Assembly: GCA_027082175.1 (NCBI GenBank)
Contig: JALWIX010000101.1
Coordinates: 1 to 35,473 of the forward strand
Length of the DNA: 35,473 nucleotides
Origin: Campylobacterales bacterium
GTDB lineage: Bacteria; Campylobacterota; Campylobacteria; Campylobacterales; Nitratiruptoraceae
Direction of reading: 5' to 3'
A model generated the notes under the pieces. That model made no database searches, was not told the DNA's origin, and saw nothing but the letters and a program-made list of their open reading frames with translations. Both the position numbers and the translations under genes were made by a program. Shown piece by piece: positions 1-35,473 of this stretch (positions within the stretch are counted from its first letter, which is position 1; the number at the start of each line of letters is the position of its first letter).

Positions 1-625
1 AAACAGATTCATCAATAGCGCTTTCATCAAGATATTTTGGATTCATTGCAGCTATGTGCATTGCTATATCTTTCAACAAATCTTTCACGGCTTCGCATAC
101 TTCATCTTTATCGCAAGTAGCCGCAACAATAACTCCTATCTTTCCTCCCATATGGATATATCCGTTTACTACGCCGCTTCCTTCCACACAAATCTTGTCA
201 AATCTTCTAACGACGATATTTTCGCCGATTTTCGCAATTTCAGCTTTCATAAACTCTTCAAACTTAACTCCGTCAATCTCTGTTTGAAAAAGGTCTTCTA
301 CGCTATCCGGCGAAGTTATATGTATGTGTTTTAGCGCTTTTTTAACAAGTTGTTTAAAATTATCGTTTTGTGCGACAAAATCGGTTTCAGAGTTAATTTC
401 GCTTATAGTAGCACACTTATAATCATCGCTTATTTCTAACGAAACCGCCCCTTCGCTCGCGACTCTATCAGCCTTTTTAGCGGCTTTAGCTATGCCTTTT
501 TTTCTCAATATCTCTACAGCTTTATCCATATCCCCCTGGGCTTCTTGCAAAGCCTTTTTGCAGTCCATCATTCCTGCGCCGGTCATCTCTCTTAGTTTTT
601 TTACCTCTGCAGCAGTTATCGCCAT
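1..625 (-). CDS. tsf: Elongation factor Ts (3' part cut by window edge)
   Basis: EF-Ts is the cytoplasmic guanine-nucleotide exchange factor that regenerates EF-Tu-GTP during translation. Reading the minus strand from the ATG at 625-623 gives an open frame of about 208 codons to the window start with no stop. It begins [20 protein letters not shown], the typical UBA-like N-terminal domain. The diagnostic TDFVAQND motif, which contacts EF-Tu, falls at residues 81-88. The core domain continues to the edge. The start codon overlaps the rpsB stop by one base (TAATG), so the two are translationally coupled, as is usual for rpsB-tsf. The C-terminus lies outside the window. Confidence 0.97.
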   Translation of the reverse strand, partial: MAITAAEVKKLREMTGAGMMDCKKALQEAQGDMDKAVEILRKKGIAKAAKKADRVASEGAVSLEISDDYKCATISEINSETDFVAQNDNFKQLVKKALKHIHITSPDSVEDLFQTEIDGVKFEEFMKAEIAKIGENIVVRRFDKICVEGSGVVNGYIHMGGKIGVIVAATCDKDEVCEAVKDLLKDIAMHIAAMNPKYLDESAIDESV

Positions 626-1428
626 TACTTCTCCTCCTCTTGCGTTTCGCTAGCCTCAGCAGCCACTTCTTCTTTTACTTCAGCAACGGTCTCTTCGTTC
701 TCTTCTTGAGTTACTTCTTCGTTTTCCTCTTCTTCGCTCATCTCTTGAGCTCTAAGCTCTTTTCCCTCTATGATAGCTTCAGCTATCTCTTTACAGAAAA
801 GCTGAATACTTCTAATAGCGTCATCATTTCCCGGAATTGGATAGTCGATCACATCAGGATCGCAGTTAGTGTCAAGAGGCGCCACTACCGGAATACCAAG
901 TTTATTAGCCTCTTTAACCGCAATATGTTCTCTAACGGCATCCACTACAAAAAGCATATCTGGAAGTTTTTTCATGTCTCTGATACCGCCGAGAAAATTT
1001 TCAAGCTTCTCTTTTCTACGCTTTAGCATCAACGCTTCTTTTTTCGTCAAAAGATCCATCTGTCCGGTTTTTTCCATCTCTTCTATAACTTCCAATTTTC
1101 TAATAGATTTTTTGATCGTATTAAAGTTTGTTAAAGTCCCGCCTAACCATCTTGAGTTTACGTAGGGCATTTCACACTTTTTAGCATACTCTTCGATAGC
1201 GTTTTGAGCCTGTTTTTTAGTCCCCACAAATAAAATAGTCTGCCCCTCTTTAGCAGCGTCTCTTACTATATTATATGTGTATCTGAAAAATCTAAGAGTC
1301 TTTTGCAAGTCAATTATGTGGATATTTTTTCTGATACCGAATATATAAGGCTTCATCTTTGGATTCCATCTTCTCGTCTGATGGCCGAAATGAACACCGC
1401 ACTCTAATAGGTCCTTCATTGTTACCAT
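625..1428 (-). CDS. rpsB: 30S ribosomal protein S2
   Basis: S2 is a structural protein of the 30S subunit that helps recruit S1. The 267-residue product starts [20 protein letters not shown], the classic S2 N-terminus, and carries the conserved segments [20 protein letters not shown] and [15 protein letters not shown]. The start has a good ribosome site (AAGGAG, 6 bases before ATG). The last 35 or so residues form a very acidic Glu-rich tail beyond the ribosomal core, a feature seen in Campylobacterota S2 proteins. It is followed without a gap by tsf and is preceded by a leader of about 185 bases. Confidence 0.98.
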
Positions 1429-1614
1429 GTCTTCTCCTTGATTGTATTTGGTTTATGCCTCCGCGCCCCTTAACGGTTATACCGCAACCTTTCAAGGATT
1501 GACGCGTGTGTAATAAAAGGCTGCGAGATTTTACTAAAATCTAGCTTAACTTTAGCTTTTTTTAAACTAGCGACATAGCCGGCTCGCAAAGGGATATTAT
1601 TTTGTCCTATCTTC
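1429..1614 (-). promoter_or_regulatory. Leader/promoter region of rpsB-tsf
   Basis: This stretch lies between the 3' end of the aminomutase-like gene and rpsB and holds no convincing ORF. A 7-bp perfect inverted repeat (AGATTTT / AAAATCT, 1526-1542) is present. On the minus strand it contains a TAAAAT box (1533-1528) that could serve as a -10. Nearer the gene, GGTT/AACC and CCTT/AAGG pairs around 1465-1500 could fold in the mRNA. Autoregulation of rpsB through a leader is known in other bacteria; here a regulatory structure is only inferred. Confidence 0.35.
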
Positions 1615-2919
1615 TTAAGCGTAAACTAAGCTTCCTTCAAAGAGATGTTGCTCAAACAAAAACTTTTCGCCAAAAGCGGGTTTTAGTTCATCTATCCAAG
1701 TAGCGTTTTCATCAAACTCAGCAAAGAAAGGAACTCCTACTAAGTCAGGATTTTTAGCCTGAATCATACTAAGAACAAAAACATCTTTTCCATTGACTTC
1801 CGCAACACCTTGTAAACAGATTTTACCCGGGCTTGCCGACATACTTGGACCTCTAACCGTTCTAGCAATCCCGCTAACTTTACTGTAAGCTTCTTTATAT
1901 ATTTTCCAAGCTCTATAAAGAGGAACCCCAAAATAGTGCTGTGCTCCAGTATCTCTTGCCATAAACATATAATAAGGTATCATCCCCATCTGCACCTGTA
2001 GTTTCCACATCTTTTCCCACACTTCAGCGCTATCGTTTATATGTCTTAAAATCGGGGATTGCGTTCTAATAACCGCACCTGTATCCAAAATCTTTTCAAC
2101 GGCCTCTTTTACTTCTTCCGTTTCGAGCTCTTTATAATGATTAAATTGCGCCATAAACGCTACATGATATCCGGTATTTTTTATCTCTTTAAACAGATTT
2201 AATAGATCTTTGCTATCTTTATCTTTTGTAAATCTGTACGGCCAAAAACCTAATGTTTTAGTTCCAAATCTTATATTTTTTAAATGAGGAATTTTAGCTT
2301 TTAAAATAGGCTCAACATAGCTTCTTAAAAGTTTTGTTCCCATAATCAAAGGATCGCCGCCGGTAAAGATTATATCCGTTATTTCAGGATGAGCTTTAAC
2401 ATACTCTATTAAAACCTCAACCTCTTTGGAAGCAAATTTCAGATCTTCCATGCCAACAAATTGGGGCCATCTAAAACAGAAACTACAATATGAATGGCAT
2501 GTTTGTCCCTGTTTAGGAAAAAACAGTATCGTCTCTTTATATTTGTGCTGAGAACCCTCTAACTTTTTCCCGTTTATCTCGGGAACGTTTGAAAGCTGAT
2601 CCGCCGGATGTGGGTTTAAAGATAGTCTTATCTCATTTACTAAATTTTTAAGTTTATTTACATCACCCTCATCCAAAGCTGCTTTAACCCTCTCATAATC
2701 ATCGGGCATAAGCATATCTTTATGTGGAAACGTCAATCTAAACAGCGGATCGTCTTTATAATTATCCCAGTCAATAAGTTTTTCTACCACATAATTATCA
2801 ACTTTAAAAGGGAAAACCTGCGAAACTATCTCTATATCTCTTATCTCTTCTTCGCTTAGATACGTTTGAATTTGCGGTATTTTTTTAAAACTTTTTACGT
2901 TATAACTTCTATACTCCAA
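1615..2919 (-). CDS. KamA-family radical SAM aminomutase homologue (substrate uncertain)
   Basis: The 434-residue protein belongs to the lysine 2,3-aminomutase (KamA) family, which uses SAM, a [4Fe-4S] cluster and PLP to move an amino group from C2 to C3 of an amino acid. The CHSYCSFC motif gives cluster ligands Cys141, Cys145 and Cys148. Arg150 matches the carboxylate-binding Arg134 of clostridial KAM, and Lys366 in SPGK matches the PLP lysine. Asp323 aligns with Asp293, one of two acids holding the lysine side chain, but the second (Asp330) appears replaced by Ser. It is longer than EpmB (about 340 aa), so EF-P modification is less likely. The start is TTG, with GGAGG 8 bases upstream inside the end of bcp, so it is probably co-transcribed with bcp. 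Confidence 0.85.
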   Translation of the reverse strand: MEYRSYNVKSFKKIPQIQTYLSEEEIRDIEIVSQVFPFKVDNYVVEKLIDWDNYKDDPLFRLTFPHKDMLMPDDYERVKAALDEGDVNKLKNLVNEIRLSLNPHPADQLSNVPEINGKKLEGSQHKYKETILFFPKQGQTCHSYCSFCFRWPQFVGMEDLKFASKEVEVLIEYVKAHPEITDIIFTGGDPLIMGTKLLRSYVEPILKAKIPHLKNIRFGTKTLGFWPYRFTKDKDSKDLLNLFKEIKNTGYHVAFMAQFNHYKELETEEVKEAVEKILDTGAVIRTQSPILRHINDSAEVWEKMWKLQVQMGMIPYYMFMARDTGAQHYFGVPLYRAWKIYKEAYSKVSGIARTVRGPSMSASPGKICLQGVAEVNGKDVFVLSMIQAKNPDLVGVPFFAEFDENATWIDELKPAFGEKFLFEQHLFEGSLVYA

Positions 2920-2922
2920 TTT

Positions 2923-3393
2923 TCACGCCTCCTTTAGCTCTTTCAATCTCTCTTTGACTTTTTCTACGTGACCTTTTACTCTAACTTTTGGCCAAATATA
3001 AGCGATATTTCCGTTTGGATCTATCAAATATGTAGTTCTTATAACTCCCTCATACTCTTTACCATACATCTTTTTTTTACCCCACGCCCCATAATCTTTC
3101 AAAACCTTTTTTTCTTCATCGCAAAGAAGTGTGATTTTAAGTCCTTTTTTCTCTATAAACTTTCTATGACTTTCGCAAGAATCGGGACTAACTCCTAAGA
3201 TTACGGCATCAAGAGCCTCAAACTCTTCAAATTCGTTTGTAAAATCGCAAGCCTCGGTAGTACATCCCGGAGTATTGTCCTTTGGATAAAAGTATAATAC
3301 TACCCATTTTCCTTTTAAATCTTTAAGACAAATCTCTACTTCATCTTGATTTTTCAGACAAAAGTTTGGTGCTTTTTGACCTATTTCAAGCAT
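2923..3393 (-). CDS. bcp: Thiol peroxidase of the BCP/PrxQ type
   Basis: This is a thioredoxin-dependent peroxiredoxin that reduces hydrogen peroxide and organic peroxides in the cytoplasm. The 156-residue protein has the AhpC/TSA fold signature YFYPKDNTPGCTTEACDF. The peroxidatic Cys44 and the resolving Cys49 are spaced as in the classic two-cysteine PrxQ group. Length and C-terminus (IDPNGNIAYIW) are normal for the family. Its stop lies 3 bases before the aminomutase-like start, and the ribosome site of that gene lies within its last codons. Its electron donors TrxA and TrxB are encoded later in the window. Confidence 0.95.
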   Translation of the reverse strand: MLEIGQKAPNFCLKNQDEVEICLKDLKGKWVVLYFYPKDNTPGCTTEACDFTNEFEEFEALDAVILGVSPDSCESHRKFIEKKGLKITLLCDEEKKVLKDYGAWGKKKMYGKEYEGVIRTTYLIDPNGNIAYIWPKVRVKGHVEKVKERLKELKEA

Positions 3394-3424
3394 CTATTCT
3401 CCTTAATGATTGTCTAAGATAACG

Positions 3425-3847
3425 CTATCTTTCGATAAACTTTGCTCTTTTATACCAAATTTTTAATTTTTTTGTAAAGACCCCAGTTGAAGTCTGACTT
3501 AAAAGATTGCAATCTTCATCATACACTTTTGCGCTGCTAAGAGCGCAACTAGGCGATTTTGACTTTAAATAGAATATTTTTACATCCGGATTCGCCTCAA
3601 AAAATCTTTTTGCCTCATTTTCCAAAAGAGAAGTATAGTCTTTAAAAGTTTTACTACCTATAGCTTTTATTCCATATTTAGTTTCAAAAAGGTCTATACT
3701 TTCTCTTGGTGCGCCTAATATATTGACTTCCGGACAAAAAGGAACAATTTTGGAGCAATCAATATTTTTCAATAGCTCCTCGTCCCTTTTGTCTCCTCCG
3801 TCATATCTGCAATTTAGCCCCAACAAACATGCGCTAACGGCGATCAT
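3425..3847 (-). CDS. DUF523 family protein
   Basis: The 140-residue protein matches DUF523, a small cytoplasmic family of unknown function. The signature is visible: an N-terminal SACLLGLNCRYDGG with two cysteines, FCPEVNILGAPRE, and a later SPSCALSSAKVYD segment with another cysteine. Such conserved cysteines could bind a metal, but nothing establishes this. It sits 31 bases upstream of bcp and 24 bases downstream of the aldehyde dehydrogenase on the same strand, so these genes may share a transcript. No truncation is apparent. Confidence 0.88.
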   Translation of the reverse strand: MIAVSACLLGLNCRYDGGDKRDEELLKNIDCSKIVPFCPEVNILGAPRESIDLFETKYGIKAIGSKTFKDYTSLLENEAKRFFEANPDVKIFYLKSKSPSCALSSAKVYDEDCNLLSQTSTGVFTKKLKIWYKRAKFIER

Positions 3848-3871
3848 CGATTACCTTTTATCTTAATGCTT

Positions 3872-5290
3872 CTATAAAATCACTACAGATTTTATCTCCG
3901 TAAACTCCTCTATGGCAAACTTAGGCCCTTCTCGTCCAATCCCAGAAAGTTTTACGCCTCCATACGGCTGTATGTCAAATCTAAGCGTAGGTATATCGTT
4001 TATTACCACACCTCCGGCCTCGGCATCGTCAATAAATCTTTTAGTCAATCCTAGATCATTTGTAAAAATCGAAAACTGCAATCCATAAGGCGAATCGTTC
4101 ATCTTTTTTATAGCCTCATCGTAGTTTTTAACTTTAACCAAGCTTACGATTGGAGCAAAAACCTCTTCACAAACTATTTTCATATCATCAGTTACGTCGG
4201 CTAATATCGCCGGATAAAAATACTTGCCTTCCCTTTTTGGAGGCAAAATTGCTCTAGCGCCGGCTTCAATAGCGCTATTTACCCATTTTTGGGCTCTAAT
4301 AGCCGCTTCTTCGTTTATCAAAGGCCCCATGAAAGTATCCGGTTCGTAAGGATCGCCAACTTTTAGCTTTGAAGTCTCTGTAGCTAGTTTTTGCGCAAAC
4401 TCCTCGTAAATATCCTCGTGAACATAAATTCTTTGAAGGCTTATACAAACTTGACCGCTATTTACGAACGCTCCAACAGCGCATCTACTAGCCGCATAAG
4501 ATATATCCGCGCTTTTATCTATAAAAGTCGCAGCATTTCCTCCTAATTCTAAACTTATTTTTTTAATACCGGCGCTTTTAGTAATAATCTCTCCAACTTG
4601 AACGCTTCCCGTAAAACTTATCTTTCTTGGTATCTCGCTTGTAACTAACGCGCTTCCAACTTCGGCGTCTCCATATACGACACTTAGCATATCAGCAATC
4701 GCATATTCGCTTTCAATAAATGTTTTAGCTAAAAGGTATCCCGTATACGGGGCTTCTGGCGTGGGTTTAAAAACAACGCTGTTTCCAGCGACTAACGCTG
4801 GTCCTAGTTTATGAGCCGCTAGATTTAGAGGAAAGTTAAAGGGCGTAATGGCAACTACTACGCCTACGGGGACTCTTTTATAAAAAGCCACGCTTTTTTT
4901 GCCGCTTGAAGTCGCGTCGGTATTTATAGTCTCTCCAACTAGATTAACAGCCGCTTCAGCGCTTAATTCCAATGTTTCAACGCACCTATCAACTTCTACT
5001 CTACTAAAAGTTATAGGTTTTCCTACCTCCTTTGTTATTGCTAAAGCGAACTCTTCTTTATTCTCTTTTATCTTTTTAGCCACATCTTTGATCCATTCCA
5101 CTCTTCTAGCAAGAGTAAACTCTTTACTTTTTTCAAAAGCATCTTTAGCTATTTTTAAAGCTTTCTTGGCATCTTCAGCGCTACACTTAGGAAAAATAGT
5201 AACAACTTTATCGTTAAAAGGACTCTTTATCTCCCCTTTCTCTTCTTTACTCGCCGGCATAGAACCAAAATATATCTTTGCTTCTTGCAT
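3872..5290 (-). CDS. NAD(P)-dependent aldehyde dehydrogenase
   Basis: This is an aldehyde dehydrogenase superfamily enzyme (472 aa) that oxidises an aldehyde to a carboxylate. Key residues are visible: Asn152 in TPFNFP, the general base Glu248 in SLELGGN, the catalytic nucleophile Cys282 in GQVCIS, the FTGS nucleotide-binding turn, and EEVFAP toward the C-terminus. The overall sequence resembles the lactaldehyde, succinate-semialdehyde and non-phosphorylating glyceraldehyde-3-phosphate groups; I cannot choose between them. The ATG is preceded by GAGGGG. The upstream region is shared with divergent ilvE and contains repeat copy A. Confidence 0.9.
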   Translation of the reverse strand: MQEAKIYFGSMPASKEEKGEIKSPFNDKVVTIFPKCSAEDAKKALKIAKDAFEKSKEFTLARRVEWIKDVAKKIKENKEEFALAITKEVGKPITFSRVEVDRCVETLELSAEAAVNLVGETINTDATSSGKKSVAFYKRVPVGVVVAITPFNFPLNLAAHKLGPALVAGNSVVFKPTPEAPYTGYLLAKTFIESEYAIADMLSVVYGDAEVGSALVTSEIPRKISFTGSVQVGEIITKSAGIKKISLELGGNAATFIDKSADISYAASRCAVGAFVNSGQVCISLQRIYVHEDIYEEFAQKLATETSKLKVGDPYEPDTFMGPLINEEAAIRAQKWVNSAIEAGARAILPPKREGKYFYPAILADVTDDMKIVCEEVFAPIVSLVKVKNYDEAIKKMNDSPYGLQFSIFTNDLGLTKRFIDDAEAGGVVINDIPTLRFDIQPYGGVKLSGIGREGPKFAIEEFTEIKSVVIL

Positions 5291-5322
5291 TACACACCCC
5301 TCTTTTATTCGTTAAAATAATT

Positions 5323-5502
5323 GAATGCTCTGAAAAATTACTAAATTTCGTTCAAGCGAGTTGCAATTTTTCCTTTTAGGAACGCTTGAAAATTTTATCA
5401 ATAAGTACTAAGCAAGCGTACTTTTTAGCCTTTTAGCGAATATAAATTTTAAAGCTAAAATTGCAAAGCTTTCGCTCAACTTGTAATTTTTCAGAGGTCT
5501 CA
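5323..5502 (-). repeat. Palindromic MITE-like repeat, copy A (inverted relative to copy B)
   Basis: This 180-base element starts GAATGCTCTGAAAAATTAC and ends GTAATTTTTCAGAGGTCTCA. The terminal inverted repeat is CTCTGAAAAATTAC (5328-5341 against 5483-5496). Its reverse complement aligns along its whole length with copy B at 8461-8642, by eye at roughly 80% identity with few gaps. An internal stem (GTAC/GTAC around a 9-base loop) is preserved in both copies. No open reading frame is present. It lies between divergent genes, so it cannot act simply as a terminator here. Confidence 0.85.
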
Positions 5503-5570
5503 ATTAAAATTAATGCGTAATCAAATAGTTTAATCACTAACAATTAAATTACCATCTATTTTAACCATAT

Positions 5571-5576
5571 TATAAT
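5571..5576 (+). promoter_or_regulatory. Putative -10 box of ilvE
   Basis: TATAAT lies about 100 bases upstream of the ilvE start, in an AT-rich stretch. Campylobacterota sigma70 promoters typically keep a strong -10 and lack a clear -35, which fits. It would give a leader of roughly 95 bases. No transcription evidence is available. Confidence 0.45.
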
Positions 5577-5679
5577 TTAATCAATATTTTGATAGACTTA
5601 AGCCTACTTTTAAGGTTGAAGATTGAAGGTTTAGAACTCAATCTTCTCCTTTTACTTTAAAAAAATCATGGAGAAATGG

Positions 5680-6594
5680 ATGGAAAAAGCTAAATATATC
5701 TGGATGGATGGAGATTTTGTCGAGTGGGATGAGGCAAAAGTTCACGTTCTAACACACACTCTACATTACGGAAACGGAGTTTTTGAAGGAACAAGAGCCT
5801 ATAAAACCGATAATGGACTTGCGATTTTTAGATTGAAAGATCATACAAAAAGGCTTTTGAACTCCGCAAAAATAACGGTTATAAAATGCCCTTATACATT
5901 AGATGAGCTTGAAAGAGCGCAGATAGAGCTTTTAAGAAGGAACGATTTTAAATCAAATGTCTATATAAGACCTCTTATATATCTTGGTTATGGAATAATG
6001 GGGCTATATCACGTAAAAGCTCCTGTAAACGTAGCAATCGCCGCTTGGGAATGGGGAAGCTATCTTGGGGATGACGGACTTGAAAACGGTATAAGAGTAA
6101 AAATCAGTTCATTTACAAGAAACTCCGTAAAATCAACTATGGGAAAAGCCAAAGCCGTAGCTAACTATCTAAATAGCCAAATGGCAAAATATGAAGCTCT
6201 AGAGGCCGGCTATGAAGAGGCTCTATTGCTTGATGAAGAGGGTTTTATAGCAGAAGGAAGCGGAGAGTGTTTTTTCATAGTTAGAGACGGAGTGTTAATC
6301 ACTCCTCCCAACGATAACTCTCTTGAATCGATAACTCAAGATACTGTTTTAAAAATAGCTGAAAAAAAAGGTATAAAGATTGAACGAAGAAGAATTACAA
6401 GAGATGAAGTGTATATTTGTGATGAAGCTTTCTTTACGGGTACAGCTGCGGAAGTAACACCCATAAAAGAGGTGGACGGTAGAGTCATAGGAAACGGAAA
6501 AAGAGGAGAAATAACAAGAGAGCTTCAAAGCGCATACTTTGATGTGGTATATGGAAGAGATAAAGATTTTGAATATATGTTGACATATATTTAG
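5680..6594 (+). CDS. ilvE: Branched-chain amino acid aminotransferase
   Basis: This class IV PLP aminotransferase interconverts leucine, isoleucine and valine with their 2-oxo acids using glutamate/2-oxoglutarate. The product (304 aa from this start) has THTLHYGNGVFEGTRAY, the substrate-loop region, MGKAKAVANYLNSQMAK containing the probable PLP lysine, EEALLLDEEGFIAEGSGE, and the C-terminal FFTGTAAEVTPI. The ATG at 5680 is chosen over the in-frame ATG at 5668 because GGAG sits 6 bases before it, and because IlvE proteins usually begin close to KYIWMDG. It starts a plus-strand cassette with the SPFH gene and hisIE; the same ilvE-prohibitin pair occurs in C. jejuni. Confidence 0.95.
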   Translation: MEKAKYIWMDGDFVEWDEAKVHVLTHTLHYGNGVFEGTRAYKTDNGLAIFRLKDHTKRLLNSAKITVIKCPYTLDELERAQIELLRRNDFKSNVYIRPLIYLGYGIMGLYHVKAPVNVAIAAWEWGSYLGDDGLENGIRVKISSFTRNSVKSTMGKAKAVANYLNSQMAKYEALEAGYEEALLLDEEGFIAEGSGECFFIVRDGVLITPPNDNSLESITQDTVLKIAEKKGIKIERRRITRDEVYICDEAFFTGTAAEVTPIKEVDGRVIGNGKRGEITRELQSAYFDVVYGRDKDFEYMLTYI

Positions 6595-6650
6595 ATGTAG
6601 GTTGACGTTTAACTACTCAACCAATTTCAACTATTGTTACTAAACTAAAG
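6595..6650. repeat. Degenerate heptamer-like repeat after ilvE
   Basis: Immediately after the ilvE stop lies a short segment with a GTTGA / TCAAC fold-back and the words ACTACTCAACCAATTT and AACTA. Related words (ACTACTCAA, CCAATTT, AACT) occur just after the dapB stop and in the array beside rsmI. The 7-base phase is weak here. I interpret it as a decayed member of the heptamer arrays. Confidence 0.4.
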
Positions 6651-6664
6651 CAAAAGGAGATTTA

Positions 6665-7717
6665 ATGCCGGCCGATCTAAACGATTACTTTAAAAAGAAA
6701 AGAGATGAAGAGGATAACGACAACAATATGCCTGATTTCATAAAAGATTTTGGTAAAAAAGCCACATATATTTATGTGATTATTGTTCTGCTTGTTTTGA
6801 TTGTTATAGCAAAACCATACGCTATTATAAACTCTGGAGAAGTGGGCATAAAAGTAACTGCGGGTAAATATGACCCAATCCCGCTAGAGCCAGGAATCCA
6901 TTTTTATATCCCAGGAATTCAAAAAATCATCAAAGTTGATACAAAAGTGAGGATTATTAACTATAAAGCCGAACGCGACACCGCTTTTGGAAATGTAAAC
7001 GCAGGAATTATAGAAAAACCAGCTATCCAAGTTTTAGACGCTAGAGGACTTCCCGTATCCATAGATTTAACCGTTCAATACAAACTAAACCCTCAAGGCG
7101 CGCCGCAAACCATAGCTACCTGGGGGCTTGCTTGGGAAGAAAAGATAATAAACGCGGTCGTTAGAGAGGTAGTAAGAAACGTTGTCGGGCGCTACAAAGC
7201 GGAAGAGCTTCCTATAAAAAGAAACGAAATCGCAAAACTTATAGAGTCTCAAATAAGAGAAAAAATAAGCTCTTTGCCTAATAAACCCGTAGAACTAGTC
7301 GCAGTTCAGTTAAGAGAGATCTCTTTGCCACCTAAAATAAAAGAGCAGATTGAAAGAGTTCAAATAGCCAAACAGGAAGCGGAAAGAGTAAAATACGAAG
7401 TTGAAAGAGCAAGGCAAGAGGCGGAAAAAAGAGCTGCATTAGCTAAAGGTGAAGCTGAAGCTAAAAAGATTAGAGCTCAAGGTGAAGCCGATAAAATCAT
7501 TATCGAAGCGAAAGCTCAAGCCCAAGCAAATTTGGAAATTGGAAAAAGTATAACTCCGGAATTGTTACATCTTAAACAGTTAGAAGTTCAAGGTAAATTT
7601 AACGAAGCTCTAAAAACAAACAAAGATGCTAAGATATTTCTTACTCCTGGCGGAGCTGTTCCTAATATATGGATTGACGCAAAAGATAAACAAAAAACTA
7701 CATCGGCTCAAAAATAG
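6665..7717 (+). CDS. SPFH/prohibitin-family membrane protein
   Basis: The 350-residue protein has a hydrophilic N-terminus, one membrane span at about residues 33-49, and then an SPFH (band 7) domain starting INSGEVGIKVTAGKYD. The domain contains LDARGLPVSIDLTVQYKL, and an Ala/Glu/Lys-rich helical coiled coil follows at about 220-290. Prohibitin-like proteins form large ring oligomers on the membrane and often modulate FtsH-type proteases or lipid domains. The role here is inferred from family only. The start has an ideal AAAGGAG. The neighbour ilvE is conserved with it in C. jejuni. Its stop codon is embedded in a strong hairpin leading to hisIE. Confidence 0.9.
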   Translation: MPADLNDYFKKKRDEEDNDNNMPDFIKDFGKKATYIYVIIVLLVLIVIAKPYAIINSGEVGIKVTAGKYDPIPLEPGIHFYIPGIQKIIKVDTKVRIINYKAERDTAFGNVNAGIIEKPAIQVLDARGLPVSIDLTVQYKLNPQGAPQTIATWGLAWEEKIINAVVREVVRNVVGRYKAEELPIKRNEIAKLIESQIREKISSLPNKPVELVAVQLREISLPPKIKEQIERVQIAKQEAERVKYEVERARQEAEKRAALAKGEAEAKKIRAQGEADKIIIEAKAQAQANLEIGKSITPELLHLKQLEVQGKFNEALKTNKDAKIFLTPGGAVPNIWIDAKDKQKTTSAQK

Positions 7718-7736
7718 GCATACGCCTTTTGAGCCG
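7704..7736 (+). promoter_or_regulatory. Intercistronic hairpin spanning the SPFH-gene stop codon
   Basis: CGGCTCAAAA (7704-7713) pairs perfectly with TTTTGAGCCG (7727-7736). An inner GGC/GCC pair closes an ATAC loop, with a 3-base bulge. The stop codon TAG (7715-7717) is inside the hairpin, and the hisIE ribosome site AAGGAA follows directly. There is no T-run after it, so it is more likely an mRNA processing, stability or coupling element than a terminator. Confidence 0.6.
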
Positions 7737-7748
7737 TAAGGAAATACG

Positions 7749-8423
7749 ATGCAATTTGAGATAGATTGGCAAAAAAATCCTCTTATGCCCGTGGTTGTAC
7801 AAGATATAGATACAAACGAAGTTTTGATGCTGGCTTATATGAATAAAGAAGCTCTAGATAAAACTCTCTCAACAGGCTATGCCCATTACTACTCAAGAAG
7901 CAGAGAAAAACTTTGGAAAAAGGGCGAAACAAGCGGAAATATCCAAAAAGTGGAAGAGATTTTTTTAGATTGCGATTCTGATACTATTTTGTTAAAAGTA
8001 AAACAAAAAGGGCCAGCTTGTCATACGGGAAGAAAATCTTGCTTTTATAAAAACCTAAAAAACGCTCAAATTATCTCCGAACCAGAAATTGAGCCTTCAT
8101 TGATGTATGAAAATGTTATAGATGTTCTTTACCATACAATTTTGGAAAAAAAAGAGAGCGATCCTGAAAAATCTTGGACGGCAAAACTTTTTAAAAAGGG
8201 TGAAAACACTATTTTAAAAAAAGTTATGGAAGAGGCAGCAGAGTTCTGTTTTGCCGTAAAAGATAAAAATAAAAAAGAGATAATATACGAATGCGCTGAT
8301 CTTGTGTATCACTCTTTAGTAGCCTTAGCTTATTCGAACATATCGCCCGAACTTGTTAAAAAAGAGCTTAAAAGAAGATTTGGAGTAAGCGGAATAGAAG
8401 AGAAAAGAAATAGAAAAGAGTAG
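7749..8423 (+). CDS. hisIE: Bifunctional phosphoribosyl-AMP cyclohydrolase / phosphoribosyl-ATP pyrophosphatase
   Basis: This enzyme catalyses steps 2 and 3 of histidine biosynthesis in one 224-residue chain. The N-terminal HisI half has the metal-binding LDCDSDT segment and GPACHTGRKSCF with its zinc/catalytic cysteines. The C-terminal HisE half starts near VLYHTILEKKES and has the MazG-like acidic helix VMEEAAEFCFAVKD plus YECADLVYHSLVAL. The length is normal for the fusion. The ATG is preceded by TAAGGAAATACG. It follows the SPFH gene by 31 bases and is the last gene before repeat copy B. No other his genes are in the window. Confidence 0.95.
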   Translation: MQFEIDWQKNPLMPVVVQDIDTNEVLMLAYMNKEALDKTLSTGYAHYYSRSREKLWKKGETSGNIQKVEEIFLDCDSDTILLKVKQKGPACHTGRKSCFYKNLKNAQIISEPEIEPSLMYENVIDVLYHTILEKKESDPEKSWTAKLFKKGENTILKKVMEEAAEFCFAVKDKNKKEIIYECADLVYHSLVALAYSNISPELVKKELKRRFGVSGIEEKRNRKE

Positions 8424-8460
8424 ATATTGGATATTGTAAAGAGGTTTGATTTTAATGTAT

Positions 8461-8642
8461 TGAGACCTCTGAAAAATTACAAATTGAACGAAGGATTTGA
8501 AATTTTAGCTTGAAAATTTTATGTTCGCCAAAAGGCTAAAAAAGTGCGCTTGTTTAGCACTTTTTAATAAAATTTACAAGCGTTAGTTTTACTAAAAATT
8601 TCAACTCTCCTGAGTGAAATTTTGTAATTTTTCAGAGCATTC
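8461..8642 (+). repeat. Palindromic MITE-like repeat, copy B
   Basis: This 182-base element runs from TGAGACCTCTGAAAAATTAC to the GCATTC end. It has a 17-bp perfect terminal inverted repeat, CTCTGAAAAATTACAAA (8467-8483 against 8621-8637). Inside, AAAAAGTGC pairs with GCACTTTTT around a 9-base loop. The reverse complement of copy A aligns along its entire length. It lies downstream of hisIE, while copy A lies upstream of ilvE in opposite orientation, so the pair brackets the three-gene plus-strand cassette. There is no coding capacity, so any movement would need an enzyme supplied elsewhere. Confidence 0.85.
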
Positions 8643-8785
8643 TATTAATAAAACTTTCTAAAAATTTCAAATTAAACGAAGACTTTTTTCTCGCTTCACC
8701 GCGAGGCTTTAGTTTTACTAACGCTCAAACACTAGCCAGACAGAAGTCGTCTTCCGTTTGGCTAGTGTTAAAATTTAAAACTAAA
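8643..8785 (+). repeat. Degenerate relative of the palindromic repeat containing a long hairpin
   Basis: This segment shares exact words with copy B: CTAAAAATTTCAA (8658-8670, as at 8592-8604) and TTAGTTTTACTA (8709-8720, as at 8583-8594). The order of the two words is reversed compared with copy B. It contains a separate hairpin: AACACTAGCCA (8728-8738) against TGGCTAGTGTT (8759-8769), continuing through a mostly paired inner stem to a TCGT loop. An outer pairing of TTTAGTTTT (8708-8716) with AAAACTAAA (8777-8785) is also possible. Confidence 0.6.
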
Positions 8786-8836
8786 AAATTTTGACTCTTT
8801 TATCTTCATTAAACAGATAAAAAAGGGATTATACGC

Positions 8837-9490
8837 ATGAAAAAAGTTATAATTTTTTTACTTTTGACAATTGCTGCTATAGCAAATGAATATGTATTAG
8901 CGATTCAGTGGTTTCCTTCTGTTTGTAAAGTAAAAAACTATAATGAGTGTAAAAAAGATATGCCATTTTGGCGATCAAACTTTACTATTCACGGCTTATG
9001 GCCTAAAAAAAAGTATTGTAACGTTTCGGCTAGAGAAAAGATATTAGACAAAAAGAGAGAGTGGCAAAAGATACCGCTTAAAATATCTCCATACCTAAGC
9101 GAACTTATAGCTACCTATATGCCAGGGTATATCTCCGGACTACATAAACATGAATGGGTAAAACATGGCACATGTTATAGCAAAAGTCCCGAAAAATACT
9201 TTTTAGATACAATCTCTTTGGTATCGCAGTTAAACACCTCAAAAGTTAAAGAGTTTTTTTTAAAAAATAGAGGCAAAAGAGTCCAAACTATCAAAATAAG
9301 AAAAGTATTCGATAAAGAGTTTGGCGAAGGAAGCGGCAAAAAAGTAAAATTTATCTGTAAAGAAGGGTATCTAACGGAACTTAGAATTAACCTTAAAGGT
9401 AAAATCGTTCCAAATACTCCTTTATACGATCTTTTGCAGCACTCTAAAAAAACCTCGATCGGTTGTAAAATAGGATTAATCGCTAGATAA
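8837..9490 (+). CDS. RNase T2-family ribonuclease, exported
   Basis: This is an acid-type endoribonuclease of the T2 family, predicted to act in the periplasm or outside the cell. The 217-residue precursor has a Lys-Lys start, a hydrophobic stretch and a probable cleavage after about Ala16. Both catalytic segments are present: FTIHGLWPKK with His52, and KHEWVKHGTC with Glu106 and His110. Several cysteines could form disulfides in the periplasm. AAGGGA is the only ribosome site and lies a long 10 bases from the ATG. It is an isolated plus-strand gene, preceded by the repeat region and convergent with the next gene. It could scavenge RNA. Confidence 0.9.
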   Translation: MKKVIIFLLLTIAAIANEYVLAIQWFPSVCKVKNYNECKKDMPFWRSNFTIHGLWPKKKYCNVSAREKILDKKREWQKIPLKISPYLSELIATYMPGYISGLHKHEWVKHGTCYSKSPEKYFLDTISLVSQLNTSKVKEFFLKNRGKRVQTIKIRKVFDKEFGEGSGKKVKFICKEGYLTELRINLKGKIVPNTPLYDLLQHSKKTSIGCKIGLIAR

Positions 9491-9522
9491 ATCAAGATTT
9501 CTGAAAAATATTTAAAAGAGGG

Positions 9523-10473
9523 TTAATAGATGATACCCTCCTTTTTTAGCGCCTCTTTAATATCTCTCATCTGCATATTTTTGTCTCCGCACCATTTTGG
9601 AGCCAAAAGCGTAGAGTCTCCTATGCCTGCCGTAACTCTTTGAACTATTAAATCTTTTGGTAGAAGTTTAAATGCTTCTACCAAAGTATCAATATAATCT
9701 TCTTTAGTAATAGGAGAAAATTTTCCTTTTAAAAAATCTACGGCCAAAGCCGTATTTTTAACAACATATAAAGGGTGTATTTTGATAGAGTCTATACCCC
9801 ATTCTAGTGATTTTTCTACGGTTTTTAACATCATTTCTCTGTTTTCGTCCGGAAGTCCAAAGATCACATGACCGCAAACTTTCAAACCTTTGTCTTTACT
9901 CTTTTTTATCCAGTATTCCACATTTTTGCTATCATGACCTCTGTTTATTTTTTTAAGCGTCTCGTCAAAAACAGATTGGATGCCATACTCTATCCATATA
10001 TCATAATTTTTGTCTAACTCTTTTAAATAGTTTAAAATCTTGTCATTTACGCTATCGCTTCTAGTACCTATACTAAGACCGACGCAATCATCCATAGATA
10101 AAGCTTTTTCGTAAAGGGCTCTAAGCGTCTCAATGGGTGCGTATGTATTTGTAAAGGCTTGGAAATAGGCTAAAAATTTTTCATATCCTAGTTTTTCATA
10201 CCTCTTTTTAGTCGCTTGGTATTGAAACTCTATCTCTAAAAGCTGTTTTTGAAGAATAGGATTATCTTTTGATGCAGGATTTAGATAAAACTTTTTACTA
10301 CTTTTTGAGAGATTAGGACTAAAAGATTCATTCTCGCAAAAAGTACATCCCCCTTTTGCGACGGTTCCGTCTATATTTGGACAAGTAAATCCAGAAAGCC
10401 CGAGAGGAATCTTTTTAACTCTCTTTTTGATAAGTTTTTTGTAATATCTTCCAAAAGTCAAAACTGTTCTCAC
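9523..10473 (-). CDS. TIGR01212-family (YhcC-like) radical SAM protein
   Basis: This radical SAM protein belongs to the YhcC group, whose function is not firmly known. FTCPNIDGTVAKGGCTFC provides the cluster cysteines. The elongator-type SAM barrel continues with LSIGTRSDSVND, WIEYGIQSVFDETL and HVIFGLPDENREMM. I chose the GTG at 10473 because GGGG sits 5 bases before it and family members start near the TFGRYLKK-like segment, giving about 316 residues. The frame stays open upstream to a TTG at 10536 (337 aa) with a weaker site, AAGG. It follows purF on the same strand. Confidence 0.85.
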   Translation of the reverse strand: MRTVLTFGRYYKKLIKKRVKKIPLGLSGFTCPNIDGTVAKGGCTFCENESFSPNLSKSSKKFYLNPASKDNPILQKQLLEIEFQYQATKKRYEKLGYEKFLAYFQAFTNTYAPIETLRALYEKALSMDDCVGLSIGTRSDSVNDKILNYLKELDKNYDIWIEYGIQSVFDETLKKINRGHDSKNVEYWIKKSKDKGLKVCGHVIFGLPDENREMMLKTVEKSLEWGIDSIKIHPLYVVKNTALAVDFLKGKFSPITKEDYIDTLVEAFKLLPKDLIVQRVTAGIGDSTLLAPKWCGDKNMQMRDIKEALKKEGIIY

Positions 10474-10542
10474 TCTTTCCCCATTTCCCCAAAGTTTTAT
10501 AGGGAAAATACCATTTTCAAATCTTTTTGTCAACAAATTGCC

Positions 10543-11904
10543 TTATTCGTTTTTATTTGGCACAGGATAATTTCCATCAAAACATCCTAAGCAATAACTT
10601 AAATCATTGCCTACACTTTTTATCAATCCTTCAATAGTAAGATATGCCAATGTGTCGGCGCCGATATACTCTCTTATCTTTTCTGTATCCATTTGTGACG
10701 CTATAAGCTCTTCTTTACTTGGCGTATCTACGCCGTAAAAACAAGGTCCGGTAGTTGGAGGTGAACTTATTCTCATATGAACCTCTTTTGCCCCCGCCTC
10801 TTTCAATATATTTACAATCTTTCTGCTGGTTGTTCCTCTTACGATACTATCATCTATAACTACAAGTCTTTTTCCATCAATCAACTCTTTGATAGGATTA
10901 AGTTTCATTTTTACTTTTAAGTCTCTAATCTCTTGAGTAGGCTCGATAAAAGTTCTTCCCACATAGTGATTTCTAATAATCCCTAGCTCAAAAGGTATGC
11001 CGCTCTCTTCGCTATATCCTAAAGCGGCGGCAACTCCGCTATCAGGAACGGGAACTACCATATCGGCTTCAACGGGAAATTCTCTCGCAAGCTCTCTTCC
11101 CATCTCTTTTCTGGCTTTATATACGCTTTTTCCAAAGATATAACTATCCGGTCTTGCAAAATAGATAAATTCAAAAATACATTTATGCGGCGTTGGTTCA
11201 AAAACCTGTATGCTTTTTGGCTCTTTACCCTTTTCAAAAACTACCATCTCGCCAGGTCTTATATCTCTTATATATTTTGCGCCTATAAGATCAAAAGCGC
11301 ATGTTTCACTAGCCACCACGTAACCATCACCAAGTTTCGCTATAGAGAGAGGTCTAAAACCGTGAGGATCACGAATAGCAAACATCTTTTTTCGGCTTAA
11401 AAATATCATTGAATAAGCGCCCTCTATCTGTTTAACCGAATCAATAATCCTATCATATAGATGCTCTTTATCGCTTCTAGCTATGAGGTGTATCAAGTTT
11501 TCAGTATCCATAAAGGTTTGGAAGATCGCACCCTCTTTTATCAATCTTTTTCTAACCTCTTTTGAGTTTGTCAAGTTTCCGTTATGGACAACGGCAATTT
11601 GCCCTAAATCGTATCTTGCAAAAATAGGCTGAGCGTCCAAAATAGACTCTTCACCCGCAGTAGAGTAGCGCGTATGTCCAACTGCGCTATCGCCTATCAG
11701 CTTTTTAAGCTTTTTTTCATCAAAAACTTGCGTTACGAGACCTCTATCTTTTGTAAGATAGATTCTCTCTCCATCGCTACTAGCTATTCCCGCTGCTTCT
11801 TGGCCTCTATGCTGCAGTGAAAAAAGAGCAAAATACGCATATTTTGAAGCATCTGGCACGTTAAAAACACCTACTACGGAACATTTTTCATTCAGTGAAA
11901 GCAA
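10543..11904 (-). CDS. purF: Amidophosphoribosyltransferase
   Basis: PurF catalyses the committed step of purine synthesis: PRPP plus glutamine gives phosphoribosylamine. The chosen TTG start (11904) gives MLSLNEKC, so the class II amidotransferase nucleophile is Cys8, exposed after removal of a 7-residue propeptide. GGATGGGAAG precedes it. The frame is open to another TTG at 11937, but no good site precedes that. Visible motifs are LQHRGQEAAGIAS, AVGHTRYST, the PRPP loop VVIDDSIVRGTT, and C-terminal cysteines in CLGCFDG, suggesting the Fe-S type. It lies downstream of dapB, an order I also recall in C. jejuni. Confidence 0.96.
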   Translation of the reverse strand: MLSLNEKCSVVGVFNVPDASKYAYFALFSLQHRGQEAAGIASSDGERIYLTKDRGLVTQVFDEKKLKKLIGDSAVGHTRYSTAGEESILDAQPIFARYDLGQIAVVHNGNLTNSKEVRKRLIKEGAIFQTFMDTENLIHLIARSDKEHLYDRIIDSVKQIEGAYSMIFLSRKKMFAIRDPHGFRPLSIAKLGDGYVVASETCAFDLIGAKYIRDIRPGEMVVFEKGKEPKSIQVFEPTPHKCIFEFIYFARPDSYIFGKSVYKARKEMGRELAREFPVEADMVVPVPDSGVAAALGYSEESGIPFELGIIRNHYVGRTFIEPTQEIRDLKVKMKLNPIKELIDGKRLVVIDDSIVRGTTSRKIVNILKEAGAKEVHMRISSPPTTGPCFYGVDTPSKEELIASQMDTEKIREYIGADTLAYLTIEGLIKSVGNDLSYCLGCFDGNYPVPNKNE

Positions 11905-11937
11905 CTTCCCATCCTTTTTTATATATAAAATAGTCAA

Positions 11938-11996
11938 ACTTGGTTAAGTGATTAAAAAAGTTAAATTGGCCGAGCAGTTAAACTACTCAACAAAAA
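11938..11996. repeat. Degenerate heptamer-like repeat after dapB
   Basis: Directly after the dapB stop (minus-strand sense) is a 59-base segment with words such as GTTGAGTAGTTTAA, GCCAATTTAACT and AATCACTTAACC. These resemble the segment after the ilvE stop and one end of the array beside rsmI. The 7-base phase is weak, so membership in that repeat class is an inference from shared words and position. Confidence 0.4.
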
Positions 11997-12761
11997 CTAA
12001 ATACCAAGACAATCGTAAATACTATAAAATCCTGGTTCTTGAGAAACAATCCACTTTGCCGCCTTTATAGCTCCTTTCGCAAATGTGTCTCTACTAGTAG
12101 CGGTATGATTTAGCTCTAAAAATTCGCCATCGTTATAAAATCCTACAGTATGTCTTCCAACGATATCTCCGCCTCTAAGAGCAAAAACTCCTATCTCGTC
12201 TTTTGATCTTTGGCCTATATTTCCGTTCCTTCCGCTAACTCTGACTTTATCAAGTTCGAGACCTCTAGCGCGTGCGGCATGTTCGGCTAACGTTAAAGCC
12301 GTTCCGCTTGGAGCGTCTTTTTTATATCTATGATGCATCTCCACTATCTCTATGTCAAACTCCCTAAGCTTTTTAGAAGCCATTTCCACAAGCCTATTTA
12401 AAATAGCTATTCCCAAAGACATATTAGTAGCATAAAGAAGGGGCATCTTTTTAGACGCCTCTTTCATCAGATTTAGCTGATGCTCGCTTAATCCAGTCGT
12501 ACCGCTTACTATCGGTTTAGGATTTTGTAAAGCTTTCTCAAGAAGAGCCTCCGTACCTTCGGGAAGCGTAAAATCTATAACAACATCGCAACTTTTCAAC
12601 AAAGTGTCTATATCATTAGTAACAATCGCGCCAGGAACGTCAATCTCAATTCCTTCCAGAACATGGACGCAAGAAACTTTAGCCTCTGTGTCATTTTTTA
12701 GATTTTTAATCAAAAGTGTGCCGACTCTTCCGCTTCCTCCATACACTCCAATATTTAACAT
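11997..12761 (-). CDS. dapB: 4-hydroxy-tetrahydrodipicolinate reductase
   Basis: DapB uses NAD(P)H to make tetrahydrodipicolinate in the diaminopimelate/lysine pathway, which also feeds peptidoglycan. The 254-residue chain has the Rossmann motif [10 protein letters not shown] at the N-terminus, the conserved GTTG and ATNMSLGIA segments, the catalytic [19 protein letters not shown], and [11 protein letters not shown]. The start codon overlaps the end of trxB by 7 bases (ATGTTAA), with AGGAG 10 bases upstream, so it is coupled to trxB. With hom and the aminotransferase it forms part of the aspartate-family gene set in this window. Confidence 0.97.
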
Positions 12762-13705
12762 GGTTTTACTTCTCCTATATGTTCAATATATCCTATGGCG
12801 TTTATAGCCGCGGTAGCCCCATCTCCGGCAGCGCAAACAACCTGTTTAGAGGCATGTTCTCTTATATCTCCGGCGGCAAAAAGCCCTGGAACATCTGTTC
12901 TCATTCTAAGATCAACTATAACTTCGCCCCATTGATTAACGCTACACAAAAAACTTCCGTCTTCTTGCTTTAAGACTTCATTGTTTACATTCATACCGAC
13001 AAAAACAAAAATTCCTGGAACTTTTAAATCTATCTCTTTATCTTTTTGCTCTAAAATAAGCCCTTGAAGGCCCATAACATCGCCATAAGCTTTTTTTACA
13101 GTAGCATTTAATATAAATTCAATTTTAGGATTGTTTTTGGCTCTCTCAACAGTGGCGGGCGCGGCTCTAAAACTATCTCTTCTATGGATTAAATAAACTT
13201 TGGAACATATATTGGATAGATAGATAGCTTCCTCTAGCGCAGTATCTCCTCCGCCCAAAACGGCCACTTCTTTATCTTTATAAAAAAATCCGTCACATGT
13301 GGCGCAAGTGCTTACACCTTTTCCGAAAAACTCATCCTCTCCTTCAAAACCGGCTCTTCTTGGCGTACTTCCGGTAGCAACTATTACTGCTTTAGCTTGA
13401 ACTTTTCCGCCGCTTAAAAGTTCTAACGTAAAAGTTCCGTTACACTCCCTAACTATCCTCTTTACCTCTTCCATCTCATGTTTGAGTCCAAATTTCATAC
13501 ACTGCTTTGGCCAGCACTCCATAAGTTCCATACCGGTGACTACTTCGCAAACTCCGGGATAGTTTTCCACTTCGCTCGATTGAGTTATCTGGCCACCCGG
13601 CATACCCTTTTCAAACATAACAACATCTTTTAATCCGCCTCTTGTGGCATAAAGCCCGGCTGTCAAGCCCGCAGGTCCGCCTCCGACAATCGCTAAATCC
13701 AACAT
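12755..13705 (-). CDS. trxB: Thioredoxin reductase
   Basis: TrxB is an FAD flavoenzyme that passes electrons from NADPH to thioredoxin. The 316-residue product has the N-terminal FAD motif [17 protein letters not shown], the redox-active CATC followed by [19 protein letters not shown] (second nucleotide site), and the C-terminal GLFAAGDI segment. The ATG at 13705 is preferred over an upstream in-frame TTG (13732) because AAAGGAT lies 5 bases before it and it starts the conserved fold. It lies downstream of trxA, separated by a terminator-like hairpin, and overlaps dapB. Confidence 0.97.
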
Positions 13706-13857
13706 TTTAAATCCTTTAAAGTTATAAAGCAATATTGCAAGCCAAAGAGATTAAGATTCTTTGTTTACATTAACCAAAATCTTATTAAAAAGAGGCTTTA
13801 AAAGGGATAAAATTTTTATTGAGGATAGAAGATAAAGAGTTTTGCTCTTTGTAGATT

Positions 13858-13882
13858 AAAAAGCGGGCTAAACCCGCTTTTA
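13858..13882 (-). terminator. Rho-independent terminator after trxA
   Basis: AAAGCGGG (13860-13867) pairs with CCCGCTTT (13873-13880) around a 5-base loop, directly after the trxA stop. In minus-strand sense the stem ends in a short T-run. A smaller AAAGAG/CTCTTT hairpin follows at 13834-13850. This would end the trxA transcript before trxB, giving trxA a separate or attenuated unit. Confidence 0.75.
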
Positions 13883-13883
13883 T

Positions 13884-14204
13884 TTAGCCAAGCAACGCGT
13901 CTAGTTTTTGTTTGAAAACATCTTTGCTAGCTGCGCCAACCATCTGATCGGCAAGTTGTCCATCTTTAAAAAACAAAATGGTAGGAATAGATCTTATCCC
14001 AAATCTAATAGCGATATCTTGCTCTTCATCTGTGTTAACTTTACAGATTTTTGCTTTACCCTCATACTCTTCAGCCAACTCATCGATAATAGGAGCTATC
14101 ATTCTACAAGGTCCGCACCAAGGAGCCCAAAAATCAACAAGAACTACACCGTCTTTGATAGTTTCATCAAAATTTGAAGCGTTTAATTCTATATATTTTC
14201 CCAT
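13884..14204 (-). CDS. trxA: Thioredoxin
   Basis: This 106-residue cytoplasmic disulfide reductase has the canonical active site WCGPC at residues 29-33, preceded by VLVDFWAP. It also has the cis-proline region GIRSIPTILFFKDG and the C-terminal MVGAASKD helix. It supplies electrons to Bcp and other thiol enzymes and is itself reduced by TrxB from the next gene. The start has AAAGGAG 7 bases upstream, and a TATAAT box lies about 55 bases upstream. The trxB-trxA adjacency is as in C. jejuni. Confidence 0.98.
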   Translation of the reverse strand: MGKYIELNASNFDETIKDGVVLVDFWAPWCGPCRMIAPIIDELAEEYEGKAKICKVNTDEEQDIAIRFGIRSIPTILFFKDGQLADQMVGAASKDVFKQKLDALLG

Positions 14205-14257
14205 AATTTTCTCCTTTAAATTTATAAATCTGTTTACATTTCTTGCAAACGAACAAT

Positions 14258-14296
14258 ATTATACACATTTAAATCTTTAAATACCATTACATGTAA
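14258..14296 (-). promoter_or_regulatory. trxA promoter with a palindrome upstream of the -10
   Basis: On the minus strand TATAAT (14263-14258) forms a good -10 for trxA. A perfect 10-bp palindrome, TTACATGTAA (14287-14296), sits at about the -35 position. It could be an operator or help recruit polymerase; no regulator is identified. Confidence 0.5.
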
Positions 14297-14345
14297 CTAT
14301 GGATGAAAAGTTGTTTGAAGTTGCGAAGTATATATGAGTATTGAA

Positions 14346-14398
14346 CCCTCTGAATAAATAGAAATTGAGTGAAATTTGCTATTTATTCGTAACACTCT
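14346..14398 (-). repeat. Short hairpin element resembling a deleted palindromic repeat
   Basis: GAATAAATAG (14352-14361) pairs with CTATTTATTC (14379-14388), and AAATT/AATTT extends the stem across a GAGTGA loop. The flanks CCTCTGA on the left and AACACTCT on the right resemble the ends of repeat copies A and B. The centre AAATTGAGTGAAATTT matches the two inner edges of copy B joined together. It lies after the yraN stop, so it might also act as a 3' stem, but there is no T-run. Confidence 0.55.
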
Positions 14399-14415
14399 AT
14401 TTTTAAAAACAAACT

Positions 14416-14742
14416 CTAAACCGTAATATTTTCCAAAAACTCAATATCGCCGTTTTTTATAATTACTGCGTCAATTTGATAAGGAAAATCTACACTTTTT
14501 TTCATCATAAAAAAGTCTAACGTCTTTAAAATTCTTTGAAGTTTTTTAGGAGTAAGGTTATATATTGGCTCAAAGTTAATAGCGCTTTTTACTTCGATAA
14601 CATGTAAAACATCATCTTTTACTGCAATAATATCTATCTCGCCAAATTTTGAGTAAAAATTTCTTTCAATTATTCTAAAACCGAGATTCTGCAAATATCT
14701 ACACGCTTTTTCTTCAGCCTCGTTTCCTTTGTTTCTGTTCAA
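14416..14742 (-). CDS. UPF0102/YraN family endonuclease-like protein
   Basis: The 108-residue protein belongs to UPF0102 (YraN), which has a restriction-endonuclease-like (Holliday-junction resolvase-type) fold and unproven function. Visible are the N-terminal NEAEEKACRYLQNLGFRI, the GEIDIIA acidic site and the VIEVKS segment that complete the PD-(D/E)xK-like core. The start is TTG with AAGGA 5 bases upstream. In C. jejuni the homologue lies between trxA and hom; here a formate dehydrogenase gene and a heptamer array intervene before hom. Confidence 0.88.
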   Translation of the reverse strand: MNRNKGNEAEEKACRYLQNLGFRIIERNFYSKFGEIDIIAVKDDVLHVIEVKSAINFEPIYNLTPKKLQRILKTLDFFMMKKSVDFPYQIDAVIIKNGDIEFLENITV

Positions 14743-14755
14743 GAAAGTCCTTTTA

Positions 14756-14846
14756 GTGACGGGTAATCAGTGATGAGTGATTAGTAATGAGTGATCAGTG
14801 ATGGGTAATGAATTCACTAATCACTGCTCACTGATTACTGTTCACT
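14756..14846. repeat. Array of 13 degenerate 7-bp repeats, head-to-head
   Basis: The segment divides exactly into 13 consecutive heptamers. Eight are of the type GTRAYNR (for example GTGATGA, GTAATCA) and five are of the reverse-complement type (ATTCACT, AATCACT, GCTCACT, GATTACT, GTTCACT). Phase is unbroken across the switch, so the array can fold into a long imperfect hairpin. The fdh stop codon TGA (14844-14842) lies inside the last unit, and the other end comes within about 14 bases of the yraN start. Similar arrays lie at 19531-19600 and 22040-22148. Confidence 0.85.
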
Positions 14847-16899
14847 CTATCTTAACTTTTACGGATTTAAATCTTGCGGTCTTAACAAACTCGTCCGCCT
14901 CATCACCAAAGAGATAATTTATATGACTTTTTGCATGATGAAAAGTTACGTAAAGAGTCCCTCTTTTTAATGATTTGGAAAATTTTATCTTTAAGGGTTT
15001 ACTTTTTCCGTATTTGGAAACTAAAATAACTTTCTCTTTTCCTTCAAAATAAGCCTTATCTTTAACGCTTACTAACAATATATCTTCTTTATGTCTTTTA
15101 GCCAAACTTTCACAGGCATTGGTTTGAGCGGCGTTGTTGTAGTGTGTGATGATTCTGCCTGTTGTTAAATAAAAGTGGGGGTCTTTTTTATTCATCAACT
15201 CTTTTACCATACCTCTTAATTTATACTTTTGATATCTAAAATGTCCGTATCCATCTTTCGTTCTAAAACTTTCTTCATGCAATATAGGCGTATCTTCTTC
15301 AAATACGGGCCACTGAAGTCCTCTTAAAGGCTCTTTTTGAAGTTTTTCATAACTTGCTCCGCTAAATCTATCGCTAGCTACGCTTCTTACCTCATCCCAA
15401 ATATCTTTTGAATCTTTATAATCAAAATCGGCGCCAAGTCTTTTTGCAATTTCGGTTATAATCTCCCAATCATCAGGCAGTTCCGACTTTATAAGAGGTC
15501 GGGAAAGATGCAGTCTTCTTTCGGCATTTACATAGACTCCAACTTTTTCGTACGCACTTTTAACGCCAAAGATTATATGGGCATATTTTGTTATCTCATT
15601 TGGGAAAATTTCACTAACTATTAAAAATTCAAGCTTTTTTAATGCTTTATGAATCTTGTTTTGATTTGGATGTATATGAGCGATATCCTCTCCCATATTG
15701 AATATTGCTTTGATTTTTCCTGCAATTACGGCATCAATGATATCGGGAGTCATCAATCCTATAATTTCCGGAGTTTTATAATCTGGCAGATAGTATGGCA
15801 AGCACCCCATATCACAGGTTCCTTGCACATTGTTCTGACCGCGAAGGGGCATCAAACCGGCGCCTCTTTTGCCTATATTGCCCGTAAGCAAAGCCAAATG
15901 GGTTAAAGCCATAACCGCATAACTACCGTCAAGATGCTCCGTAACTCCCAATCCCCATAAAATAAGCGTTTTTTTGTGAGAGATAAGATAGGCTAAATCT
16001 TCAATCTTTTTTGGGAGCTCCTCATATCCTCTTATGTGAGCTAAAATCTCCGGATTTGCAAACTCATCATTTAGTATCGAGTTTCTATACTCATAAAAAC
16101 CTTTTGTTCTTTTTTCTATAAACTCCCTATTTTCCCAACCATTTTTTAAGATCACATACGCTAGCATATTGAAAATCATCAGATTTGATTCGTAGGGAAT
16201 GGATAGATGGTTTTTGGCAAATTTAGATAGAGCTATCTCTCTTACGTCGATAACATTTAGCGTTATGCCGCCCTTTTTTATCACTTCTAAAATTCTGTTG
16301 GCAACTATAGGATGAGCTTCGGTGGTATTGGAGCCGATAACTACAATATTCTCCGTTTCGTAAATATCGTCAAAAGGATTTGTAGCGGCGCCTTCTCCTA
16401 TTGTGGCTCTCATACCTTTAAGACTTGGCGAATGACAGACTCTAGCACAGTTATCCACATGAGGCGAGCCTATAACCTCTCTTGTGAATTTTTGGAAAAG
16501 ATAGCTGCTCTCGCAACTTGTTCTTGCTCCACCTATCGCCGCAAAAGAAAAAGATGAGTTTTTTTCTATAATCTCTTTTATCTTTTTTGCGGCTATATCG
16601 TAGGCTTTTTCAAATGGAAGAGTATAAAATTCGCTATCAAAAACTTTTAGGTAATCTTTGACTTCTTCAAACAATTCGGGATTTTCTTTTAAAAAACTTC
16701 TTCTAACATAAGCATTTCTTAGTCTTTGCGGACTATAAAGATACTCGTAACCGTATTTGCCTTTTATGCAGAGTTTACCCCTGCTAACTACACCCTCTTC
16801 TTTTGCAAAAATCTTGATTATTTGATTTTCTTCGACTTCGGCACTTATATCACACCCTACACCGCAATAAGTGCAAACAGAATCTACTACTTTAGCCAC
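14842..16899 (-). CDS. Formate dehydrogenase catalytic subunit (Cys type), molybdopterin family
   Basis: The 685-residue protein is a Mo/W-bis-molybdopterin oxidoreductase of the FdhF-like formate dehydrogenase group, oxidising formate or reducing CO2. An N-terminal [4Fe-4S] site uses Cys9, Cys12, Cys16 and Cys44, followed by KGKYG. NCARVCHSP places Cys155 where E. coli FdhF has selenocysteine, followed by the active-site His. Cofactor and active-site segments include LRGQNNVQGTCDMG and GRIITHYNNAAQT. There is no Tat signal, so it is cytoplasmic. The GTG at 16899 is chosen because GGAG lies 5 bases before it. No electron-transfer subunit or maturation gene is adjacent, and in C. jejuni this gene is absent between yraN and hom. 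Confidence 0.85.
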   Translation of the reverse strand: MAKVVDSVCTYCGVGCDISAEVEENQIIKIFAKEEGVVSRGKLCIKGKYGYEYLYSPQRLRNAYVRRSFLKENPELFEEVKDYLKVFDSEFYTLPFEKAYDIAAKKIKEIIEKNSSFSFAAIGGARTSCESSYLFQKFTREVIGSPHVDNCARVCHSPSLKGMRATIGEGAATNPFDDIYETENIVVIGSNTTEAHPIVANRILEVIKKGGITLNVIDVREIALSKFAKNHLSIPYESNLMIFNMLAYVILKNGWENREFIEKRTKGFYEYRNSILNDEFANPEILAHIRGYEELPKKIEDLAYLISHKKTLILWGLGVTEHLDGSYAVMALTHLALLTGNIGKRGAGLMPLRGQNNVQGTCDMGCLPYYLPDYKTPEIIGLMTPDIIDAVIAGKIKAIFNMGEDIAHIHPNQNKIHKALKKLEFLIVSEIFPNEITKYAHIIFGVKSAYEKVGVYVNAERRLHLSRPLIKSELPDDWEIITEIAKRLGADFDYKDSKDIWDEVRSVASDRFSGASYEKLQKEPLRGLQWPVFEEDTPILHEESFRTKDGYGHFRYQKYKLRGMVKELMNKKDPHFYLTTGRIITHYNNAAQTNACESLAKRHKEDILLVSVKDKAYFEGKEKVILVSKYGKSKPLKIKFSKSLKRGTLYVTFHHAKSHINYLFGDEADEFVKTARFKSVKVKIE

Positions 16900-16975
16900 T
16901 TTCACTCCAAATCAACTTCAGTATCATTTAAAAATATTAGCCTATATGATATGACTTTATACTAATAAGAAAAAA

Positions 16976-18241
16976 TTAATTTTCTTCTATCCTCATCATA
17001 AAAGGTTTTTCCTCGATAAAATCTTGATTTTTAAGCTCGTTTAAAGCTTTTTGAATATCTTTTTCCAAACACTCATGTGTAGAAAGAAGGAGATTGGCTG
17101 TATTTTTTGTTTTTGGCTTTTGAATCATAGACTCTATAGATATCTGATGCTCGCCGAAAAGCTGGGCTATTTTGGCAAGTATTCCGGGTCTGTCCTGCAC
17201 CGCTACTCTTAGATAGTATTTTACTCTTATCTTGTCGTTACTTGCTAGCTTCATACCGCTTTCAAGAGGTCGTTTAAATCCAAGCATAGGAGAGCATTTT
17301 CCTCCTCTAGCAATATCTATAAGATTTGACACAACGGCACTTGCCGTTGCGTCTCCTCCAGCGCCGGGACCATAATACATCGTCTCTCCCACAAAATCGC
17401 CTATAACGCTAATGCCATTCATAACACCGTCAACCTTAGCTATCATTTCATCTTTTGAAATTAAAACCGGATGTACTCTAAGTTCCACTTGATTGGCTCT
17501 TTTTTTAGCAATTGCAAGAAGTTTTATAGCGTAACCAAACTCAGTGGCAAAAGCGAAATCCAAAGAAGATATCTCTTTTATACCTTCTATCAAGATGTCT
17601 TCAGGTTTGGCATCAATACCATAAGCGATACTTGCCAAAATAAGAAGCTTATGCGCAGCATCGTAACCTTCTACGTCAAAAGTCGGATCGGCTTCAGCGT
17701 ATCCAAGCTCTTGCGCCTCTTTTAAAACAGGTTCGAAATCTACGCCCTCTTTGGCCATTTTTGTCAATATAAAATTGCAAGTGCCGTTCATAATGCCTTT
17801 GATAGCTTCAATATGGTTGGCGCTTAGCCCCTCTCTTAAAGCTTTTATGATAGGAATTCCCCCTGCTACGCTTGCTTCAAACTCAAAAGGTATATCTTCG
17901 GCAAGATTTTGAAGCTCGTATCTATGATATGCCAATAACGCTTTATTCGCTGTCACAACCGCCTTTTTGTTTTTCAAAGCTCTCTTTACCACATCGTAAG
18001 CCTCGTCAACCCCACCCATCAGCTCAACTACGACATCGATACCTGGATCATCCGTTATCTCGTAAGGATTGTCTGTCAAAGCGATATCGACATCTCTTTT
18101 TTTGTTAAGATTTCTCACAGCGCCTTTTGCTACAACGATCTCTTTTCCAGCCCTAGCGCTTATAATATCTCTATTTTTTTGCAATATTTTAACAACGCTT
18201 TCGCCTACTGTTCCCACGCCTATGATTCCGATTTTTATCAT
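16976..18241 (-). CDS. hom: Homoserine dehydrogenase
   Basis: This enzyme catalyses NAD(P)H-dependent reduction of aspartate semialdehyde to homoserine, leading to threonine and methionine. The 421-residue protein has the Rossmann GVGTVGESVV, VTANKALLA, the substrate-site segment GIMNGTCNFIL, ELGYAEADPTFDVEGYDAAHK, and a C-terminal ACT domain (YYLRVAVQDRPGILAKIA onward) that normally mediates threonine feedback. The ATG is preceded by TAGGAG. It follows the aminotransferase by about 66 bases on the same strand, a pairing also found in C. jejuni. Confidence 0.97.
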   Translation of the reverse strand: MIKIGIIGVGTVGESVVKILQKNRDIISARAGKEIVVAKGAVRNLNKKRDVDIALTDNPYEITDDPGIDVVVELMGGVDEAYDVVKRALKNKKAVVTANKALLAYHRYELQNLAEDIPFEFEASVAGGIPIIKALREGLSANHIEAIKGIMNGTCNFILTKMAKEGVDFEPVLKEAQELGYAEADPTFDVEGYDAAHKLLILASIAYGIDAKPEDILIEGIKEISSLDFAFATEFGYAIKLLAIAKKRANQVELRVHPVLISKDEMIAKVDGVMNGISVIGDFVGETMYYGPGAGGDATASAVVSNLIDIARGGKCSPMLGFKRPLESGMKLASNDKIRVKYYLRVAVQDRPGILAKIAQLFGEHQISIESMIQKPKTKNTANLLLSTHECLEKDIQKALNELKNQDFIEEKPFMMRIEEN

Positions 18242-18307
18242 AACTCCTACCTTTTTTTACATCATATTTTTTCACAAACGTCAAAATGATATCTAGTTTT
18301 TATAAAA

Positions 18308-19519
18308 TTAGCTTCGGTAATTTTTCAAAAATTTTTTAATATTTCTTGCTGCTTGTCTGATCCTCTTTTCATTTTCTATAAGAGCTATTCTCACATAGTT
18401 TTCACCATACTCACCAAAACCCACACCTGGACTTACAGCGACTTTTGCTTCAGTTAAAAGTTTTTTGCTAAACTCAAGACTGCCTATCTGTTCAAACTCT
18501 TTAGGGATTTTTGCCCATACGAACATTGTGGCTTTAGGTTTTGATATCTGCCAACCAGCTCTTGAAAAACTATCTATCAAAACGTCCCTTCTCTTTTCAT
18601 ATTTGTTTCTAATCTCTTCTACGCAATCTTGAGGACCGTTCAAAGCTACGGTAGCGGCGACTTGTATAGGAGTGAACATTCCGTAATCTATCCAGCTTTT
18701 TATCTTTTGCAAAGCGCCTACAAGTTTTTTGTTGCCAACAATAAAACCTACTCTCCAACCGGCCATATTGTAGCTTTTAGAGAGTGTAAAACTCTCGATC
18801 GCCACATCTTTTGCGCCGTCTACTTGTAAAATAGACGGGGTTTTGTATTCGTCGAAAGTAAGATCGGCATAAGCAATATCGCTCAATATATAAAACCTCT
18901 CTTTTTTGGCGATTTTTACCAGCTCTTTATAAAAGTCAAGAGTTACGGTAGCCGTAGAAGGATTGTGCGGAAAGTTTACAACTAGATATTTAGGCTTAGG
19001 AAAAGCGTCATTTAACGCTTGATGAAGATTTTTAAAAAATTGCTCCTCATCCACCTCATAATTTTCATCAAAAGGTAGCTTCATCTTCTGAACACTCCCG
19101 CCAGCCAATATAAACGCGTAAGAGTGGATAGGATATGTTGGATCTGGCACTATTGCCACATCGCCTGGGTTTGTAATCGCCTGAACAAGATGGACATAAC
19201 CCTCTTTGCTTCCCATCGTAGCTACCGCCTCATATTCAGGATCAAGAGCGACAGAGTATCTTCTTTCATACCAATTGCAAATAGCTAGTCTAAGTTTATA
19301 GATGCCTTTACTTGCGCTATATCCGTGATTTTTAGGTTTTTGTGCAGACTCTATAAGTTTATCTATGATATGTTTTGGTGCCGGGCCATCAGGATTTCCC
19401 ATACTAAAATCTATAATATCTTCTCCGGCTCTTCTTGCGGCCATTTTGATCTCATTTACAGCGGCAAACACATATTTTGGAAGTCTGTCGATTTTGTTGA
19501 ATCTTATCTCATCAAACAT
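18308..19519 (-). CDS. Class I/II PLP aminotransferase (alanine/LL-diaminopimelate type)
   Basis: This is a fold-type I aminotransferase of 403 residues from the chosen start. [14 protein letters not shown] contains the PLP Lys248; [27 protein letters not shown] and [10 protein letters not shown] line the active site. Close homologues in Campylobacterota are variously labelled LL-diaminopimelate, aspartate or alanine aminotransferase; sequence alone does not decide. The ATG at 19519 (MFDEIRF) has AAGGAAAA upstream. The frame runs 18 codons further upstream, but those residues are encoded by the heptamer repeat and are not credible protein. Neighbour hom and the distant dapB suggest aspartate-family amino acid work. 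Confidence 0.9.
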
Positions 19520-19530
19520 TGTTTTCCTTG

Positions 19531-19600
19531 GTAAATAGTAATTAGTGATCAGTGATGAGTAATCGGTAATCACTCATCACTCATCACTTACATTAGTTAC
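19531..19600. repeat. Array of about 10 degenerate 7-bp repeats, head-to-head
   Basis: Successive heptamers read GTAAATA, GTAATTA, GTGATCA, GTGATGA, GTAATCG, GTAATCA, then switch to CTCATCA, CTCATCA, CTTACAT, TAGTTAC. It is the same GTRAT-type unit as at 14756-14846. The two arms can pair. It reaches exactly to the TAG stop (19602-19600) of the next gene and lies about 11 bases from the aminotransferase start, so it fills the whole space between the two genes. Confidence 0.8.
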
Positions 19601-20412
19601 TATTCCAGTGTCACTCTAAGACCATACTTTATATTGCTCAGTGTAAAAATATCTGAAATTTTAATATAATATGCGTTTGCTGGCAAATAAAAAACCAGCC
19701 AATCGGTTTTCCTCTTTTTTTTGTAGATTTTTAAAATATGAAGATTTTTATCATAAATAATAACCTTCGGATACCATCTATTCCCGCCGTAACTGGCGAT
19801 GGAGATTTTTTTGCCCCCTTTAACTATCAACCAATAATCATTAAGTGGCTTTTTTAAACGTATTTTTTCATTTAACAAAAGCTTAGTCGCATTTAATTTC
19901 ACATTATCTACATTTATAACGTATCTCCAAGTACTCTCGTCTTCTCTTACAATATCTAAAACTTCACATCCATTTTTTATTAAAAATTGACTAAAAATTT
20001 CCGGATCGAGAGTATATTCCGATAAAAAAGAGATTTTCCATCCAAAAGCGTTTTCATCATATCTAACTTCATCGCTCATAAAATAGTAATACCCCAAATT
20101 CCTCAAATTGTCTTCAATTATTTTCATAAATAGTACAGGATTGGAGTTTGTCTCAAAGGTTATTTGATTTTTTCTAGGCGAATCGAAAAATAGATTTAAA
20201 AGGCCGTTCTCTTTTAAATTTTTGATAACTTTTATCATATCTACCTTATTTTCGCCAAGATAGTAATCTTCTCTGTTTTGGAAAATCTTTTTTATTAGTT
20301 TATAGTGTTTCTCATAAGTTATTTCACTTACTAGACTTTTTATCTTCTCCTCCAAAAGATCGCCATAAGATAATTTAACAATAAATATAAAAATAAAAAA
20401 TGCTCTTACCAA
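19600..20412 (-). CDS. Uncharacterised exported protein
   Basis: The function is not recognised. The 270-residue product begins with a short hydrophobic signal-like segment (MVRAFFIFIFIVKLSYG), so it is probably periplasmic. The body is Lys/Asn/Tyr-rich and mixed alpha/beta, with no motif I can assign; the last 100 residues look beta-rich (NDYWLIVKGGKKISIASYGG, WLVFYLPANAYYIKI). The start is TTG with GAGGG upstream, and it overlaps the preceding membrane-protein gene by 7 bases, so the two are coupled. A putative periplasmic protein occupies the same place in C. jejuni (between the aminotransferase and membrane-protein genes), so it is conserved by position. Confidence 0.75.
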   Translation of the reverse strand: MVRAFFIFIFIVKLSYGDLLEEKIKSLVSEITYEKHYKLIKKIFQNREDYYLGENKVDMIKVIKNLKENGLLNLFFDSPRKNQITFETNSNPVLFMKIIEDNLRNLGYYYFMSDEVRYDENAFGWKISFLSEYTLDPEIFSQFLIKNGCEVLDIVREDESTWRYVINVDNVKLNATKLLLNEKIRLKKPLNDYWLIVKGGKKISIASYGGNRWYPKVIIYDKNLHILKIYKKKRKTDWLVFYLPANAYYIKISDIFTLSNIKYGLRVTLE

Positions 20413-21266
20413 TTTTTCCCTCGATTATATTTTTTAAAGGTTTGCAAATCTATTTTTTTTAAATCCCCGGCTTTATAGATAAATCTTAATCTATTTTTGT
20501 CGCTATACTCCGTTACGTTTCCATCTTTTTCTATTTTAAAGTAACCATGGCCTGTAACTATAAGTTGATCTCTCGTAGTATTTAGCTCAATAGCAGAAGA
20601 GGTGAGATAATTTTTTTTAGAGTAATCGTCTAGATAGATTATTCCTACCCATATTTTTTGTTTAGGTATAAGCGCAATTGAAGGCAAAACAGCCTTTTTA
20701 GGTTCTTCTTCGTCTGTAGAATTAAGAAGATTTTTCTTTTCTAAATCTTTTTGTTTAGAAGTTTTATTTTCATCGCTATTTTTTGATTCTATAGATTTTT
20801 GAGTCTCATTTTTATCTTCATCTTTACTTGAGGTTTGGTTTTGCTCTAAAAAAATATTTTCTTTATTATCTTTTTTATCTAGATTTTTAGTTGTAAGACT
20901 CTTTTGTTGCATAAAAAATAGCAGCGTTATAAAAAATATGGCAATTATAACTAACGCAAAAATAGGAAATTTTTTAGATTTTTGAAAACTTTTGTTTGAA
21001 TTTAACTCTTTTTTTTCAATATTTTTTATATCTTTTTCACCACTATTTTCGTTATTTTGAGAAAAATAGCTTTCTATCTCATTTTTTAGTTCACTAAGAT
21101 CAAATCCGTATTCTCTTTCAATAATCTTTACAAAACCGATCGCTTTTAGTCTATCAAACTTGGAAAAATCTCTGTTTAAAATAGCTCTTAGATGTTTTCT
21201 TGCGATAAATGTCTTCCTATATAACTCCTCTATATCTATATTTTTTAGCTTTTCAAAATCACTCAT
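20406..21266 (-). CDS. Single-pass membrane protein with RodZ-like layout
   Basis: The 286-residue protein has a helical cytoplasmic N-terminal region (1-70), one membrane span (about 100-119), a charged Lys/Glu/Asn linker (121-195) and a compact C-terminal domain (about 195-286, KQKIWVGIIYLDDYSKKNYL onward). Helical domain, single span, low-complexity linker and small beta domain is the arrangement of RodZ, but I see no clear helix-turn-helix match, so this is only an analogy. It starts inside the rlmB stop (TAATG) and ends overlapping the exported protein gene, suggesting a common operon and perhaps a shared envelope function. Confidence 0.7.
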   Translation of the reverse strand: MSDFEKLKNIDIEELYRKTFIARKHLRAILNRDFSKFDRLKAIGFVKIIEREYGFDLSELKNEIESYFSQNNENSGEKDIKNIEKKELNSNKSFQKSKKFPIFALVIIAIFFITLLFFMQQKSLTTKNLDKKDNKENIFLEQNQTSSKDEDKNETQKSIESKNSDENKTSKQKDLEKKNLLNSTDEEEPKKAVLPSIALIPKQKIWVGIIYLDDYSKKNYLTSSAIELNTTRDQLIVTGHGYFKIEKDGNVTEYSDKNRLRFIYKAGDLKKIDLQTFKKYNRGKNW

Positions 21267-21943
21267 TATCTCATCCTATCAATCAATATAGCAGCGGCGG
21301 CGCTAACATTTAAAGAATCAAAATCTCTCTCCATCTCTATTTTTACTTTTATATCGCTCTTTTTACAAAGCTTTTGAGGAATCCCCTCGCCCTCGCTTCC
21401 CAAAATCAAAACCTTTTTTCTTTCAAAACTCACTTTTCTTACATCTTTTCCGTTAAAAGATGTAGCATAAATAACAAATTTTTGCATTTTCAATTCATTT
21501 ATAAGTTCATATGCGTTTTGATATAAAACTATAGGCATATCTAAAGCCGCACCGCTGCTAGTTCTGATAAAACCTTCCGGTTTCATCTGTTTTACGTTAG
21601 AAATCACAACGGCGTCAACCCCTAACGCATAAGAGGTTCTTATAATAGAGCCGATGTTTCCCACATCTGTCACCCCATAAAGCAACACAATAAAATCCGC
21701 TTCTTTCAAATCTGATTTATTACTATATTTAAAATCCTCAATTTCTAGTAAAAAGCCTTGATGATTGCCGCCATGGGCTAAACTTTGAGCTTTTTTATTG
21801 TCTATACTCTGTACAGGAACGCCAAGCCTCTTAACTTCTTTGAAAATTTTTTCATCAACTTTTTTTGAAAAAAAGACTCTTTTAACGAGTTTAGGATGCC
21901 TTTTTAGAATATAAAAAAATATCTGTTTGCCATATACTATCAT
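21266..21943 (-). CDS. rlmB: SpoU-type rRNA 2'-O-methyltransferase, RlmB-like
   Basis: This SPOUT-fold methyltransferase is predicted to methylate the ribose of a 23S rRNA nucleotide using SAM. The 225-residue protein has an N-terminal L30e-like substrate-binding region (IVYGKQIFFYILKRHPKLVK), then the three SpoU motifs: GNIGSIIRTSYALGVDAVV, LILGSEGEGIP and LNVSAAAAILIDR at the end. It is slightly shorter than E. coli RlmB. The exact target (G2251 or another site) is not provable from sequence. It lies between rsmI and the membrane-protein pair, as in C. jejuni. Confidence 0.88.
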   Translation of the reverse strand: MIVYGKQIFFYILKRHPKLVKRVFFSKKVDEKIFKEVKRLGVPVQSIDNKKAQSLAHGGNHQGFLLEIEDFKYSNKSDLKEADFIVLLYGVTDVGNIGSIIRTSYALGVDAVVISNVKQMKPEGFIRTSSGAALDMPIVLYQNAYELINELKMQKFVIYATSFNGKDVRKVSFERKKVLILGSEGEGIPQKLCKKSDIKVKIEMERDFDSLNVSAAAAILIDRMR

Positions 21944-21984
21944 AGGCCGATTGTAGCTTTTTATTACTTATTGAAAGATTAAAT

Positions 21985-22148
21985 TGCTTGAGTGGATAAG
22001 TAGTTAAGTGACTTAGGGGGGTGTGGGTGTGAATGCTGAGTCGATAGTCGATAGTCGATAGTCGTTAGTGGTGAGTGTGAGTTGATTTACCACTCAACTA
22101 CTCAATCAAAAATCCAAATTCCCAATTCCCAATTCCTAATGTCCAATG
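21985..22148. repeat. Composite heptamer repeat region between rsmI and rlmB
   Basis: This 164-base region contains two different 7-bp families. At 22040-22074 there is GTCGATA three times, then GTCGTTA and GTGGTGA. At 22114-22148 there is CCAAATT, CCCAATT, CCCAATT, CCTAATG and TCCAATG in perfect register. Between and before them lie GAGTGGATAAGTAGTTAAGTG and CACTCAACTACTCAATC words that can fold back on each other, plus a G-rich run at 22015-22028. It reaches within 1 base of the rsmI stop. There is no coding sense. Confidence 0.8.
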
Positions 22149-22149
22149 T

Positions 22150-22965
22150 TTATCCTCTAATCAACTCTTCATAACACTCTTTCACACTTTTAGAGGTTAT
22201 TTTGGAAAGAAGTTTGGCTTTTTCTTTTTTTGAGATATTTAGTGACAAAATATCCTGTTTTGTTAATGTACTTTGACTAAATGGCTCTTTTTTAGGAGAG
22301 ATGACCGCTACCCACTCCCCTTTTATATCTATATCCTTTATCATACCCAAAATTTCTTCAACCGTTCCTTTAAAAAATCTCTGATATCTTTTAGTTAACT
22401 CTTTAGCCAAAAAAATCTCTCTATCATTATCAATATTCTCAACTTCGTTTAAAAATTTTAAGAGTCTATGTGGAGCTTCAAAAACAATTGAAAAATACGT
22501 ATTATCCAAAACCTCTTCAAGCCTTTTTTTTCTATCTTTGCCTTTATGCGGTAAAAATCCGAAAAATGTGAACTTTCCGTCAAAGCCGCTTGCCGCAAAT
22601 GCTGTAATAGCCGCACTTGGACCAGGCAAAACATCATACTCTATTTCATTTTTTAAGCAATAATCAACCAATTTTGCACCGGGATCGCTAATACCAGGCA
22701 TTCCTGCATCGCTCAAGTAAACAATATTTTGTTCAAAAAAAGATGGCTCTAATTTTAATAAAAAATTTTCTTGATTATGCTCATGAAAGGAGAGATATTT
22801 GGAAGATTTTACTTTTATAGAGAATCTATCTTGCAGAAGTTTTATGAGTTTTCTAGCGATTCTTGTATCTTCGCATAAAAAAAGATCCGCGCTCTCTAGA
22901 GCCTTAATGGCTCTTAGAGTCATATCTTCAATATTTCCTAAAGGAGTCGGAACTAGCGTTAACAA
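22150..22965 (-). CDS. rsmI: 16S rRNA (cytidine1402-2'-O)-methyltransferase
   Basis: RsmI is a SAM-dependent enzyme of the tetrapyrrole-methylase fold that 2'-O-methylates C1402 in the 30S decoding centre. The 271-residue chain shows PTPLGNIEDMTLRAI, CEDTR, YLSDAGMPGISDPG, LPGPSAAITA and FEAPHRL, all standard RsmI blocks. The start is TTG, one base after the rpmE stop, with no strong Shine-Dalgarno, suggesting coupling to rpmE. The gene order rpmE-rsmI-rlmB is as in C. jejuni. Confidence 0.95.
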   Translation of the reverse strand: MLTLVPTPLGNIEDMTLRAIKALESADLFLCEDTRIARKLIKLLQDRFSIKVKSSKYLSFHEHNQENFLLKLEPSFFEQNIVYLSDAGMPGISDPGAKLVDYCLKNEIEYDVLPGPSAAITAFAASGFDGKFTFFGFLPHKGKDRKKRLEEVLDNTYFSIVFEAPHRLLKFLNEVENIDNDREIFLAKELTKRYQRFFKGTVEEILGMIKDIDIKGEWVAVISPKKEPFSQSTLTKQDILSLNISKKEKAKLLSKITSKSVKECYEELIRG

Positions 22966-22966
22966 A

Positions 22967-23167
22967 CTACTTCAAGCCAAACTTCTTCTTAAATTTCTCT
23001 ACTCTACCGGTTGTATCCACAATCTTTTCACTACCCGTAAAGAATGGATGGCATCTATTGCAGATATCAATCTTTAGTTGCGGTTTGTTAGAGTATATAA
23101 CAAAATGATTTCCGCACGCGCAAGTTACTTCACACTCTACGTATTCTGGATGGATCCCTTTTTTCAT
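22967..23167 (-). CDS. rpmE: 50S ribosomal protein L31, zinc-binding type
   Basis: This 66-residue large-subunit protein starts [20 protein letters not shown] and has the zinc ligands as Cys16 and Cys18 (CAC) and the [10 protein letters not shown] pair. It is therefore the zinc-containing L31 form rather than the zinc-free paralogue made under zinc limitation. AAGGAT lies 6 bases before the ATG. It leads the block rpmE-rsmI and is divergent from the prepilin genes across a 379-base AT-rich gap. Confidence 0.97.
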
Positions 23168-23546
23168 CGTTAAATCCTTAATTTATATAGATTTCTTTAT
23201 TTAGGAGCGAAATTTTATCTGATTTTTTATTTTTTTTCAATAAAAAAAAATATTTAAATTCACAGCAGACTCAAAAGAGCCTGCTGCTACATAGGGGGAG
23301 GGGAGTAAGTATTATATCAAAAAAATATTTTTATTTCAATTGATTGTATAAGTCCATAACATATGGCACTCATTATGATTTTCAAGATTGCATATATAAA
23401 ATTCATCCCAAATATATCTTTTAAACATAAATTTTTTTTAAAATAAACCGATAATATAATATATGTCACTTATTTATATTAGATTTGTATAAGTAAATAA
23501 ATTGTACAATTGAGAAACAATACTATATCAAACCAAAGGAGAAGTA
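23168..23546. other. AT-rich divergent intergenic region between rpmE and the prepilin genes
   Basis: There is no convincing gene here. A near-perfect hairpin, CAGCAGACTC (23263-23272) against GAGCCTGCTG (23277-23286) with an AAAA loop and one mismatch, is followed by a G-rich run. The rpmE promoter should lie near 23180-23210. A TATAAT box (23455-23460) is the best candidate for the pilin promoter. Long A/T runs around 23227-23260 and 23430-23445 suggest bent DNA. Confidence 0.55.
23455..23460 (+). promoter_or_regulatory. Putative -10 box of the prepilin pair
   Basis: TATAAT lies about 87 bases before the first prepilin ATG, preceded by T-rich sequence, which fits the Campylobacterota sigma70 pattern. 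The start codon itself has AAAGGAG 5 bases upstream. Confidence 0.4.
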
Positions 23547-24020
23547 ATGAGAAGAGGGGGATTTACTTTAGTAGAGTTAATTTTTGTGATAGTTATTATA
23601 GGGATACTTGCCGCCGTAGCTATTCCAAAGTTTAAAGATTTAAAGCAAAACGCAATAGCCGGTAACGTTGTTGCTGTATTGTCAGATTTAAACGGAAGCG
23701 GAGGACCTTCCGCATATCTAAACGCAGTTGAGCTTGGAGGAATAAGCCCCGCTGATCTAAATTTGACAAATATCTATAGATTTCAAGGAAATGACTGGGA
23801 TATAAATACTACATCAAACGATACGGCAACATATAGAAGCGGCCAAAGCGATCTAAACGCAACTTTTACTTATAATAACGACGGAACCGTTACAGTTAAA
23901 ATTTATTGTGACGAGGGCACCGATACGGGATTAGCCTCAAAAAGAGCTCTTAACGCTAAAGGATACGACTGTAGCACGGCTGGAGTTACATATACTATAA
24001 ATTTGGAAACTCAAAACTAG
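23547..24020 (+). CDS. Type IV prepilin / pseudopilin (GspG/MshA-like)
   Basis: This 157-residue prepilin has a short basic leader (MRRGG) cut after Gly5, then FTLVELIFVIVIIGILAAVA with the conserved Glu at mature position 5, followed by a long N-terminal helix. The mature globular domain carries two cysteines near the C-terminus (YCDEG and YDCS) that can form the disulfide loop of many pilins. No clear calcium-site motif is seen. It is a candidate major subunit. It has a strong ribosome site and is the first of two tandem pilin genes that face the minus-strand machinery operon. Confidence 0.92.
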   Translation: MRRGGFTLVELIFVIVIIGILAAVAIPKFKDLKQNAIAGNVVAVLSDLNGSGGPSAYLNAVELGGISPADLNLTNIYRFQGNDWDINTTSNDTATYRSGQSDLNATFTYNNDGTVTVKIYCDEGTDTGLASKRALNAKGYDCSTAGVTYTINLETQN

Positions 24021-24569
24021 ATGAAAAAATCTTTTACTTTAGTTGAACTTATCTTTGTCATCGTCATCATCGGCATCCTTGCCGCTGTGGCGATACCAAA
24101 ATTTACAGGGCTTACCTCTAACACAAAAATCTCTTCAGAGCTTGCTACGGCTTCTACTATTCAAAGCGCCATAGAGGATGTCCACAGCGAATGGATTATG
24201 AGCGAAGGTGAGTTTAGCTGGGGAAACCAAGAGACGACTAACTGCTCCGATGGAGACACTTCAAACGACGGAGATTTTAACTGTAGTTCAGGATATCCTA
24301 TACTTGGAGATTGCAATACAAATAAACCATTTGGCTTTATACTTAAAAACTCTTCTACGGTTAACGCCAAGTGGGAGTGTAAAGACAACAACGACGGCAC
24401 TTACTTTTACAAAGGCCCGGCATCTACTAAAAACAGCGGAGTTAATCCAAGCAGTGATACAAATGGAAAGCCAGACTGCTCCGATTATTGGATATACGAC
24501 ATCAAAACCGGTACATTTACCTTAAAAGATGTTGCAGACCAAACATGTACTGATGTAAATGAGCTATAG
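24021..24569 (+). CDS. Second type IV prepilin / pseudopilin
   Basis: This 182-residue prepilin starts directly after the stop of the first (no gap). Leader MKKS precedes FTLVELIFVIVIIGILAAVA; the residue before the cut is Ser rather than the usual Gly, which may slow processing or mark a variant peptidase preference. Residues 5-28 are identical to the first pilin, but 16 of those 24 codons differ. The globular part is longer and has seven cysteines, so several disulfides are possible. The C-terminal segment CTDVNEL ends against the small convergent ORF. Confidence 0.9.
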   Translation: MKKSFTLVELIFVIVIIGILAAVAIPKFTGLTSNTKISSELATASTIQSAIEDVHSEWIMSEGEFSWGNQETTNCSDGDTSNDGDFNCSSGYPILGDCNTNKPFGFILKNSSTVNAKWECKDNNDGTYFYKGPASTKNSGVNPSSDTNGKPDCSDYWIYDIKTGTFTLKDVADQTCTDVNEL

Positions 24570-24659
24570 ATTTGACATTTTATATACTATCCAAAGTCCA
24601 AATCCTAGGATAATCGAACTTATTACTGCTATTACGATGCTTCCGCTCTCCACATCCAT
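24564..24659 (-). CDS. 31-residue single-span membrane peptide at the end of the pilus operon
   Basis: This small ORF lies 11 bases after the MshG-like stop: ATG at 24659-24657, stop TAG at 24566-24564. An AAAGGAT site is correctly placed before the ATG. The peptide starts MDVESGSIVIAVISS, continues through IILGFGLWIVYK and ends MSNL. It has an acidic N-terminus, one hydrophobic span of about 19 residues and a Lys after the span, suggesting N-out topology. It overlaps the 3' end of the second pilin gene by 6 bases on the opposite strand. I do not recognise a family. It could be an accessory subunit of the platform, but the function is unknown. Confidence 0.65.
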   Translation of the reverse strand: MDVESGSIVIAVISSIILGFGLWIVYKMSNL

Positions 24660-24670
24660 TTAAATCCTTT

Positions 24671-25909
24671 TTATCCCGCAAGATTGACTAAATTCCACAT
24701 TGGTAAGAAAATACCTAGAGACAAAGTCAAAACAAATCCCGCTATCGCGGCTATCAAGATAGGCTCTATCAAAGCGGCGATATTGTCAACTATATAATCA
24801 AATCTATCTTGATAGATTTTACTAACTTTTCCTAGCATTTTTCCAAGTCCGCCGCCTATCTCGCCGGCTTTTATCATCTCTACTACCATATTTTCAAAAA
24901 GTCTGCTGTCTTCAAATCCATTATAAAGAGTTCTTCCCTCTTCAATTGCCAAAGATATTTTTTCTAACTCTTTTTTTATATAACTATTCTCCACAATCTC
25001 TGATGCTATCTTCAAAGCGTCTATCATAGGTATCCCGGCTTCCACAAGAACTCTAAAAACATAGATAAATCTACTAACCATCGCATATAGCGTCGCTTCG
25101 CCTATAATATAGACTTTAAGCAGCCACTTATCTAAAAATAGTCTTACCTTCTCGTTCTTTGAGTAAAAAATAAGAAGCGTAAAAAAAACAGTCAAAGCAG
25201 AGATCAAAATATATGGACCAAAAGTAACGACCGAATGCTCTAACCAAAGTAAAAATTTAGTCGGAAGAGGCAACTCCATTTTAGTCTCTTCAAAAAATTG
25301 TTTAAACTGCGGTATTACCATCACTATAACGATAACAAAAGAGATCATCATCGCAAACATAACAAAAAGCGGATATCTAGTAGCCTTTTTAAATTTTCTT
25401 CTATTATCTAAAATAGCTTGTAAAATTTTTGATAAATGATTTAACGATTCAGGTAAAGTTCCGGTCTCTTCACCTAATCTTATCATTGATAAAGTCAAAA
25501 ATCCAAGCTGCTTTTTAAATCTTTTTGCCGCTTCAAAAAAACTCTTTCCTCCTTCTATATCTTCCATTATTTGAGTAAATATGGCTTTTAACATTCTATC
25601 TTCTTGCGTTTTAACCGTTTCGGCAAGCGCAATATTTAACGGCAAACCGGCGTCAATCATAATTGATATTTGATCGATAATCGAGATCAATGTCTCTATA
25701 TCGACTCTTCTGCCTTTAATAGGATCGTTTATTTTTTCTTGAATCTCTTTTAGATAAAAAGAAAAAGGTTTGCTTGTTTCAGAAATTTTGATAAGAACTC
25801 CCAATTTCAAATCGAAAAATTTTTGCATTGCTAAAGCTCTATTTTCAGCTTCTATAACAACTGAAAATCTCTTTTTTCTTCTTTTATAAACTATTTTATA
25901 GTATCTCAA
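24671..25909 (-). CDS. Inner-membrane platform protein, GspF/PilC/MshG-like
   Basis: This polytopic inner-membrane protein recruits the assembly ATPase to pilus or pseudopilus assembly. The 412-residue chain has the two repeated T2SSF domains: first around residues 75-200 (ISIMIDAGLPLNIALAE and MIRLGEETGTLPESL) and second around 275-400 (RFIYVFRVLVEAGIPMIDAL and MIKAGEIGGGLGKML). Membrane spans are at about 180-200, 231-249 and near the C-terminus. The TTG start directly abuts the stop of the ATPase gene, so translation is coupled. The position matches mshE-mshG and ctsE-ctsF. Confidence 0.93.
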   Translation of the reverse strand: MRYYKIVYKRRKKRFSVVIEAENRALAMQKFFDLKLGVLIKISETSKPFSFYLKEIQEKINDPIKGRRVDIETLISIIDQISIMIDAGLPLNIALAETVKTQEDRMLKAIFTQIMEDIEGGKSFFEAAKRFKKQLGFLTLSMIRLGEETGTLPESLNHLSKILQAILDNRRKFKKATRYPLFVMFAMMISFVIVIVMVIPQFKQFFEETKMELPLPTKFLLWLEHSVVTFGPYILISALTVFFTLLIFYSKNEKVRLFLDKWLLKVYIIGEATLYAMVSRFIYVFRVLVEAGIPMIDALKIASEIVENSYIKKELEKISLAIEEGRTLYNGFEDSRLFENMVVEMIKAGEIGGGLGKMLGKVSKIYQDRFDYIVDNIAALIEPILIAAIAGFVLTLSLGIFLPMWNLVNLAG

Positions 25910-27586
25910 CTATTTTTCCTTAGCTACTCTAAATACCTCTTCTAATGTAGTTATCCCTTTTACGACCTTGCTAATACCATCAACTAACATAGGTTGATAT
26001 GAACTCTTTTTCTCGGCATATTCAACTATTTCTACCTTATTTGCGTTTTCAGAAATCATTTTCGCCAACATATCGTCAATAACTAAAATCTCAGATATCA
26101 TCGTTCTGTCGAAATAGCCTGTAAAATCACATTTTGAGCAACCTTTTCCTCCATAAAATTTAGTGTTTTGAGGTATATACTTTTTAACCTTTTCGATAAG
26201 CTTTAACGGAGGTTTTATCTCTGTTTTACAGTATGGACAAATCTTTCTAACCAATCTTTGCGCAACGACGCCTATTAACGAGTCGGCAATAAGATAGGGT
26301 TTTAATCCCATCTGAACCATTCTAGGTATAGCTCCTGGCGCGTCATTGGTATGTAGAGTTGAAAACACCAAATGTCCTGTTAACGCCGCTTGAGCGGCCG
26401 CATTTAAAGTTTCAAAATCTCTTATTTCGCCTATTAGGATTATATCTGGGTCCTGTCTTAAAAAAGATTTTACGGCTTTAGCAAATGTCAAACCTATCTT
26501 CTCGTTTACCTGTATCTGCTGTACTAAAGGGAGCCTATACTCTACCGGATCTTCTGCTGTCATAACTTTATTGGTTATGTTTTTTATCTCATTTAAAGCG
26601 GCATACAAAGTAGTGGTTTTACCGCTGCCAGTAGGTCCTGTTATAAGTATAATACCATGCGGAGAGTGGATTAGTTCGATAAATGTGTTTAGATTTTCCT
26701 CTTCAAATCCCAACTCCTCAAGTTTTAAAAGCACTTTTTCTCTGTCTAAAACTCTCATCACCAAAGATTCGCCGTAAATAGTGGGTGTTGTCGATAGCCT
26801 AAAGTCGTAAATTTTACCTTCTATCGTAAAAGAGAATCTTCCGTCCTGAGGCACCCTTTTTTCAGAAATATCTAAATTTCCTAAAAGTTTGATTCTTGAA
26901 GCAAGCGCGTTATATATCTCTAAATCGAAAACAAAATTTTCATGCAAGACTCCGTCTATTCTAGCTCTTACTATTACCTCCTTTTCATCAGGCTCTATAT
27001 GGATATCACTTGCCCTTTTTAATATGGAATCTTTAATTATCAGCACAATAAGCTTCATAACGGCGCTCTCTTCGCCCTCTTTTTTTACGCCTTCTGTTTT
27101 TAACTCTTTTTTTACCTCTTCAACAATCTCTTTAGTCTGTTTTAATATCTCTACTCTATGAAAAATAACCTCAATATCTTCTTGTAGAGCTAAATATATC
27201 TTTATAGGTTTTAAAGATATAGTTCTCTCTAAATGCTCCAACGCTTCATAATTGAGCGGATCGGAAGTTGCCACATATAAAAAATCCTCGTCTTCCTTAA
27301 AAGGTATAGCGTTTGCCGCTTTTAAAATATTGAGAGGATATTTTTTTACAAGTTTGTCAAAATCTATATCTGCTCCATAAAGGTCTATAAAATCGATTTT
27401 TAACTGTTTAGATAAAGCTTTTAAAAGCTCTTTTTGTGTTACAAACCCCTCCTCGATTAAAATTTCACCAAGCTTTTTAGTATAGTTAAGCTCTTTTTGA
27501 ATCTTTAACGCGCGCTCTAACTGTTCTTGTGTAATCAATTTCTCTTCGATTAAAATATCGCCTAAACGTATCTTTTTAGCTATCAT
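25910..27586 (-). CDS. Assembly ATPase, GspE/PilB/MshE-like, with MshEN c-di-GMP domain
   Basis: This hexameric ATPase drives pilin or pseudopilin polymerisation. Residues 1-61 hold two 24-residue MshEN repeats (7-30 and 38-61), each with the R/K-LG...L....L..L..Q pattern that binds c-di-GMP in V. cholerae MshE. The core has Walker A GPTGSGKT (317-324), EDPVEY (345-350) and Walker B DPDIILIGE (379-387). A zinc site uses Cys450/Cys453 and Cys483/Cys486. The length of 558 is normal. The start overlaps the TPR protein gene by 11 bases. It corresponds to C. jejuni ctsE by order. Confidence 0.95.
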   Translation of the reverse strand: MIAKKIRLGDILIEEKLITQEQLERALKIQKELNYTKKLGEILIEEGFVTQKELLKALSKQLKIDFIDLYGADIDFDKLVKKYPLNILKAANAIPFKEDEDFLYVATSDPLNYEALEHLERTISLKPIKIYLALQEDIEVIFHRVEILKQTKEIVEEVKKELKTEGVKKEGEESAVMKLIVLIIKDSILKRASDIHIEPDEKEVIVRARIDGVLHENFVFDLEIYNALASRIKLLGNLDISEKRVPQDGRFSFTIEGKIYDFRLSTTPTIYGESLVMRVLDREKVLLKLEELGFEEENLNTFIELIHSPHGIILITGPTGSGKTTTLYAALNEIKNITNKVMTAEDPVEYRLPLVQQIQVNEKIGLTFAKAVKSFLRQDPDIILIGEIRDFETLNAAAQAALTGHLVFSTLHTNDAPGAIPRMVQMGLKPYLIADSLIGVVAQRLVRKICPYCKTEIKPPLKLIEKVKKYIPQNTKFYGGKGCSKCDFTGYFDRTMISEILVIDDMLAKMISENANKVEIVEYAEKKSSYQPMLVDGISKVVKGITTLEEVFRVAKEK

Positions 27587-28514
27587 TTTGCATCCATTGT
27601 TCTAAAAGTTTTACGGCATCTTTTGAGTGTTTAAACTTTAAATATACTCTCAATAGCTCTATTGCTGATTCTTTATCTCCAAGATGATATAAGGATTTTG
27701 CGTACAAAAGCCAAGACTCCTCGGATTCGTTATCTATCTTATTTGCGGTCTTTGCCCATTCAAGAGATTTTCTGTAATCTCTTTTTTCAAAATAGTATTT
27801 TGAAATTTTTATAGCCAATTTATAGGTTTTTCTTTTTTGAAAAAGTTCTTCCAAATCCTTTATCGAAGGCTCTTTTATATTTAAAATATTTCTTTTTTCT
27901 TCCAGATTATCGCTATCTTTTTTCTCACCTTTTCTAGCGCTTTTTAAAGATATATTTTTCTCTTCTATAATAGCGTCTTTTTCTTCTTTAACATCTTTAA
28001 TTTTTTTTAACTGTTCACAACTCTCCCTAACTACAAAATAGTCCAGATTTTTCTCTTTGGCCAAATCTATAAACCTACTCAAATCTTCATAGTTTTTAAC
28101 TCTATTGCACCTTAGATATACTTTGTCGCTATCTATACTTCCAAATCTTAAATAACACTCTAACCCGTAACTTTCTAAATTTTCCTCTATTTTTTTAATA
28201 TCAGAAAGATATTTTTTTCTAGATTCTAAAAACTGTAGCGCATAACACTTTTTTTCGCTATTTGCAGATTTCTCTTTTCTAACTCTTTTATCAATTTTTT
28301 GAGTCCTATTTTCTATATTTGGCTCTTTTTTAATCAATTCAGATTTTTTAGACTCGTTAAACTCGACGGTCTTTTTTTCTACATAACTCTTTTTAGAAAA
28401 ATCGCCCATATATATAAAAATAAAAACTATCAAAAAAATCAAAATTATTATTGGAATATACCGTTTTAATCTATACTTTTTGCATCTTCTTTCCAATCGT
28501 TCAAAATCAAGCAT
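27576..28514 (-). CDS. TPR-containing membrane protein, MshN-like
   Basis: The 312-residue protein has a cytoplasmic basic N-terminus, one membrane span (about 20-36), a long Lys/Glu-rich, likely coiled or disordered periplasmic region, and tetratricopeptide-like helices at the C-terminus (about 232-310, with SEESWLLYAKSLYHLGDKE). This layout and its place between the AAA ATPase and the assembly ATPase match MshN of the MSHA system and the unnamed gene between ctsP and ctsE in C. jejuni. It may link the inner-membrane complex to the secretin. The primary sequence is weakly conserved, so the call rests on layout and order. Confidence 0.75.
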   Translation of the reverse strand: MLDFERLERRCKKYRLKRYIPIIILIFLIVFIFIYMGDFSKKSYVEKKTVEFNESKKSELIKKEPNIENRTQKIDKRVRKEKSANSEKKCYALQFLESRKKYLSDIKKIEENLESYGLECYLRFGSIDSDKVYLRCNRVKNYEDLSRFIDLAKEKNLDYFVVRESCEQLKKIKDVKEEKDAIIEEKNISLKSARKGEKKDSDNLEEKRNILNIKEPSIKDLEELFQKRKTYKLAIKISKYYFEKRDYRKSLEWAKTANKIDNESEESWLLYAKSLYHLGDKESAIELLRVYLKFKHSKDAVKLLEQWMQNDS

Positions 28515-29301
28515 CTATTAGACCTCCTTCTATCGCGGCCATAATCAGGAGGCAATCAGAGAGCTTTTTATACTTTTTTTTGTCGTTGGTTATAGCGTAA
28601 TCTATAAGTAAAAAAAGGTTGTATAAAAGTTTTTTTAAATCTCTAAAATTGCCTTTTGTAACTTTATATATAAATCCAAGATACTTTTTTGATAGCTCTT
28701 CGGCAAGAGAGTTCATATCAGCCTTAGATAAAGTATTGTATATAAAGTCTTTGCACTCATACTTTTGCAATTTTCCAAGTTCCAAAACTTTATGTGGGCG
28801 AGAGGAGAATTGAGGCTCATTTAAAATCTCTTTAGATTCGTGTTTGTGCATAGCTAATAAAAACCAAAACGCTTTGCTATCCGCTAAAATTCTTATAAGT
28901 TCAATCATCTTTTTAGAAAGAAGCTGCGCTTCATCGATGGCTATCAGACATTTGTCATCTTTATAAATCTCAACTACCTCTTTTATCAAACCTTCCAACG
29001 AAAAATCTTTTATCTCTCGCTCCCGTTTTTTGATAAGCGTCTTTATAAAATCGACAGGTTCCATAAAAGGGGTGTCAAACTTTATTATCGAGTATCTATT
29101 TTCCAAAAGCTCTTCTATATTGTTCAAAAAAGCGCTTTTACCGACTCCAGGCTCGCCTATTAAGAAAATAAGCTGTTTTGTCTCTTTATCTAAAATATTG
29201 GTTAACGATGACTTTAGGCTTAAAACTTCCGTATTCTCAAAAAAATCGACTGCTTTTGCATTTTCTTCAAAAATTTTCGCAATCTCTAAATAGTTACTCA
29301 A
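28507..29301 (-). CDS. AAA ATPase, MshM/CtsP/ExeA-like
   Basis: This 264-residue P-loop ATPase has Walker A GEPGVGKS (49-56) and Walker B CLIAIDEAQ (118-126), typical of the ExeA/MshM group that helps place the secretin through the cell wall. No membrane span or peptidoglycan-binding domain follows, unlike ExeA. In Campylobacter the homologous CtsP is needed for transformation. The TTG start overlaps the secretin gene end by 8 bases, and its own end overlaps the TPR protein start. Confidence 0.88.
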   Translation of the reverse strand: MSNYLEIAKIFEENAKAVDFFENTEVLSLKSSLTNILDKETKQLIFLIGEPGVGKSAFLNNIEELLENRYSIIKFDTPFMEPVDFIKTLIKKREREIKDFSLEGLIKEVVEIYKDDKCLIAIDEAQLLSKKMIELIRILADSKAFWFLLAMHKHESKEILNEPQFSSRPHKVLELGKLQKYECKDFIYNTLSKADMNSLAEELSKKYLGFIYKVTKGNFRDLKKLLYNLFLLIDYAITNDKKKYKKLSDCLLIMAAIEGGLIDA

Positions 29302-30796
29302 TTTTTCGCCCTTTAAAAATTTTTACCTCATCTATAGTGGGCATATTTGAAGATTTAACTATTTTAGGTACGAGTAAAATGAACAGCTCGCTTCTTTTTT
29401 TAATATCTTGGGTTGAGTGAAAAGCTCTTCCTAAAATCGGTAAATCTCCTAAAATAGGTACTTTTTTGTGATATTTTGACTCCATTAGGCTAATTAGCCC
29501 GCCTATTAAAACTTTCTGTCCATCTTTTACTTTTACTATTGATGTCATCTGTTTTATTTTTATATCGGGAGGCAACTCTCTTTGTAAAGTGGTATTTGTA
29601 TCTTGGTTTTCGATAAGTTCGCTTATTACGGGATTTATTTTCATAATGATATCGTTTTGAGAACTTACTTCGGGAATAACATATAAAGTGATCCCCACAA
29701 AGGTAGAGCCTAAAGAGTAGGTTGCGGTTCCCACTGGAGTGCCTGTAGTGGTGTACGTTATCCCTCCGGTTTGATATTTGTAGGAGAGCTGTTCTCCTAC
29801 ATTGATAACCGCCGGCTGATTGTTTAGAGTTAAAACCTTAGGATTGGAGAGTATATTCACATCTCCGTATGTTTTTAAAAAGTTAATTAATCCTTCCGTT
29901 GAAAGATTATAGCCTATATAATAATCCGGTTTTGTAAAATTACTAAAAGTGGCTCCGTTAGATTTAGTATCAAAACCGCCAATACTTCCAGAAAGCGACA
30001 GACTAAATTTGCTCCAATCAATCCCTTTTGTATAATTATCGTTATAAACAACTTCTATAATCTTTGCTTCAATTAAAACCTGTTTATGCATCTTTTTCAT
30101 CAAAGAATCTAAAAATTTCCTAATATTTTCTAAATCTTTTTTGTTTGCCCTTACTGTTAACAAAGAAGCGTCTTTATTGATAAAAAGTTTATAATCTTTA
30201 GAGCCTGAAAGAAGTTTTTCGATACTCTCTCTTAGGCTTTTCCAAAAGGTAAACTCGGACTTTGTTACTATTTTCGTATAATCAGCCGAGGTTCCTCCGC
30301 TTGATGCGTATCTAGAGTTGGTAGTGCCCGTACCGTAGGTAGAGGTAGTGGCTGTAGAGCCGTAACTGTTTGATACTCCTCCGCCTGAGCCAGTATTTAT
30401 AGACTTACTGCTTTCGCTGCTAAGCTCGCTTACGTTTATATAATCGATATTAAAAGTTTCGCTTTTATAGTAAGAGACCTTTATAATATTTTTTGTTTTA
30501 TCGTATCTATAAAACAGATTTGACTCATCAAATAAAAAATCGATAAATTCATCAAACGTATAATTTTGTATATTTATAAAATCTAACTTTTTCTTTATCG
30601 CATCTTTACTCTTTTTATCTTCAAAACTGATAGTTAAACCGCACTGCATAGATAGGTCTTTTAATACATCTTCAACGCTAATGCCACTTTTGCCACTACC
30701 GCCGTACGCGCTTAACGAAAAGAGCCTATTTTCACAAAGATTAGCCGCATTTACGTTTAGATATATAAAGAGTATCGCAAAGATTAATATTCTCAT
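29294..30796 (-). CDS. Outer-membrane secretin, MshL/PilQ/GspD-like
   Basis: This protein forms the outer-membrane gate for the pilus or secreted substrate. The 500-residue precursor has a signal peptide (1-18), an N0/STN-like domain (about 40-110), an unusual Ser/Gly/Thr-rich linker (126-173), and a secretin domain from about 240. The secretin domain includes VLIEAKIIEVVYND, NPKVLTLNNQPAVINVGEQL, VKDGQKVLIGGLIS and PILGDLPILGRAF. There is no lipobox. It is smaller than GspD and has few N-domains, which suits the MshL/CtsD type. It overlaps both neighbours, in the same order as the cts genes. Confidence 0.95.
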   Translation of the reverse strand: MRILIFAILFIYLNVNAANLCENRLFSLSAYGGSGKSGISVEDVLKDLSMQCGLTISFEDKKSKDAIKKKLDFINIQNYTFDEFIDFLFDESNLFYRYDKTKNIIKVSYYKSETFNIDYINVSELSSESSKSINTGSGGGVSNSYGSTATTSTYGTGTTNSRYASSGGTSADYTKIVTKSEFTFWKSLRESIEKLLSGSKDYKLFINKDASLLTVRANKKDLENIRKFLDSLMKKMHKQVLIEAKIIEVVYNDNYTKGIDWSKFSLSLSGSIGGFDTKSNGATFSNFTKPDYYIGYNLSTEGLINFLKTYGDVNILSNPKVLTLNNQPAVINVGEQLSYKYQTGGITYTTTGTPVGTATYSLGSTFVGITLYVIPEVSSQNDIIMKINPVISELIENQDTNTTLQRELPPDIKIKQMTSIVKVKDGQKVLIGGLISLMESKYHKKVPILGDLPILGRAFHSTQDIKKRSELFILLVPKIVKSSNMPTIDEVKIFKGRKIE

Positions 30797-31125
30797 TTAT
30801 ACTCCAATGTTTTTAAAATCTTGTTTTTTACCAGATAAAGAACTCTTTTTTTGCCTCTTTTTTTTAAAATCACAAAATTTTTGCCTATTTTATAGATTTT
30901 ATATCCCTCTATTTTATCTCCGACTTTATAAAATTTTCCATTAATATACGCTCTTTCGTTATATATTGCGCTTAACGTCAGTTTTAAAGTTCCAGAGAAA
31001 CTTTTTGCCTTTTTTTTCTTCAATAATTTTTGGGCTTTATAAAAAGGATCGTATTTTACAGGTAAAGGCAAAACTTCAGCAAATAGCGATAAATAAAGCA
31101 TTGTTGATAATAAAAAGAGTCTCAC
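30793..31125 (-). CDS. Small exported secretin-partner protein, MshK/CtsR-like
   Basis: This 110-residue exported protein has a short signal (MRLFLLSTMLYLSLFAEV). The C-terminal half has a compact beta domain (AYINGKFYKVGDKIEGYKIY) of the type found in PilP, MshK and GspC homology regions, which touch the secretin N-domain. The GTG start overlaps the upstream gene by 4 bases, and its stop overlaps the secretin ATG. The position directly before the secretin matches mshK-mshL and C. jejuni ctsR-ctsD. Identification depends mainly on order and the domain pattern. Confidence 0.75.
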   Translation of the reverse strand: MRLFLLSTMLYLSLFAEVLPLPVKYDPFYKAQKLLKKKKAKSFSGTLKLTLSAIYNERAYINGKFYKVGDKIEGYKIYKIGKNFVILKKRGKKRVLYLVKNKILKTLEYK

Positions 31126-31742
31126 TTTTTAACTCCGTAAAAGTCGATACTGAAACTAAAATTTGGCAAAGAACCCTCCGTCTCGATTATGAGTTCTTTG
31201 ATAGACATCAACATCTTGTTGCTCTCCAATCTTCTAACAAAAGATATTATATTTAAAAATCTTCCCTCTCCTTCAACGCTAATCGATTTTTTAATATACA
31301 ATTTTCCTATAAACGGTTCTTCTTTATCCAATATTTTTATTTCCTTTATCAAAATGTTTTTGTTTACGGACTCTTTTAAAAGGTCGTTTAAAAATATATT
31401 AAAATCTTTATCGTTTGCAAACAAAAATCTCAGTTTATCAAGTTTGCTACTCAACAAAAGAAGTTTTAGCTTTAACTCCTCTTTGATATCCTCGTTTTTA
31501 AGTATCTCTTTTTTTTTCAAAAAAATCTTAGACTGAATTTTTTTTGGAGAATTTTTAGAAATTTTTTGCTCTAAAGTTGTCAAAGTTTTCTGTTTTTGAT
31601 TAATCTCTTCGATAATCGGCTCTATAAGAAAAAAATATATTGTGAACATTACTAAAAAAAGAGTTAATAAAAGCATAAAAACCCTTTTTTTAGGCTCTTG
31701 TTCTTTAATCTTCTCTTCCAAACTATCTATTAACTCTATCAT
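31122..31742 (-). CDS. Bitopic inner-membrane protein, MshJ/PilO-like
   Basis: This 206-residue protein has one N-terminal membrane span (21-40), then a Lys/Glu coiled coil (about 45-110) and a small alpha/beta domain (about 125-206). This is the architecture of PilO/MshJ, which dimerises with PilN-type proteins and forms the periplasmic alignment complex. The ATG overlaps the end of the MshI-like gene by 4 bases. Sequence motifs are weak, so the call combines topology, size and place in the operon. Confidence 0.75.
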   Translation of the reverse strand: MIELIDSLEEKIKEQEPKKRVFMLLLTLFLVMFTIYFFLIEPIIEEINQKQKTLTTLEQKISKNSPKKIQSKIFLKKKEILKNEDIKEELKLKLLLLSSKLDKLRFLFANDKDFNIFLNDLLKESVNKNILIKEIKILDKEEPFIGKLYIKKSISVEGEGRFLNIISFVRRLESNKMLMSIKELIIETEGSLPNFSFSIDFYGVKK

Positions 31743-33211
31743 CTTTTAACCTTGACGCTACTAGTATATACTCCATCGCTATAACTAATCTGAGACGTTT
31801 TCACCTCAGAATACCCTCTATTTAAAAGCTCTTTTATAAATTTTGCTATTCTATCGCGATGATAATATTCGGAAATCAGCATAATTTCCATCTCTTTCGG
31901 ATTTTTTTGTTTTATATATTCGGTATTTAAGCGATATTTTGCCAAAGCGTAAACTACGTCGTTCATAAACTCTTCTCTTGCCACTTTTTGTCTCTCGATA
32001 AAAGGGATCATTTTTAAAGTGGTCTCGTAAACAAACATTTTATGCTCAATATTTTCTATCTCTTTTTTTATTTTTTGGTTTTTATCTTTCAATATTTTTA
32101 GTTCTTTTAAATATTTTGCAGATTCGCTTTTTAACTTTTTTAACTTTACCCTCTTTTTGGCAATACTCTCTTGCAACATTAAATCGTTATAATAAAAGTA
32201 ACCGTAAACAGATAAGCCAAGCAGTGTAAAAAGAGCCAATACCGCGGTATATTTAAATACAATATACTCATATAACGGCTTTTTTCTCTCCCAAAAAGAG
32301 AGATTTAACTTTTGGATATTTTGAGTTTCGCTTGCCGTTTGATATATATACTCGCAAAATAGATAAATTTTTGTCTCTTCTCCTTCTTTACCGCAACACT
32401 TAACACTCTCAATCTCAAAATCCTCATATCCGAAAGAGACAAAAAACTCTTTTAAGCCTTCTATGTTTTTTCCGTCAAAATCGACAAATATTCGATCAAT
32501 TCCTTCTAAAGCAAAGATAGTTCGTTTATGGTTTACGGAATAGACTATTTTTTCTATATTTTTAAAAAATATCTCTTGTAAAGCGTCGATGATATGAGTT
32601 TCATCCAAAGAGTAGTTTTCTCTTTGAAGCCCCTTTAAACTCAGATACTCTTTAAGTTTTACCGTCTCAATACCTACTCTTTTTGAGATGGTAGATATAG
32701 AATCAATCAATCTATAGCCGATATACTCCCCTCTTTTATAGATAACGACAAACGCCTCATCTTCATCTAAACATATAAACAGATCGTTTTTATCTGATTC
32801 AAGACCTTTGTTGTAAAGGGCCTGGTACGATAAAAATCTTGGAAAAACTATATCTATAGCTTCTATTTTCTTACCGTATCTGTTAAATTCTGTTTCAAAA
32901 TCCTCTTTTTTTAGGGCAAAAGCCTCTATTATATACTCTTCTCCTGTGTCATATTTTAAAAAATCTATAACATACTCTTTGTTTGCGTCCAGTCCAGCCT
33001 CTTCGTACATCTTGATCTCTGCTTGTATGGAAAGCTCATCGTCTGATAATGTTTTAGGAAGCTTAAAAGTCAATGTATCAAGATATTTAAGAGGCAATAC
33101 GGCGCCGGTGAAAAACTTTTTGGTATCTTTAAAGTTAGCGGATTTTATATCATTGCCGTCATAAAATATAGCTTTTTCATTGTATAATAAAACGATTTTA
33201 CTTCTTTCCAT
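31739..33211 (-). CDS. MshI/PilM-PilN-like inner-membrane assembly protein
   Basis: The 490-residue protein has a long cytoplasmic part (about 1-315) that may correspond to an actin-like PilM/MshI fold. It is followed by one membrane span (about 320-341), a coiled coil and a C-terminal alpha/beta domain like PilN (ending GYSEVKTSQISYSDGVYTS). A single chain would thus combine PilM- and PilN-type roles, as MshI or GspL do. The ATG at 33211 is chosen because GAGG lies 7 bases upstream; a TTG at 33223 is the alternative and would overlap the pilin stop. It is followed by MshJ-like with a 4-base overlap. Confidence 0.75.
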   Translation of the reverse strand: MERSKIVLLYNEKAIFYDGNDIKSANFKDTKKFFTGAVLPLKYLDTLTFKLPKTLSDDELSIQAEIKMYEEAGLDANKEYVIDFLKYDTGEEYIIEAFALKKEDFETEFNRYGKKIEAIDIVFPRFLSYQALYNKGLESDKNDLFICLDEDEAFVVIYKRGEYIGYRLIDSISTISKRVGIETVKLKEYLSLKGLQRENYSLDETHIIDALQEIFFKNIEKIVYSVNHKRTIFALEGIDRIFVDFDGKNIEGLKEFFVSFGYEDFEIESVKCCGKEGEETKIYLFCEYIYQTASETQNIQKLNLSFWERKKPLYEYIVFKYTAVLALFTLLGLSVYGYFYYNDLMLQESIAKKRVKLKKLKSESAKYLKELKILKDKNQKIKKEIENIEHKMFVYETTLKMIPFIERQKVAREEFMNDVVYALAKYRLNTEYIKQKNPKEMEIMLISEYYHRDRIAKFIKELLNRGYSEVKTSQISYSDGVYTSSVKVKR

Positions 33212-33219
33212 CTCTATCC

Positions 33220-33687
33220 TCAATAAAGTATCTCTATATATCCGCTAAAAGGATAAATTTTTATAGTTGAATTTTTGTCTTTATAATTAATATTGATTAT
33301 AACATTACTTTGTATTAAAGAATCTAAAGTCGTCATATTGTTATCGATAGAACCGTCATACAAACGCCCTGCACTATCAAAACACAATATGTCGAGAGTA
33401 TAATTTAGTGTTGAGTTAAAAACATAATTTTTGCTTTTGGTTTTATCATCTATTTCACTCAATTTGTTAAAATCGACACAACCTATGGCGCTATTTAGAT
33501 CACCTAAACTAGAAACTCTTTTATCGTACCCTATAGCGCTGTACCTGGCGTTTTCTAGCTTCATAAAAACATAATTCGTATCATTTTTCAGATAGTCCGG
33601 CTTAATGCTATAAAAAGCTATCGAACTTAATATGCCTACAATTATCAAAGCCGTTATAAGTTCAACTAATGTAAAAGCTTTTTTCAT
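33220..33687 (-). CDS. Minor prepilin-like protein
   Basis: This 155-residue prepilin has leader MKKA and then FTLVELITALIIVGILSSIA with Glu at mature position 5; the residue before the cut is Ala instead of Gly. The rest is a small beta-rich domain with two cysteines (AIGCVDF and DILCFDS) that may form a disulfide. It lies within the block of minor pilin genes upstream of the MshI-like gene, overlapping both neighbours. Likely a minor pseudopilin priming the fibre; GspH-like is possible. Confidence 0.88.
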   Translation of the reverse strand: MKKAFTLVELITALIIVGILSSIAFYSIKPDYLKNDTNYVFMKLENARYSAIGYDKRVSSLGDLNSAIGCVDFNKLSEIDDKTKSKNYVFNSTLNYTLDILCFDSAGRLYDGSIDNNMTTLDSLIQSNVIININYKDKNSTIKIYPFSGYIEILY

Positions 33688-34151
33688 GGTCTTTGCAACG
33701 TCCTTTTTACAATTCGTACCGGAGAGACAAAATCTTTTATTTTCGGATGCGATGAATTTGTCTCAACAACCGCTTCTATCATTACATAGCCGTGAGATTC
33801 TTCCGTTGAGATAGACTCTACTCTATCGCAAGCCGACAAATCCTCTCCACCGTTGTCCTTACCGTTATAAAGATAATACTTTGTTATATTTACATCCGCT
33901 ATAAACCTTTTGTCGTTTGAGTAAAATCTAAGACTTTTTATACAGTCTCTATTCAAACTTCTGTCATATCCCTCTATTTTCAAAATAGTAGCTTCTATAA
34001 CGCTTTGCATGAATATTTCCGCTTGCTCTTTTATGTAGCTATCGCTTATATGTTTTGCGCTAATAGAGACATATTTAAGAGTCAAAACGGCAGCGCCGCT
34101 CAAAAGCAGAACCATAAAAATAGCCATTAGTAGGTTAAACGCTCTTCTCAA
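33684..34151 (-). CDS. Atypical minor pilin lacking Glu5 (GspK/PilX/MshP-like)
   Basis: The 155-residue protein starts MRRAFNLLMAIFMVLLLSGA: a basic leader and hydrophobic helix like a prepilin. If cut before Phe5, mature position 5 is Met instead of the usual Glu, which is the hallmark of tip subunits such as GspK. It has no Gly at -1. Two cysteines (RDCIKS and SACDRV) may pair. The TTG start overlaps the gene before it. It lies between two regular prepilin genes, as PilX/MshP-type genes do. Confidence 0.75.
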   Translation of the reverse strand: MRRAFNLLMAIFMVLLLSGAAVLTLKYVSISAKHISDSYIKEQAEIFMQSVIEATILKIEGYDRSLNRDCIKSLRFYSNDKRFIADVNITKYYLYNGKDNGGEDLSACDRVESISTEESHGYVMIEAVVETNSSHPKIKDFVSPVRIVKRTLQRP

Positions 34152-35095
34152 AACACTACCTTCATTTTAGAAATATGCACCGGCGTCGAGCCTTTTATAC
34201 TTTTGTTGATATCTAAGCTTATTCTTATAGTATAATCTATCTCGTCAAATCTGAATCTTGCCACATTTTTCATAAGAATCGTTACTCTGCCTCCTGGATT
34301 TCCGTTAGAGTCGCCGCAAAACGTCTCGCCTCTCCAAGGACGATAGTCATAAAAAAGAAGCAACGTATCATCATCTATATCGCTCCAATTTAAATCACTG
34401 CAGCTCCAATCAGCCTCTTTTAAATCCGCTCTTCTTGCTATTGCGTATGCGCTATCAACCAAAAAATATTTCTCATAGATAAATTTTGGCTGAACGGTAT
34501 CCGTTATTTTGATATATCCGGTAGAGTTTATATCTATATCAAAACTATTTAAACTTTGATTTCCATGCCACCCAAAAGAGTTGTTAAAATCTTTGATATC
34601 GCTTCTTCCCCTATCAAAACTTCCCGCAAAAATCAGATTTACAATATTGCTAGCGAAAATATCATCGGAAATTGCAAATTTTTTCTGAATCGTTGCGGCT
34701 ATCGCATCGCCGTTACTGTTTGGAGAATATGTGGTGTTTGTGTCTTTATTTGATTTTTTTAGATCTAAAAAACCGCTGTAGCTTCCGTTCAACAAAGCCT
34801 CGTTTGCTATCCCTATCCACTCCAAAACAGGTTTGGTTGAAGTTAACTCCCCTATATATTCAAACTCTCCCGTTTGAGGATCATAGCCTATCACGGTTGA
34901 GGGAACCCTGTTTGATAGATATTCGCTTATTTGATTTACGGCTATTTGCGACTGTAAAGATAGTTTTGTAATCTCTTTTGCCTTATAACTTCTTATCAAA
35001 ATAGTTTGCAGCGCTTTAAAAGTAGCTACACTTAAAATCGTAACGACAACTACGACAAATATCAGCTCAATAAGCGTAAATCCTCTCTTATTCAT
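34148..35095 (-). CDS. Minor prepilin, MshO/GspJ/PilW-like
   Basis: This 315-residue prepilin has leader MNKRG and then FTLIELIFVVVVVTILSVAT with the Gly-Phe cut and Glu5. The large globular domain contains an NGDAIAATI segment, a WSCSDLNWSDIDDDTLLLFY stretch and a paired Cys in TFCGDSNG. Size and position fit MshO/PilW-type minor pilins that cap the fibre. It overlaps the next minor pilin by 4 bases and the preceding, edge-cut pilin gene by 8. Confidence 0.88.
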   Translation of the reverse strand: MNKRGFTLIELIFVVVVVTILSVATFKALQTILIRSYKAKEITKLSLQSQIAVNQISEYLSNRVPSTVIGYDPQTGEFEYIGELTSTKPVLEWIGIANEALLNGSYSGFLDLKKSNKDTNTTYSPNSNGDAIAATIQKKFAISDDIFASNIVNLIFAGSFDRGRSDIKDFNNSFGWHGNQSLNSFDIDINSTGYIKITDTVQPKFIYEKYFLVDSAYAIARRADLKEADWSCSDLNWSDIDDDTLLLFYDYRPWRGETFCGDSNGNPGGRVTILMKNVARFRFDEIDYTIRISLDINKSIKGSTPVHISKMKVVF

Positions 35096-35473
35096 ACCAA
35101 GAAAGCCTGTTTATGTGGGTTTGACCGATATTAAAAGAGCAAAAAACAAATCTAGCTATATTTTTTCTAAGCAACTCCGTTTTTTTCGTACTATTGACAT
35201 CGATCACTATATACTTTGTGTTTGTGGAATTTGCGGTAATAGAGTTTTCATCTTTAAACACTTCGTCATTTAGACTTAAATCCTCTACAAAATCGACCTT
35301 AACGCTAAGTTTATAACTTCTGCTACCGTTATAATTGTTCGCATTAACAGATGTAAAATCATCCAAGTCATCATAAGGAGGCTCGCCGATGTCGGCTCCC
35401 AATGCCGAAGCTTCCGCCTTGTGCTCACAATTCCTAGAACCTAAAAAACCTCCTACTCTGTATCCGTTATCGT
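35088..35473 (-). CDS. MshD/PilV-like minor pilin, 5' part beyond window
   Basis: The frame is open from the window edge to the stop at 35088 (about 127 codons), so the gene's start lies outside. The visible part begins DNGYRVGGFLGSRNCEHKAE and contains YDDLDDFTSVNANNYNGS, a segment typical of MshD-type minor pilins (Y-D-x-x-D-D-F). It then has a beta-rich end with RFVFCSFNIG. The N-terminal prepilin signal cannot be seen. It overlaps the MshO-like gene by 8 bases and belongs to the same operon. Confidence 0.78.
   Translation of the reverse strand, partial: DNGYRVGGFLGSRNCEHKAEASALGADIGEPPYDDLDDFTSVNANNYNGSRSYKLSVKVDFVEDLSLNDEVFKDENSITANSTNTKYIVIDVNSTKKTELLRKNIARFVFCSFNIGQTHINRLSWYE

Follow-up and report, generated by a model that had tools for sequence, protein, structure and literature searches.

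Short MITE-type elements beside the ilvE, SPFH and hisIE genes of a Campylobacterales bacterium: probable independent insertions of one dispersed family

Two inverted copies of a short palindromic element, A and B, lie on either side of three genes in the window, the 35,473-nucleotide stretch of Campylobacterales DNA analyzed here (contig JALWIX010000101.1; Table 1). Almost certainly, each copy was inserted independently and both belong to a single family of short, non-autonomous MITE-type elements. Judging from the sequences compared, the elements that carry this kind of ends (set I) would be mobilized in trans by a DDE transposase of the IS5 type. Copy B would have been inserted before the lineage of the window split from that of its sister genome, G003, and A after that split, and internal deletions would leave behind short relics such as the one at position 14343.

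That the element is non-autonomous and MITE-like had been suggested by the original prediction, and this is supported by its copy number, its inverted ends, its 4-bp target duplications, an unfilled site for A in the sister genome, and a decayed insertion sequence (IS) with the same ends and flanking AATT. The family displays the features by which MITEs are recognized, namely a length of 50–500 bp without a transposase gene, terminal inverted repeats, a target duplication, and dispersed intergenic copies; an autonomous relative sharing ends and duplication was found in decayed form only (locus L116 of G003).

Table 1. Features of the window. Gene names come from reading the translations; R1 is a covariance model for which 36 copies were used, drawn from the genus of the window and from one further genus (g3).
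Feature	Position	Strand	Remarks
A, left target duplication AATT	5319-5322	.	Sequence; AATT occurs once in G003, where A is absent, and twice in the window
Copy A	5323-5501	+	179-bp element, short-form hairpin core, set I ends; missing in sister genome G003
Inner stem of A, AAGTAC..GTACTT, followed by a T run	5403-5423	.	B counterpart AAGTGC..GCACTT; compensated variation among copies
A, right target duplication AATT	5502-5505	.	Sequence; unfilled G003 site
ilvE	5668-6594	+	Reading of translation
SPFH-domain protein gene	6665-7717	+	Reading of translation
hisIE	7749-8423	+	Reading of translation
B, left target duplication TATT	8458-8461	.	Sequence; flank-pair count
Copy B	8462-8642	-	181-bp element, reversed relative to A; same place occupied in G003
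B, right target duplication TATT	8643-8646	.	Sequence; flank-pair count
RNase T2-like ORF	8837-9490	+	Reading of translation; fourth plus-strand gene, after B
Third, short copy	14343-14397	-	55 bp, interior lost, TATT on both sides; R1 match 14335-14405, E 4.1e-8

Copies A and B and the genes between them

Copy A and the reverse complement of B are 84% identical (BLAST, E 4.5e-52), with a longest identical run of 24 bp. Their alignment score of 121 compares with a mean of 7.1 (sd 2.9) and a maximum of 21.5 for 1000 dinucleotide-preserving shuffles of A, in keeping with the original prediction of inverted copies of one element. Both copies are AT-rich intergenic palindromes, and one could conceive of them as a chance pair of hairpins with separate origins, but this is vanishingly improbable and can be counted as refuted, given the gap between their score and that of any shuffle and the dozens of dispersed copies described below. 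The limits first proposed, 5323-5502 and 8461-8642, were near the mark and have been revised to those of Table 1, as read from the sequence and, for A, also from the unfilled site in G003. The ends of A and B are nearly identical and inverted (GAATGCTCTGAAAAATTAC and GAGACCTCTGAAAAATTAC), forming 19-bp terminal inverted repeats in which the two ends differ at positions 3–5. The outer hexamers originally reported were nearly right, but they belong to two unlike ends in each copy, GAATGC.. and GAGACC.., and the inverted repeat CTCTGAAAAATTAC, likewise reported as common to both, is present as an inner repeat. No ORF of 80 aa or more occurs inside either copy. The third, short copy further along the window had previously been overlooked.

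The sister genome, whose SPFH protein is 98% identical to that of the window, allows the two insertions to be ordered. At the A site, G003 reads ..TAATTAAAATTAATG.. with one AATT, and the window reads ..TAATT followed by A and AATTAAAATTAATG.. in an AATT-element-AATT arrangement. The B site of G003, on the other hand, is filled by B in the orientation seen in the window. With one site unfilled and the other filled, A and B were inserted separately, and provided that no copy was precisely excised, B would predate the split and A would postdate it. BLAST, R1 and site comparison detected neither A nor B at this locus in two other genomes of the genus, G001 and G002. Copy A is also closer to a copy elsewhere in G003 (92% identity) than to B (84%).

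Identical 4-mers flank 26 of 57 end pairs on the left and right, as opposed to 14.6 expected by cross-pairing, in a loose scan that included some false pairs and counted orthologous sites of the sister genomes separately. As AATT is the favored target, some of this identity is due to site preference; among end pairs with a left 4-mer other than AATT, identical flanks were found in 4 of 29 (three sites), with 0.5 expected. Target duplications and empty sites, the traces of transposition to which the original prediction had pointed, are thus both at hand, as a 4-bp duplication and as the empty A site of G003.

The ilvE-SPFH-hisIE cassette runs on the strand opposite to most neighboring genes. 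It had been proposed that A and B flank exactly three plus-strand genes and that recombination between the copies could have flipped or moved them; the first point is incorrect, and the second is not supported. A fourth plus-strand gene, which encodes an RNase T2-like protein, lies beyond B and also follows hisIE in six of nine relatives, which places B inside the plus-strand block; a search found no such gene after hisIE in G005 and G004, and the contig of G017 stops within hisIE. The order and orientation of ilvE-SPFH-hisIE are kept in the stretches of all nine relatives (G003, G001, G002, G007, G006, G005, G012, G004, and G017), and a divergent aldehyde dehydrogenase gene adjoins ilvE in eight of them, the contig of G004 stopping at that point. 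Two further relatives with an SPFH match are represented by partial stretches. That of G016 retains the order SPFH-hisIE-RNase T2, and that of G023, from another family, has ilvE and SPFH together, with no hisIE within the 1.5 kb examined. As for the elements themselves, G003 has only B at the locus, and in G017 the interval separating ilvE from the dehydrogenase gene contains a related element whose ends are different (R1, E 1.3e-22). The seven remaining relatives have none there by BLAST and R1, a single chance-level match (E 0.16) lying in another part of L104; the contig of G004 does not reach the site of A, nor does that of G017 reach the site of B.

It is therefore very improbable that A and B served as inverted repeats or composite-transposon ends that inverted or imported the cassette. 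Inverted copies sharing a 24-bp identical run make an inversion physically possible, and the strand of the cassette would suit one, but the orientation is constant in all nine relatives, including the seven that are element-free at the locus, which is the very observation that had been specified beforehand as counting against the proposal. Moreover, A and B have separate duplications (AATT and TATT) and unlike ages, are only 84% identical, and sit in a plus-strand block that extends past B, and the partial stretches of G016 and G023 keep the gene order as far as it is seen. Their own duplications and modest identity, together with the closer match of A to a G003 copy, mean that A and B are not the paired ends of a composite transposon, a candidate that was also rejected because the cassette occupies the same place in all nine stretches. 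A flip is thereby refuted for the fixed state, and low-frequency inversion within a population is possible. The cassette is a native gene cluster in an old and stable neighborhood, and not mobile cargo.

Dispersal of the family and its likely mobilizer

The original prediction had also looked to the rest of the genome and to relatives, and dispersed copies were indeed found in the window's own genome (G000), in G003, and in G002. In the first of these, BLAST with A, in which 40 of 62 candidates received a score, located 30 places at E<=1e-3, at least one of which is counted twice, as C95:10888 and C60:3902 are a single site on overlapping contig ends. Two same-genus genomes, G003 and G002, likewise contain many copies, and two others, G001 and G004, gave weak matches only (best E 0.51 and 0.018, respectively). 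The genomic setting was assessed for 35 located copies (20 from G003, eight from G000, and seven from G002) by simple ORF picking in place of a gene finder. All but one are free of any overlap of more than 60 bases with a predicted ORF, the exception being a doubtful ORF, and the neighboring genes are co-directional in 27 cases, divergent in five, and convergent in three. The sequence alignment comprises 36 copies and the setting count 35, as copies with a long central insert, at contig ends, or counted twice were omitted from one or both.

In the window's genome, set I ends also surround another interior, in elements of 121–134 bp with GTGTGGG-type arms, and end-only palindromes of 55–78 bp are present as well. 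A search with an exact pattern, perfect ends with 100–130 bases between them, returned 0 matches because the true spacing between the ends is larger. Beyond the genomes, a plasmid collection had no match to A, and no viral contig had the end pattern. Four genome contigs did have it, in a search that may pass over records close to the window's genome; one of them, L143, has such ends around another interior, and the three others, from unrelated phyla, are taken as chance. In the four genomes behind these contigs, R1 found no match in a run without a positive control.

A likely mobilizer of the set I elements is an IS of the type represented by a 1177-bp element of G003 (L116:1065-2241). Bounded by GAATCCTCTGAAAAA and GAGTCCTCTAAAAAATTAA and flanked by AATT at either end, this IS5-type element resembles the set I elements, from which it differs in its size, its transposase gene, and an interior without the hairpin core; the likeness of the ends fades after about 15–18 bases. 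It is the only inward-facing pair of set I-like ends 0.6–2.6 kb apart in the 0.96 Mb examined, in a scan that allowed at most one mismatch per end, AATT included, and that listed it twice because loci L116 and L117 overlap. The transposase gene is broken, and a 104-aa open piece of it matches DDE_Tnp_1 (E 2.7e-10). A second, truncated relative begins with AATT-GAACCCTCTGAA at L118:1306; the end-pair scan found no right end for it, and its 174-aa piece is 51% identical to the L116 piece over 72 residues. Against NCBIfam NF033581 (IS5 family transposase), the L116 and L118 pieces gave E 5.2e-17 (62 bits) and E 2.2e-32 (113 bits), both below the curated cut-off of 140 bits. With PF01609 as the sole transposase family searched, no intact partner IS came to light; the window's genome has a single DDE_Tnp_1 match, which is without such ends, and no plasmid matched the L118 transposase piece. 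Locus L199, with ends 1.66 kb apart, was tried as an autonomous partner and proved to hold an ordinary gene (ORFs were read in four of 20 stretches).

The hairpin core, its possible role, and its different ends

Copies A and B each fold end to end into one long, imperfect, branched hairpin. In a hand-completed structure of 66 pairs for 36 copies, 93.8% of cells are paired, a value biased by the derivation of the structure from the same sequences. A stronger sign comes from double substitutions that preserve pairing, seen at 38 of the 66 pairs and in 134 cells, where shuffles gave 35.8 cells and slid controls no more than 22. Such double changes could arise through selection on a single-strand hairpin or through template-switch correction of palindromes.

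This bears on whether the hairpin core is a selected functional RNA or a two-way transcription stop with mobility as a secondary trait, a rather unlikely explanation overall. The compensated changes through the stem would fit such a role, as would the occurrence of related cores across five of the order's families, the stem-then-T-run anatomy on both strands, and several branches with UUCG-type loops, which stabilize RNA. A strong terminator would, however, be costly between co-directional genes, where 27 of the 35 copies are found, some of them closely spaced, and by hand count 17 such copies in G003 are of mixed orientation, seven with the genes and ten against them. A simple scan found four terminator-like sites in 3.6 kb, as opposed to 2.7 in shuffles, and one of the four lies within an element. 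No Rfam family came near its gathering score; the two matches obtained for positions 5200-8900 (E 0.7; 21.6 bits, where the gathering score is 74) are both outside A and B. Finally, template-switch correction could yield compensated changes without any functional selection.

Matches to the element model extend beyond the genus. Whenever a search covered more than 40 genomes, each genome had about 11 of its candidates scored, so that the counts are lower bounds. R1 matched at least 20 of 199 genomes of the order, in at least ten of 70 genera and in five families, at least one of them through the ends only. Among these 20, G152 (L164) was matched through ends around another interior, and the matches in f16, G006, G009, G142, and G202 are weak. 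Shared ends account for R1 matches to unlike interiors at L030 (E 5e-8), L029 (5e-6), and L164 (1e-5), and for weaker ones at L133, L129, and L126. A draw from the whole phylum gave matches in at least four of 200 genomes, and the matches listed all belong to the window's family and were already known.

The ends on which the core occurs fall into several sets. Set I has the ends GANNNCTCTGAAAA and a 4-bp duplication, mostly AATT. Similar ends (CTCTGAAAA, with a few differences) are found on seven of seven copies read in G110, two of three in G098, five of five in G200, two of two in G190, and none of five in G042; one of the three G098 copies has decayed ends. The G042 copies and one in G170 instead have set II ends (AACTGACCTTACGCA-like). 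A loose scan found set III ends (GGNACTGACTAAATA-like) at 18 of 19 loci in G006, G007, G008, G009, G116, G147, and G157, and set IV consists of two copies, in G142 and G202, which have still other ends and are not alike in detail. For set III, the flanking 8-mers match at seven or eight positions in six of 18 copies and in 0 of 306 cross pairs. These six copies represent four sites, as the flanks show L217/L218 and L226/L230 each to be a single site. The duplication was sought with nine combinations of offset and length, and the one locus of 19 without an end pair was dropped.

A second model, R2, was built from 17 set III copies only and is regarded as a better control than R1. It matches elements of sets I, II, and IV, mostly at full length, with best E values of 1.5e-12 for an irregular-ended copy, 1.5e-11 for set II, and 3.6e-10 for set I. 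Its two best matches are irregular-ended copies from a genus to which some of the set III copies also belong. On several short-form copies R2 is weak (E 0.0046 for A and 0.014 for one G003 copy), and in 11 loci with other hairpins it gave nothing below E 0.7. These sequence comparisons are read as pointing to one core that is combined with three or more dissimilar kinds of ends, with a residual chance that AT-rich palindromes have converged.

Interiors also differ between elements at a single site. At G000 C115 and its counterpart at 794 kb in G003, the flanking sequences can be aligned to the left and right, and AATT and set I ends are present in both genomes, but a 128-bp interior with GTGTGGG arms in the former corresponds to an unlike, 181-bp hairpin core in the latter. 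The interiors at G000 C72 and 1801 kb of G003 are likewise unlike, the left AATT and one further base having been lost in G000. Such pairs could have arisen if interiors were exchanged by way of the common ends, or if an element was lost and another later entered the same target. At G000 C58 and 1511 kb of G003, a short relic faces a full copy, and the BLAST blocks overlap by about 22 bases, as for a deletion between direct repeats.

It is conceivable, though doubtful, that the core changes vehicles. A homologous interior of conserved structure would then have come to reside on at least three kinds of ends, two of which have different duplications (4 bp, IS5-type, and 8 bp), and the movers would hence probably be unrelated transposases. 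Interiors would also be swapped in place between same-ended elements, such that the core, whether parasitic or useful, persists and the ends are disposable.

Relation to known elements and biological meaning

REP and REPIN elements depend on a RAYT transposase gene in the genome and make no target duplication, and the duplication of the A/B family speaks against membership. Parallels are found among bacterial MITEs, which are described as being 50–500 bp in length, with terminal repeats, target duplications, AT-rich intergenic sites, and stable stem-loops (PMC10969869). Compared with MITEs in general, the present family combines a given kind of interior with various dissimilar ends, and a given kind of end with various dissimilar interiors, and the accessible parts of PMC10969869 and PMC2229807 contain no mention of such mixing. 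That its hairpin core is found with several kinds of ends makes the family unusual.

The Correia elements, or NEMIS, of Neisseria are short and MITE-type, with inverted ends, a conserved core, and a stem-loop transcript, according to the portions available of PMC2649163 and PMC2229807. Their ends, as given in Table 1 of the latter, are 24 bp with TA at the termini, and by description only they differ from the 19-bp ends and 4-bp, mostly AATT, duplication of the A/B family. The ERIC, or IRU, elements of enterobacteria are described in the same parts of PMC2229807 as 127 bp in length, also with TA at the termini; again by description only, the likeness consists of a repeat of 100–200 bp with a stable stem-loop. 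Membership in either group was rejected, as AATT or TATT is found here in place of TA. Among the SPRITE, BOX, and RUP elements of Streptococcus pneumoniae, small mobile repeats of which one is terminator-like in the portions available of PMC10969869, there is no sign of a relation, and the terminator-like stem of the A/B family lies inside a larger branched hairpin. Titles and abstract beginnings on repeats of Campylobacterota or Epsilonproteobacteria, a scope outside most subscription journals, gave no description of the family.

For the window itself, a false lead has been removed, in that ilvE-SPFH-hisIE was neither moved nor flipped. What the family offers instead is mobile-element biology: an unfilled site, insertions that can be ordered, a decayed IS5-type relative, and related interiors on differing ends. 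If the sharing of cores is real, sorting MITE families by their ends alone would be inadvisable, and the transfer of interiors between transposition systems would become testable at orthologous sites.

Element copies and other repeats in the window

The window holds inverted copies A (5323-5501) and B (8462-8642) of the hairpin element, and a third, short copy was found between trxA-like and YraN-like genes, the gene names being our reading. In the stretch just after B (8655-8800), some pieces resemble the interior of the element (TAGTTTTACTAACGCT), a hairpin spans 8726-8771, and the covariance model built from 36 element copies matched at 8708-8784 with an E-value of 0.046; this stretch is perhaps a further, decayed copy. 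One of the AGTGATN repeat arrays extends into the listed start of the ORF at 18308-19573, and the true start of this ORF may lie further in.

Repeats and element-related features in the window and in the sister genome G003
Feature	Location	Remarks
Imperfect 7-base repeats (AGTGATN), direct and inverted order	window 14754-14846 and 19529-19591	both intergenic
Third, short element copy	window 14343-14397	TATT on either side
Decayed IS5-type element, ends like those of A and B	L116:1065-2241 (G003)	complete; AATT at both sides
Decayed IS5-type element, end like those of A and B	L118:1306 onwards (G003)	end follows AATT

Ends and interiors in related genomes

At two orthologous sites, each compared between two sister genomes, the element ends are the same and the interiors unlike (L030:1507-1634 versus L067:2395-2575, and L129:1577-1710 versus L078:3440-3620). 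Ends resembling those of A and B also enclose a different, GC-richer hairpin in a record titled Campylobacteraceae MAG (L143:4628-4765; E-value of 0.52 with the covariance model) and, in L164 of genome G152, where the ends read TTGAGTGTTCTGAACAAACATACTT, a short, different interior. In another relative, G017, the intergenic space separating ilvE from the dehydrogenase gene, where A sits in the window, holds a related element whose ends are of another kind (L107:2433-2647).
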